DNA of 64,000 nucleotides from Xestospongia bergquistia (taxonomy: Eukaryota > Porifera > Demospongiae > Haplosclerida > Petrosiidae): contig OZ014411.1 of assembly GCA_963965975.1 (NCBI GenBank), positions 4,263,001 through 4,327,000 of the forward strand, given 5' to 3'. The notes below the pieces were generated by a model. That model was not told where the DNA came from. It saw only the letters and a program-made list of their open reading frames with translations, and made no database searches. The position numbers were made by a program, and so were the translations under genes. The first letter of the stretch is position 1. Each line of letters starts with the position of its first letter. Shown here in pieces: positions 1 through 64,000 of the stretch.

Positions 1-211
1 TCTTGAAATGTCCAAATTTTATGTCTGCAGCAACAGGAAGTGATAAATAGAAAGTAACACTTAAAACAAGTTGAAAGACATAAGAAATAAGATACTCTTC
101 ATCATCTTTTACTTTTATAGAAAAGAATATTGATGGAGTCATTAACTCTACTAGAACTATCCATACTAGGGACAAAATGGCTGTTTTAGGAAATGAAGCT
201 AGGCTTGACAT
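1..211 (-). CDS. SLC15/POT-like transporter, 5' end only (runs off window edge)
   Basis: Reading leftward from an ATG at 209-211 there is an open frame of 70 codons with no stop before the window edge. It is nearly identical to the N-terminus of the complete transporter at 6503-8044, so it is a tandem paralogue whose body lies outside the window. It would encode the first membrane segment (LVWIVLVELMTPSIFFS) and the start of the second. Compared with the intact paralogue it lacks 9 bases in frame, removing Gly-Leu-Tyr from the conserved G-x-x-A-D-x-x-x-G-R loop motif, and the motif Arg is His. Those two changes hit the family signature, so the copy may be non-functional even though its frame is open. 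Whether the rest is intact cannot be seen. Confidence 0.7.
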   Translation of the reverse strand, partial: MSSLASFPKTAILSLVWIVLVELMTPSIFFSIKVKDDEEYLISYVFQLVLSVTFYLSLPVAADIKFGHFK

Positions 212-941
212 AGTAGTAGAGTAGTCTGCTGTTTATTCACACAGGTAGTTCATAACTGATGATGACGTTTGTCTAAATAGCTCATTTAAGTTTGCTTATT
301 GTATGTTTACCTTTTCAATTTAGTAAGAAATTATATTTCCAACGCTTGATAGTATTCTAAAATGAAATTTGATGTTATGATAACTTAGATTTGGTGATAA
401 TACACAATGACAAACTCTAAACCTTTAAATATTAAGTTAATAAAGTTAGTCATCACTCTCAAATTACCACAATTAGTGACTTAACATTCTTTCATTTAAG
501 GAAAATGTTATATACACATTCATATTTTTTATTCCTTTAATAATGTTAACATTTTAAAGGTTTTCTTTATTTTTTATTCAAATTCAAATAGTTCCTGCAA
601 TGTGCCAATGTGTTGTATTTTTCTATGCAACTTTTGAAACCAACAAATGAAATGGACTTACATATGACAGAATCATCCTATCTCACTTTAATATACAATG
701 CATACTTATAACTATATATGTGTATATACAAGTTGAAGCATAATGGTGTTTTCATTCCTAGCATCCTATCAGACTCACTAAACAGTCAATCTGATGGTAT
801 GTTAACAATGTTTAGTCAATTTGATAGGATATTAAGAATGAAAATAGTATGGTGTATACTTAACACAAAACCTGTATTATATACTGCTTACTCAATGATG
901 AATTGCTATGCTTTTTATTGGGAATTTGATTTGAATATAAT
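212..941. other. Intergenic part of duplicated unit 1, no gene seen
   Basis: AT-rich sequence with patchy similarity to 8045-8987. It includes an imperfect inverted repeat near 766-793 whose unit-2 equivalent (8809-8836) is perfect. The short open frame starting at 718 runs into the foldback repeat and shows no coding features. Confidence 0.5.
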
Positions 942-1190
942 ATGTGATCTGATTTGCAAGAAGGGACCACTTCAGTCAAAACGTTTGTGAGCTGATTTTT
1001 GAAAAGGGACCACTGTTAATATACCTAAAAACAGTCTTGTATACATACATTTACCATGAATAGTTGTGCATGTACAGCAATTGTGTGTACACAACTGTTT
1101 TTGTAATGTGCTTTAACAGTGGTCTCTTTTTACAAATCCGGTCAAAAATGTTTTGCCAGAAGTGATCCCTTATTGCAAATCAGGTCACAT
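942..1190. mobile_element. Foldback MITE, copy 1
   Basis: A 249-base, almost fully palindromic element. It begins ATGTGATCTGATTTGCAA and ends TTGCAAATCAGGTCACAT, and the two halves pair along their length around a centre near 1065. The other copies are at 8988-9230 and 28424-28600. It has no coding capacity. Ends of the form TATGTGA/TCACATA suggest a very short target duplication; the superfamily is not assigned. Confidence 0.75.
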
Positions 1191-1647
1191 AAACTATCCA
1201 ATGATTGATTCAATCTAATGTTGTCATATATATAGTTGAACATATGTAAGTCAATGTTTGCAGTCTGAGGTCAACTTGTCAATATAACAATGTAATACTG
1301 ATAAATTTGACCAAAGTTCACTTGTCTATTTAAAAAAATAATATAATCATTAATAGAATGCATTATTGCCTAGTACTTTCATGCTGACAGTATGTATTAT
1401 GCATAATTAGCAACAATTATCTCATTGTGTGCCTATACTAAACTGGTAGACATTGAACTATATGCCTCTAGTGTTTTTAGAGAATAAATTCATGTTGTAG
1501 GATACAAAACTATGATAGATAGATAGATAATCATAATTTATGTACCCCTTGTCATTTTATTACATTACACAATGACCAAAGAGCAATAAAGGTTAGAGAG
1601 TAAAGGTAAGGGATACAGATGAGTTATACAGCCTTCACACCATTCGA
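1191..1647. other. Intergenic, duplicated-unit sequence
   Basis: AT-rich, alignable in patches with 9231-9620. A short GATA-type simple repeat occurs near 1515-1530. No gene seen. Confidence 0.4.
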
Positions 1648-1933
1648 AGATTAGTAGTGGGTATACAAAGAATATAGATTAAGAAACGTATTCTGAAGTT
1701 ACTTGAATTAGTAAATAAAGGAATTTTTAAAGCCCAAAAAATGATGACGTTTGTCATAATCTTGGAACTTTAAGGTACACCCAACCTTTTATACAACCTA
1801 ACATTATTGATGAAAATATTGCCAAGATTATGATAGATGTCATAATATAATATTTGGGCTTAAAACTTCCTGTATTAACTAATTCAAATAACTTCAGAAT
1901 ACATTTCTTAATCTGTACACCCACTACTAATCA
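1648..1933. mobile_element. Second foldback repeat family (about 286 bp)
   Basis: Left arm 1648-1770 and right arm 1810-1933 are inverted copies of each other over roughly 115 bases (ends GATTAGTAGTGGGTATACA and the complement of TGTACACCCACTACTAATC). The arms flank a spacer of about 40 bases. Only a right-arm-like piece occurs at about 9690-9795 in unit 2, and a shorter end fragment near 11410-11440. This is a non-coding MITE-like element. Confidence 0.65.
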
Positions 1934-2283
1934 TATATAATTACTGACTGCAATCACATTAAATGTTTGTTTTGTGTGATGTGATTGTTATAATAAGCAG
2001 TCACCCATTGAGTGGCATAAGAAATAACCTCTCGCAAAATTGTCAAATGGTTGTCACTATATGTACATAAATATTAACTGTTTTGTTTATAAAGGAAAGA
2101 TAAGTTTATCATAAATACCTATTAACAAAAAATAGCACAGTAAAATGAACACTAATTAACACTTGAATAAATCAATTGTAAAGACAGTATAATTTCCTTA
2201 TTTTCAGTACTAATGCAAAATTACAAGACAAGACAAGACAAATACAAGTGACATGAAATCAGTAAATCTTGTCAACATGAACA
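1934..2283. other. Intergenic, duplicated with 9796-10106
   Basis: AT-rich sequence downstream of the receptor-like pseudogene, closely matching 9796-10106. A GACAA-type short repeat lies near 2225-2242. No gene seen. Confidence 0.5.
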
Positions 2284-4109
2284 CTAGTCATCATCAAATA
2301 ATAGTGTTTCTCGTCTCATTCCTAATGACACCACTGACACTGAACTAGTTTCACATATTAAAGCAGGGGATCCAGGACAAGTTAAAGGAGCATCTGTACC
2401 ATCAGTAATAGGGTGTGGTATACACTTCTTAAATATTTTCTTGATTTTTGTAATTGGTTGTTGTAAACAAGACTTTAACAAATGATCCTAGACATGATAA
2501 ACTTTAATACCGCAGAACACAAAAAATGATAATGATACCAAAACAATACTTGATGTTTACCTTGACTTTGACTTTTGACAGGTTTGTATGTTCATATAAG
2601 ACATAAACATGAGATTTAGAAGAAATAACATTTCCAGACAAGCCAAAGGTATATGTCGATAAATTCCCTTCTTTAGGAAGTACATTGATATAACAATGGT
2701 TAAAAAAGATGCTAACACATCCAAGCTTATAGTTACCTTGGTATCTGGAGACACAACTAGTGCTAAGACAACACGAGCTAATAGTAAAAATCCAGTCCAA
2801 AAACGACACTTGTCCTTATACGGACCTCCATATGCATCAAAAATGGCTTCGTGTATGTTGACAAATTTGACAGCAACTCATATATGTTGATAGAGGTCCT
2901 TCAAACAATGGTATAGTGAGAAGATAGAAGGTATAGGCAACAATTAGCAAAATGATTACAGTGAGTGAGAACAAGAACAACGGTAAATGACAACCTGTCA
3001 GATATTGGACATTAGCATCCGCTCAGTAATGTGACACTATTATTACTATCACATTGAATATTGGAAAACAGTACGTATCAGTTTGGTATAAGAGAGAAGG
3101 ATCATGGTGGCTAGTACTTGAATTGATTGTCTCCCCACAAGTTGAACCACTTTGCTAGAATATCGTGACAGTATTATGATAAGTATTAAAATAAACCAAA
3201 CGTAGGCTGGAAAGATAAACTGAAGCCATGCCTTACGCCAAGAATCCATGCCATCAAAAAGACAAGTCTCAATGCCCAGATCTGGATTTAGCCAAGAAAT
3301 AAACTGACTAAGATATGCAATGGGGCCATCAGGAAAGAAGATGGGTTCATATATTTTGACAACATTAGCATAGAATATAAGTCCATTGATGGTACTTACA
3401 GACACAGTTAGATATAAGCAATGACAAAAGCTATCAGTGCTATACCAGCCACAGCAAATGGAATGATAAGAGCTAAGTACATTATTATTACATTGTCCAT
3501 ATTGATTGGAACCTAACATGACACTGAGTCCTTTAGTACATTGTCCACAGAGTATACCAGACCTTTTGTGAAGACATTGAGAGTCAGGAGAGGTGACTTT
3601 AAAATCAATTTTTCCATCATTACAATAATCAAAGGGACACGTTGGATGTACAATAAGACAGTCTGAGTCATTTTTGTAACCAATCCACATATCACCATCT
3701 CTAGTTATAATTTTGGTATTAATATCACAAGTTATTGAATGTGTGTTTAATTCAGATCTACAAATACATGTGTCATTACCAATGGGAACCCAGTTGGACA
3801 GGACTTAACGCTAACTTTTACAACTTTAGCTCTTGGGTCAGATAAAGATTTAATTGAGCTTTCTAGAGTCACAAAGACCTCTGTTGTGTTTACTAATTCA
3901 GGATTTGCATATACTTTGAAGGTTACATTGGTACAGCTTGCATTTAGTCTAGTTTTGGCAGTTTGCACATTGGATGGGCTTTCTGATGTTACCAATTTTA
4001 TCACACCCTCTGTTAAGCCATCCTTTATACCAACAGTAGCTAGCAATATACTTGTCTCTCTCTCTTTCTCTCTTTCAACAAAGTATCTTAATGAAAGAAA
4101 CATGACCAA
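2284..4109 (-). pseudogene. Multi-pass receptor-like membrane protein, decayed copy 1
   Basis: The reading frame must be pieced together from several frames. From 4109 leftward comes an ectodomain stretch rich in N-glycosylation sites, a Cys-rich stretch (CPFDYCND, then RSGILCGQC), the loop segment TINGLIFYANVVKIYEP, a motif block DLGIETCLFDGMD, and then several hydrophobic segments to about 2590 and a cytoplasmic tail ending at a stop at 2284-2286. I know this arrangement as a family abundant in sponges and some other invertebrates, but I have no established name for it. Lesions are a frameshift near 3775, a compensated pair of indels near 3420-3480, a frameshift near 2850, and in-frame stops TAA at 2557-2559 and TAG at 2488-2490. 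The corresponding codons in the copy at 10125-11163 are sense codons (Gln and Trp). The N-terminal part is missing. Confidence 0.75.
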
Positions 4110-5280
4110 AAGAAATAAAAGCTAATATCCTTTGTTATGAAACAAAGAAACTAGATAAGCATCATATTGATTAACAATGCAAAATGACTGCATCTACCTC
4201 AGTTCTACTTTCTACTTTTTTATTGTTCCTTTTCCATTTACATGTTTGTTTATGTTTATCTGATCTTTTTACTGAAAGTGTATCTCCTACTTCTCGTGAA
4301 TATTAATATAAATTTCCCATCCAATGTTAATCGAAATTTGCTCCTTGATTTTGAAAAAAAAAAACACTTTTGGCTTCCATACTATTGCAAAATTTGGTGT
4401 TTCTAATGTTGTTTATGACTATGCTGACAAATCTTACATTATACTGATGACATTTAGATTCACCATTAATAATCAATCATTTTGTTTGTGACAACATAAA
4501 TTGCTAGACACAGTTGCTATGCCTTAGCTATTTAGGGTATAAACACTGTATTAATTTTCCCTTCCTTTTTGTAGTTGCACACATTCACCAGATATTTATA
4601 AACTTTGCCTATCATATATATATAGTATTGCCTTTGTGCTTATTTTCATATTTCTTGATTACACAAAAGGAAGTCTATAATATGGACTTATGTACACATT
4701 CAGACAATTTATAAAAAAATCAATTTGAAGTTAATGGTAACATGAAGTATAATATACTTCATAAATATATATTATATATATTTACCAGTAGAGTAGTTCT
4801 TGATAGTAAACTACAAAAGACAAATCTATAGCATTTGTGTAACAAGACTGATTGTGATTTACTATGGAAAGATATAAACTATATTTGTATACACTAAACT
4901 CAATTTATCAATTGAACTAAATTGTCTCTTGATGTCAACACATGAAACACATACCAAACTTTTTACATAATGTAATGTCATATAAAATATTTTGAACACA
5001 CTGGCAAATGTTATATAAAATTAAAAGATCACAAATCACCTACTAAACAAAACTATATTAAGTGTATACTAAATCTGTATTCTTTATTATATTATATTGT
5101 CATGCTTAGGTCATTAACTAAAATTCTTCTCAAAACCCTTTTATAATACCATGCTCAATTGTATAGTTATCATTCTAATTTCTAATGATTTAAATGTTTA
5201 TTACAAAATCAAGCAAATAAGAAAAATATCTATCTCTACAAAATCAATTTTTTTATATTCCTTGTGTCATTGCTAATCAA
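4110..5280. other. Intergenic, duplicated with about 12490-14270
   Basis: AT-rich non-coding sequence closely matching the segment upstream of the second receptor-like pseudogene. It includes short TA-rich tracts near 4618 and 4765. The copy at 13430-13800 has extra sequence including a TA microsatellite. No gene seen. Confidence 0.5.
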
Positions 5281-5590
5281 AGATGTGGACAGCTTTCAGC
5301 ACAAGTTTTCTTTTTTCTAATATTGAGTCATATTTTGAACAATGGGGTAAACAACAACAACAGAATATAAAAGCAGCAACCTGAATTTGGTTTGTTACAG
5401 GTAGTAAGAGTTATGTTTGGGCTACTGGAAGGACATAAGGAGAATTGTTATGGTGTAAAAGTAACAATCATTTTTAGATTTACTTACCACATTTCAAAGA
5501 GACATCTTTACTATATTATAATTAGAATATTGGAATGATGGACAACTCTCACAATCAACAAAACAAGTAACAGCTATTACTGGTGACAAG
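5281..5590 (-). pseudogene. SRCR receptor remnant (3' part)
   Basis: This matches the 3' exons of the intact SRCR gene at 14270-15574. The tail-coding end (5281-5385) is joined directly to the membrane-proximal exon and the end of the second SRCR domain. The transmembrane-coding part of the last exon and its intron have been deleted, and the upstream SRCR exons are absent. It is the SRCR member of duplicated unit 1. It is clearly broken: the deletion fuses exon pieces out of order for a working gene, and no start or signal peptide remains. Confidence 0.75.
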
Positions 5591-5599
5591 ATATACTTA

Positions 5600-5880
5600 A
5601 AATATTACAAGGTCAAGATGGAAGAGATGGATTATCAGGACCTCAAGATAAAGCAGTAAGTCAAAAGAGAGAACAAGGAATACAAGGACCTTCTGAACCA
5701 ACAAATGGAGGTGTGGTCTATACACGATGAGGACAAACTTTTTGCCCAAACCATACAAGCTCTGTGTATCGTATGATGAAATAATCACTGCAAAAGCACA
5801 TGCATAAAAAGTGGATGAGGTGCCAACTACTTATGTTCACTACATAACCCACAATATACAAAGCATGTCATATCACTTCA
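5600..5880 (+). pseudogene. Short-chain collagen C4-like protein, decayed fragment
   Basis: Read on the plus strand, the sequence encodes a few Gly-x-y collagen triplets (GQDGRDGLSG), then a GGVVYTR block followed by a stop, then a CPN block. After a frame change comes GANYLC followed by HNPQYTKHV. These match, in order, the collagen tail and the start of the C-terminal domain typical of sponge short-chain collagen C4 proteins, as I know that family. A stop interrupts the YTR block, a second stop follows the CPN block, and a frameshift precedes GANYLC, so it is a relic. The rest of the C-terminal domain is not convincingly recognisable to about 6170. It has no equivalent in unit 2 and sits just beyond the unit-1 SRCR remnant. 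Confidence 0.6.
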
Positions 5881-6502
5881 ATATTTCTCTAGTATATCCG
5901 GATGTAAGTGTACTTTTGTGACTATAAGAGTAGATTATGCTGAAAAGTAGACAAGACTTGTTTCAAGTTCTAAAAGAATTTACTTGAGTTAGAGAAAGCT
6001 AAAAGCTGGTGTAGTTATTGCTGTGACAAAGTGTAGGGACACTCACTTATTAGTGATGATGTTTACCTCTGTAGGAAATGATCTCTGCCTTGTGAATGGT
6101 TTTTATTCTGCTAAGAAGTTAGGATGTTAAAAACATGACTGGAACAGTTTATGAAAAGTAGCAAATGAGCTACAGAGACAAATTCCTAGCAAAGTATTGT
6201 GCTTTTTTAGTTATTTGTGCAGTAATTTTCAGTGGTGATTGATAATAAAGTTAATAGAGTCAGTGATTTTAGTAAATTTTATTTGATAAAGTGCACACAA
6301 ATTCTCAATCATTTTTAAAAAGAAATTTTTAAAATTTTTATTTAATAAAATTGATGACTGTTTATTAGGGGGTGGGGATCAATTTAATACACAAAGATTT
6401 CCTACTGAAAACAGGTACTGCTTAAAAATTAAAGTCAGATATAAAAATAAGCAATAGTATACATTATACTATTGTAAAATAGCATGAAAGTATGCATAAT
6501 TT
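5881..6502. other. Intergenic, no gene seen
   Basis: AT-rich. It may hold further eroded collagen C4 domain sequence up to about 6170, then the 3' flank of the transporter gene. Nothing else recognised. Confidence 0.4.
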
Positions 6503-8044
6503 TCAGAATGTTTCATAATTCTCATATTTTTGTCTTCGAAGAAAATCATTCTCATAATAATTCTCTGCAATAACATTTGGATTAAATATGTCACCACGAC
6601 TGCGCAATTTGTACTTCTTGCTCAGCACAAGAAAAAACAAGAGGCTTGTCAACATTACTATTGTATTCACAGTAAAGATGTAAAATTCACAACTGGGCAT
6701 CCAACTTTTATTATGATATTTAAAGACATTTACTATTATCCAACCAGTTGATTCATACAAGCCTGAAATTCCAAAATAAACACCAATGAGAAGTCCTTTC
6801 ATACTATGTGGTGCTTGAGCAAAGACAAATTCGAGACCACCTGTTAAAATTAAAACAGATCCAAATGCTCCAATAAAGTTTGGTGCTAACATAATGTAAG
6901 TACTGTGCAGGTATTCATTCTGATTGGTTACATTTAATGTTTCTTCAAGTGGACATGTTTGATTAGAATTCTCTGTCTGTAGACTGAAGTACAAGTCTAA
7001 AGTGACATATCCAATTTTGCTTATAGTAGACATAAAAATGCCAACAGCAATTGTTTTAAGTATTGTTATGTGATATTGGAGATATTTTTTGATAAACTGA
7101 TAAAGTGGTATGAGCAGGACATTTACTGAGTAATGAAGGAAGTAAGATGAGTCAAATAAGCATTGTCCAAATGTTAGTTTTGTTGTTGCTAGTCGTCCAA
7201 TAGGTTGAGCAGGAAATGATACCATTGTAATAACAGTTACTAGTGGTAACATTCGAAGCAATATTTTTACATCTTCAACTTCCTCCTCTAAGAAAGGCCC
7301 ACCATACTTTTCTTTCCCTAAATCAATTCTAGAAGGGTGTGTTTCTTCCCAATAAGTTAAGGCAGAGCGTTTTACAGGATAATTGTTATTCTTTGCAAAA
7401 ATAAGAACATTGTACAATAACTTCAGCGGATTTCTTGATGGTATGTATTCTATGAAATATCTCTTCGATATCAAGCCAGAAATTATAATAATTTGTAAGC
7501 ATAGAAAATGACTGCAAATGATATAAATATCATACCTGGTATCTGATTGCGTCAGACAACTTGTTAATGCTGTAAGTAGTAAACCTAGACTTTTAGACCA
7601 CATAAAATACCAGACATATATACTTAATTGGTTTGAAGTTGCTGTGATGAGTTGGTCTGAGCCAAGCAAAAGATTGACTATAAAGAAAGCCTTTTGGGAA
7701 AGGACTGATATAGGTAAAACAATGTCAATTATTAGGTTGGCCTTTTTGAATGTATCTACTACAACTGACATGACAGCAATGAGACAAGTCACTGAAGAAG
7801 CCAGTACAAGATTGAACATGGCTGTCTTGAAACGTCCAAATTTTATGTCTGCATAAAGACCAGCAACAGGAAGTGATAAATAGAAAGTAACACTTAAAAC
7901 AAGTTGAAAGACATATGATATAAGATACTCTTCATCATCTTTTTCTTTCATAGAAAAGAATATTGATGGAGTCATTAACTCTACTAGAACTAGCCATACT
8001 AGGGACAAAATGGCCGTTTTAGAATATGAAGTTAGACTTAACAT
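6503..8044 (-). CDS. SLC15/POT-family proton-coupled peptide transporter-like protein, intronless
   Basis: A 513-aa polytopic membrane protein read from one uninterrupted exon. The N-terminal half has about six hydrophobic segments with the POT/MFS loop motif G-x-x-A-D-x-x-x-G-R at residues 62-71. The central cytoplasmic loop holds ALTYWEETHPSRIDLGKEK and YGGPFLEEEVEDVK (about 228-260), a block typical of SLC15-type members. The C-terminal half has the family signature GLEFVFAQAPHSMKG (about 403-417). N-glycosylation sites cluster at about 359-373 in the large loop between later helices, as expected for animal SLC15 proteins. The first helix lacks the classical E-x-x-E-R-F proton/substrate motif (VELMTPSIFF instead), so substrate and coupling are uncertain. 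Known SLC15 proteins import di- and tripeptides, histidine or bacterial muropeptides across plasma or lysosomal membranes. The start is chosen because the tandem copy at 1-211 keeps the same ATG and sequence similarity falls outside the frame. Confidence 0.85.
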   Translation of the reverse strand: MLSLTSYSKTAILSLVWLVLVELMTPSIFFSMKEKDDEEYLISYVFQLVLSVTFYLSLPVAGLYADIKFGRFKTAMFNLVLASSVTCLIAVMSVVVDTFKKANLIIDIVLPISVLSQKAFFIVNLLLGSDQLITATSNQLSIYVWYFMWSKSLGLLLTALTSCLTQSDTRYDIYIICSHFLCLQIIIISGLISKRYFIEYIPSRNPLKLLYNVLIFAKNNNYPVKRSALTYWEETHPSRIDLGKEKYGGPFLEEEVEDVKILLRMLPLVTVITMVSFPAQPIGRLATTKLTFGQCLFDSSYFLHYSVNVLLIPLYQFIKKYLQYHITILKTIAVGIFMSTISKIGYVTLDLYFSLQTENSNQTCPLEETLNVTNQNEYLHSTYIMLAPNFIGAFGSVLILTGGLEFVFAQAPHSMKGLLIGVYFGISGLYESTGWIIVNVFKYHNKSWMPSCEFYIFTVNTIVMLTSLLFFLVLSKKYKLRSRGDIFNPNVIAENYYENDFLRRQKYENYETF

Positions 8045-8987
8045 AGTAGTAGAGTAGTTAGCTGTTTATTCAGACAGTTGGTTCAAAGTAATGATGAAAG
8101 TTGTCTGAATAGCTGATTTAAGTTAATTTACTGTATGTTTACCTTTCAATTTAGTAAGTTAATTAACATGGTTGACAGTTATCTTATTCAAAATGAACTT
8201 TTGATGTTATCATAACTTATTACACAATGAGAAACACTAAACTTTTATATATTATAATCTGGACAAGTCATTGCTTCTTTGTGTTCTATATAAGATGACC
8301 CAAAGAACATTTGCTACAGTTAAACAAAAATATATATTGCACTATAGCGTAATAAAATCATAACTTAGACTGTATCTAGCAGATAAATTGTCCATGTTTG
8401 CTGAGGCCTAATGCTTGTATAGCTAATGTGTTGTTGTTATTCCTTCAATTTGCATGTCTATATAACACTCTATTAAATGGAAATAATGTCTAGTCAATAA
8501 TTGAGGTAATTTGAGAGTGATGACTAACTTTAGTGACTGACTAAGAGCAACAACTACACATAAATCATAAGCTTATGGAAAAAGAGAAGGATTCAGGGCT
8601 GACAGAATTAGTACTTAATTCCTTTAATACTTTTAGTGCTGTCTTCATTTATTGGTTTTAAATTCAAAAAAATTCCTGCAGTGTGCCAATTTGTTGTATT
8701 ATTGAGTCTAAATTAACATTGTAAAAATTGATTGGTTGACTTAACCAAATGTAGTTATACAAGTTGTATGTAAAGTAAACAAAATATTGTTTTCAATCAT
8801 AAAGTCTTATCAGATTGACTAAACAGTCAATCTGATCGTATTTTAGGAATGAAAACGGTGTTTACATTAAACCTGTATTATATACTACTTACTCTATGAC
8901 AAATTGTTATGCTTTTTACTGTTGGGAATTTGTTTTGATTATATGCTGTCCAATGATTGATTCAACCTAATGTTTATAATCCATCAT
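8045..8987. other. Intergenic of unit 2, no gene seen
   Basis: 5' flank of the transporter gene, similar in patches to 212-941. It contains a perfect inverted repeat at 8809-8836: two 12-base arms (ATCAGATTGACT and its complement) around AAAC. Confidence 0.5.
8809..8836. repeat. Perfect 12-bp inverted repeat with 4-base loop
   Basis: ATCAGATTGACT, AAAC, AGTCAATCTGAT. The unit-1 equivalent near 766-793 has lost symmetry through a substitution. A regulatory role or an eroded transposon end are both possible; nothing decides between them. Confidence 0.5.
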
Positions 8988-9230
8988 ATGTGACCTGATT
9001 TGCAAAAAAGGACCACTTCTGTCAAAACATTTGTGAGCTGATTTGTGAAAAATCAACTGTTAAAACATCTCAAAAAACATTTTTGTATACATACAGTTGT
9101 TATATATGCATAACTATTCTATATGTATGCAAAACTGTTTTTTGGTATCTTTTAACAATGTTTTTTTTTTTACAAATAAGGTCACAAATGTTTTGACAGA
9201 AGTGGTCCCTTTTTGCAAATCAGGTCACAT
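8988..9230. mobile_element. Foldback MITE, copy 2
   Basis: A 243-base palindromic element with ends ATGTGACCTGATTTGCAA and its complement, of the same family as 942-1190. It sits at a different point of the duplicated segment than copy 1: the sequence CCAATGATTGATTCAA lies to the right of copy 1 but to the left of copy 2. Confidence 0.75.
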
Positions 9231-10124
9231 ATATATAGTTGAACATATATAAGTCACTGTTTACAACCTCAAGCCAAGTTGTCAATATTATGTCATAATA
9301 CTTATAAAGGTTGACCAATATTCTCTCATCTATTAAAAAAACAATAATTATTATCATTAATGAATGTATTATTACCTAATACTACCATGCTGACAGTATG
9401 TATTATACATAATTACTGACAGTTATATCATTCTGAACTGTTGAACAATGAACTATATACCTCTAGTAATTATAAAGAACAAGATAATGTTGTAGGATAA
9501 TCTTCATTTTAGTAGCTCCTTTCCTTTTGTTTCATTACACATTGACCCCAGAGAAATAAACATTAGAGAGCAGAGGTGAAGAGTACAGGCCAGTTATGAG
9601 ACTGTCACTGCATTAGTGGCAACATGTTCATCAATAATGTCAGGTTGAGTAAAAGGTAGGGTGTACCTAATAGTGTCAAGATCACAAGAGATGCGATTAT
9701 ATTTTAGGCTTAAAAATTACTGTATTTACTAATTCAAGTAACTTCTCAATACATTTCTTAATCTGTAGTTTTTATATACCCACTACTAATCATATATGAT
9801 TATTGACTGTGATCACTTTAAATGTTTGTTTTGTTAGTGATTGTTATAATAAGCAGTCACACAATGGTTTGTCACTATATGTTCATAATTATTAACTGTT
9901 TTGTATATAAAGGAAAAGATAATTTTATCATAAATACACATTAACTAAAAATTGCACAGTAAAATGAACACTAATTAACATTTGAATAAATCAACTGTAA
10001 AGACAGTATAATTTCCTTATTTTCAGTACTAATGCAAAATTACAACACAAGACAAATATGAATGACATGAAATCAGTAAATCTTGTCAACATGAACACTA
10101 GTTATCATCAAACAGTAGTGTTTC
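9231..10124. other. Intergenic of unit 2
   Basis: Matches 1191-2283 in patches. It keeps only one arm of the second foldback family (about 9690-9795). No gene seen. Confidence 0.45.
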
Positions 10125-11163
10125 TCATCTCATTGCTAATGACACCACTGAAACTGAACTAGTTTCACAGATTAAAGCAGGGGATTTAGGACAAGTTAAA
10201 GGAACATCTGTACCATCAGTAATAGGGTGTGGTATATGCTTCTTAAATATTTTCTTGATTTTTGTAATTTGTTGTTGTAAACAAGACTTTAACAAATGAT
10301 CCCAGACATGATAAACTATAATACCACAGAACACAACAAATGATAATGATACTAAAACAATACTTGAGGTTTGCCTTGACTTTGACTTTTGACAGGTTTG
10401 TATTTTCATGTAAGACATAAACAAGAGGTTAAGAAAAAATAAAATGTGACACTATTATTACTATCACAATGAATATTGATTTGATGGAGGACTTTGAAAA
10501 CTGTATGTATCAGTTTGGTATAAGAAAGAAGGATCATAGTGGCTAGTACTGGAATGGATTGACTTCCCACAAGTCGAACCACTTTGCTAAAGTGCTGTGA
10601 CATTATTATGATAAGTATTAAAATAAACCAAACATAGGCTGGAAAGATGAACTGAAGCAATACCTTACAAAGAATAAACTAACATTTCAATATGAATTCA
10701 AGTTAAATGTACAGTTTGCTAATGTTAATGATTTCATAGCAACACCTTTACTACTAATAAACATTATACTACCTCTGTTGTTGTCACTGCATGCTATTAT
10801 TGAAGTAGATTGTATAGCTGTCTCATGAAAACCCTATTCTATATGACCCAGTCCTTGAAGTGTTATATTACTTACATTACTGATATTTAATGTACCTTGT
10901 AGAATATGAGTTCCCTCTAGAAAGTAGAATATTGTGTCATTAGTAAAGAAAGATGTATAATCAGCAACATAGAAAGACAAGTTGTGACAAGGTAAGTCAG
11001 TAGGAGGAAAAGGTATCTCATTAGGAGCTATATACAGAGACATAATATTCAGAGGAAGTACCATATCTACTGTAGAAACAAGTATAATTGATATTGTGTA
11101 ATAGATATGACACCAGTTCATGATGGCAATGTGTTCAAAACTGAGTACAATCAGAGAATGCAT
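10125..11163 (-). pseudogene. Multi-pass receptor-like membrane protein, decayed copy 2
   Basis: The N-terminal exon (11163 leftward) encodes a hydrophobic leader and an ectodomain with FYFLEGTHILQGTLNI and repeated NxS/T sites, then an in-frame TAG within the HIE-GFHET stretch near 10845 (a sense codon is expected). Further left, codons resume to about 10690, where the sequence is joined directly to a C-terminal membrane part (PAYVWFILILIIIMSQ), deleting the whole middle that survives in copy 1. A second internal deletion near 10440 removes membrane segments, and the tail ends early at a TGA where copy 1 has CGA. The two copies therefore keep complementary parts of the same protein. It is non-functional. 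Confidence 0.75.
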
Positions 11164-14100
11164 AAAATACTATGGAGTGGTTTTTAATTCAAAATTCACC
11201 TCTCTAAGGTCTTGTTACTTCTAGGGATCTCTACAAGAACCAACAGATGTTTATTAAAATTTGAAACTTAAAATTGATCACTAGGTTAAAACATACCTAT
11301 TTTGAACTGCTAGACAAAGTGATTTTAACAATCCTCTGAGAAGTAAAAGTGATACATATTGATGTAACATTCAAGAGAAATCACTAAACAAAATGAAAAG
11401 TCGTGAATTAAATAATCTGTATGCCCACTACTAATCCTACATGTTTATAAATTGTATTGTTGACTATGATAATTTTGAAATATTGTTTTATGTCGTGTGT
11501 CTGTTGTCATAACTAGTCACATGGTAAGTAGGGTAAAAGGTGACATGTAACTATTTGTAATTGTCAAATGTTTTGATGCTAGATGAAATGTTTGTTATAA
11601 TAGAAAAGGTATCTTTATAATTGACATCCATTAGCCAACAATGACATAGTAACTAGTATATTGTAGCACTTAAAATAATTGTTAAAATGGTATAATTTTA
11701 ATAATTATTCTTACAACAGTTATAACTGATGTGTAATAAGTGGTGGACAGGGAAGATATAGTAACACAAAAATCTAGAACATTAGGTAAAATTAAGATTG
11801 ATATGATAGGGATCAGGATAAATACCGACAGGGTCTAGTGTACTATTCTCAAAGATGAAATTGTGCTGTGGGTGTAATCTGTTGGTAGACTGACACACTT
11901 GACATTTTAAGTCCTGGCCACCACAAAAACAACAACAGAACAACTTAGACCACAAAATGATTGAATTTCATTTTAAATTGTGCTTGAAGTAGTTTCCTAA
12001 CATTCTAAAAAGTTAAAAAGAATTATTTGGCAGTAAATTTTACTTTGTTACTCATAAAACTATACTGTTGAGTTAATGAATAAATATAAGTGACATAGAT
12101 GCATAAATAAGACGACCATTTGATGAATAAGTTTAAAACGAAAGTCTATTGTACATGTAAGAACACATGAGTATCATTATTTAATTAGAGAATAAATATA
12201 AATCACTTGCACACAACGTGTGGCAAGTATATTTGCTTCTTTAAACATGCAGAGGTACATGTGTATGACCAGACATTTATTATTAATGGTATATTATAGA
12301 TGATGTTTGAATAACACTGATATCATCTGCATTATATTACTGTTTATTACACAATATCCTAAATAATATTATACATTCACATTTACTGGAAAACTCAAAA
12401 TATTCATGGTAAGTTGAAAAATTTATTTAGGTTTCACAAAGGAGGTCTTGTTAGGATCAATAATATTAACTTCTCTCTCTCTTTTAAACATAGTATCTTA
12501 GCAAAAGAAACACGTCCTAAAAAATGAAAGCTAATATCCTTTATTAAGAAAACAAAGAAGTTAAACAAACATCAAATTGATTTACAATGTAATTATTTGC
12601 ATCCACTCAATCAATTCCTTTGCCTGAATCATACTAGAGAAAATAAGATGATCATATCTCTACTGTCCTGATATTAATATGAATAATAGATATTTTAAAT
12701 TGTAAATAATTAAGATAGATGAATAAACTCAGTAGAGCTGATTGAATAAATATATTATTATTTGACTGTATATTTAGTATATGCACACAGAAACATAATA
12801 TGGACAGAGTGATGAATGGATAATAAATTTTGCTTCATATTGGATCTCATATTGTTTCTTTTCCATTTACATGTTTATTTATCTTTTACCTGATGTTTTT
12901 ACTGACAGTGTTAAATGTTTCTTCTGGTTTTCATGGCTGTTGAGTCAAGACGAATTTCCCATCCAATGTTAATTTAAATTTGTTACTTGCATTTAAAAAA
13001 AATAATTGACTTATGGACTACTACACAATCTGTTCTTTGAAGTGTTATATATTGTTTATGACTGTGCTGACAAGTGGGATATTATATACTGATGACATTT
13101 AGAATTATCAATATTGATCAATAACTTTTGTTTGTGACAACATAAATTGCTAAACAGAGTTGCTATGTCTTAGCTATTTAGAGTGTAAACACTGTATTAA
13201 TTTCCCCTTCCTTTTTGTAGTTGCACACATTCACTAGATATATCTTTGCTCTTTATAAACTTTGCCTGTCATATATATAGTATTGGCTTTGTGCTTATTT
13301 TCATAATTCTTGATTACACAAAAGAAAGTCTATAATATGGACTTCTGTTCACATTTAGACAATTTGTAAAAAAATCAATTTGAATTTAATGGGTAACATG
13401 AAGTGTATATTTACCAGTAGAGTAGTTCTCGATAGTAAACTGCTCAAAACTGCTAAGTTTTTTGAAGCTTTTCAAAGGTACTCACTTTGATCCTATCTAT
13501 AAGTTAATCTCCGGTTATTTGGCTTCATTGACAACCCTATAAAGCTATTAAATGAATGCTCCCACTTTGATTTTGATTTGCAAAAGATTTACTATATATA
13601 TATATATATATATATATATCACATTGAAAATGAAAGACTGGACTCTCTTTTCAGGAAATCTGGTTGCACCAGATTCACCCAATGACTTTCAAGAAAACAT
13701 ACATTTAATAATATTCTACTTCTAAGATTAGTAGTTATTATTAATAAAATCAAGAAGTATGCATACACACTAAATGTAATAATACGGATCCAAATTACAA
13801 AAGACTGATCTATAGCATTAATATTAGTGTAACAAGAGTATGAATGTGGTTGTTAGTATGAAAAGATATAAAATACTTTTGCAATTGTGTACATTGAAGT
13901 CAATTTATTCATTGACCTAATTGTCTCTTGATGTCAAAACATGAAACGTATACCAAAATTTTTACATAATGCAATATCATATAAAATATTTTGAACACAC
14001 TGGCAGATGCTACAATTAAAAGACCATGAATCACCTACTAAACAAAATTATATTAAGTATATACTAAATCTGTATTCTTTTATATTATATTGTCACACCT

Positions 14101-14269
14101 AGGTCATTTACTAAAATTCTTCTCAAAACCCTTTTTAATAACACTCTCAGCATGTATAATTATCATTTTAACTTCTAATGATCTAAAAGTTTAATACAAA
14201 AGCAAACAAAAACAAGAAAAAATATCTATTTTTAGCAAAGTAATTTATGATTTATTTTTGGTGTCAATG
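11164..14269. other. Intergenic, partly duplicated with 4060-5290
   Basis: 11164-12470 has no recognised feature other than a short end fragment of the second foldback family near 11410-11440. 12480-14269 matches 4060-5280. A TA dinucleotide tract lies at 13592-13619, in sequence absent from unit 1. No gene seen. Confidence 0.45.
13592..13619. repeat. TA microsatellite
   Basis: About 13 uninterrupted TA units. Confidence 0.9.
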
Positions 14270-14753
14270 CTAATCAAAGATGTAGACACCTTTCAGCACA
14301 AGTTTTCTTCTTTCTGTTGTTGAGTCATTTTTTGAACAACAGACTAAACAACAACAACAGAATACAAAAGCAGCAATGAAAAAAATCACACCCATTGTAA
14401 TAGTTAATCCATAAATAAAAGCATCATTCCCTGAGCCTAAATAAAATATTATATTCTAATCAATATCGCTATGTCAAAGAATGTACAGTCACCTGAATTT
14501 GCTTTGTTACATGTACTAAGAGTTACATGTGGGCCATTTGCAGGAGATAAAGTGAATTCTGCAGGTGAGTAAATTATAGTCATTTTTAAAAATTTATTTA
14601 CCACATTCCAAAGAGACATCTTTACTATGATTACAATTAGTATACTGAAATGATGGACAACTCTCACAATTAACAAGACAAGTCTCAGAATTTGAACAAT
14701 GAACATAATCCAACCATATAGGCAAATAAGTAGAGCCAGCACTATAACCAAAA

Positions 14754-14789
<36 letters not shown>

Positions 14790-15574
14790 GTATAAACAAT
14801 CAACTTACTAGACTGATTCATAATTATAACGAAAATAGCCTGAATATCCTAGCTGTTTACAGGCAACATTAGCATCATTTGCACCAAAACTATTACGACA
14901 CACTGTTCCCCAATATCCATTACAATAGATCTCAAGACGACCTTGATTAGAATAGGTTCCATTCAGTAAGCGAAGTTGTCCTGAGTAAGGACTGCTATCC
15001 CAGATCTTGGTTGTATCTGAATAACATATTTAAAATACCAGAAATAGATCATAATACTTACAACAAACAACAAAAGCATCATGAATATCTTTGTTACAAT
15101 AACTACTGTGTTGAGATTTGTAATAACACTGAAGCAGAACAAGGTAGCTTCTGGAAGGACAGTAAATGTCTTCTAGCAGACTTTGAGCTGGGTCTTCTCC
15201 ATATCTATTAGTTATATTACATATTCAATGCAATGTAAGGAAACTCACATTGTTGTACTTCCAGCATTACCATATGTAGATGCCCCCATAAAGGATAGTT
15301 GATGACATATCACATTAGCTTCATTAGAGCCAAAAGGAGAATAATCACAGATGTTACCCCAACCGTCATTGTAGTAGATCTCCACTATACCTGAAGAAAA
15401 TGCTTGGTTTCGTGAGTAAGTATTATTTCTTATTAGGCGAAGTGCTCCGATACCTATAAATGATTATAACATAATTTGTCTATGTTAGTACTGTATACTT
15501 GTACCTTCTCCATTAATCGTTGAAAACAGAGAAAGAAATCCAATAAAAATCAAAGAGAGTTTCATTGTTGCCAT
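14270..15574 (-). CDS. SRCR-domain type I membrane receptor A (332 aa, 7 coding exons)
   Basis: Coding exons, all with GT-AG borders: 15505-15574, 15249-15453, 15062-15204, 14809-15016, 14602-14741, 14493-14558, 14270-14436; total 999 nt including the stop. Exon 1 encodes a signal peptide (KLSLIFIGFLSLFS). Exons 2-3 encode SRCR domain 1 (GALRLIRNN, WGNICD, ANVICHQL; six Cys). Exons 4-5 encode SRCR domain 2 (GQLRLLNGTY, WGTVC, NVACKQLGYSG, DVSLEC). Exon 6 is membrane-proximal. Exon 7 encodes one transmembrane segment (about 284-311) with a run of Cys at its inner face and a short cytoplasmic tail. SRCR receptors bind microbial or self ligands, and this is an orphan member. A 5' UTR intron is likely (acceptor at 15590, donor at 16274). 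Intron 4 carries an ATT microsatellite (14755-14789). Confidence 0.88.
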
Positions 15575-18513
15575 AGGTAGTTAGAAAAGCTATAAAAAAG
15601 TAACTGTTATTACATATTGATTTATCCAACTTCAGTTTTATGAATGTATTGTTTAAATGTTTAGACAGTGTGGTTATATGGAAATTATTGTGTCAATGCT
15701 ACAATATAGTAGTATAGGTCTGGCATTACTGCCCCTTTGCTTAGAGAGGAAGAGTCTGGTGACATGCTGGAATGTAATTATGGTCATGATTAGTACGTCA
15801 TTTTCTGACAAAAAATGTGGGTGTGGTACACAGGTGTTTACTAAAACCCTATTATCTTGTCTTTGTTGCTTCGAGATGTGAAAGTTACTTTCAGGTGATG
15901 GCTCCAAACTCACAGACTTTAAATATCTCTCTGTTCTTAGGAGTAGTTATGTATTTATCTTAACAATTTATTAGGCAGGCCTAGCTGTTTGCGATATTAC
16001 TTAATGATATTTGTCATAAAAGAAAGAACATGCTACTTAACTGCTTCAGTGTGTGACAAAGAAGAATGAGTTTGATATATGCGTGTCATCAGACACTTCC
16101 AGATTCTCTTTAAGGAATGAGTGGTAATGTCAGACTAAGTAGTATATATAAGGTGTTTCTAATTATTCTCACAGGAACCACAATGCATGCATATGAAACA
16201 ATAAAAATAGATCACATTTATCATTAGATATCTTAATTTGTCAAGACAAAGTGCTTCACATTACTCACACTTACGTTTCCCTGCAGTAAAACAGTGTAGT
16301 CCCTTTTCGCTCTTGAGAAAAGCAGTAGTTTTACAGGCTGATTTATAGGCTCAGGATCCACTAAAACCAGTGACAAGGAGATTTTTTTAGTCTTATTAGC
16401 GCAATGTATGGTATTTTAGGGCTATAATATGAAACGCCGTTAGTAAGACTTGGATGACTTACTAGGTAGAAACAGTGCGCATGCTCATTTGTAATGTGTT
16501 GAAACTCAAAAGTTGTTACGAGTATTACAATATTTAACCCTGATATCCAGTTTTGCGTTGTGATTGGAGAAAATATATTGATTAAAGAGAGAAATAATCC
16601 AGAGGCACTTTTTAAAGTCCAAGACTAAACATTTACTCAATGAATAATTAGTCAGGTACTATAATACTGTGTACAATTAAAGATCATGTTGCAGGTATCG
16701 TAGGAAATGAATGTTGTCAGAGTACTTCAGTTTGAATAAGGATACCTTTGTGTTTGATATGTCTCAAAGTCATTCAGTATTAGCACATCATTGCTACATA
16801 TGTAAAGCAGATAAACAATCATAGGAGACATGAAATGTTTGAAAAATGTCTTATAATCACCATGCATGTAAATGATCTTTTGATTGCTATCTTTTAAACA
16901 TTGTGTCGTATCATAGTATCTCTATCTTTTAAACATAGCGTTATGTCAAAAATCACATATATTGACTATAAGGATACATAGTTATACTGTCATCTTCACA
17001 TTTGTTACAATATTTATGATTATTTATGGGACACACTTGGATACATCTAATATGCTTGCATGTATTATCATAATAATATGAGTATATCCTCAATTCCGAG
17101 TTAAAAAACTAAAACCAAACATTATTTTATCTAATTAGTGATATATTAACATATAAAATGGTCATTGCACTATTTGAATAATTTGTTAATGCTGAAATAA
17201 GGACGCTCAATACTAAGCATGGCATTGTGTGTTTTTCAAAATAATATATTTATAGGATTATATAAGCAAATCAGGCTACTGTATATTTGTAGATAATGTA
17301 CATGAAAGCTTAATACTATTAAATATACAACTATAACTATGTCAAGGTCACTCACCAACAGTTATTAATATTAATAAGAAATCATATAAAGGCCACTGTA
17401 TTTTTTTATATATAAAACCATCTCTTACTTTGAAGTACTACATTGTCATCCACTCCAAAGCTAAATGAGTTGACAGTGATAATGTTCTGTAAATCAAACA
17501 ATCATTTGTGCACTATTATGGTATAACATAGTGAAGCATGTTTTGTGTAAGATTGACTGATGTATGACCACAATGTGGGATAGGAAGCCTTTATCTGCAT
17601 TAAGAGTTGACTTAATCTTAACAATTCTTGGAATTATTATCAAAACATGGAATATATTGTATGTTTTCTTGGAAGCCAGTGATTATCTCACACTCTTTGA
17701 ACATCATATGCCAAATATAGTTTATACATTTATCTGTGTATCTTCTATTAAGTCTTGGAGACATTGGAAATATTAAATCACTATCTCAAGATATGTATTT
17801 GATGATAGATATACATAATGAAATAGCGTTATCATTATGAAGTTATAAGTATATAATAATTATTATTAACAAAATAATAGTATGAATAAATTATATACAA
17901 ATAAATTTCTTGATGTCATAGCAGGCTCTTGTTTATCTGTTGTAGGTGCATTCACTTTAAATTTATCTTGAATATATTTCCTGTTATTCTACTTGATTTA
18001 TAACCCTAAAAAGCAATTTAACTTTGGCTGCATCATTTAGATTGATTCAGGAAGTTTACTTGACATCATTTTTCTTTAAAAATGAATTTAATAAAGTACA
18101 AGCAGACACAGAAAATACTGCTTATCATCGTAAAATCTTCTTGTGTTATGTATATTTTGTAATGAGGGCCAGTCCAGTTGGTAAAAGTTGTTATGATTTA
18201 TATATTGATTCCCAGAAAACACGTTGTAATAATAATTAATCATTTCTGAGAATATTTATTGTTATTACAGTAAAATCAACAAATATGTATGAATATTCAC
18301 CATTATTATATTTAAACTGGCATAGAGTAGATCCAAACTACAATACTTTTAAATCTACATTTGTTTAGCATGTCTTTGAAAAGTTTGACAACATAATGAA
18401 TATGCATATTATTTTTTCATTTTTTAAATAATCCAAAAGTAAGTATAAGTCCAAAGACAATCAACAGAAAGTATTAATACATCTATAAAATGTACTTGTT
18501 TATATTCTAAATG
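15575..18513. other. 5' flank of SRCR gene A and 3' flank of SRCR gene B
   Basis: A non-coding 5' exon of gene A probably ends at 16275 (donor GTAAGT on the minus strand), giving a leader intron of about 685 bases. The equivalent donor in gene B is at 20038. No other gene was recognised. 16600-18400 is AT-rich without recognisable structure. Confidence 0.45.
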
Positions 18514-19801
18514 TCACTGGTATTCCCATTCATAGACAACGAGACGTTGTTTTGGAGCCTGTGCCTTATGTTTTGCATAACAGTAAGCACAGCAAATGCA
18601 CACTACAAGAAGGCCAAAAAGGCCAAAAATGATACCAAAGGCAATGCCCACATCTTGAAGAATTGAGTCCCTCCCTGTATCTAAATATGGCATGTAAAGT
18701 TATATTCCAATTGCTATAAAAACATGTACAATTACCTGAATTTGTATTGTTACAGGTAGTAAGAGTCACATGTGGGCCACTTGCAGGAGATAAGTTGAAT
18801 TCTGCTGGTAAGTAAGTAACAATCATTTTTAATTTACTTACTACATTCCAAAGAGACATCTTTACTATGATTATAATTAGAATATGGGAATAATGAACAC
18901 CTCTCACAATCAACAAGACAAGTGTCAGAACTTAAACAATGAACACTATCCAACCAAATAGGCAAAGAAGTAGAGCCAGCACTACAACCAAAATATTATT
19001 ATTATTATTATGTATAAACAATCAACTTACTAGACTGATATATAATTATAACGAGAATAACCTGAATATCCTAGCTGTTTACAGGCAACATTAGCATAGC
19101 TTGCACCAAAACTATCATGACACACTGTTTTCCACTGTTCATTACAATAGACCTCAAGATGACCTTGATTAGAATAGGTTCCATTCATTAAGCGAAGTTG
19201 TCCTGAGTAAGGATTGCTATCCCAGATCTTGGTTGTATCTAAATAACATATTTAAAATACACAGAGATTGATCATAATACTTACAACAATCAACAAAAGC
19301 ATCATGAATATCTTTGTTACAATAACTAGTGTATACGTAACTATGATAACACTGTAACAGAACAAGGTAGCTACCAGATGGACAGTCAATGTCTTCTAGA
19401 ACAGTCGGAGCTGAGTCTTCTCCATATCTGTAAGTTATATTACACATTCAATGCAATGTAAAGATTCTCACATTGTTGTACTTCCAGCAGAGCCAAAAGA
19501 GGAAACACCAGTAAACGCTAGTTGATAGCATATCACATTAGCTTCATTATAGCCAAAAGAAGAATCATCACAGATATTACCCCATTTGCCACCATAATAG
19601 ATCTCTACTATACCCGAAGAATAGGCTTGTGTTGTAGAATGGAGACCATTTCTTATTAGGCGAATTGCTCCAACACCTTTATTATTATTTTGATATATAT
19701 ATATAGGAATGCTTCTAATAATTTTAATAACTGTATTTACCTTGTCCATTGACTGTTGAGATTAGGGCTAAAAATCCAATAAGTGTTGACATGAATTTCA
19801 T
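18514..19801 (-). CDS. SRCR-domain type I membrane receptor B (329 aa, 7 coding exons)
   Basis: Coding exons: 19741-19801, 19472-19676, 19285-19427, 19031-19238, 18842-18981, 18736-18801, 18514-18680; total 990 nt including the stop. The architecture is the same as receptor A: signal peptide (MKFMSTLIGFLALISTVNG), SRCR 1 (GAIRLIRNG, WGNICDD), SRCR 2 (GQLRLMNGTY, NVACKQLGYSG), a membrane-proximal exon, one transmembrane segment and a short tail. Exons 2-7 have exactly the lengths of gene A (205, 143, 208, 140, 66, 167). The extracellular exons are close in sequence, while the transmembrane and tail exon is unrelated (here AYCYAKHKAQAPKQ), suggesting different signalling or an exon swap. The last acceptor could also be 6 bases further in, keeping the frame. 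A leader intron (19813-20038) is likely. Confidence 0.88.
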
Positions 19802-22634
19802 TGTTATTACAGCTAAAATGACATACAAAAGTAAACAGGTATATTAGTTGGTAATACATAATGATGTATCTCTAAAGTTCAAACGTGTTGGTTATGTAAT
19901 TTCTATGCAATATTTAAGATAATATAGATGATCTTTGTGCGAGTCTAAATTCATGATATAGGAAAAAAAAGACGAAAGGAAGACAGCATATTTTTCAGTA
20001 CCTATCACAGCAAAGAGTTTCAGAGTACTCATACTTACATTCAATAGTAGGAAAAATGTGCTAGACGTCTATCCCTTTGTCTCTTGTGCGGTAGCGCTTT
20101 TTCAAGTTTCGTTAATAGACTAAGGATCCGCCAAATGATGAGGAGATTCTCGTTTGTCGTATATAACAAATGGCCTGATATGGCATGTGCTTTACCACAT
20201 AATTTGTGCGCATGCGGATTACAAAATAACGACATTTATTCACGTAATGTGGCTCCATACACGTTAATATGAAGCTCTGTTTTGGCTAAAAAGTGGATAT
20301 CATAGTACCAGTGCAGATCAACACTTTCAAAAGCAGATACCTTATGTAAAATCATAGCTTTATGTACAAACAATTTTAAAGTCTTCTCAGTAGCTTTCAA
20401 ATTATCATAACTAAATGGAAGAACAAGGAAGAGGATTTTGTCATCCTTACACTGGTAAGTAGTGCCATAGCATTTGTTCTATTGTCTTATTGATATTATG
20501 GCATTAGTCTTATGAAGATATGCAATCTAGTGTATCTAATTCTGAAATTGACCATTCAATTCCTGTTGACATATCAGAGGTATCGATAAAATACAATAAT
20601 TACTCTCAATACTATAGTCTTCTCCTTTATATGAACAACTGAGTCAAGTTAATTAACCAAGTAATTCAACCTCAATTGTAGCAATTAACAGAAACCAACT
20701 AGTTAGTTTCAGTGAATACAACTTTCATTATAGTGATAATAGTGTCATATTTCACCTAATCTTTAGTCTTTTTGAATGTTACAATCACAAAACAATGATA
20801 ATCAAGCATCAATTGTAGAACCAACTTTGTTCTTGCAGTATGTACACACTTTTCTATATCTCCTTTATTGTAATAGTATGTTATACAGAGTCAGGGATGT
20901 ACTATGTGCAACAGTTACAATCCCACTTACAATATGGACCATGTCATTATACTCCTATTCAATCATGTATATATAATAATGTAGCTCAAATATACATACT
21001 AGTAACAGTGCCAGCTATGATTCTTTGATTTTGTTAATGGTAAGGGTGTTTGTCATAATCAAGTCAATGACTTCCATGTAATTTAGGCTAAACAATAGGT
21101 GTACTCAAAGAGAAACTGTCAGACGATATAGTTATGACTTGCATGTTCTTAGTTTTGTGATTGAATATTGATATCCCAGTATGAGGGGTAGTGGCATTAT
21201 TATATTTTTTACAATTTTGTGGTTGTTTGTTTTCATATATACTATAATGTAAATTATATGATAATCGTGCTATGTTCATTTCTTCATATATATATATATA
21301 TATACTATATGTTATTATATTACTATATACAAGATGTTTACAGTAAGTTCCAATATTTAATTATAAAGGTGTTGACAGTATGGTATATAAAAGTTGTTTT
21401 GACTAAAAAACATGAAAATAAGGTTTATGTGTATTAATTGTAACTATTAGTAAAATGATACTTTTAAAACAATCTCACAATTAACATATATATATTGTAT
21501 ATAGAATGTTAATTTTGTTGAAATTTAGTTTGTAGTTGTTATTCATTTGTTCACATTGATAGTATTACTAAATTGACAAACTAAAATGGTTCCAAGCATT
21601 TTCTTCTTGGGCCAATTCTAGTTTACTGAAGATTGCTTATATTAACTGGAAATTATCTCACCTAGAGTGTATTGTCTCCAATTTACAAAACCAGGCATCA
21701 AAGAGGTTCAATTTTTTTAACTTGTATGTAAAGTCTGTTAAAAACTGGTGTAAACATTACTATAACACTAATTGTTGCAAAATGTAGCTGGTAAATTTAT
21801 TACAATGTATGTTTATTGATTTATAAGTGATAAAGCACTAACAGCACAATAAATTAGTAACGATATGCATCCATGACATGGATACTGATAGATATCTAGT
21901 ACATATACTCAGTATGCTATTAGTGTATGTCCATTAGTACATATATCTATTGGGTATCTATCAGTATCTTTATACTGATAAATACTCAGTACATAGTCAG
22001 CATTTATTAGAGTATGTTCTCTATCTTTAGATAGGCTATATACTTGTAGCTACCTTTACGTTACTTTTGGACTATTTTTTAGATTAGTATTAGGTTACTT
22101 TTTTAAAGCTATTAATTATTATTAATTACATTACTATTATGGCCACCTTTGGCAACATTTGGACTACTTTTAGGTTAACTTTAAGCTACTTTTGAAACTA
22201 TTTACTATAGTAAGTTATAAATGCTATATATCCCTTAGTTTACAAAATGCATAGCCTAGAAATGAATAGATCTTTAAAAAAATCGTATTTGCAAAATTGT
22301 GGATAAAATTGTTGTCATTTTTTCCAGTTTATACAAGGGGCACTTAGCAAAGATATTGAGCAATTGATGCTGATATTCGAGGTATGTCTGTGTTGCATTT
22401 AAAAGATATAAGCTTGCTTATTCTGTGTATATGAAAATGAGTTTTTATGATATCCTCTTTTTGAGGATGTTTCAAATGAGTGGCGCGAGAATGTTTACCT
22501 CCGCGTACATTGTTGTTATTGCTATAAAATAACAATATTTCACAAAAATAATACTACAAACTAAGCAACTAGTGTATGCACTTAAACGTATATCAATGTT
22601 GGTGTCATCAAGATACTGAATGACTGGCTGTTTC
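19802..22634. other. 5' flank of SRCR gene B, then AT-rich spacer
   Basis: The leader exon of gene B probably ends at 20039. 20100-20280 has more CpG than its surroundings and weak similarity to 16300-16450 upstream of gene A, so it may be the promoter. 21280-21305 is a short TA tract. 21880-22020 has short cryptic repeats of GATAC/GTACATA type and 22050-22200 has repeated CTACTTTT-like runs. No gene seen. Confidence 0.4.
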
Positions 22635-23687
22635 TTAAACTTTTGTGATACCAATAGTCATTTTTTGATTGGCTTTTGTTGGAAGATTATACTCAATGAC
22701 GTAATTTTCATATTTTTTAGTTTTGAAATTTGCAATTGTAGTAGTGTAAATAATGTCTTTAGTCGTAAAAGTCTCATAACTACATCCATTATAACATGTA
22801 TAGTCATGTTGAAATAGCTGTTGGATGCCTGCTGCATGGAATCGATTGTATAGGCTGCAACGAGGATGGCCATATTTTGAAGGTAATCCACTACTGGAGA
22901 ACACTGAAATTGGATCGATTGCATTGAGGAAACTATCGGTATTAGCCTTACCATTGTCTGCTCCATGATGAGACAGACGTAACACATCTGATTTAATATT
23001 ACCTGAGCACTTAAGGAAGTTATTAATGAATTTTACGCCTCCTTCGAAATCTCCAGGTAAGAAAACTGTGTTCCCTTTGTAGCTTAGTCGCATTACAATA
23101 CTATCTCCATTTGGGCTATAATCGTCTGGATCTGGACAGTTATTGTATCCTGAGGCCTTTATTTCTAAAGCTGCAGCTTTTCCACAAATTGTGATTGTTC
23201 CACATGGACAACATGATTTAATTTCAGTCGTTTTTAGTCCTGGTACTTTAACCCCATATCTAGTCCAGGGACAAGAGTGGTACACACGTGGATATGGCTT
23301 TCCTTGAGCTTTCAGAGAAGTCAGAAAAGGCTTTAGTAAGTTAGTGTGGTCTAAGTCTGAGTGAGTGAGGAAGATTGCTTCAACATTCTGTCCATTAAGG
23401 TAGTTGATTAAGTCTTGTTGACTGAACCCAGTATCTTTCTTTGAGCCAAGATCAATGATTGTTATATCCCCTTTAGGACACTGGATAACAGTGCAGTCTC
23501 CTTGACCAACTGGAAGAGCAAAGATGTTGATGTTTCCATCTGCAGCAGGAAGTTTTGGTACTTGTGGTTCTACATGAAAGAGATTAAAGAAGTTGGGTTT
23601 TTCATATAGAGAATAACGTATTGGGTTTGCTTGTGTATGGAAAGCAACCACAGAAAAAACTACAAGAAATTGTAGCAGAGATGACAT
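22635..23687 (-). CDS. Secreted metallo-beta-lactamase-fold hydrolase, ComEC/Rec2-like, intronless
   Basis: A 350-aa protein in one exon. Residues 1-20 are a clear signal peptide (LLQFLVVFSVVAFHTQA), so it is secreted or lumenal. The body follows the metallo-beta-lactamase fold: a strand block ALPVGQGDCTVIQC with IIDLGSKK (about 57-84), metal motif T-H-S-D-L-D-H at 108-114, a GD pair at 212-213 (LPGDFEG), SHHG at 239-242 and a late His in KYGHPR at 274. Order and wording match the C-terminal domain of bacterial ComEC/Rec2 competence proteins, where the domain is thought to act on the non-transported DNA strand; some relatives are phosphodiesterases or nucleases. All likely metal ligands are present, so activity is plausible, but the substrate is unknown. 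Extra Cys pairs (159-163, 298-302) fit an extracellular, disulphide-bonded form. TATATATA lies at about 23717-23724 just upstream. The lack of introns and the bacterial-type fold raise the possibility of horizontal acquisition. Confidence 0.82.
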   Translation of the reverse strand: MSSLLQFLVVFSVVAFHTQANPIRYSLYEKPNFFNLFHVEPQVPKLPAADGNINIFALPVGQGDCTVIQCPKGDITIIDLGSKKDTGFSQQDLINYLNGQNVEAIFLTHSDLDHTNLLKPFLTSLKAQGKPYPRVYHSCPWTRYGVKVPGLKTTEIKSCCPCGTITICGKAAALEIKASGYNNCPDPDDYSPNGDSIVMRLSYKGNTVFLPGDFEGGVKFINNFLKCSGNIKSDVLRLSHHGADNGKANTDSFLNAIDPISVFSSSGLPSKYGHPRCSLYNRFHAAGIQQLFQHDYTCYNGCSYETFTTKDIIYTTTIANFKTKKYENYVIEYNLPTKANQKMTIGITKV

Positions 23688-24199
23688 TTTTTAAAATATT
23701 TCAATAGTAGATCGAATATATATAATCTTTATTCTGCTCGAGTTACATCAAGTAGCAAATCTTCCTTCACAAAGTGGATGCTTCTTTCCTGTGTTGATGG
23801 GATATTTGAGGACAAATTGTATTTTATTAGAGTTGCATTATAATAACATTGAAAGAATATCAAATGATGAGGGAATAAGGAAGAAGTTGATTGCATGTTT
23901 ATTACTTCTGAATGGTTTGGCAACATACTATTGATGTATATTCGATATTCCCTAGCAAATGATAAAAAAAGATGATGTGAGAAGGTAGCATTATTATAAT
24001 AATATGCTATAAGTTTTGCTTATTGATCAACAAAAAATGTAGAGGATACAGAAAAGGTATATATCTATAAATCAATGTTTGTAAGAAATTTATAAGCAAA
24101 GTTGTAAACATCTTAACTATTTCAGTTATTAATATATAAAACAACTGTTTGTTCACCAGCTCATTTTAAACTCTATATTAAATAGAAATTTTCTAAAAT
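23688..24199. other. Spacer, no gene seen
   Basis: AT-rich sequence between the hydrolase promoter and the 3' end of the NLR relic. Confidence 0.4.
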
Positions 24200-27100
24200 T
24201 ACATCAATTTATATCAAATTTACATAAGATTTGTACCTTCCAATCTAATACAACTAACATTAAAATGTACTGTTTGACTCAACTTATATATTAGGGGAAT
24301 TCCCATTAGACATTCAATTATCCTTAAAGTTTTAGTTACATCTTTTATAGGCAACATATTTCTGAAACAAGGCCCATCTGTAAGAGAATCACTCCAGTTT
24401 GCTGAATTTAGTACTGAAAGGCTGTCAAAAAGCAATTGCAAAGGAATTATTGAAGATAAAAGGAAACTGGCTTTTCATGACATCCTTTAACTCTCCCTTC
24501 ATTATACAATTTTTACTAATATTCCATTACATTAAAATAACTATAATCATAATCCAATCATGCACCAGAAATGAAGTAGATAGTCGTGTCACAAGATCAA
24601 TGTTTTGGCCAATATCATCAATCTTATAATTATATTGACATACATAAATATAACCAAAACTTGGCAAATAAATAAAGGCACATTTGATTGCTGGCCAAGT
24701 TTTGATTACTTTGTTGTATCTGCTGCATCTAAGCTAAACACTACTGTAGTAAACATGACAATATTAAGATATTAATGCCAAGAGATGAATTGCATATATA
24801 ATTCTTGTTGGCTTATGATGAATTTTACATATGCATTCACTGAAGTTCAAAACATCATAGTTTTTTAGAATACAGTGTGGATATCAAGTAAAGAGTGAGG
24901 GTTCAAAAAACATTGGTAATTTCATTGCTTTTATGCTGGAATTTAAGAAGTAAAGATTGAGAGGTAATACATGATCAAGCCCTCCTCAATGGTATTGTGC
25001 CTTCACATCTAAAGCATTTATAATAAGACAGATCCAGTTTGAATATCAGATCAATTTCTGTGATGTACTTTTGAGAAAGAACAAAAAAGAAATATCTTAT
25101 TTGTTCTCTGTTAGTACTAGAGAGTGGAATTAGTACATTCAACTACTGTAGGCTGTTATAAAAGAAAGACACCATCTTGCACACACGATAAATATGGACT
25201 GGGAATGAAGCGAAGCGGACACCAATCTACCATTGATAAAAGGTTTATCTTGAACAATTCAATAACCTTATTTTATGTCAACATGCACTGTAAACTAGTA
25301 CCTACACTGTGAAAACAACTTTTATCTTTATCCTGAGCTTTCAGACTCATGATCAGTGTTTTAAGTGAGGTATTATACTTAAAAGTTGCTGAAACTTCTA
25401 CAGCACACTCAACTGTTTTCAGAATTATGTTGATTTGCTGTAAGTTGGAATAAAAACTCAAGAAATGATATATCAACAAGACAGTTTAATCCTTCAGTGT
25501 GTAAAGGGAGCCTACTATGGGAGACAACGTATGAAATGCAGTAGGTGGTACTTTAATGTTAACTATAGGTCTATCAGCAAGAGATGGTATTGACAATGGT
25601 AGCTCATTGAATGTCATCATTTTAAGGGCTTGTAGTGTGTTATTGTTTTCTAGCAAATTTTTGATTTAACCATCAGTATTATAACTTAAATCAATCAATA
25701 ATGATAGTGATTTAATGGTTTTGTTTCTTGTTATTCCATTAACAATACTTACAATGCAAGGCAAAGGCAGTAAGGCATCAATAACATATTGTTGTGTAGA
25801 AACCATTTCAAGATTTTTCTCTAGTTCAGGTAATAAAGTTTGATCAATAGGCTTTTCACTCCTTTGAAAGAAGTTGTCATTTCAAGACAAATGCAACATC
25901 TTAAGGTGATGATGTAACTCCACTAACATTGTAATTACTTTTACTGTTTTTGTAAGTCAATTTTAACCTCTTCCAGGTTACTGAAGAATGACAACTGAAA
26001 TAAAGCACAAGATGAAAGTGTTAATTATATGTTAGGCCTCTTACAGTAGTTTGGGTATGAGCTACTCACAAGTGCATTAGTGAGAATTTGTACTTTCTGT
26101 ATGGTAAATTCAGATAGCTCCAAGTGTTTCCATGCCATATTAGGATTAACTGAGAAAGTAACTGTCAGATAGTGATAGCTCTTTTAGATAAGGAATCATA
26201 CATATACAACTGACTGATGGATAATGAGCTGTTGTCAACAGATAGGGCCAATACTTGACATGATCTAGTGTTTTGTGATTCATGTAAAAAATGAAGAAGG
26301 AAGATATTATGATTATTATTGAGATGAACTTCACAATTATTAGTTATAAACTCACTTTGACGAAATCATGAGAGGTAGTCAGGTTGAGATTTAAACAATA
26401 AATATTTTTTGTCATATAATTGAATGTCTTTGTTAAAAAATTCCTTATAGTTTTCATGCCTGAGCTGAGTTAGACTAGCTATGAACCTTAGACTCGATCG
26501 AAAGTGAACATTTTAAAGTGTTCTGCACACACTTCCTCTGTATTTTCATACTTAGGTATCCACCATGCTGCTAGAAATCTCTGAATATTTAGGTGAAGAA
26601 ATTGAAACCTTTTTCTCCACCTAACATAAAAGTTAATTGTCATTAATCCATGAAACTCTTAATTCATTGACTGAGGAACATCGTGGCAAAATTCTTAGAG
26701 CGTAAATTCTAACTTTATTGATTGCTATGTGATTGTAAGCTAAGGATAGAAATCTAAACATTTCTTCAAAACATGTATTTGTAGGCTTGAATGTAACTCA
26801 TTCAGAGCCAATTCATATTGTCCATGTGTGAATTGCATTTTAACCCAAGTATTTAATATGTTTCGACAGAGTGTTGTCTTATTAATACCATGCAGGAGAA
26901 CCATCGACTAATATTCTAAGAGACTAATCGTTGTCACTTGGTTTAAGAATATCGTGGATATCTATCATCTCATTTTGAATAACTTCAGGTATTTTGTTTA
27001 CTTGTCCTCTTAACATATATCATGTTTCTGTAGTATTGTTTGAGATGTAGCATCTCTGTATTGTGTTTGTAGTAGTGTTAATCTTCCAAAAGTAATCTTG

Positions 27101-28200
27101 TCCAACAGGTGGTAGCTAGCTTGTAGGGACAACAGGTTGGTGCTTGTATTTGTCAATTATAATGGCACAATATGCTTCAAAATCAGGATCTAATAAACTT
27201 GTGTGTTGATCTTCATCATCAGTACATCTATCTTAGTAAAGAAAGAACCATATTAATTTGAGTATAACAGTTCATGAATTAACTTACCTAATTGATGCAA
27301 TATATTTATATTAATTTTTCTTAGTCCTTGATGTTGCTGGCTTCTTAATATATGACAAATGTTCACTAGATACATGTGTGGATTTTATACACTTGTAGCT
27401 ATCTCTGTAAAACACTTACTAATTTACTAGCTTTTAACAAGCCACTTTCTTTTTTTGTTGTTAGTATGTCACTGTAAATCTCAAATGGTATCAGTCCTTT
27501 AGCATACAATACATTAGTTACACTGGTAAAGATAAGAATAATCGTATGACTAAGATCAGCTGAATGAATATGTAGGAGTTCTCTTGGAATAGGTATAACT
27601 ATAAAAATGGAATGCATAATATATTACTTATATATAGAAATAGTACCTTTGTTCTTGATATTTAGCTATTTTTCAATATAGCAGCTATATCCATATCCCC
27701 ACAGCTCTCAACTGCTAAAATTAGTTTTCTTTCAAGAGGGGATGTAGTGTTTGCAATCCACCATTGTAAACCATCCTCCATGGCAAAGTGAGAGTTGTGA
27801 TAGTGATAGTTTTGATCAGTGCTAGCCACCTATCTCGAGTCTCTTTCTTTCCTCTAGTGGGACATTGAGACAACAAGTGAGTTCAATCCATTTATCTTTA
27901 ACAAACCAAACTACTCTTAACTAGAAGTTGTAGGATATTATTTGATGTCAAATCTATTGAAGTAAATAAAATAATTTATTATCAGTTATATATATATATA
28001 ATTAGCTACCTCTTTTAGGTCCATGATTGAGCTTAGCATCTCCTGATAAAATAAGGAATAATAAGAAAAACAAGAGTAGAGAAATTGAAAAGCTACTACT
28101 ATCATCATCTTGTAAACATCCTGACCATAGTGACTCCACCCATGCTGGGGCAACAGGGTGATTTCCAGCAGATGCTATTTGATGACAATTTCATAACCTA
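24200..28200 (-). pseudogene. NLR-type gene (DEATH, NACHT, LRR), heavily decayed
   Basis: Read leftward, the pieces come in NLR order. About 28200-28017: first exon ending in a degenerate 2A-like peptide with a likely donor at AAGAG/GTAGCT. About 27960-27690: DEATH-domain remnants (VKDKWIELTCCLNVPLEERK, then after a frameshift MEDGLQWWIANTTSP). 27617-27399: a second helical death-fold-like segment (LIPFEIYSDILTTKKESGLL). About 27110-26880: the NACHT start (NEMIDIHDILKPSDN, LRILVDG, then after stops and a frameshift INKTTLC, a damaged P-loop where G-x-G-K has become G-x-N-K). About 26600-26560: HLNIQRFLAAWW, typical of the NACHT-associated helical region of sponge NLRs. About 25720-24220: leucine-rich fragments (LLENNNTLQALKM, NTSLKTLIMSLKA). 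Numerous stops and shifts make it a pseudogene. NLRs are intracellular sensors of microbial or danger signals. Confidence 0.75.
28017..28103 (-). other. Degenerate 2A-like ribosome-skipping peptide at the NLR N-terminus
   Basis: Minus-strand codons give a hydrophobic run (SISLLLFFLLFLILSG) followed by D-A-K-L-N-H-G-P. Functional 2A peptides end in D-x-E-x-N-P-G-P after a similar Leu-rich stretch, and such sequences are known at the N-termini of NLR-type proteins in sea urchins and other marine invertebrates. Here Glu is Lys and the Pro before Gly is His, so skipping would be lost. In living relatives the motif would let the protein be made either with or without its leader peptide. Confidence 0.6.
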
Positions 28201-28423
28201 ATACTAAGTCTCCATTGACAGGTGTCAATCATAACTGGAAGGTACAGCGAGTCTTTTCATCAATCTGTTAAATATATAAAACGTATCAATGTTAGGCTAT
28301 ACCTACTTTTTAAATTGATTGTACATATTCATCATTATTTGTACATGTATCTTTGATGCTTTGTGTTGACAGATATCATTTTAAAGCCTGCTTACATATA
28401 GGATTTTTAATAACTTCATTATG
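28201..28423. other. Spacer upstream of the NLR relic
   Basis: No gene. 28212-28238 resembles the motif found repeatedly at 54-58 kb (CCATTGACAGGTGTCAATCAT). Confidence 0.35.
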
Positions 28424-28600
28424 AAAAAACCTGTTAAAACATACCCAAAAACAGTTTGGTATACATATAGATTAGTTATGCATATATAACAACTGTATGT
28501 ATACAAAACTGTTTTTGAGATTTTTTAACAGTTGATTTTTCACAAATCAGGTCACAGATGTTTTGACAGAAGTGGTCCCTTTTTGCAAATCAGGTCACAT
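28424..28600. mobile_element. Foldback MITE, copy 3 (truncated)
   Basis: Matches about the right-hand 177 bases of the family at 942-1190 and 8988-9230, ending in CAAATCAGGTCACAT. The outer 60 bases of the left arm are missing. Confidence 0.7.
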
Positions 28601-28654
28601 TTTCAAGTGGGCTGTAGTTATAGACTCCATGACCATTACCAATACAACCAAAAT

Positions 28655-28845
28655 AGTGCAGAAATAGGGGGGGGGGGTGCACAAACCTAATAAAATTCAT
28701 AAATTTATTATTCATAGCACACCCTTTTAACTGCAAGGTGTGGTTGCTATGAATAAAGTAATAGTTATATACCACAGGGTGTGACTTGATGATTGACCAT
28801 GAATATATTATAGAATAAAAAAGGGGATGCCCGTGCACCCCAGGC
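28655..28845. repeat. G-run and nested hairpins, possible non-autonomous transposon
   Basis: A run of G ending in GGGTGCAC near 28675 and CGTGCACCCC near 28835 are in inverted orientation. Between them lies a hairpin at 28712-28756 (ATTCATAGCACACC paired with a near complement ending in GCTATGAAT). No target duplication was identified. Confidence 0.35.
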
Positions 28846-28879
28846 ACCCTGCCAATGTTATTATTCACACACGTAAACA

Positions 28880-29089
28880 ATTAAGATGACGTATTGATTA
28901 AATAAAGAAGACCGGTTATGACCGGACTTGACTTGTGCCGCATGGACTTCTCGTCTTCCAGTTGTTTGCTGTGTTTTTGTTAACGGTTCGTAAGGGGTGT
29001 AATTCGCTGTTTATTACGCACGACGAGTTAGGTACATCACTTGTTTGCATGCGACAAGAACTAACCTGACTTTGTTTTGTTTTATACAG
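28880..29089 (+). promoter_or_regulatory. CpG-containing promoter-like region
   Basis: Unlike the surrounding AT-rich DNA, 28900-29055 has many CpG dinucleotides (near ACGGTTCG and ACGCACGACG). It lies directly upstream of a splice acceptor at 29088-29089 and may hold the promoter and first non-coding exon of the plus-strand gene that follows. Confidence 0.35.
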
Positions 29090-32000
29090 CTAGAAGACTG
29101 GGTTCAATCCATTTTATTAGTGCGTTACAGAAGATTGACTTTGTAATGGATGTTAGTGAACTGTAAGTTTTGAATTATTTTCCATTGATATTGAGTTAGT
29201 TGTTATAATAGTCGATTGTTGTTAATTCAAGTGCTTAGTTTGAAGAGTAAATCTTTGTGTTATTTTTATGAGGATTTTGAGTAAGTACGAGTCGAGGTTG
29301 ATTATTTTCTTAGTATCCAATTTGTAAGCCTTTATTTAATGTGACAGTCCAATCACTTGGTGAAGCTATATTATAACGTAGCTTTATGTATAGTTTAACA
29401 ACTTGTGTTATTGGATTTGAATCACCTACCTTACAAATGAATGTGAAAATGTATGACAATGTTTATAACAGGCAATTCCTCAACAATTTTAATGAAAGAG
29501 TGCTAATGTTCAGTGTAATTTTACTTGTCAGTACTATCAACCCCCATTAGCTTTTGTTTACTGGTTTTGTCAGTAGATAATAGGCAGTTCTATTGGTGAA
29601 TTGTTTAATAGAACAATACTTGTATAATACAATCGTAAAAGTCATTGTTTGATGACAATGATAACTGATACCATTCTGTCTCCAGTGGAGGTGTTGACTT
29701 GTATAAATAACTTGTATAAAGTGATCACTTATATAAATTAGGGTATGACACTGTTGTGCTACTTAACCTTAATGATGTTGATTATTGTTATTGGTGTGTG
29801 TGATTTTTTATGAGATAGAGATCTCTGCAACCCACTAGCACTTGGTTTTGTCTAGGAAGTAATATTTCTATAATAGTCATTGTTTGATCACAATGATAAG
29901 ACTAGCAATGATGTGTCTCCCTGTAATGAGTGATACCATTCTGTCTCCAGTTGAAGTGTTGACTTGTAGAAAGGTGTTTGACTTGTACTCAGTTGTGCCA
30001 CTTAACCTTAATAATCTTGCAGTATTGTTATTAGTGCATATGATTTTGTGAAATAGAGATCTCTGCCAACCACTAGCACTTGTTTGCTGGTTTTTACCTA
30101 TAGACATGTACAGTCCTAAGAATTCAATAGAGCAATACTTGTATAATAATCATTGTTTTAATAAGACTGGTAGTAATGATGTATCTCCTTGTATGACTGC
30201 ATTTTGTCTAGACGGAGGGGAGGTGCATAATGGTGTTGGCTTATAATTAGGGTATCACTCTATTGTGTTACTTAATGTGGGAGTTGCCCATTACTGTTAT
30301 TAGCACATGTGGTTTTTTCATTAGATCGATATCTCTTCCAGTTTTTAAACAGAAGGCCTAAGACTGTGGAGGGTATATTCTTTTAACCTATACAATATAT
30401 CAATTATAGCAGAGTAACTTGATTGCAACACTAATACTACAGAACTCTTCAATATTATGCAATGGTTAATTATAATGGGCGTGCCTGTGAATGCTTAATT
30501 AATTGTCTCATGGCTGTTTTAAAAGATGGTTCATGTTCTGTTGCTTTAGGACATTTTTGCTGTTATCCTAAGCTCTGTACTTCTGTGAGATCATCTAGGC
30601 TGTTCATATAGAGTGGACACCTTCTCTACCAGTTTTTATTCATAACCACTTGAGGTAAGCTTGCTTGTTATAATATCACCTCATATACTTATTTATCTCA
30701 TTTCATGACAATTTCTAATCTTTATAATAGTTAAATTATATTCTTTAAAGTTCAGCAATTGCTTGCAAGTTCTGGAATGTGGGGTGATGAGAAAAGCACT
30801 TGTAGAAATGTTGGGTTTTGTTGTCTAAAGGGATGTTTGGGTTCTTTACTATCAAGGAATCGCTATTAACAGTAGCACTATGATTTTATTACTATTAACT
30901 TGGGCTTGTCTAGTATTATAATTTGAGTTTGCTACCTTAAGACTTTAATAGACTTTAATAGAAAGATGAAACAAACATGTTAGACATAATGAATATATAA
31001 TTATTTAATGTTTTATATGGTTATTGTATAGAAAGGGTTAAAAGTGTTACCACAATTATGTAGCATCTTAAACAAGGCATACTTGTTAAACATATGTAAT
31101 AGGTTAGAAGCAGCTATCATGGTTATGTATGAGCCACTCGCCTGTAGCACTTAAATTGCATTGTTTTTCCATTGCTCCCATTTATAATGGCATCATTGTG
31201 CTAATGGTAACACATTGTTTGGAATTGATCATGAGGCATTTTGGGAACTTATAAACCTACCAGATTTAACCAAATTTGTAAATATAATAGGTAACATTGC
31301 AAGGTGTTGTGTTTTGTTTGAACTTTTATATATGACAGGGTTTCATTTAGGGGATGGGGCATTTGCCCCCTCTTGCCAGAGTATCACCCCCCGCTTGGAA
31401 ATTAGGTTAGCCATTTTTTTTCAAGGGGTAAATGGATGTAATGAATACAGAACTGAAACTTAGCACAAGGAATATACAGCACAAGATAACCTAGAGGATG
31501 TGCTGTCGCGCATAGTCCCTTCGCCCCCCTAAATTTTCTCAAAGTATTATTTTGCCCCCCCCCCCCCCCCTCCTCCTGTCCATTTTTCTAAATGAAACCC
31601 TGTATGAATATAAATATAACGACTGTACCTATGAATAATGACAATTTAATGTCTAGGGAGAGTTTCAAAAAAGCTTGATGCTACATCATATTAGAGCATT
31701 TTTTGTTATGTTAAGCTTTATCTAAGATCGTCTAGGTTGTTCACATATGAAGGAGGGTCAAAGAATCTTTTCTACTTAGCTACTTGTCTTTGCTCAGTTG
31801 TGCTTGAAATGAGCATGTTTGTTGAAGTAATATAGTTGTAATTCTTCTTGCCTAACAATTTTTAATCTTTTTAATAGTTGAAATACACTCTTATAAAGTG
31901 AAGCAAGTTTTTCCAAGTTTCTGACTGACTGTACTGTGATTGTCTCCTTCTGAGTGTTCATGTTCTCTGCTAACAAAAAATAATTATTGGGTTTATATTT

Positions 32001-32311
32001 ATTATTGCTATACCTAATACTTGTCAAATATGAAATTTGCATTTGCTACCTATAAGACTTCTATTGAAACACAGAACAAACTTGGGTATTTAAAACTAGT
32101 TATTATATTAATGTGCATTTATTAAGTAATTTTTAAAAATGTTTCTTGTATATAAAGGGTTAAATATGGCTGCCTTTTAAAAGTGCTTGTTGCATAAGAC
32201 ACTAAATGATGTCTTGATTTTTCTCTGTTTTTTAGACTTCAATGAGTCTACTTTATATAAGGAAAATTGTGATGAAGCAAAAGTGAAATATGAATGCTGG
32301 CTCTACAAAGT
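29090..32311 (+). CDS. Unidentified protein, first exons of a possibly very long gene
   Basis: Exon 29090-29162 (acceptor TTTATACAG, donor GTAAGT) contains an ATG at 29150-29152 in frame with exon 32236-32311 (acceptor TTTTTTAG, donor GTGAGT). Together they read MLVNYFNESTLYKENC and onward to YECWLYK. The frame also continues correctly into the exon at 58892-58968. Another ATG in the first exon (29147) would run into a stop, so the 29150 start is preferred. I do not recognise the protein; it is acidic and basic-rich and lacks a signal peptide. The intron 29163-32235 holds a small transposon at 31335-31603. Isolated short exons with correct borders could be coincidental, hence the modest confidence. 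Confidence 0.4.
31335..31603. mobile_element. Small TIR element with poly-C tract
   Basis: A 269-base segment bounded by perfect 16-base inverted repeats (ACAGGGTTTCATTTAG and its complement). The inside is unusually G/C-rich, with runs of G near the left end and of C near the right, including a 16-base C run at 31555-31570. It is non-coding. The CAGGG-type ends resemble hAT-derived MITEs, but no clear 8-bp target duplication flanks it. Confidence 0.65.
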
Positions 32312-33695
32312 GTGAGTCATATATAATTCATTGCAATAATCACGTATTGTATCTGTTGGAGGGTTGAGCAGTATTGGTCAATATTGAATAATAACATTTA
32401 AACATTATGGTATAACTATATACATTTACAAAAACTCAAAAAATAATGTTTGCTTGTAAGACTGATGTATCGTGTGTATTTTAGTTAACTAGTTCTACAA
32501 GCCAGGCTTTTAGGCTTATTTATTGCATTAGCTGGAAGACTATCCTTTGTGATTCAGCCACGATTCTTTTCCACTATTTGCCTTTGTCTTCATACTTGTG
32601 GCTTTTTTCACCATGATTCTTGTAGCATTAACTGCTGTACTTGTGTATGGTGTTTTATGATATCTTGATTGTTTTGCCTTCATTGCTTGACTTGCCTCAA
32701 TATTAACCCTGCTATGGTTAGTTTTAGATGAGCTGCAGGTTTGAAATGTTGCCGTTCTTTGCTAGTATTCATCTATAGCATGTACGATAAATAGTGCTTT
32801 CATTATCAATTGGCTGTCAATTGTTTTTTCAAGCCAAAATAGTCCCACAGGACACTTTCCTTTGGCAACAAGTTTCATTTGTCACTGAATTGGTAGATTG
32901 TGACATTCTTCAGTCCACAACTTTACATGTGTAAAATCTGCTTGCCACATTAATAAACTGTTTGTTATTTCTAAATTTTTGAATATTTCAAAATTTGGTA
33001 TACTTCATTTAATAAAAGAATATCATGGCAGTTTCATTCAATACTGTTCCACAGAGTATATTGACAACCCCTAATTCATTTGGCATGATTTGGCATTTTT
33101 AATTCAAAGTCTAGCATCTTTGGTAATTGTTGCATTTAATAACAATATTAGTGTCATCTTTCTTTGATATTGGGAGTTATTTTAATCCATTTTCAAGAAT
33201 GTTTAACTTCAGTCTTAATCTTTTAATCACACATAATCAACATTGTGTCTTCTGTTTCATCCAGTGTTCTTGCCATTTTATCTATGATTATTTTGCTGTG
33301 GAATATAAATATCTAACTTAATTAAATAAATACATCGTTAATCTAGTGTGAATTTACTAATTGATGCCCAAGGTGACAAATGTTATGAAGCTCACTTTCA
33401 CAGTTTGACAGACAATATTTCTGGTATATTCCTCTTGATCATGTTCACCATTAACCTGACATTCAAGGTCAGCACTCTTCACTCGAGTTATGCCTACTCT
33501 GATTTAATACAATAGTACAATTTGGCCTACATATGTCGTAATTTTAATTAAACAAATATTTTGATTTTACAAATTACAATACAAGAGCTACTGGACCAAT
33601 AGGGACTGAAATAATCTAAACAATGATGGAATTTAAGGTAAATGATAATTAAAGAATATACAATTTAATGCTAAGAAAAGTAAAGCTCAAAAAAT
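32312..33695. other. Intronic or intergenic, no gene recognised
   Basis: AT-rich. The minus strand from about 32950 to 32480 gives broken peptide pieces rich in Cys, Lys and Trp that might be an eroded transposase, but no motif is secure. Confidence 0.35.
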
Positions 33696-34565
33696 TATAA
33701 GTTAATGTGTTGAGACATGCCTGCTACATATTCTGGTAAAGAGGTTACGTTACTGCTAAATCTTTCTTTGAGTTCCTTAATGTACTGATCTTTCTTTATA
33801 CCTTTCCTTTATGACAAGGTGGACGTGGACCTGCTTGAAGCTGCTGTAACCTTGGTGCTTACTTATTCTCTTTGAAATACCTCAACACATTCAAAGATGT
33901 TTGGATGGGATTTGCCAACTACTTGCAGTAGACGGTTGTGCCAACCCTCCAAGTGATTGTTTGTCTGTGGTCCTACAGTCTCATATAAATTCCACTCTGA
34001 TGTATGGAATGTTCCAGCTATCCATGTGGTTTCAAAATATGTAACGCATTCATTGATTCTTGGTAACTCTAGAGTATCTGCTTTTATTCCTTTCCTTGAA
34101 ACAAATAGAAACAAAACACAAGAGCAGCTGTTCTATGTACAAATGACTTTAGTTGCTTTGTATTTTCTTTGTATTGGATTTGTAGACCAATGTCTTGAAT
34201 TTTTCTCATAATTGCCTGGCAGAAATGATAATAACATTCTCGATATGTAGATGTTGGAAAATTCAATTGTATTACTTGTTTTATGGCAACTTCAAAGTCA
34301 GCAACCATAGTCTCAGTTTTGAATTGTAGTTGTAAATTTTTAGCTTCCTCTTGAATGATTTGAAACAGTCTGTCATAAGTAGCCCTAGATTTATTTGACA
34401 AGAAAGCATAAACTAGTGGGTGTTGTTTAACTTGTTTAAATGCATGTATGTACAATATTTGATAAAAGAGCTTTGGGCATGTTTGGAAAATTCCATCGAT
34501 GTAGATTATATCAGCTTCACAAAGTATCTTTATGTTGGTGTCTGTTGCAAATACAACTATTTGTC
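33696..34565 (-). pseudogene. MULE-type (Mutator-like) transposase relic
   Basis: Minus-strand frames give, in order, FATDTNIKILCEAD then IIYIDGIFQTCPKLFYQ (first catalytic Asp region), FKTETMVADFEVAIKQ with CYYHFCQAIMRKIQDIGL (second Asp and the C/H block of MULE transposases), and after a frameshift near 34100 the block NNHLEGWHNRL. The N-terminal DNA-binding part is missing, upstream codons contain a stop at the junction near 34560, and the C-terminal tail is interrupted. This is a dead DNA transposon copy. Terminal inverted repeats were not located. Confidence 0.75.
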
Positions 34566-37499
34566 TTCTCCAGAACCATCTTCAGAAAGATCGCTTACTG
34601 TTACTGTACAACAATCAGTCTCGGAATCAGACACTGCTTCAGTTAGTTCATTCATTGAAAGATCATCCATTGTTTTGTGAAGGAACATGTGGTAGGCATA
34701 AATCAAATTTTTCAATTGAACGGTATTTTAGAAAATTTAAAACTATGTGGTATGTTTATTAAACTGTGGTTTGATCACTATACCGGGATATCGCTCAGCT
34801 CTACTAGATCCTTTTACTTTTTTAATCTAGTAAACAAGCTCACAGGCTCTTTGTTTTTTATTTCGTGTTGTATTCTTTTCCATTGTTTTGTTCTTGCAAT
34901 TAATGAAGCTACTAAAGGAGATTGAGGGAGGTGGTAGTGGAAGCTGAATCACTGTAGCTAATGAAGATGGTCAACGTACTTGCAGCTATAGGAAATGGTT
35001 ATTGGTCTTGTGAACAGCCAATTATGTGCCCATTTCTTGTGAATATTGATATATTTTAGACTAACTATGACATTGACTGATTAACTCTTTCACGGACAGG
35101 GTTAAAATTAATTAATTACACGCGTGGGCAGCCCATTTTGTGGTTGTCAATGAATTTTGACATTTTTTTTTACAAATTGTCATAATTCTGAAAAGCACCA
35201 AGGCAACAACAAATGCATCACCACAAGTATTAAGAATATGTTTTAGAAGCTAAAGAGACTTTCGTTTCCTTGATGGCATCGATTAGTGTAATGAAAGTAG
35301 ATAATGCAAATACAGTTTTCTTTCATGATTTTATTTTATTTGTTTTTGTGTAATAAAGCTAAATGATTTATGTAATATGTAGACCTATCATTCTAGCAAT
35401 AGTATTCCAAGTTTTAGAACTGTATGCCAAAAATTCATGGCGCTAGGCAACCTTGTTTACAGCGTCTTCTCAGGATGGCAACCATTTTAGAGTGTTGTGA
35501 TGCAACTTGACAAATGCCAAAAAGCAGCTATAGGAAATGGCATTTGAATCTCTTTAGCAATCATGCCAGCACAGTATGACTTATAAGCTTTAGTAAAGTA
35601 GTAGAAGTGAACTAGTTTGTTGTAATAGCTCCAGTAGTGATTCGCTTTGACAAGAACGAGTGTTGTAGTCTGTAGGTATGTGTGTAGCGTCATCATTAAG
35701 ATGTGTGTGTGTGTGTGTTTTGAGAAAAACGGGTTGTAGTTGCGTCGTTGTCTTTTTGCAATTGCTGAAGAATGCCTATTGTGCATTCTGTAATACCTCT
35801 CAGATGTTGTTTTACTGTGAGACATATGCTCAATTATTTTAAACCACTGAAGCTAAAGGTGGTACTGAAGGTATTAGAAACACTGTATAGAGAACACTAT
35901 TGCTGCTATTATTTTAAAAAGTCCTTATCTTAAAGGGATGGCAGCAATACTGCTCTCTTTCTCATGCATATTCTCACTATTTTGTTTTACAAACTGTCTT
36001 GTGGGCAGGTTTAGATAATGTGTATTGACCTCTGAACCATACATATTATGAGGACTTCATCATAATTAGAATGCTAATAATGATTTTCAACCTCTCTGCT
36101 AGTTTACCGGACGTGCTAACTTTTATTCCCTCTTTCTATAATTTATTGATAGCAGAACGATTTTTATTTTTGTGTCTATAGCAAGCACAGTACACTTAGT
36201 ACTATTAATAGATTTAGTTGTTTATTTGGGTCCTCCATATTAAAATATCAATGTGATTAGAATTTAAAACAATGCAGGCATTATTGATTGGTTGTTAATG
36301 ATTGACTTGACATTTGAAGAAATGTATATATATTATCTGCCAAAATTCAATATAGTATTGTTCTCCAAGGGCAATCAATGTACTTTCTTGGGTATAATCA
36401 TAATTGCTTGTTTGATACATCCAAATGCAGAAAACAAAAAAATTAAAGCAGGGAACACAGTATAAATCAAAGTATGTACACATATACTACTAATTTTTGA
36501 AGTTGTTTGAATGCATCAAACTGCTTTCAACTTGCTTACTAGAAAAATATAATATATATGATGACATCACTAGGTGTCATTTAATGATGATGTCATCTGT
36601 CATCTGTTTTTTTGTGCTTTGCAAATTCTTTTCTAATAAGTGACCTCAAGTTTGTTGAGGGGTTAATCTTTTTAGTTCGAAAGAACTATATTAAATGCAT
36701 GTGGAGAACATTCGAAATGCTTTGAACATAACCATACATACAGGCAAGTGAAGCTATAAAATCTACATCCTGGTATGTCAGGATAATCTATATCATGATA
36801 ATAATAATTTACATTCACTTAGGCAAAATTAACAGAAGAATTGTGCTTGCTGTAAATAATAAACAAATTGTTAGTTCTTTTCCAACAGTAAGTTATAGAT
36901 TAAAAGCAAAGTTATAGATTAGCAAAAATGGACTAAATTGTGTGTGTTTGACAGTTATTGGAGTTTCTATTTGATGAAAAAGTTATGAAGTAAGTTCACT
37001 TTTCGAACAGAGACAAGACTAAAAGGCGATAACAGTAAGCAAGTCAAACTAAGATTTAATAAGAATAACACACTGATTGTTCATTACCATAACTCACAGT
37101 TGCACAAGAACACCACAAAAATGGCTGCTATAGCTGGTCACATGCTTTTACAAAAGTAATGTGTACATACATTTATAGTTTTGTCTGTCCATCATACATA
37201 ACAAATAATATAATTATTGTATGAGACTACAAAATATGCATGTAATGATGAAGAATTGAAGAATCTCTCTTAAGCAGCAGTCAATTAAGTCCACCAAAGG
37301 TTTCACCAAAAACTGGAAAACATTCGAAGTACTTCGAACAATTACAATAACCATAAATTAATAATAATTAAACTATGTACACTTTACATGAAAAAAAAGA
37401 ATTGAACAATTACAATAACCATATTAAACTATATGCATTCAAATAATATGCATTTAAAATGACGCATCTGAATGAATAATAGACAGGTCAGTAATGACT
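34566..37499. other. Non-coding stretch, no gene seen
   Basis: A TG dinucleotide tract occupies 35702-35718. 35084-35108 has two TTAA sites around CTCTTTCACGGACAGGG, which resembles a piggyBac-type end, but no partner end was found. Short open frames here lack coding features. Confidence 0.4.
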
Positions 37500-38834
37500 T
37501 GGATGTAGTTTTGCTACAAGCAGGACTATAGAGCGGAAGATATTTAAGGCCTGCTCCAGAACCTCAGGTCGAAAAAGAGAAAATTGCTCACTTTCATTTG
37601 TGTCAGATGTATAATCTGCTACAAGTGATCTATCGAATGGACAGACACCAACAACTTTTAAAACTAGATTGAATGTTTTTCATATTGAAGGATTTACTCC
37701 AAGCTTTGGAGTAAATCATACAAAGAAATTGCCTTTTTCTCTGGGTTTTTCATGAAAAGTTGGTGGCAAACATTTTTTCACTCTGCTTTGAGAGGACTAA
37801 AACAACCACGGTCAAGTGCTTGTGTGATGTGAGTTGTGTTCAGTGGAAGAACAAACAGGATAATCTGACTTTTAGCTGCTAAATTAATAGTTTCAGGTGA
37901 GTAGTGTGTTGAATGTCCATCCAATAACAACAACAAAGGACGAATTTGATGTGCGTATAGGAGAAAGTGTTCTGTAAACCAATGGTGGGAACAAGTCCTG
38001 TGTCATCCAGCCACTGTCAGACAGGCCACAAAGTGTAACTGGAATTTCTCCTTTTGTAAGTTCAGGATTAAGCGACTTTCGTTTAAAAGATAACAAATGG
38101 AGGTAAGGCATACCCTGCAGCACAAGTACATGCAAGAACAGTCACTTGGGATTTAGTGTCAGAACTAATGTAACATGGATTTTTAGAATCTTTCTTGTCA
38201 ATGACTTTTCCACACTTGGGGTTTAGAGGCATACCCGTTTCATCACAATTGAAGACGCGTACTGGTTTATCAAAAATATCATGCTTCTTTAACGTCTCCT
38301 CTAATGTGTTGAAATATCTGTTTAAAACATCAGGATCACTTGCAGCTGCTCTTTCATGGATAAAGGCATAGGAGTCTTAAGTGCCAAGTAAGGATGACGT
38401 TGATGAAACCTTTCAAACCACCCATTTGAAACTGAAACTTGCAAGCCTTTAGAAGTGAGAATCCTTTCCACCAATGACAGAACTTGCTTTCTGGTGTGTG
38501 GATATCCTAACTTTGCCACTTGTATAAGGAAACTTGCCAACTTTTACTCTTCCTCGAATGATAAGTAAGGACTAGGACCAGGGTGACTTTGAAAGCCCAC
38601 CTTTCCAGAGACTCTATCGTGAAGTGACGATCGAGGCACAGAATATTTATCTGCTGCTACTCTAATTGACACTCCTTCTTCAACAGCCTTAACTGCTTTT
38701 TGCATACATACATCATTCCAACTCTTATAAACTCCTCGAGGACCATGTGATGTTGGTTTAGAATGTGAATGTGAAGAACAAGAGTTGAATTTACTTTTAA
38801 CAATCTTTTGTACAAGGTGAGGATAGGAAGACAT
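37500..38834 (-). pseudogene. Pogo/Tigger-like (Tc1/mariner) transposase, frameshifted
   Basis: From an ATG at 38834 leftward comes a pipsqueak/CENP-B type helix-turn-helix (KAVEEGVSIRVAADKYSVP), a CENP-B like second DNA-binding part (LGYPHTRKQVLSLVE, VSNGWFERFHQRHP), then after a frameshift near 38350 the DDE_1 catalytic core: VFNCDETGMPLNPK (first Asp), LLLLDGHSTHYSP (second Asp) and THITQALDRGCF (third Asp), ending with CPFDRSLVADYTSD. Catalytic residues survive, but at least two frameshifts (near 38350 and near 37900-38100) and a stop near 37790 inactivate it. It is relatively young compared with the MULE relic. No terminal inverted repeats were identified. Confidence 0.8.
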
Positions 38835-38884
38835 CTAAAAAGACAGATTGACACTGCTGTCAAACCATACTTCTAACATAAATT

Positions 38885-40303
38885 GCAAGCCCTAGTTATG
38901 TTGCAAGGGAACGTCTACAAGAGGACAATACCTTAGAGGACAGAACTGCCCTATCCATTAATGACATCATACAGCTTCTTGAGTTCTGTCTCAAAGCCAC
39001 TTACTTTTCATTTAGAGGACAATTTTATCAACAAATTTTTGGAACTGCTATGGGTTCCCCTGTGTCTGTGATTGTAGCAGATATGGTGATGGAGAATATA
39101 GAACAAAGGGCCTTAACCTCCTTTTTACACCCTCCTATTTTCTGGAAAAGGTATGTAGATGACACCTGTGTCGCCCTACTACCTTCGATGGTTGAGAGTT
39201 TCCATCAACATCTCAACTCCATTGAACCTTCGATCCAGTTTACAGTAGAGATGGAAAGCAATGGCTGTTTACCCTTTTTGGACATCCTCATCACTAGAGA
39301 TAGTGATGGGTCACTATCAACTGCAGTTTATCGGAAACAGACCCATACTGACCAATATCTTCAGTTCTCATCCCACCACCCTTCCTCTCACAAACTATCT
39401 GTTTGTCGCTCTTTATTTTCCAGGGCCTTAACACACTCATCCTCCCTTGTACAACAGGTGGAGGAAGAATCTCTTATTTTTCAGGCTCTACAAAAGAATG
39501 GGTATCCAATAATTTTCATCAAGAGATGCCAAAGACAATCTACCCTAAAAACAAAACCACCTAACACTAGTGACCAAAAAACAACTAGAATCACCATTCC
39601 TTATGTACAAGGTCAATCGGAATCTATAAAAAGGATTCTCTCCCCTCTTGGTATAGAAACCACCTTTAGATCACAAAACACCTTAAGAAAAATCTTATCC
39701 AGGCCTAAAGATACAATACCTATCATAAAGAAGTCTGGTGTTGTTTATCAGATTTTTTGACAAGACTGTGAGGCAAGTTACATTGGACAAACTGGCAGAA
39801 ATCTATCACTATGCATCACTGAACACAGATGAGCAGTACGAAAACTGGATATTTGTTCTAGTGCTGTATCTGAACATGTCTGCCAGACTGGCCACTCCAT
39901 TAACTGGGATAACCCTTCTATCCTAGCTCACCACCCTTTCCTCTGGCAAAGAATCATCCTTGAATCTTGGCACATCAACAACATCTATCAACCGTGAGAA
40001 GGGTCCTCTTCCTTGGACTTACCTCACATTACGGTCCAATATGCATGTAAAGCAGCCCACCCACGCTATACATGCCAAGATGCATAACATCAAAGCACTG
40101 CATACGTAGCAGCCCACCCACGCAACGCATGCAGGAATGAAGATTGTTTATTGTTTTGTTGAACTTTGTACCTTAGCGTGTAGTATAAATAGAAGCTTTT
40201 TTACTTTTACTTTTATTATTTAAGCCACTGTCGAAGATAGTCGCTTTGACTATTGAAACGTTTGGCGTTAATACATTTTTTGTTTGGTGAAATAAAATGA
40301 ATA
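38885..40303 (+). mobile_element. Penelope-like retroelement 1 (RT plus GIY-YIG), 5' truncated
   Basis: Plus strand. The reverse transcriptase begins mid-domain (LLEFCLKATYFSFRG, TAMGSPVSV) and keeps the catalytic YVDDT near 39154-39168 and FLDILITRDSDG. After a linker (VQGQSESIKRILSPLG) comes the GIY-YIG endonuclease (GVVYQI, then ASYIGQTGRNL), interrupted by TGA stops at 39758-39760 and about 39830, where Cys and Arg codons are expected. The RT half, 236 codons from 39050, is open. The 3' region holds a hammerhead-type motif and ends near 40303 before a TA tract. Penelope-like elements copy their RNA using RT and open target DNA with GIY-YIG. This copy is dead. Confidence 0.85.
40224..40266 (+). 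ncRNA. Hammerhead-ribozyme-like motif of Penelope-like element 1
   Basis: Order: GCCA (stem I), core CTGTCGA, stem II of AUAGUC paired with GACUAU around a short loop, GAAACGTT, then TGGC closing stem I. It is a type I arrangement with a minimal stem III, as in ribozymes known from Penelope-like elements. The first core strand is CUGUCGA rather than CUGANGA, so a normally invariant A is U and activity is doubtful. Confidence 0.6.
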
Positions 40304-40783
40304 TTGAAAACACTATATATATAGGGCGTTTTCACGTGTGTAAAAAGGGGCATGGGCAACTGCTATTTTGGTGTACATGTTTGTATGCAAGTCAGTGGTG
40401 AATGATGACAAATGCTTGTGATTTCACAAACCCACGTGACAGTTGAGGTGTTTAATTGTGCTCCAGGAGAGCAAAGACACAGGCGACAATCATTCTAGTG
40501 TTGATAGCAAGTAACAGAACTAAACAGCTCCCACTTATTGTCCAGTTCTCAAAAATGGCAGTTGGCCATGCCCCTTTTTCGCATCTACAATTATATCAAA
40601 AGCTGGTCTGCTTTCTATTCTGTGTACCCCACCCATTAATTTTCTTGGCTATGCCCATGGTAATACAAATAACAAAATGTTCAGTTAGCTCTCTTCTTAC
40701 CTTTTTTTCAATTTCAAATCTTTTAACACCAACTGCCAATCTGTGCTGCCACCTGTACTCACACCATCATGTGCCACAGGTTT
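40304..40783. other. Spacer, no gene seen
   Basis: The region is 3' of the small secreted-protein gene. An open frame on the plus strand from 40456 overlaps that gene's exons and has no coding features. Confidence 0.4.
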
Positions 40784-41232
40784 TCACAGACTGCTTGATA
40801 GTAGTGAATTGTAGTAAGAGTCTACTGATTGAAGTAAAAAAAAGATATATTTACCTATCTATCAAGCAGTCTGAAAACTGGGTGACTTTCTGTGGTTGGT
40901 TGAATTTTTATTTTGTATTTACCTCGGTCAGCTTCAACAGTGTCAAACATTGCAAGTAAAATTGTCAGTACTCTAATAAAGGTTGCATCTCCTTCTGTTA
41001 AGTTAGTAACTACATCATTGACCAATTTTAACCTTGACTCTTGTAACTCTTGTATCTCCTCAGAGGTATTAGTAGATAAATTTTGTAACATAGCATTGCT
41101 GCTTGTAGGCAAATCACCAACTAAAACATGTTTTATGTGCAAAGGTGACTTTGTGATTTGCTTACTCGTCGAAGAAGAAATGAACTTCAATGCACTGATA
41201 AAGGTGACCAGAAGAAAGATTGACCCTTTCAT
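40784..41232 (-). CDS. Small secreted protein, unidentified (116 aa, two exons)
   Basis: Exon 1 is 40923-41232 (donor GAG/GTAAAT) and exon 2 is 40784-40824 (acceptor CTTCAATCAG), joining in frame to a stop. The N-terminus is a signal peptide (GSIFLLVTFISALKFISS). The mature part is hydrophilic and helix-prone, with NLSTNTSEEIQELQESRLKL and two NxS/T sites (NLS, NLT), and no Cys. No family is recognised. It is transcribed away from the plus-strand gene at 41641, with about 400 bases between them that could be a shared promoter. Reading through the intron would give a slightly longer protein without exon 2. Confidence 0.5.
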
Positions 41233-41640
41233 GCGTGATAATGAAATTGAATTCCTGGTTGTTTTTTAGCTGATACAACGAGCGTTCGAAGAACGGTGAA
41301 TTCGTGTGAAGACTGCGGCTCACGGACAGCAATAGTTTGAGGTCAATAACTTTTTTATAATTTATCTTTGCAACTCAAACTTTTGTGTGCAAACAAAGTA
41401 GACATATCACTAGTAATTGCAAAAAAAATCAACTTCCTATCTATTATCAATCGTGATATACAGCCGTCCGAATAACTGATCCGTCTGAATGTTGCAATTG
41501 ACTCTATATATGGAGTTAATTTATTCAAAGATAAAGTAAAGGAGGGTTTAGAAATGGAAGTAAATTTGCGACTCCCTATGTCACAAAGAAAATTAGGAAT
41601 GTTTCATTAAATAAATACCGTATACAGCACGTGCAACAGT
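41233..41640. promoter_or_regulatory. Divergent intergenic region
   Basis: The region between two head-to-head genes. 41270-41335 is relatively CpG-rich (ACGAGCGTTCGAAG) and may be the promoter core of the minus-strand gene. No defined sites were identified. Confidence 0.3.
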
Positions 41641-42648
41641 ATGGCCAGTGGGATTGTTAGATGTGCTATCTCAAGTGTATTTGAAGGGAAGGAGCTACAC
41701 TCTGGGTATCTTAGAATGGAGGGAACGAGAGTCCTGGGAAAACTTCTCTTAGAAAGAATCACTGAAAGCAATGAGAGTATAGATTGTTTTGATGTTTTCA
41801 GCGAGAAGCTTGTCTCATCACTGAATGAACTTCTTAAATCTAGCTCACAATATCGTTCTCTGTCAGCAAAACGAGAAAGATGTGGTCATCTTTTCACCAA
41901 TTTAGAATATAAAAAATACAGTAAGATATGGGATGAATTTTTCAAGTCAGTAGACCTACATGATCATGAGAACAAACAACTGCAACAATCTGTGACCTTC
42001 AAAACCTTCAAGATGCTATTGTCAGACCACTTTTCATCTCCTAGGAGTAGCCAACCTCATACATCTAGTTCTGCTGAGGAATCAATGAGTAAGAATGAAC
42101 TAAATGCTCTACAGTATATTGGTGGTTGCATACCTCATGTACTACTGAAGAATTATCAGAAGAGGTCTGGACAGAAATTTGACACATTTATTGAATGTTT
42201 TGGGAATATGGCAACGAATAGTGTTGATGATCATGAGGACTTGGTAACTTATACTAAAGAATGGATTGGCAAAGTTAATCGTGGAGGTTTATTTCCTTTG
42301 AACAACCTTGCCTACATTTTCTTCATTGCAGTTAAAAAGGAGGTGAAGGTCCTTCTTCCTGTTTACGTGGTTAAGCAGTCATCTAAATCATGTGATGATT
42401 TTAAACAGTGGGTGATAGATAATGTCATGAAAAATGAAGATATTTAGTGGTATTGGATTCTACTATCTCAAGACATTGACTCTGAAGATGCTACAATTGA
42501 ACTGCTGAAGGAAATAGTACAACTTTGGGTAACTGTTCGGGGATTCTCTCTAGTCAATACATGGATGGAAACATACAAAAGAAACAATAAGACAAGTACT
42601 AAAAAATCACATAGACTGAGGAAAGAACTAACTAACAAGGACATATGA
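41641..42648 (+). CDS. Unidentified protein with one internal in-frame TAG
   Basis: 268 codons are open from the ATG at 41641, then TAG at 42445-42447, after which the same frame stays open for another 66 codons to TGA at 42646-42648. The post-stop part (WYWILLSQDIDSEDATIELL, LWVTVRGFSLVNTW, then a basic tail KKSHRLRKEL) looks coding and matches my recollection of the C-terminus of a protein family abundant in sponges. The pre-stop part has LNALQYIGGCIPHVLLKNY and EWIGKVNRGGLFPLNN. The block around YIGGCIPHVLL recalls the Y-x-x-G-Y segment of some P-element-type transposases, so a domesticated or mobile origin is possible but not shown. The gene is either a fresh pseudogene or uses stop readthrough. 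No introns are seen. Confidence 0.6.
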
Positions 42649-42723
42649 ACTGTATCTGACATTGTATAGTATTCAATGTACTGTACTGTAATAATCAATG
42701 TACTGTAGTGATAAATTCAAAGC

Positions 42724-43193
42724 TCAGACTCTCTTCTTCTTTCTTTTGCACTTGGGTAGAGGTTTACTAAAGGTTTCCATATCACAGTCCTCATGATGCC
42801 TTTTTCTACGACAGTTTCCTTGTACGTGGTCAAGTTCCATTGATTTCTGTGGAGTAGGCGTGTCTGATGGATTAGGTATAACATCAGTCTCAGCGACAAC
42901 TTGGTCCTTCTATATACATGTACAAATATGTTCAGCATGTGTAGCATGTACATATTCTACCTGTCTCTTGCGCTCGTAATTCTTATAGGAGAGTCTTGTT
43001 CCTTGCTCTTTAGTTGTCAAGTCTATAGAAAAGTTCAATGAGTCACTTATGAGTTAAGTTAATATAGCCAATCCATTCAGATACCATTGCCTTATAAGCC
43101 ATGTAAACCCTGGACCTGAGCTTTTTATCACTAACTCAAAGTAGGAACACAAAGTAGGGGTATCTTTTGCCCAATAGTCAGTTGTTTGGAAGC
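42724..43193 (-). CDS. Last exons of an unidentified minus-strand gene
   Basis: Three exons join in frame: 43116-43193 (acceptor TGTTTTCAG), 42961-43022 (acceptor CTTTTCTATAG, donor GTAGAA) and 42724-42909 (acceptor GTATATAG), ending at TGA 42724-42726. They read FQTTDYWAKDTPTLCSYFEL, then LSYKNYERKRQ, then a Pro/Ser-rich stretch and a very basic C-terminus (KCKRKKKRV) that looks like a nuclear localisation signal. An alternative longer form of the first exon to 43087 would leave the frame broken. Upstream, 43250-43365 also has coding-like codons with a stop. It is convergent with the gene at 41641-42648 (76 bases apart). No family is recognised, and it could be the host continuation of the piggyBac-like exons further right. 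Confidence 0.35.
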
Positions 43194-43798
43194 CTGAAAA
43201 CACATGCTTCTGTCTTGTTTATATATATATAAGTTCAATTACCCATTCGTGTACAGTGTATGGTCAATGACCCAACTCAAATACTTCAATGATTCCTTAC
43301 CTAGAGGAACACAAACGATTCAATTGAGGCAGTGTCTGACTTCTTGACAGTCTAAAAGCATAAATAAATAGACAGGAACACAAACTTTGAGATGAATGTG
43401 ACTGCGTTGCTTTTAGTTAGTGCACGCCCTCTGATGCTAACAGCAATAACGACAAATTATCTCTCTGCAAAGTACTACTACAAAAACAGCCATTTTTTAT
43501 ACAACTTATCATAGTTGTTACTACCTCGTTCTGGCACCTTAGTTGAATCATTTAGGTGTAAATATTTCATTAATAACTCGAATCGTCTACCAGACATAAT
43601 TGCTGTGAATGACTCATTGTAAAATGGCCACTTTGTACTCCAGTAAGATCTAATTATGTGTACTATGAATAATAGTACTTTGTCTATTTCTAATTACAAA
43701 TGCTTAAAAGTTATTTCACACTGACAAAAAAGAGCTAATAAAGCTAATAATCTGTACTTTACAATGAAAGCTTTCATATTTGTATTCTTTGGTAACAA

Positions 43799-43877
43799 TA
43801 TTCATTCTCTGGTAATAATTTATATAAAAAATTAAAAATTGAATATTATTTAAAATACAATAACCAGAGAATGAATA
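43799..43877. repeat. 15-bp inverted repeat inside the piggyBac intron
   Basis: TATTCATTCTCTGGT at 43799-43813 and its exact complement at 43863-43877 enclose 49 AT-rich bases. It could be a tiny transposon remnant or an intron hairpin. Confidence 0.55.
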
Positions 43878-44780
43878 TAATTAGTCTTTTTATATAATTA
43901 CCTCAAAGTTAGATAACCAACAATACCCATTGTTATAATGATTGCCAAGAAAAGATTAACTTCATTTCTGGCCATAGGGTTTCTTCTCCAGTTATTACCA
44001 CGTGCATGACGATGCTTATCTAGGTATTCTTCAGATGATGCAAGCTTTTGTTCAGCAAATCCAGTATAAATGAGGTCTTTCACTTCAGAAGTAAAAAATG
44101 ATTGACAAACTCCAATGGTGTGCGCATGTTGCTATCAGTGATGCCTGGTACATCAGTAAATGCATGTACTATAAAAGATTATTATTATTTACAATTTCTG
44201 TGAAATAACCATGTATTATATAAGTACCTACCAAGTTTACAAGTAGGTTTTTGGTCTTGTTGTCGATGACGAGGATTGATAGGACCTATAAGTAGTTGCT
44301 CAGGAGAAACAGTACTGATAGGTGTAGCTGCTGAGAACATTTCACCTAAAGTAGATGTAGGCATAGTAGGAAGTGAGTGCATGGGGTAGACGAATGGAAT
44401 GGTGGGAACTGGTGTTGCCTGAGTATTAGCATCAGGTATAGGAATATTGTGGCTGATGGAATGCTCATTATCTGAATCGGATGGGACTAGTACTTGCAAG
44501 ATGGTATCAGGCTATATCTGGTGTAGTTCTGAAAAGAACTCGTTGCTTCTCCATCATTGAGGATTACAGGATTGTCAATGTAGCCGTCAAAATCATCATC
44601 CGAATCCTCGCTAGGAATGCCATCTATGTACTCAAGCAAAAACTCGGGATCAGCAGGTAACCACTTGTTTTTTCTCTTAGATTGAGCCATGGCTAGTTAG
44701 ATCGAATACAGTAATATGCTTTGAGAACTTTAGCTTGCGTTTTACAAAAAAATAAGTTGCTTGACAGGTGTTCATAGTGG

Positions 44781-44857
44781 CAGATGCAAATTTGCATCTG
44801 TGCCAGAGTTCAAACTGCCTGGGTGGATGCAATTTTGCATTCGTGTGCATCAAAGGG
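44781..44857. repeat. Subterminal palindromes of the piggyBac end
   Basis: A perfect 20-base palindrome (44781-44800, half-site CAGATGCAAA) and a near-palindrome at 44825-44842 (GGATGCAATTTTGCATTC) lie next to the terminus CCCTTTG at 44851-44857. Repeated subterminal sites are expected binding sites for the transposase. Confidence 0.7.
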
Positions 44858-45005
44858 TTAATATTTCATTTTCAATTTTCTAAATAATTTTGCTTTGTAA
44901 GTATAGTGACTGTAGAGACTGTAGTGCTATTTGAAGAAACACACAATATCTTAATTGTTTTTATAGGGCAAATATTTTTATCATCTCATTAAAGTGCCCA
45001 ATAAT

Positions 45006-45387
45006 TAGACCTAATAGTTTTCAGGTACCAATTAGTATTACTTACGAGCAGTACTTGCAGACAAGTGTTTCAACATCAGAGTCACCTTCGTTCTTTTTCT
45101 TTACTTCCAACTTTTCATATTCAGAGGCCCACTGTGTAGGTGTCTTCCTTTTTCTGCCTTCTCCTTTTGGATTGTGGTGACTTTTACTAGTTGAGCTAGC
45201 TGTTGCCATGTTATCATTTGTCAAGTTGTCATATGCTAATCATCATGACTCACTTTTATACACGGCCACTATCTGCCTAGACACAATTATTAAGTAGTTA
45301 AATTCAGGTTTAACCTGATTATGAATAAAGCTTACAGGGTGTTATTTTCGGGTATTTTCAGGTAAAACCTGAAAAATATTAGGTCTA
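45006..45387. mobile_element. Complete small hAT element with 8-bp target duplication
   Basis: 21-base terminal inverted repeats with one mismatch (TAGACCTAATAGTTTTCAGG at the left, TAGACCTAATATTTTTCAGG at the complement of the right end) are flanked on both sides by the same 8 bases, CCAATAAT (44998-45005 and 45388-45395). Eight-base duplications and short inverted repeats define the hAT superfamily. The 382-base element carries only one short exon, so it is a non-autonomous deletion derivative. Confidence 0.85.
45046..45224 (-). CDS. First exon of a hAT-type (BED-finger-like) protein inside the small element
   Basis: ATG at 45224, open to a donor TC/GTAAGT after 45046. It encodes a basic, Ser-rich N-terminus (KGEGRKRKTPTQWASEYEKL) ending in LVCKYC, which has the spacing of the first Cys pair of a BED zinc finger, a usual N-terminal domain of hAT transposases. 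No downstream exon follows in the element, so it cannot make transposase. Whether it is spliced to host exons is unknown. Confidence 0.45.
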
Positions 45388-45395
45388 CCAATAAT

Positions 45396-46886
45396 AGAAC
45401 ATACAAATTTTTGTAAATATAAGCTTAAATGATTATGCACTAAATAGTCCACTCCAAAATGATGCAAGTGATATTATGATAGTACATCTCTCAAATCTCT
45501 CAGATTCTCCAAATTTCTTTGGATTCCATTGTCGTCAATTGATACACATTTCTTCATTGTCATGTTCAATGATTATTGAAGTGTATGATCACCCTGAGCC
45601 AATCAAAAAAGTGCAAATTGTTATGGAGATAATTAATCTTGTTGCAATTTCATTTTTGTTTTTTAATATTAATGCAACTTAACAGCAGCCAAGTGAAGGC
45701 TATGCATTTTTGGGAGGAAAAGGTCCTAAATCATAGCACATCTCTTGTTAGTATTTTATTGAATGCTCTCTTCTTGATAAATGCTCATGTCTATATTATA
45801 TAAATTACTTTCCAGCAAACAGAGATTTGAAAAAGGCAACAACCTGTGTGTTGATTATGTATGTCAAAATACATACACTCAGTGTTAAAAGAATTATTTT
45901 TCACCATATCACTAGATGAAAACTGTGAAATACTAATAATTATTATAAATATTATCTTTGAATTCCTACTCTTTCTCTTTAATACTATTTCCCACGTGTG
46001 TTCATTGGCAAGTGAGGGAGATATGAGAGACATTTTGTGTGTTCTCGTAATTTGGAGGTTTGGCAGACATTGTTACTTCTGGAGCAGACATGACTATAAA
46101 AAGAAAGTTACATGAATTTCTGAAAAAAAATGCACAACCCAACCAAAAAAAACCACTGATGAATCACCTGGGTAAAGTCAATACTGATTACATTAACTCA
46201 CAAGATAGCTGTAGCTGGTCACATGCTTTCACACCTCTCTTGGAGACTTTGAAAAATCATACTCTAATTTTCTACACATGTCAAGGTAAGACCTGTCATT
46301 TGTCCAGAGATTAGAGAGAACACAACAATCTCACCCTGTTAGATTGTATGTATCCCTGAAAGAGTTAGTTACCTAGAAATTGTGGGGAGAGAGAAAGCAT
46401 TCTTCTGAAGTGATCAGATAATTTTGTTTTAGTACAGATTAAGGAACCAACTTCTGATGAATGTTCCAGTATGTTTCAGTATTTATTAAATTGCCTTTAG
46501 CAATGCTAACTAGTTATTAAATATATTAAAATTGTGTGTGGTTGTGGTCTGTAATTTTGTAAGAGAGAATTTTTCTTTTGTTGGACATCCTCTTGCATGA
46601 CCATAGTGGCTGCTTTTTGTTGTTCATAGGTTCCTGCTAAGCTGATATCACTGATCCTACTGAGCTAGTCAGGCCATGTTTGTGCTGCTTTTCAGGTGTT
46701 CTTGATGGAGTGTAGAGTGTAAAGTGAAAGTTATCTGAGTTGGGACCAATTCCATACCATTTTATCTTGTAACTATTATGGCACATATATGATACAGCTG
46801 ATCATCCTATGTGTTGATAAGAATATGACTAACAACAATTTCTTAAAATTTTGTATTACCTGGTAATGGATGCTTAGTCACAATTA
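45396..46886. other. Non-coding stretch, no gene recognised
   Basis: AT-rich. Short open frames at 45476-45682 and 46060-46314 on the plus strand show no recognisable domain. Confidence 0.35.
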
Positions 46887-47716
46887 GTGTACATCAGGCA
46901 ATTGACTGTTTGCACAATCATTCTTGACTTGCAGTATACTGGTAAGCATGTAGGTCAGTGTATGACTGATGGCATACATCCTTGGTCTGTATCTGATTGA
47001 CAATTGATAGTCTGTTCAGCCAAAGCTGACATTTTGGTTATTTGGAGTTGAAAGTACAAGAGATGTTTTGAAAAATACTTGTGTCTATAATAAGTAATTA
47101 GTGTACATTGGACAATTGACTGTTTACGCTATCATTCCTGACTTTGCAGTATGGTGGTAAGCATGTAGGTCAGTGTATGACTGATGGCATACATCCTTTG
47201 TCTGTATCTGATTGACAATTGATAGTCTGTTCAGCCAAGGCTGACATTTTGGTTATTTGCAGTTGAAAGTACAAGAGATGTTTTGAAAAATATTTGCATC
47301 TATAATAAATAATTAGTGTACGTTGGACAATTGACTGTTTACACTATCATTCCTGACTTTGCAGTATGGTGGTAAGCATGTAGGTCAGTGTATGACTGAT
47401 GGCATACATCCTTGGTCTGTATCTGATTGACAATTGATAGTCTGTTCAGCCAAAGCTGATATTTTGGTTATTTGGAGTTGAAAGTACAAGAGATGTTTTG
47501 AAAAATATTTGCATCTATAATAAATAATTAGTGTACATTGGACAATTGACTGTTTACACCATCATTCCTGACTTTGCAGTATGGTGGTAAGCTTGTAGGT
47601 CAGTGTATGACTGATGGCATACATCCTTGGTCTGTATCTGATTGACAATTGATAGTCTGTTCAGCCAAAGCTGACATTTTGGTTATTTGGAGTTGAAAGT
47701 ACAGGAGATGTTTTGA
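46887..47716. repeat. Tandem repeat, about 3.9 copies of a 215-bp unit
   Basis: Units start at 46887, 47101, 47316 and 47531, each at GTGTAC(A/G)T, with spacings of 214, 215 and 215. They are highly similar (for example CTGATGGCATACATCCTT and GACAATTGATAGTCTGTT in each). The last unit breaks off at about 47716. Degenerate single-copy-like flank with the same opening starts near 46800. No conserved open frame runs through the units. Confidence 0.9.
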
Positions 47717-47916
47717 CATATGTGCTCAACAGCTCGTCCACATACCTTCCTTCTCTTTTTGATTTTGATGTAATCCAATTTCACCAAGTTGTTACACAAC
47801 ACAAAGTCAATTTGTTGCAAAGCATTCCACATCGCATACTTGTTCAACTCATTCAACTGGGCATATTTCTGCAACAGTATCTTAATCACGTCAACCATCG
47901 TCATGTACTTCAATTG

Positions 47917-49490
47917 TTTTAATTCATATGCATTATTGTATACTTGTGTGAGCTGTGTGTGTCGTACGTGTTCCAAATGATATCTATACATGCATCTTTT
48001 AGTACATTTTTGATGATTATCTTATGTAGCTTGAGATGAGTTCAATAAACTAGTTCGTTACCTTTAGTAAACTGAAATTAGCCTACACTCCACAAACACC
48101 TGGGAAACTACTTCATATACAGTCTAAACTGGTGTGATGTGTTTACATACCATTTATATCACAAACGTACCTCTCTGAACATTTTTCTGATCAAGTCCTA
48201 AGTCCTCTTTAGTTTTTATAACTGGCTTTTTGATGCAGCTTTAGCTACATAGCTTACTTTTTTAAAGGCAGGTTTCTTTTCATTTATATTGCTTTAGGTA
48301 GTGTTTGTGTACAATTCTTTTTTTCTTCTGTAGCAAAATTTATTTATTTTTGTTGATTTCATTTTGTATTTCCAGAAGGTGCCTTTAAAATCATTGCAGT
48401 AATGTGTGATAGCTCTCAAATTGAACTTGACCTACCACAAATGGTTTTATCTGCTAATACATCTTAGATGTGCAAGTTGAGCAGTTAGGTAGAATAAATT
48501 GTGAGAATTGCTTAAAGACTTCTATATCCACAACAAAAAATTGCCTCTACTCTATTCATGGGTGTTCATAGTAAATTACTTTCTATACAAGAAGCACATG
48601 TCTCTTAATAATATAGTGTTATATTGTGACACTATTCTAAATGAAGACACAAGTTTAGACATTGCAATGTTTACAATTAATCTGACATATCCCTCATCCT
48701 GTAGTTTTAAAAATAATCATTATTATCAATGGTATATTTTATTGTATGCATGTTGTCTTTTCAGTTGAAGGAATAAGATAATTGAACTAAACTGTTGCAT
48801 CTTGTTTATTAATACAACAAGATTAACTAGTTATATTATCTGCATTAATAAAATGATTAAGATAATTGAGGACTTACCATACCAAAATTTAATATTATAA
48901 TGTCCTATTTTAAGTTCTGGCAGTAATTGTCCAAGAATCAAGTAAACTTGTGATTAAAAGCTATTGGATCAAAATCATCTAGCCTTACTAATGTTCTGCA
49001 CTGTCTAAAACAAGTTGATAACAAACAATAATGTTATCTTGATACATTGTAGTAGAAAACAAAATTCAATAAGAACAACAGACAACAAGTCCAATAATAG
49101 CAGACAATGCCTTATCAAGACAAAATGAGAGGAAAGTCGCTGTATAAACAACCACAAATTCATGCAAGGATGTGTTCATATATGAATATACATAACAACT
49201 GCTAATACATCATATTTATAATTGTAAAGGTATCTGCAAGCGTATTGTTGTGCAATGCATTTATATATTTCACTTAAAAATAATGGAGTACTTTTGATTT
49301 ACTAAGTGGAAAAAACACAATATTTTAAGAAACAAGCAATTGAAATAAGATGAGAAAAGCCCTTGGTAAAGAATTTGAATGACAATGTGCATAATATACT
49401 CTGTTTACATTGAGAATGATCGACAGTTACAGTATAACATGTTTTCATACTTGCGTATTTCCTTTGTGGCGCAAATAATTTCATTGGTCT
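47917..49490. repeat. Segmental repeat, copy A (partner 62463-63999)
   Basis: The sequence from TTTAATTCATATGCATTA onward is repeated with moderate divergence at 62463 to the window end. An open frame on the minus strand (47683-47991, 102 codons) crosses its left border and is cut by a stop in the partner, so it is probably not a gene. The rest is AT-rich without recognised coding. Confidence 0.75.
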
Positions 49491-50264
49491 ATCCAATAGT
49501 TTTATTGAATTTTGTTCAACAGCTGTTTGAGAACTCTTTTGTTTATGGTTAATTTTTGATATTGCTCACAAACATTTGGTATGAATTTTATTTGCCAGTG
49601 ATGTTGTTGCTCACCTTTTCCTTGAACCCTTACTTGTTGCAGTATAGATACCTATATTAGTAGCAGTCTACAAATCTTTCATTGCTGTTTTTAATTCTTT
49701 TCCTTGGTCAAGGCATCAGTTTCTTTCAGTATGCGAGCAATAACAATTCTTAACCATTTCTACCATATATTTCAGCAGTTTTTGTGCTTTCTACAAGTAA
49801 AGTTATTAAAAATGTATGTAATTTTCACTCTTTCAAAAAAAATAGTGAAATCATTAATTCAACCCTTTTTTATGCAATTTACCTATTTGCAAGAAAGATA
49901 TGTAAATGGAAGTTATTGTCCATTTCTCTCTTTTTCAGAGAAACGTGGCATGGTTTCTGCACATGCTCCAGATGTACGCATTAAGTTTAATTGCATGCAA
50001 AATATTCATTAATTACTTGTGAAGAAGAATTATCTTCCCATCATCAATAGTCGATTCATCCCAAAATATGATTCTAAGCATTTTTGGTTTATGAAAATGG
50101 TCAAGAGAGATGAGTCATAGTTTGTTATAGTGCATTGTTTTGGTACTTAAGTAGCAGGAAAAATCCAAAATAGCCCAATTCAGAAAAACAAAAGAACTCA
50201 TCAAAGAACTTGATGGTGTTAAGTTCATTATTATCATTATGTTATTTAAGAAAAAGATTATTTG
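49491..50264. other. Spacer, no gene seen
   Basis: A plus-strand acceptor-like TTTTTCAG at 49932-49939 precedes codons that end at a stop near 50012. There is not enough evidence to call an exon. Confidence 0.3.
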
Positions 50265-51185
50265 AGCTTTATGAACGTGATAAAAAATATATTCTGAAAA
50301 AAGTACAGAACGTTTCGGCCAAAGGCCTTCATCAGCTGTATGAAACTAGGCAAAAAAAGTCACGTTATTTATAGCAATGCATGATTGTTTACAGTTAGTA
50401 ATTGGGCTAAGAGGTGAAAGGTTGTCCCAGAAGGCTAAAAAGAGACGCTAATTTGTTCCGTGTAGAAGTTGAGAAACAACATCTTGGACCATAGAGCTCA
50501 AAACAGACGCGAACTAGTTAATTGTTGTGGGCGTGGCTAATGATTATTGATTTCGAACTGGTATGTTGTAGAGCAGAGATGTCCAGGTAGGATTGATGAT
50601 AAAGCCTGGATCTAGGTTGATGGTGTTGCTAGTGGTTTTGATGAATATTGCTTCTTTGGTCTTTCTCTTCCACCAGCTGATCTCTTGTTCAAGTATTCTG
50701 CACTCATCCCATAAAATCTTGTGTCCTGTTTTGATGAAGTGGAGAGCCAAAGTATTGGTGGTATCACCATTTTTAACAGCCCTCTTGTGTTCAGCCTTTC
50801 TTATTTTCATTGTTCTGCCAGTTTCTCCAATGTATACAGTACCACATTCACAAGGGATCTCATAGATGACTCCCACTTTATCCTCCTCTGGTGGAGTAGG
50901 GATCTTGACATGTGATAGGGATCTCCTAAGTGTATTTCTAGAGATAAATGCAGTTTTGATGTTGAGGGAACGACAAGCTTGACTGATGCCTTCACTTAGG
51001 CCTTTGACATAAGGAAGGACAAGGGTTCTCTTCTTCTTTTCTTTTGTCAAGGATTCTTCAGATGATATTGGAGCAACTGTTGTACTCTTCTTAGGCTTAG
51101 ATTGATTAAGGCCATAGTAAATCCTTCTAGATGGGAAACCGTTAGCTCTGAAGATGTTATAATTCAAATTTCTGTGGTATATAAC
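50265..51185 (-). mobile_element. Penelope-like retroelement 3, 5' truncated, intact GIY-YIG domain
   Basis: A 207-codon open frame (50544-51167) encodes the linker (LVLPYVKGLSEGISQACRSL) and a full GIY-YIG endonuclease (VGVIYEIPCECGTVYIGETG, R-x-x-x-H region RKAEHKRAVKNGD, late Glu near KRKTKEAIFI). The reverse transcriptase is absent, removed by 5' truncation at about 51185. It is a different subfamily from elements 1 and 2. The 3' region contains a hammerhead ribozyme with a perfect core. The frame is intact, unlike the other two, which suggests a younger insertion. Confidence 0.85.
50304..50340 (-). ncRNA. Hammerhead ribozyme (type I, minimal stem III) in Penelope-like element 3
   Basis: On the minus strand: TACAG, CTGATGA, AGGCCTTTGGCC, GAAACGTT, CTGTA. 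This gives stem I TACAG/CTGTA, the exact CUGANGA core, stem II closed by GGCC/GGCC, the invariant GAAA, a two-base-pair stem III (AC/GU) and U as the residue at the cleavage site. Hammerheads with such a short stem III are known from Penelope-like elements and are thought to work as dimers through the self-complementary ACGU. Cleavage would fall between GTT and CTGTA. Confidence 0.8.
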
Positions 51186-51545
51186 AAATTGGATTTAGAG
51201 AAAGCTCATGCAGAGTCTTAGAAAAGATGACTTCAAAATATTTTACAATTAAGTGTTTTACAATTATTTAATTTCAATTAAACAGCTGCTTGAGTTCAGA
51301 AAAGCTTTTGTATATTTGAAGGAAACTAGTAAAGTAATAATAAACATGGATGTGATATCTCCTAGTGAAACTGCTCGTACTTCATGACTAAATGCAAGAT
51401 ATGGAACTAAATGACATAGCATTTGTACTCTCACCAATTCACGCTGACTCTTGTGCAAAAAAGTGTTTGAATGTATAGTTAATTGTTGAGTAAAATTGTT
51501 CTTCAGTTCTTTAAATTTTCAAAGTTGAACTTTGATCATTTGTTT

Positions 51546-51990
51546 AAAATTTATAAATAATACATTTATTGGAAATAATTATGGAAAGTATGACCACATT
51601 TTTTAATTTAAAGAAACAAAACGGTAAACAAGTTTTTCTTCCTCTTTATAAGAAGCAAAAGCTCGTTCTTGTTCACAATTTCTTCCAGTGTAATTCAATG
51701 TACTAGCGGCTAGTAATAGACATTTCTAATTCGTCTTTTCATGTTTAAGCACACATGTGCCCCATTTTTGAAACTTTCCTATATGAGTGATAACAATTCT
51801 AAAATAAACAGTATGACCAAATGTTTGTTCAGAAAAATCAAGTAAACAACAATTGTTATATATATATGTATATAACAATTTAGTTTTGTGGAAGTTCATC
51901 GACTGCTTTGTATACAGCATAGTAAAGCTGATGCAATATCAAGAAAAGAGTTTTAAAGTCTGTTACTTTAAAAGGATGCTCGCGTTTTCA
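51546..51990. repeat. Dispersed repeat, copy A (partner 59946-60375)
   Basis: The two copies share long stretches such as TTCTTCCAGTGTAATTCAAT and GTGCCCCATTTTTGAAACTT with indels. Copy B is interrupted at its right end by Penelope-like element 2. Confidence 0.75.
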
Positions 51991-53499
51991 CTATTAAGAA
52001 GTGTAACTGCAACAGTTTGTTTTGTAATAGTATCTCCATATTGATACCTCCTGTAAATCTAAAGGCAATTTATTTACAATTTATTTCTTAGGTTGTTTTT
52101 TTCACTGTGAGCATCAATTTCTTAAAAATGCAAAGAACTTGTCAGCAACTGTCTTGACCTTTTATTATCTTGCTTTTTTGTTGCTGATGATACAACTGTC
52201 TTGTATAGGATTATACATATTAGCAGGGTGGTTGAAGATTTTAGTTAAAAATAATAGTTTTAATATTCTTTTGTCCTAGTTTAAAATACTTTCTGTCATT
52301 TTGAGAAACCAAACATATTTTCCATTAGATTAGAATGTTCTCTGAATAGAGACAATTTAGTCAATTAATATCAAGAGTATTCATTTATGTTAATATATCT
52401 GGTTTAAATTGTCAATAGTTTAATATATGTATTTATAATCTTTTCTTTTAATGGAAACATTTTTTAATCTTTTAAGTTAATTAACCACAATTGTTGCTGT
52501 AGGATTTTGCTGTCCAGTATTGACAACTTCAGAAGTTCAGATAGATATTTGTTCTTGTTTCACTTTGTGTTTCTGTTCCATCATTATTAAATATTGGTCT
52601 TTGGACATTTAACATAGCACAATTGTCACACTATCTAGGTGGACTTGTGAGATTCAACAGTACTTTTTATGAATTTTTGATAGGTCTTTCTTATAAAAAC
52701 TAACAACCTGAGATCTTTCAACATTACCTCCTCTTCTTTTTTAGTTGAAAAGCCTTCTAGCAACTTTTAATCCTGCTTTTAATTGCGTTCCATTCCATTA
52801 ATGCCCTAAACACCATCTCCAATGGATTTAAGGTGGTATATTGAACAGGTGCATCAAGCTGAAATCAATGATGCTTGATGCACTGCCAGTACTATTAAAT
52901 GTTCTTATTAGGAATAATTAATTTAAAGTTTTCTAACTTCAAGAAACCTCAAGAAAACCTTATACTGTTGTTATAAAGTTTGTTCTTGTACTGGTTCTCA
53001 TAGATGATGTTGTAAAGTTTGTTCTAATGTTGAAGCGTAATGTTCTGATGTTGAAATATAAAGTTTTTGTCATTTGATTTAATCAAACATTTTGAAAGAA
53101 GAGTGTTGTTTTTTGAAAATCATTATTATTTTCTAAAAACTTGTATGACGAGCAATTATGATGAAACGTTACATTAATTACCCAAAAATAATAATAAAAT
53201 AGTATCAAGTAATAATACCAAGTAGAAAGTTTTTCCACACCTTAGAGCAGGGAATTCAAAAGTATGTTCACCTTTCTCGGGAGAACAATTTGCAATTAAT
53301 TAGAATTACGATATCCGTAGACATACCCGTACTATCATATTAGACACTAAACTTCTAGCATACACGAACTATTGTATTAAAATTCGAGTAGACGAACCTG
53401 GACAATACCGTTATTCACTTGTCTTTTCAATTCTTCTCTTCCTTTACTACTGTTAGAAAACTATTTGGTTAGAATCACATTAACCACAGACCTCGTCTG
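51991..53499. other. Non-coding stretch, no gene seen
   Basis: AT-rich. Short internal repeats of GTTGAAATATAAAGTTT type occur near 52960-53070. Confidence 0.35.
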
Positions 53500-56400
53500 T
53501 CCAAAAAGATTTTCAACCCCAGTGGAATATTTGACAACTATAGCAAACTTTCATAACCCTATTCCAGCTACTTTTACTGACTTTCCACTTACATATATAT
53601 ATATATGACAATTTATGAGCGAAGAGTGACTGTTTGTACTAACTTTCCATTGACACATGCATCAAAGTGAGGGATGATGCTATGTATAGAGTCTCGAGTC
53701 GACATGCAAATATCCCATTAATAAATTGCTAATTGTTATTTTAAACACTCTTTCCACTTAATTCACCTGCAAATTCATTGTTCAAACCAATTGCCATAGC
53801 AGACTTTTTATATTGATATGCATTGTCAGCCAACAGTTCAACACATCTCATGTGAGGAAATACCAAGTGAATATTTTGTAATATTATTAATGATCTTTAA
53901 TAATATACTCACTGTTTTGTTTAGATATGATATTTTGCTGGTTATAGATTCCCACCCCCCAGGTACATTGACTGAATTGTATTGTAGTATAGCAGGTGCA
54001 ATATCAAGAAACGTTGCTTGTTATTATTATTTTTGTCTCCCTCTGGAACTGTTTGTTCTTTTCCGTCCATTGTTTAGTTTTCTTGCCATCTTTTCTTTCA
54101 AAACAAGTTTCTCTTATGCTTTAATTTGTTTTGTAAATATGTGTATCATTAAAGCACATTATTGGAAATTGTAGATACCATACATTTGACAAGTACAAAA
54201 TAACATTAGCAAATGAAAACTCTCATAACCCTCTCTAAATCACCACTGACAGATATCAATCAGGTCTATAGGAATGCCATTTGAACAAAAAGTGAATGTT
54301 GACCCTTTTTATTGAAGCTCAATACGAAATCAACTGTGTTATGACTAGAATGGTAGGTACAAGTCCTTATCATCACATCCTAGACTAAGTGTACTACACT
54401 ACTTGTGAATTATAATCATTATATTTGTGTACGAACTTATCCCCATTAGTGCTTCAAGTAATCTTTTCATTATTGTACAAGTACATTGACTGGGTTGTAA
54501 CATAACAAAGCTGGTGTAATATCGAGAAAAGTTGCTTATTATTCAAACAGATTAGAATGCATCTGAACAAGGTAATGGCAGAGGAAGATGCTCTATGATA
54601 CTCTAGTTGTCTTTTAACTTGAGGGATGTATGTCATTGATAACAAACTTCAAACTTCTCGAATAGATGGAGCTTTACAGACTTTGGTTTCATAGCATTCT
54701 CCATATTTGTTACCTATAAAAGTAGAGGTAGAGACATTTTTATTAACTAACATAATGGCTTGAACTTAGTATCTTTTTTTATCTAAAAAATATGCAAGAA
54801 TAAAGAAGTTTCCTGATATAACTGTATATAACTGTTGTGTGGGCTTGCACTTTGTTAAGTATTGCCTTAATTGCGTTAGAGTGACATAAAATATGAGTAG
54901 ATATCATCACAGTTATTTCATCATATTTGTCATTTATTTTACATTTTTGATTTGAATTATAGTTTAGTACATACAAATGTTGCAAGCTCTTACAGATCTC
55001 ATTGCTGAATTGATGCCTTTGTTGATTAGATATAGCAATTCTTAGTTTGAAGTGTTCATCTGATTAAAACATAAACATCCTTCCAATAAGTATTTTCCAA
55101 TTCAAGGTTTAAATTCAAGTTTAAAAAATTAAATCTATCATGAAAGCAGTTTATAATAATGTTTTTTAATGTAAGTAGAAGAATTAACCCTATATGCAAC
55201 TCTTTTAATATGTGAAGCTCACTTGCTCCTATACATCTTTACTTGGACATGCTTGCTATCATTTATCTATAATATTTGTCTTAAATTCCAAACTTCTCAA
55301 TTTAAATGGAGTGTTACAGGTTTGAGTTTCATAACATTCTTCATATATGTTACCTGTACAAGTAGAGAGACATACATTTATTAACTGTCACAATAGTTTT
55401 GAACTTGGAATTTTTTCCCTGAAAGCAAGAAGTTTCCTGACGTGACTATATCAACTATTTAAACTATTGTGTGACCTTGCATTTTACCAAGTAATGCCTT
55501 AATTGCCTTAATGAGTTATTATGTGACATCAAAATATGTGTAAATGTTCATCACAACTATTTCGTTGTATTTATCTTTTATTTCACATTTTTACTCTGGA
55601 TTATGATGTTGCAGGCTCTTATAGATCTTGGTTTGTTGATTAGATATAGGAATGTGAGGAAATTGGAAGTGTTCATCTGATTAGAAAGTAAACATCTTCT
55701 TCAGAATATATTTTCCAATTCAAGGTTTAAATTCAAGTTTTAAAAATATTTTAAATCTATTATGAAAGCACATCTGTAATAATGTGCAAGTAGAAAAATT
55801 AACCCCATATACCGACTCTTTTAATATCCCTATACTAACTCTCCACTGCATATATCAATCATTGCTTTCTTGAATGACATTTGAAAAGAATGCAAAGGAT
55901 GATTCTTTGTTTTGCAACTAGATTGATGAGACCCATTTCTTATCATCATAACCAAAATTAAGTACTACTTTTCGAATTGTAGTTGTACAAATACATTGAC
56001 TAAATTCTAATGTAGGAAAGCGGGTGCAATGTCAATAAAAGCTGCTTATTATTATGTTCAGAATAAGAAGTTTCTCTTGTATTTAATTTACTGGACAATC
56101 CTTTGTTCTCATATCATAGTGATGTGGTAAATTTGTTGATACACTAATTTGAAATATTGCAAATAGTGCAATTATAATATAAATATTTTATGCTCATTTT
56201 TTTAAATCTATCATTCGTAATAACTTTCTTTTTCATACAAGTACATTGTCAAGTACAAGAATGCCATATAAGCCTATGCTAACAACAAGTGCTATCAAGT
56301 GTATTTTTACTGAAAATCTCTTCAGCAACAATGTCTTGATCTAGCACATTATTGTTCTTCAGAGTTCTCTCATAACCTTCTACTAAATTTCCATTGACAG

Positions 56401-58600
56401 ATATCAATCATGACACGAGAAAGACATTTGAACAAAAAGCAAGGGACAATTACATGTATAGAATTCTTCTAGTACCATTGTAGTTGTGTGGAAGTACTAA
56501 TTAAGATTAAATAGAGATTAGTAGTACATTTACTGGTGCAATATCATGAAAAATTATGTTAATTTGTCAGCAGTGATCATTTCACACATATCAGAATGCA
56601 AGATGATTTTAGAGGAAGAAGCTCTATGTGTATACATTTGCCTTTAAATTTGTGGAATGTATAGATGAATTTTAAACTCTAAACTTGTCAAATAAATTGG
56701 AGTATTGCAGACTTTTGTTTCATAGCATTCTCCATCAATAAAGCACATTTTGGGATTTGTAGATGCAAAAATAATTCATTAGTTCTTATTTATACTAATA
56801 CATTGATATGAGTTGTAATGTAGAAAAGCTGGAGCAATATCAAGAAAAGCTGCTTATTATTATGTTAACATACTTAGCAAAGTCATTCCCACACAGATCA
56901 GAATGCACCTGAACAAGGCAAAGTCAGAGGAAGAAGTTCCATGAGACTCTATTTGACCTTTACATAAGGGATGGATGGATAGGGAAGCATTGATAGCATT
57001 TATGTGAACCTCAAAACTTCCAAATGGATGGTTATAATACAGGCTTTGGTTTTGCAGCATTCTTCATACTGTTACCTGTAAAAGTAGAGGCATAGTAATT
57101 TTATCAACTACTATTGTAGTTTATTCTTTCTTGCGTGAATACTTCTTGCATAAGGAAGAGACCAAAGTACTCAAACTCAAAGAACTTGTTTACCAGCTGT
57201 ATTGATAGTCTTTACTTTTCATGCTTTTATAATTCGTGTTGTATCAGAAATTTCCTTCTTGCAAGTTTTTTTTACTGGTACATTGACTTGGTCATAACAT
57301 AGAAGAGCTGGCAAAATATCGAGAACAACTGTATTATACTAACATACTTAGTCAGCAAAAATTGTTTTCACACCTGAAAAAGAATACACCTGAATAAAAT
57401 AATCGCAGAAGATAAAATGCTGTTTAAAACGATACCACCAAAATATATTTGCAATTAATAATCTTCATAAAAGAGTTATGCAGTGAGGAACATAACAATA
57501 CAGGGAACTTATCAGTTTTGTTACATTGACCAACCAGTGATACATCTGACAAGAATATCATAATCCTATACTAACTTTCCACTGAAGATATCAATCACAA
57601 TGACCTTTGGGAATGCTATTTGAACAAAAAGCAAGAGATGACTGATTATAGAGGCTCAGTGTAAGGTGTTATTGCTAGATTGATAGGTCCAAGTCCTTAT
57701 CATTAGAAATGACATTATCTATATTTTTAGTATTATAATTATTTCAATAAAAAAAATTAGTACCACGTAGATCAAGGGAGTGCTGATACATTTTCTAGAT
57801 ATTAACTTTACAGCAAGTTGTCATTGCCACCTTATCATTGCATTCATCATCATCTATGAAATTTTGCAGTATTTTTTCTCTCCTCAATATATGACTCAAG
57901 CAAATAATAATGTTCATAAAAGAGTTTGTAGCTTATAAAGCAGAGGCAGTAGTTTTGAACTTTGAACCCTTTTTTCATGATGGTGAGACCAAGGTATTGG
58001 TGATCTTTACTTTTATGTTTTTGTAACTCTTACCTTGTATCTGATAACTCAATCCACTATTTTCCTTTTTTCTTCAACCACAAGCCATGACTGCTCCAAA
58101 AAATTTCAGCTTATTTTTACTTGTAAACTGAATAGTAACCTCATTTCTTTAGAAATGAAAGTCTCAGTTGTTTAACTATATATATGTACTTGTGTTAAAT
58201 GACTGAATGATTGTAATTTGTTTAATAATATTCCTTGCTCATAATATTTTGACAACAAGGATTAGAATAATTGAGAGCCCTTCACAAAATTTTTTACTCT
58301 GAGTGACTCCATTAGTTTACTGACCAAGCAGTGTGATATGTCTGATATGAAATCATAACCCTATACTAACTTTCCACTGGCAGGTATCAATCATAATGAC
58401 TTTTGGGAATGCCATTTGGACAAAAAGCGAGAGATGACCTGTGTATAGAGGCTCACTGTAAGAGCAGCTGTTATTGCTAGATTGACAGGTCCAAGTCCTT
58501 ATCATCAGAGCTTTCACTAAATGTTAATTACTGCTATTTCACAAAAAATAAGTGCACTGAAGAAGTCATTACTGACTGTATGCATTAACTACATTGTTCA
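53500..58600. repeat. Array of old, complex repeats with two recurring motif blocks
   Basis: Block 1, of the form ACATTGACT...GCAATATCAAGAAAAG...GCTTATTATTA, recurs at about 53964, 54483, 55992, 56799 and 57278, and outside at 51894 and 60293. Block 2, of the form CTTTCCACTGACAGATATCAATCA...GAATGCCATTTGAACAAAAAG, recurs at about 54241, 55846, 56385, 57567 and 58367. The blocks alternate at roughly 0.5-1.5 kb and are diverged. No open frame is conserved between copies, so a non-coding repeat (satellite-like or a decayed non-coding transposon) is most likely. Confidence 0.6.
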
Positions 58601-58891
58601 AATAATCCATCTCTTCAAAATGTGGTTTCTCAACCAGCCATACCCTATCATTTTACATTGTATCTGTTGCAAAAAGTTATATGTTTTTTGTTGAACCTTA
58701 ATTAAAGCAATTCTTGAATGTAAATTTCAAATGCTGTTTGGTTTATTGATTTGCTGTTTGTTTAAACAATGAACCAAATATTTTTGATTCACTTACAAAA
58801 GAACTATATTGTATTTCTACATGTGGCAGTTATCATCATATCATATTATATTATATCATATTAGTATTATTTTGTTTCTTTTATATCTCAG

Positions 58892-58968
58892 GTGGTCTGA
58901 ACATTATCAAGGTCACAACAAGAAGGCGATAGAGATTTTGGTTATGAATACTGAAGAATTTGATAAAG
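58892..58968 (+). CDS. Internal exon, probably third coding exon of the gene starting at 29090
   Basis: A 77-nt exon with acceptor TATATCTCAG and donor AAAG/GTACAT. It encodes WSEHYQGHNKKAIEILVMNT then EEFDKG, in the phase left by the exon ending at 32311 (codon GT/G). If joined, the intron is 26.6 kb and contains all the nested transposons and genes described between. It may instead belong to another gene with undetected exons. The open frame has no stop in the exon, so the gene would continue beyond the window. Confidence 0.4.
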
Positions 58969-59945
58969 GTACATTATTAAAGTACAAGTACCTTAGCTAT
59001 TGTAGTTAAAGTCTAAATTTATTACCAGGATACATAAAGTACAACTTGTATGAAACTTTAAAATACATTTGTGTGCACCTTGTAAGTTGCTGTGTAACAA
59101 GAGAACGCATTAGCGATCATGAGTGCATTAGTGCAAGTTCATGTTAAATGAGTTTGCAATGACTTTGCTAAAAAGTTAAAGTTTGCAATGACTTTGCTAA
59201 AAAGTTAAAGAAAGCCAACTTTGTATATTATGATTTTAACTTGCATCCATCAATAGTTGACGAATTTTCTGTCTATAGACAAACTTTTTCGACATGTCTT
59301 TAAACCTGTTAAGTTCCAAGTCAACGTTTCATCCTTTTTGTCCAACTTTCACACTATTTCCTAGTAAACATACCTGTAATCAAAATGATAAGTACACGAA
59401 TTTTACTTTTTTGGAGTATGTCTTGATCCCACTTAAACCATTTTCATGCTTGTCTGCTTTCTCCAAAGAATTAATAACATGAACTGAGATAATGAATGAT
59501 TTAATCAATGATGCATAAAATTTGTCCACCTGAAATTAATGAATTAATAGTCCTATATCATACTTGGGGTCAAATACATTAATTACAAATATAAATACTT
59601 TGAAGAAGACCAAATACAAACACTAATATTTACAATATTGTATTTGAAATTATAATTACAAATACTGCAATTGTATTTCTAATACAAATACAAATACTTC
59701 CATTGATGTGTCCCAAGTTAAATTGAGCACAATCTCAGATTAGTATTATTGGTTACATCTAATAAACATTAGTGTTTCAAAAGTTTTATCACTTAAACAG
59801 CACTTTTCTGGGCAAAAACCTTGCCTGCAACACAAAGTCTTTCAACTGGGGCTGACGATGCAGGTATGCACAAGTACTTTGGAACAAATTTTGCTATGCA
59901 TTAAAATTGTTTTGTCATGATGCCTGTTCTTCTCAAGCATGCTGT
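58969..59945. other. Intron or spacer
   Basis: Contains a perfect 29-bp tandem duplication at 59152-59209 (unit beginning GTTTGCAATGACTTTG) and, at 59590-59700, a low-complexity stretch built from AAATAC/ATTTACAAATAC words. Confidence 0.5.
59152..59209. repeat. Perfect 29-bp direct duplication
   Basis: Two adjacent identical 29-base units, 59152-59180 and 59181-59209. A recent replication-slip type event. Confidence 0.9.
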
Positions 59946-60375
59946 ATTGGGAATAATTATGGAAAGTGTGATCTTATTTTTTTGTTAAAAGAAAACAGAC
60001 AGTAAACAAGAGAGTTTGTTTTCTTCCTCTTTATAATAAACAAAATTTTCATCCTTGTTCAAAATTTCTTCCAGTGTAATTCAATGTACTGGCTGCTAGT
60101 ATTAGACATGTTCATTGTGTTTTGTTATGTCTAAGCACACACAGGAAAGTTTAAATGTGCCCCATTTTTGAAACTTGCTTGTGTGACTGATAACGATTAT
60201 TAAGTTTAATTAAACAGTATAACCAAGTGTTAAAACAAAGCGAGTAAACAAAAATTATGTTTATATATACAACAATTTATTTTTGTGGAAGTACATTGAC
60301 TGCTTTGTAGCATAGTAAAGCTGGTGCAATGTCAAGAAAAGAGCCTTAATTTAAAAGGATGCTTACATTTTCGCA
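59946..60375. repeat. Dispersed repeat, copy B (partner 51546-51990)
   Basis: Similar to 51546-51990. The right end is replaced by the 3' end of Penelope-like element 2, marking that insertion point. Confidence 0.75.
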
Positions 60376-60379
60376 GGGC

Positions 60380-62200
60380 AAGGATAGTTGGATTTTCCCA
60401 ATTGATTTTGTGACCAGTCTGGCAAACATGTTCAGACATGGCACTAGAGAAGGTATCCATCTTTTTAACTGCTCTTTGATGTTCTTTCAAATGTTGTGAC
60501 AAGTTTTTTTCAGTTTGTCCAATGTATGTTGTGTTGCACTCTTGGCAGGATACTTCATAAACCACACCTGATTTTGTTAAAGCTGGTATTTTGTCTTTAG
60601 GTTTCGATAGAATTTTTTGTAAAGTAGTTAGAGGCCTAAAGACTGTTAGTATGCCAAGGGGAGATAGTATTCTCTTGATGGCTTCGGATTGACCTTGTAT
60701 ATAAGGTATGGTAACTATGGTAGTTCCGTCTTGGTCAAATATGTTGGTGATGGACAGAGGAGGTCTTTGTTTCTTAGATGTTACTTGGTTTTTGCATCTC
60801 CTGATGAAATTCTTCGGGTATCCATTACTTTTTAGAACTTCATAGATGTGAGATTCCTCTTCTTCAAGTTGCACAAGTGAGGATGAATATGTAGAGGCTC
60901 TAGAGAACAGAGTGCAACCAACAGATTGTTTGTGAGATGATGGGTGATGTGACGAGAATTGTAAATATTGATCAGTGTAGGTTTTCTTGAGGTATACAGA
61001 TGTTGATCGAGATCCATCGCTATGTCTAGATATATTGATATCCAAAAAGGCTAACTGACCATTGTTTTCAGTCTCCACAATAAATTGAATTGATGGCTCT
61101 ATGGAGTTGAGGTGTTTGTGACAGCTCTCAACCATTGAGGAGGGTAACATGGCCACACAGGTGTCATCCACGTATCTCTTCCAAAATAAAGGTGGGGGTG
61201 TGAGAAGGAGGCCAGGGCACGTTGTTCTATGTTCTCCATGACCATATCTGCCACAGTAACAGAGACAGGGGAACCCATAGCTGTTCCAAAAATTTGTTGC
61301 TGGTATTTCCCTCTGAATGAGAAATACGTGGCTTGAAGACAGAACTCAAGAAGTCTTGTTATCAATGGTTAGAGCAGTTTTATCTTCTAAGGTGTGGTCA
61401 CCTTGTAGTCTTTCCCTTGTAATTTTGATAGCCACATCAGTTGGGACCTTTGTGAAGAGTGAGACTACATCAAATGAGACCAGAATCTCATCACCTAGTT
61501 GTTTTTGGTTAATAAAGGTGATGAAATTACTTGAGTTACTGATGTGAGAAGAGCTGTTACCAACCAGTGGTGATAGGAGACGACACAAATGTTTTGATAG
61601 TTGATATGTAGGTGAAGAGTAAAAGGATACTATTGGTCTGAGAGGGACATCAGATTTATGGATTTTTGGAAGGCCATAAAGTTGAGGAGTTGTTCCATTT
61701 GAGGAACAGAGAAGGTTGTAGAGTTTTGGAGGAAGTTTGTCTTGTTTTTTCAGGGTTAGCAGGATAGCATTCATTTTTGTTTGTAGTGTATGTGTTGGAT
61801 CTATCTTCAGGTTCTTATAAGTGTCTTATCATCATACTCCTTAGTATCCATGACAACTGTGACATGGCCTTTGTCTGCTGGTAAAATGACAATGTCCTGG
61901 TCACTATATAGCTCTTATAATGCTTTTACTTGTAAAGGTGAGAGATTGTTATGTGTACGCATGGGTTTGTTCAATACTCCTACAAGTCTAGACCTGATGT
62001 TGTCAGCGGTATTTAGGGCATTTTCCACTTCTGCTATAATAGCTGGGGTATTGGATTTCTTTGGAGCAGGTGCAAAATTCATGCTTTTTGCCAGTAAGGA
62101 TTTTTATGGTGTGTTCAGATTCTTTGAAGATCGGTTGATAACCCATCTATCGAAGTCAGGATGTTTACTGTCCTCTTGTTTTGCTATCAGATTTCCTTTG
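60380..62200 (-). mobile_element. Penelope-like retroelement 2 (RT plus GIY-YIG), nearly full-length coding, frameshifted
   Basis: Minus strand. It starts with the N-terminal block (SLLAKSMNFAPAPKK), then DIVILPADKGHVTVVMD, RT motifs PQLYGLPKIHK and PLRPIVSFYSS, LVSFDVVSLFTKVP, then TAMGSPVSV, and after a frameshift near 61170 VDDTCVAML and FLDINISRHSDG. The GIY-YIG domain follows (SGVVYEVSCQECNTTYIGQT, with KEHQRAVKKMD). Frameshifts near 61360 and 61170 and stops near 61920 and 62110 inactivate it. It is the same subfamily as element 1 but inverted in orientation. The 3' end is cut at about 60380, so no ribozyme is present. Confidence 0.85.
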
Positions 62201-62204
62201 CAAG

Positions 62205-62290
62205 TACTTTATTTAACATTTGAGAACCACTTAAGTTTGAACCATGAATCCAAAGCTGAAGCTATGAGAAATGTATCACATTGCTCGTAA
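62205..62290 (-). pseudogene. Possible hAT transposase C-terminal scrap
   Basis: Minus-strand codons read FLIASALDSWFKLKWF, resembling the A-x-x-L-D-P-R-F-K motif of the hAT dimerisation region with P-R changed. It lies at the 5' border of Penelope-like element 2. Very short, so tentative. Confidence 0.3.
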
Positions 62291-62462
62291 TGTGACAGTC
62301 TCTTATTCACTGATGCTTGAGACAAACTTTGATGAGAACTTCTGATGTAGTGTATTCATTGTTGCCTTCAGAAGTTGTGTACAGGACACTCCCATGCAAC
62401 AAATCACAACTTTATCCCCTTGAATGCATTTCAGAGTAACTGTTTCAAAAGTGTTAAAATTT
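62291..62462. other. Spacer
   Basis: Junction sequence between the hAT-like scrap and segmental repeat copy B. Nothing recognised. Confidence 0.4.
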
Positions 62463-63999
62463 TAATTCATATGTATTATACTCATGTGAGCTGTGTGTAT
62501 CGTGTGTGTTCCAAATGATATCTATACATGCATCTATTAGTACTTTTTTGATGATTATCTTATGTAGCTTGAGATGAGTTCAATAAACTAGCTCATTACC
62601 TTTAGTAAACTGAAATTAGCCTACACTCCACAAACACCTGGGAAACTACTTCATATACAGTCTAAACTGGTGTGATGTGTTTACATACCATTTATAACAC
62701 AAACGTACCTCTAACATATTCTGATGAGTTACTGACTTTAGATGCAGCCTCAGCAACACAGCTACCTGCTTTACAGACATTTTTTTCATTTATATTGTTT
62801 TAGACGCTATTTTAGTTTTTCAACTGGTCTATGTTTATGTTCAATTCTTGTTTTCTTTTGTAGTAATATTTTTTTTGTTGATTTCATTTTGTCTATGCAG
62901 AAGGTACCTTTAAATAACTTGTTGAAATTAAACTCATTGCGGTAATGTGTGATAGCTCTCAAATTGAACTTGACATACCACAAATGGTTTTGTTTGATAA
63001 TACATTTTAGATGTACAAGTCAAGCAGTTAGAAATAGAACAAATTATTTTGCGAGAATTGCTTAAAGGTTTCTATTTTAATCCACAACAACAATTTGCTT
63101 CTGTTCTATTTATGGCTGTTCATAGTAAATGACTTTCTATACAAGAAGGACATGTTTCTTAATAATTCATAGTATTGTCTTGTGACACTATTCTAAATGA
63201 AGACATAACTTAAGACACTACAATCTTTAAATTAACCTGAAACATCCCTCATCCTGTAGTTCTTCTAACAATAATCATTATTACTATTATTGGTATATTC
63301 TTTTTTATGCATGTTGTCTTGTCAGTTGAAGGAATAAGATAATCAAACTGAACTGTTGCATCTTGTTTATTAATACAACAAAATTAACTAGTTATATTAT
63401 CTGGATCAATAAAGTGATTATGATAATTGAGGACTTACAATACAAAAATATTAATGTTATATTTTAAGTTCTGGCAGTAATTGTCCAAGAATCAAGTAAA
63501 CTTTTGTGATTAAAGACCATGAATCTTTAATTGCTATTGGATCAAAATCATCTACCCTAACTATCTTTCACATATATCTGCACTGCCTAAAACAAGTTAA
63601 TAACAAATTATAATGTTATATTAATAGATTGTATTAGAAAACAAATTCAATAACAACTGCAGACAAGTCCAGACAATACCTTGGTAAGACAAAATGAGAG
63701 CTAAGTTCCTGTGTAAAAGATCACAACAAGTTCATGCAAGGATGTGTCCATATATGAATAAACTTAACAGCTGCTAATGTACCATACCATAATTGTAAAT
63801 GCATATCCAAGCCTACATTTGTGCAATGCATTTTTATATTCCACTAAAAATAGTAAAGTAATTCTTCTGATAGTCAAATTAAGTGAAAAACAATATTTTA
63901 AGGAACAAGCAAATGAAATAAGAAGAAAAGAGAAAAGGACCTTGATAAAAAAATTCAAATGACTTGTGCACAATAATACTCTTGTTCACGTTGAGATTG
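62463..63999. repeat. Segmental repeat, copy B (partner 47917-49490)
   Basis: Shares long blocks with copy A (for example CCTACACTCCACAAACACCT and TGTGATAGCTCTCAAATTGA), in the same orientation, with scattered indels. It continues to the window edge. No gene seen in it. Confidence 0.75.
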
Positions 64000-64000
64000 A

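Follow-up and report, generated by a model that had tools for sequence, protein, structure and literature searches.

A pseudogenised 2A-like leader exon in the sponge Xestospongia bergquistia and its family of putative ribosome-skipping leaders on NLR-type sensor genes

The stretch of genomic DNA analyzed here (hereafter the window; 64,000 nucleotides, C1:4263001-4327000 of the Xestospongia bergquistia genome) is likely to contain a first exon that has decayed into a pseudogene. It belongs to a large gene family in which intact copies of the exon encode a 2A leader that is predicted to cause ribosome skipping and stands at the head of intracellular immune-type and death-domain proteins. The initial annotation had proposed a corrupted 2A box on an NLR relic, with intact paralogues elsewhere in the genome, and this proposal is supported by the sequence comparisons described below.

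A decayed leader exon and its gene relic

The hydrophobic run followed by D-A-K-L-N-H-G-P that was originally noticed at 28103-28017 on the minus strand was confirmed: the frame is open, and the exon to which it belongs has 137 matches in the genome. The first exon indeed ends with the box, as had been claimed, whereas the extent assigned to it did not hold: the exon is longer and occupies 28232-28010 (minus strand). It begins with an ATG at 28232 and reads MIDTCQWRLSIRL, a stop codon and then NCHQIA...LNHGPKRG, with a splice donor, G/GTAGCT, following position 28010, so that the exon end takes the form ...LLLFFLLFLILSGDAKLNHGP-KRG/GT. The in-frame TGA is codon 14 (28191-28193), a position at which Trp is nearly invariant in an alignment of 12 leaders. 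The minus-strand frame 28190-28002 is open, with the translation ...SISLLLFFLLFLILSGDAKLNHGPKRG or, in a fuller reading, NCHQIASAGNHPVAPAWVESLWSGCLQDDDSSSFSISLLLFFLLFLILSGDAKLNHGPKRGS. A hydrophobic stretch, SISLLLFFLLFLILS (28044-28088), lies directly 5' of the corrupted 2A box GDAKLNHGP (28017-28043), for which the family form is GD[I/V]E[L/V]NPGP. The window copy fails the D-x-E-x-N-P-G-P octapeptide, with D-A-K-L-N-H-G-P in its place; in F2A numbering, which beyond D12, E14 and N16 was derived from the motif itself, the changes are V13>A, E14>K and P17>H, and the retained residues are D12, N16, G18 and P19. The best non-self match of the exon within its own genome has an E value of 2.7e-14 at 58% identity, and the window site was recovered by a paralogue's leader (E 2e-12). 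Given the stop at codon 14, a box without the Pro that precedes the terminal Gly-Pro, and a broken NACHT part, the window copy should neither skip nor target and, to judge from its sequence, is an ordinary pseudogene. Just upstream of the relic's leader there is an inverted repeat (28424-28538; arms of 34 nt, 82% complementary), possibly a MITE.

Between 28256 and 24990, the window aligns successively with the leader, Death, second-domain, NACHT and C-terminal parts of the paralogues. The relic is collinear with Death-NACHT genes across ~3.3 kb, the post-leader exons of paralogues matching the window with E values down to 9e-34. A stop or a frame change is present in every relic part that follows the leader. 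The relic of intron 1 (27954-28009, minus strand as are all parts of the relic; GTAGCT...TTCAATAG, delineated by eye from the alignment) has 56 nt, and the intron has 55 nt in seven C10-type relatives. The adjoining relic of the Death-domain exon (27671-27953; PF00531 in all six homologous members) is stop-free and spread over three frames; the paralogue alignment to this part begins at 27972, owing to intron bases included in the query. The relic of the second N-terminal domain exon (27262-27587; CARD in one of six members, E 0.0065) contains one stop and one frame change. The NACHT exon is represented by a first part with several stops and a frame change (26803-27244; PF05729 in the homologue, E 2.5e-24) and by a continuation (25803-26715), preceded by a gap that corresponds to residues ~142-364 of the L034 NACHT exon product, which have no counterpart in the window. 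The C-terminal part (24990-25848) has several stops and is LRR-like by eye only. Of the two domains in the original description of a NACHT/LRR relic, NACHT is clear in the nearest relatives, and LRR is less certain: a Pfam scan of two C10-type homologues detected no LRR in their C-terminal part, and LRR_6 scored above the cut-off in the C4-type relative L050.

Several other features of the window were recognized by eye. Directly downstream of the NLR relic, an open frame of ~350 codons (22635-23687, minus) appears to encode a secreted ComEC-like metallo-beta-lactamase protein, and exons at ~19040-19810 (minus) resemble those of a gene encoding SRCR repeats and a signal peptide. A 292-residue frame at 38882-39760 (plus) resembles a piece of the reverse transcriptase of a Penelope-like element, and broken transposase-like frames on the minus strand are MULE-like (33863-34581) and pogo/Tigger-like (38083-38834), respectively.

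A large family of leader exons with a conserved 2A box

A search of the genome (146.46 Mb in 21 contigs) seeded with the window exon yielded 137 matches, the exon itself and 136 others, spread over contigs C10, C14, C4, C3, C11, C8, C1, C2 and C5; this search was not biased towards NPGP because the query's own box is damaged. The intact leaders that were measured have 67-78 residues. A conserved head (MID.QWR..IGLWYC) is followed by a linker that changes rapidly, and ~15 hydrophobic residues then lead up to the canonical 2A box, GD[I/V]E[L/V]NPGP. The context 5' of the box in intact relatives is hydrophobic and leucine-rich, of the LVLFLLLLLILSGD type, and the KD-19 maxima across the 50 leaders measured range from 1.64 to 2.77, the lowest being that of L070, which belongs to another family. 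Pooled pairwise dN/dS (Nei-Gojobori, 40 full leaders) is lowest in the box, at 0.13, and amounts to 0.21 in the head (codons 1-17) and 0.41 in the hydrophobic part, and the linker value, obtained from 127 equal-length, closer pairs, is 1.10; neither these values nor the leader counts are independent because the paralogues share ancestry. Read at face value, the substitution pattern indicates that the head and the box are under constraint while the linker drifts. A scan of viral contigs with the leader alignment detected no relative among 600 pattern stretches.

Among the first 50 loci read, 49 (including L070, from the other family) end with [S/A]GD[I/V]E[L/V]NPGP, and the window alone departs from this form. 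Sixteen further loci comprised 11 without the exact pattern, one with a stop and four with the pattern outside leader matches. Leaving out L086 and L087, which have a 2A box in another context, 64 of the 66 loci examined were tabulated, 63 of them family leaders; the tabulation covers 62 of the 137 leader matches (L070 counted), and the other 75 lie outside it. The expectation that intact NLR paralogues would carry the 2A box was borne out: D-x-E-x-N-P-G-P is present in 54 of the 54 tabulated leaders with an intact head-to-box frame, NLR and non-NLR loci taken together, and in 52 of 52 once L085 and L088 are set aside, these two being no test of box conservation because they were found by the box pattern itself. 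Broken leaders, a class that takes in L058 (frame open, without the family head) and L080 (no box recognized), have a canonical box in four of nine cases and a departing one in five. The difference between intact and broken leaders (54:0 vs 4:5, Fisher p 1.8e-5; without L085 and L088, 52:0 vs 4:5, p 2.1e-5) is only a guide because the paralogues are related. One intact leader, L020, has a second tandem box.

At the genome scale, a degenerate 26-base 2A pattern produced 118 matches and its reversed control none, and 89 of the 100 pattern matches listed fall inside leader matches. On contigs taken as fully listed, the exact pattern is present in 83 of 100 leader matches; the 17 without it include ten that are canonical at the amino-acid level, five broken leaders (the window among them), L070 and one unread match on C5. 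The 2A boxes of L070, L086 and L087 (C4 8.60-8.90 Mb and C1:21899170) stand in another context, PRHRRY...SGDIELNPGP; several copies of this kind are present on C4 and, judging from the three copies read, might belong to a retrotransposon family with its own 2A.

Leaders in phase with NLR genes

In genomic DNA, all 22 loci tested (19 of nine kb and three shorter) have a donor in phase 1, and within 500 nt of it a Death-like or second-domain exon starts in phase. Together with the collinearity of the relic, this result fits the exon into an NLR gene model, as had been assumed at the outset. The postulated order of hydrophobic leader, 2A box and Death domain likewise holds in the relatives, with the exception that five of the 22 loci are without the first Death exon, the leader passing straight to the second domain (...TPSELFR). 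In seven C10 loci, the 55-nt intron links ...NPGP-K-[T/I] to ELTSSNALRLLVKSGF, a Death exon.

NACHT is encoded in the next exon of L034 and L037 (PF05729, E 2.5e-24 and 1.4e-23, respectively) and was detected in a further relative (E 1.2e-19); the best PDB sequence match of the NACHT part is NLRP3 (E 2.8e-16). All six members of the Death exon type matched PF00531 at E <= 0.1 (best 1.9e-6), and another type of post-leader exon did so in five of five cases at E <= 1 (best 3.9e-5); the Death scores are modest, that of L034, 22.2, falling just under the cut-off of 22.6. For the second Death-like exon type, a structural model with a pLDDT of 76.6 had Fas/FADD and ankyrin death domains as its top Foldseek matches (probability 1.00; E 0.065 and above, none <= 0.001). 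The second N-terminal domain, with its single CARD match among six members, gave a weak model (pLDDT 62.5), and searches of solved structures with three N-terminal domain alignments returned nothing useful. The genome-wide Death search, in which 150 of 983 candidates were scored, was saturated by other Death genes.

Within 4 kb, 46 leaders have a NACHT match downstream on the same strand, none has one on the opposite strand, and 10 have one upstream on the same strand, as expected for tandem arrays. A leader or box is present within 5 kb upstream of 47 of 97 NACHT matches, the latter number being a minimum for the genome; of the remaining 50, 30 are on C2, without such leaders nearby. The segment of C2 at 8.83-9.15 Mb contains 29 clustered NACHT matches with no 2A leader match nearby and provides a natural comparison set. 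An intact leader does not equal an intact gene, given that L032 and L046 are broken in later parts.

Leaders upstream of ankyrin and ZU5 genes

Unexpectedly, and beyond what the initial annotation could see, the leader also precedes ankyrin and ZU5 genes, an assignment made mostly by position. No NACHT match is found within 9 kb downstream of 90 of the 137 leader matches, the window relic among them. Three non-NLR loci, L071, L072 and L073, were read to 3.5-4 kb. In L071, the leader is followed by Death, an unassigned part and ankyrin repeats (E 4.8e-65); the Death match (E 0.023) is below the cut-off, and the exon is 72% identical to the Death exon of L034. In L073, the order is leader, Death-like exons, which were recognized by eye and have no Pfam match, and ZU5 (E 0.002; 18.8 bits vs a cut-off of 21), and in L072 the leader is followed by a Death-like part. 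By position, an ankyrin match lies within 9 kb downstream on the same strand in at least 19 of the 90 cases and on the opposite strand in none (150 ankyrin matches listed), a count that is too low because the ankyrin match of L071 itself is absent from the 150 listed. The same positional test places a ZU5 match within 9 kb on the same strand of seven leaders, one of them broken, and on the opposite strand of none; it used 37 of 126 ZU5 matches, two of the ZU5 matches being below the cut-off, and inspection by eye placed the remaining 89 elsewhere.

Proposed mechanism and alternative explanations

In the intact genes, the leader would be followed by a phase-1 intron, after which an exon for a Death-like or second N-terminal domain would connect to NACHT(-LRR), ankyrin or ZU5 parts. 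During translation, the Gly-Pro bond would be skipped, probably in most rounds, and the leader would be freed from a cytosolic sensor starting with Pro. In the unskipped rounds, the hydrophobic segment would function as a signal or anchor and direct the sensor to the membrane system, so that one gene may give rise to both a free and a membrane-linked form. Since the hydrophobic part lies ~50 residues into the protein, it may serve as a signal anchor rather than as a signal peptide that is cleaved off, which, compared with the 26-residue urchin leaders, makes membrane targeting less direct. An N-terminal 2A sequence of a sea-urchin NLR is reported to skip at ~80% in vitro and to act as a signal sequence when unskipped, and the P3A substitution, which affects the same Pro as is lost in the window, abolished recoding and sent the fusion mainly to the Golgi (PMC4981915). 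Recoding by F2A requires D12 and N16, and a role of E14 is also given (PMC12846837). A broader scenario, which we put forward with slightly less than even confidence, is that the 2A leader exon has been shuffled onto Death-fold NACHT, ankyrin and ZU5 proteins as a translational switch, common to the entire death-domain repertoire, between membrane-linked and free cytosolic forms, and that the released leader peptide, constrained and with a hydrophobic tail, has its own job.

Among the alternatives, the most serious treats the leader as an ordinary signal-anchor or transmembrane segment, of which the 2A-like box would be a conserved, non-recoding tail. The KD-19 maxima of 1.64-2.77 in 50 of 50 leaders measured (the lowest in L070, of another family) are compatible with such an anchor, as are the transmembrane domains reported in NLRs of the sponge D. 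avara (PMC12909245); nevertheless, we consider it unlikely, given that D-x-E-x-N-P-G-P is present in 54 of 54 intact leaders (52 of 52 unbiased), that the box has the lowest dN/dS, 0.13, and that recoding by F2A depends on D12 and N16 (PMC12846837). Considerably less probable is the possibility that the 2A leader is part of a non-LTR retrotransposon lying beside the NLR genes after insertion, and not of the genes themselves. Although the 2A boxes in another context (L070, L086 and L087, putative retrotransposons) reside in the same genome, members of the leader family share a conserved head of their own, the donor phase is constant, each of the 22 loci has a domain exon following in phase, and the downstream NACHT, ankyrin and ZU5 matches are all on the same strand, with none on the opposite one.

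For the window copy itself, one could argue from the retained D12, N16, G18 and P19 that its box is a functional variant 2A, or that a loss fixing the sensor at the membrane was retained. This is highly improbable: codon 14 is TGA, the following parts carry stops or frame changes, a stretch of NACHT is missing, and tabulated boxes are off consensus only in broken leaders; with damage in every part of the gene, a functional variant is rejected. Least credible of all, with a negligible probability, is a chance resemblance to 2A, for which it could be said that five of the eight motif positions could occur randomly in a leucine-rich frame; it was ruled out by the paralogue match (E 2.7e-14) together with the collinearity with the whole gene.

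Comparison with known systems

The reading that we favor, a family of 2A leaders predicted to skip at the head of sensor genes, has to be placed among other sponge NLRs and other 2A systems. The Amphimedon NLRs that Yuen is said to have described in 2014 are reportedly lineage-expanded NACHT genes as well, some with an N-terminal Death or CARD domain. The NLRs of Dysidea avara are alike in the same respects, namely, a lineage expansion of NACHT genes and, in some of these, a Death or CARD domain at the N-terminus, and transmembrane segments are noted in some of them; the main text of that article does not contain the terms '2A peptide', 'leader' or 'signal peptide' (PMC12909245). Given that account, 2A leaders might explain the transmembrane segments predicted in some sponge NLRs (PMC12909245). 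The open-licence literature searched yielded neither a 2A leader on NLRs outside the sea urchin, sponges included, nor a single leader common to NACHT, ankyrin and ZU5 genes.

The picornavirus-type StopGo/2A, exemplified by F2A (PMC12846837), shares with the present boxes the octapeptide consensus and a leucine-rich context, which contacts the exit tunnel; unlike viral F2A, the boxes described here form part of an N-terminal leader of host genes. The closest known counterpart is SpNLR2A of Strongylocentrotus purpuratus (Roulston et al. 2016, Traffic, PMC4981915), which has in common with them the D(V/I)ExNPGP box, the preceding hydrophobic run and the location at the N-terminus of Death-NACHT sensors. 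In S. purpuratus, 2A boxes occur in non-LTR retrotransposons too (PMC4981915). The urchin leaders are 26 aa long, and signal peptides are predicted for 12 of 14 (PMC4981915), whereas those described here measure 67-78 aa, combine a conserved head with a fast linker, occupy their own exon and are found also before ankyrin and ZU5 genes. Both recoding and targeting were shown for the urchin leaders and are predicted for the sponge leaders. An N-terminal 2A on NLRs is already known in one urchin, and a leader that spans gene classes was not found in the literature searched. The presence of more than 100 boxes in a second animal genome, on NLRs and beside ankyrin and ZU5 genes, would suggest that recoding is a general means of splitting death-fold signalling proteins between membrane and cytosol.
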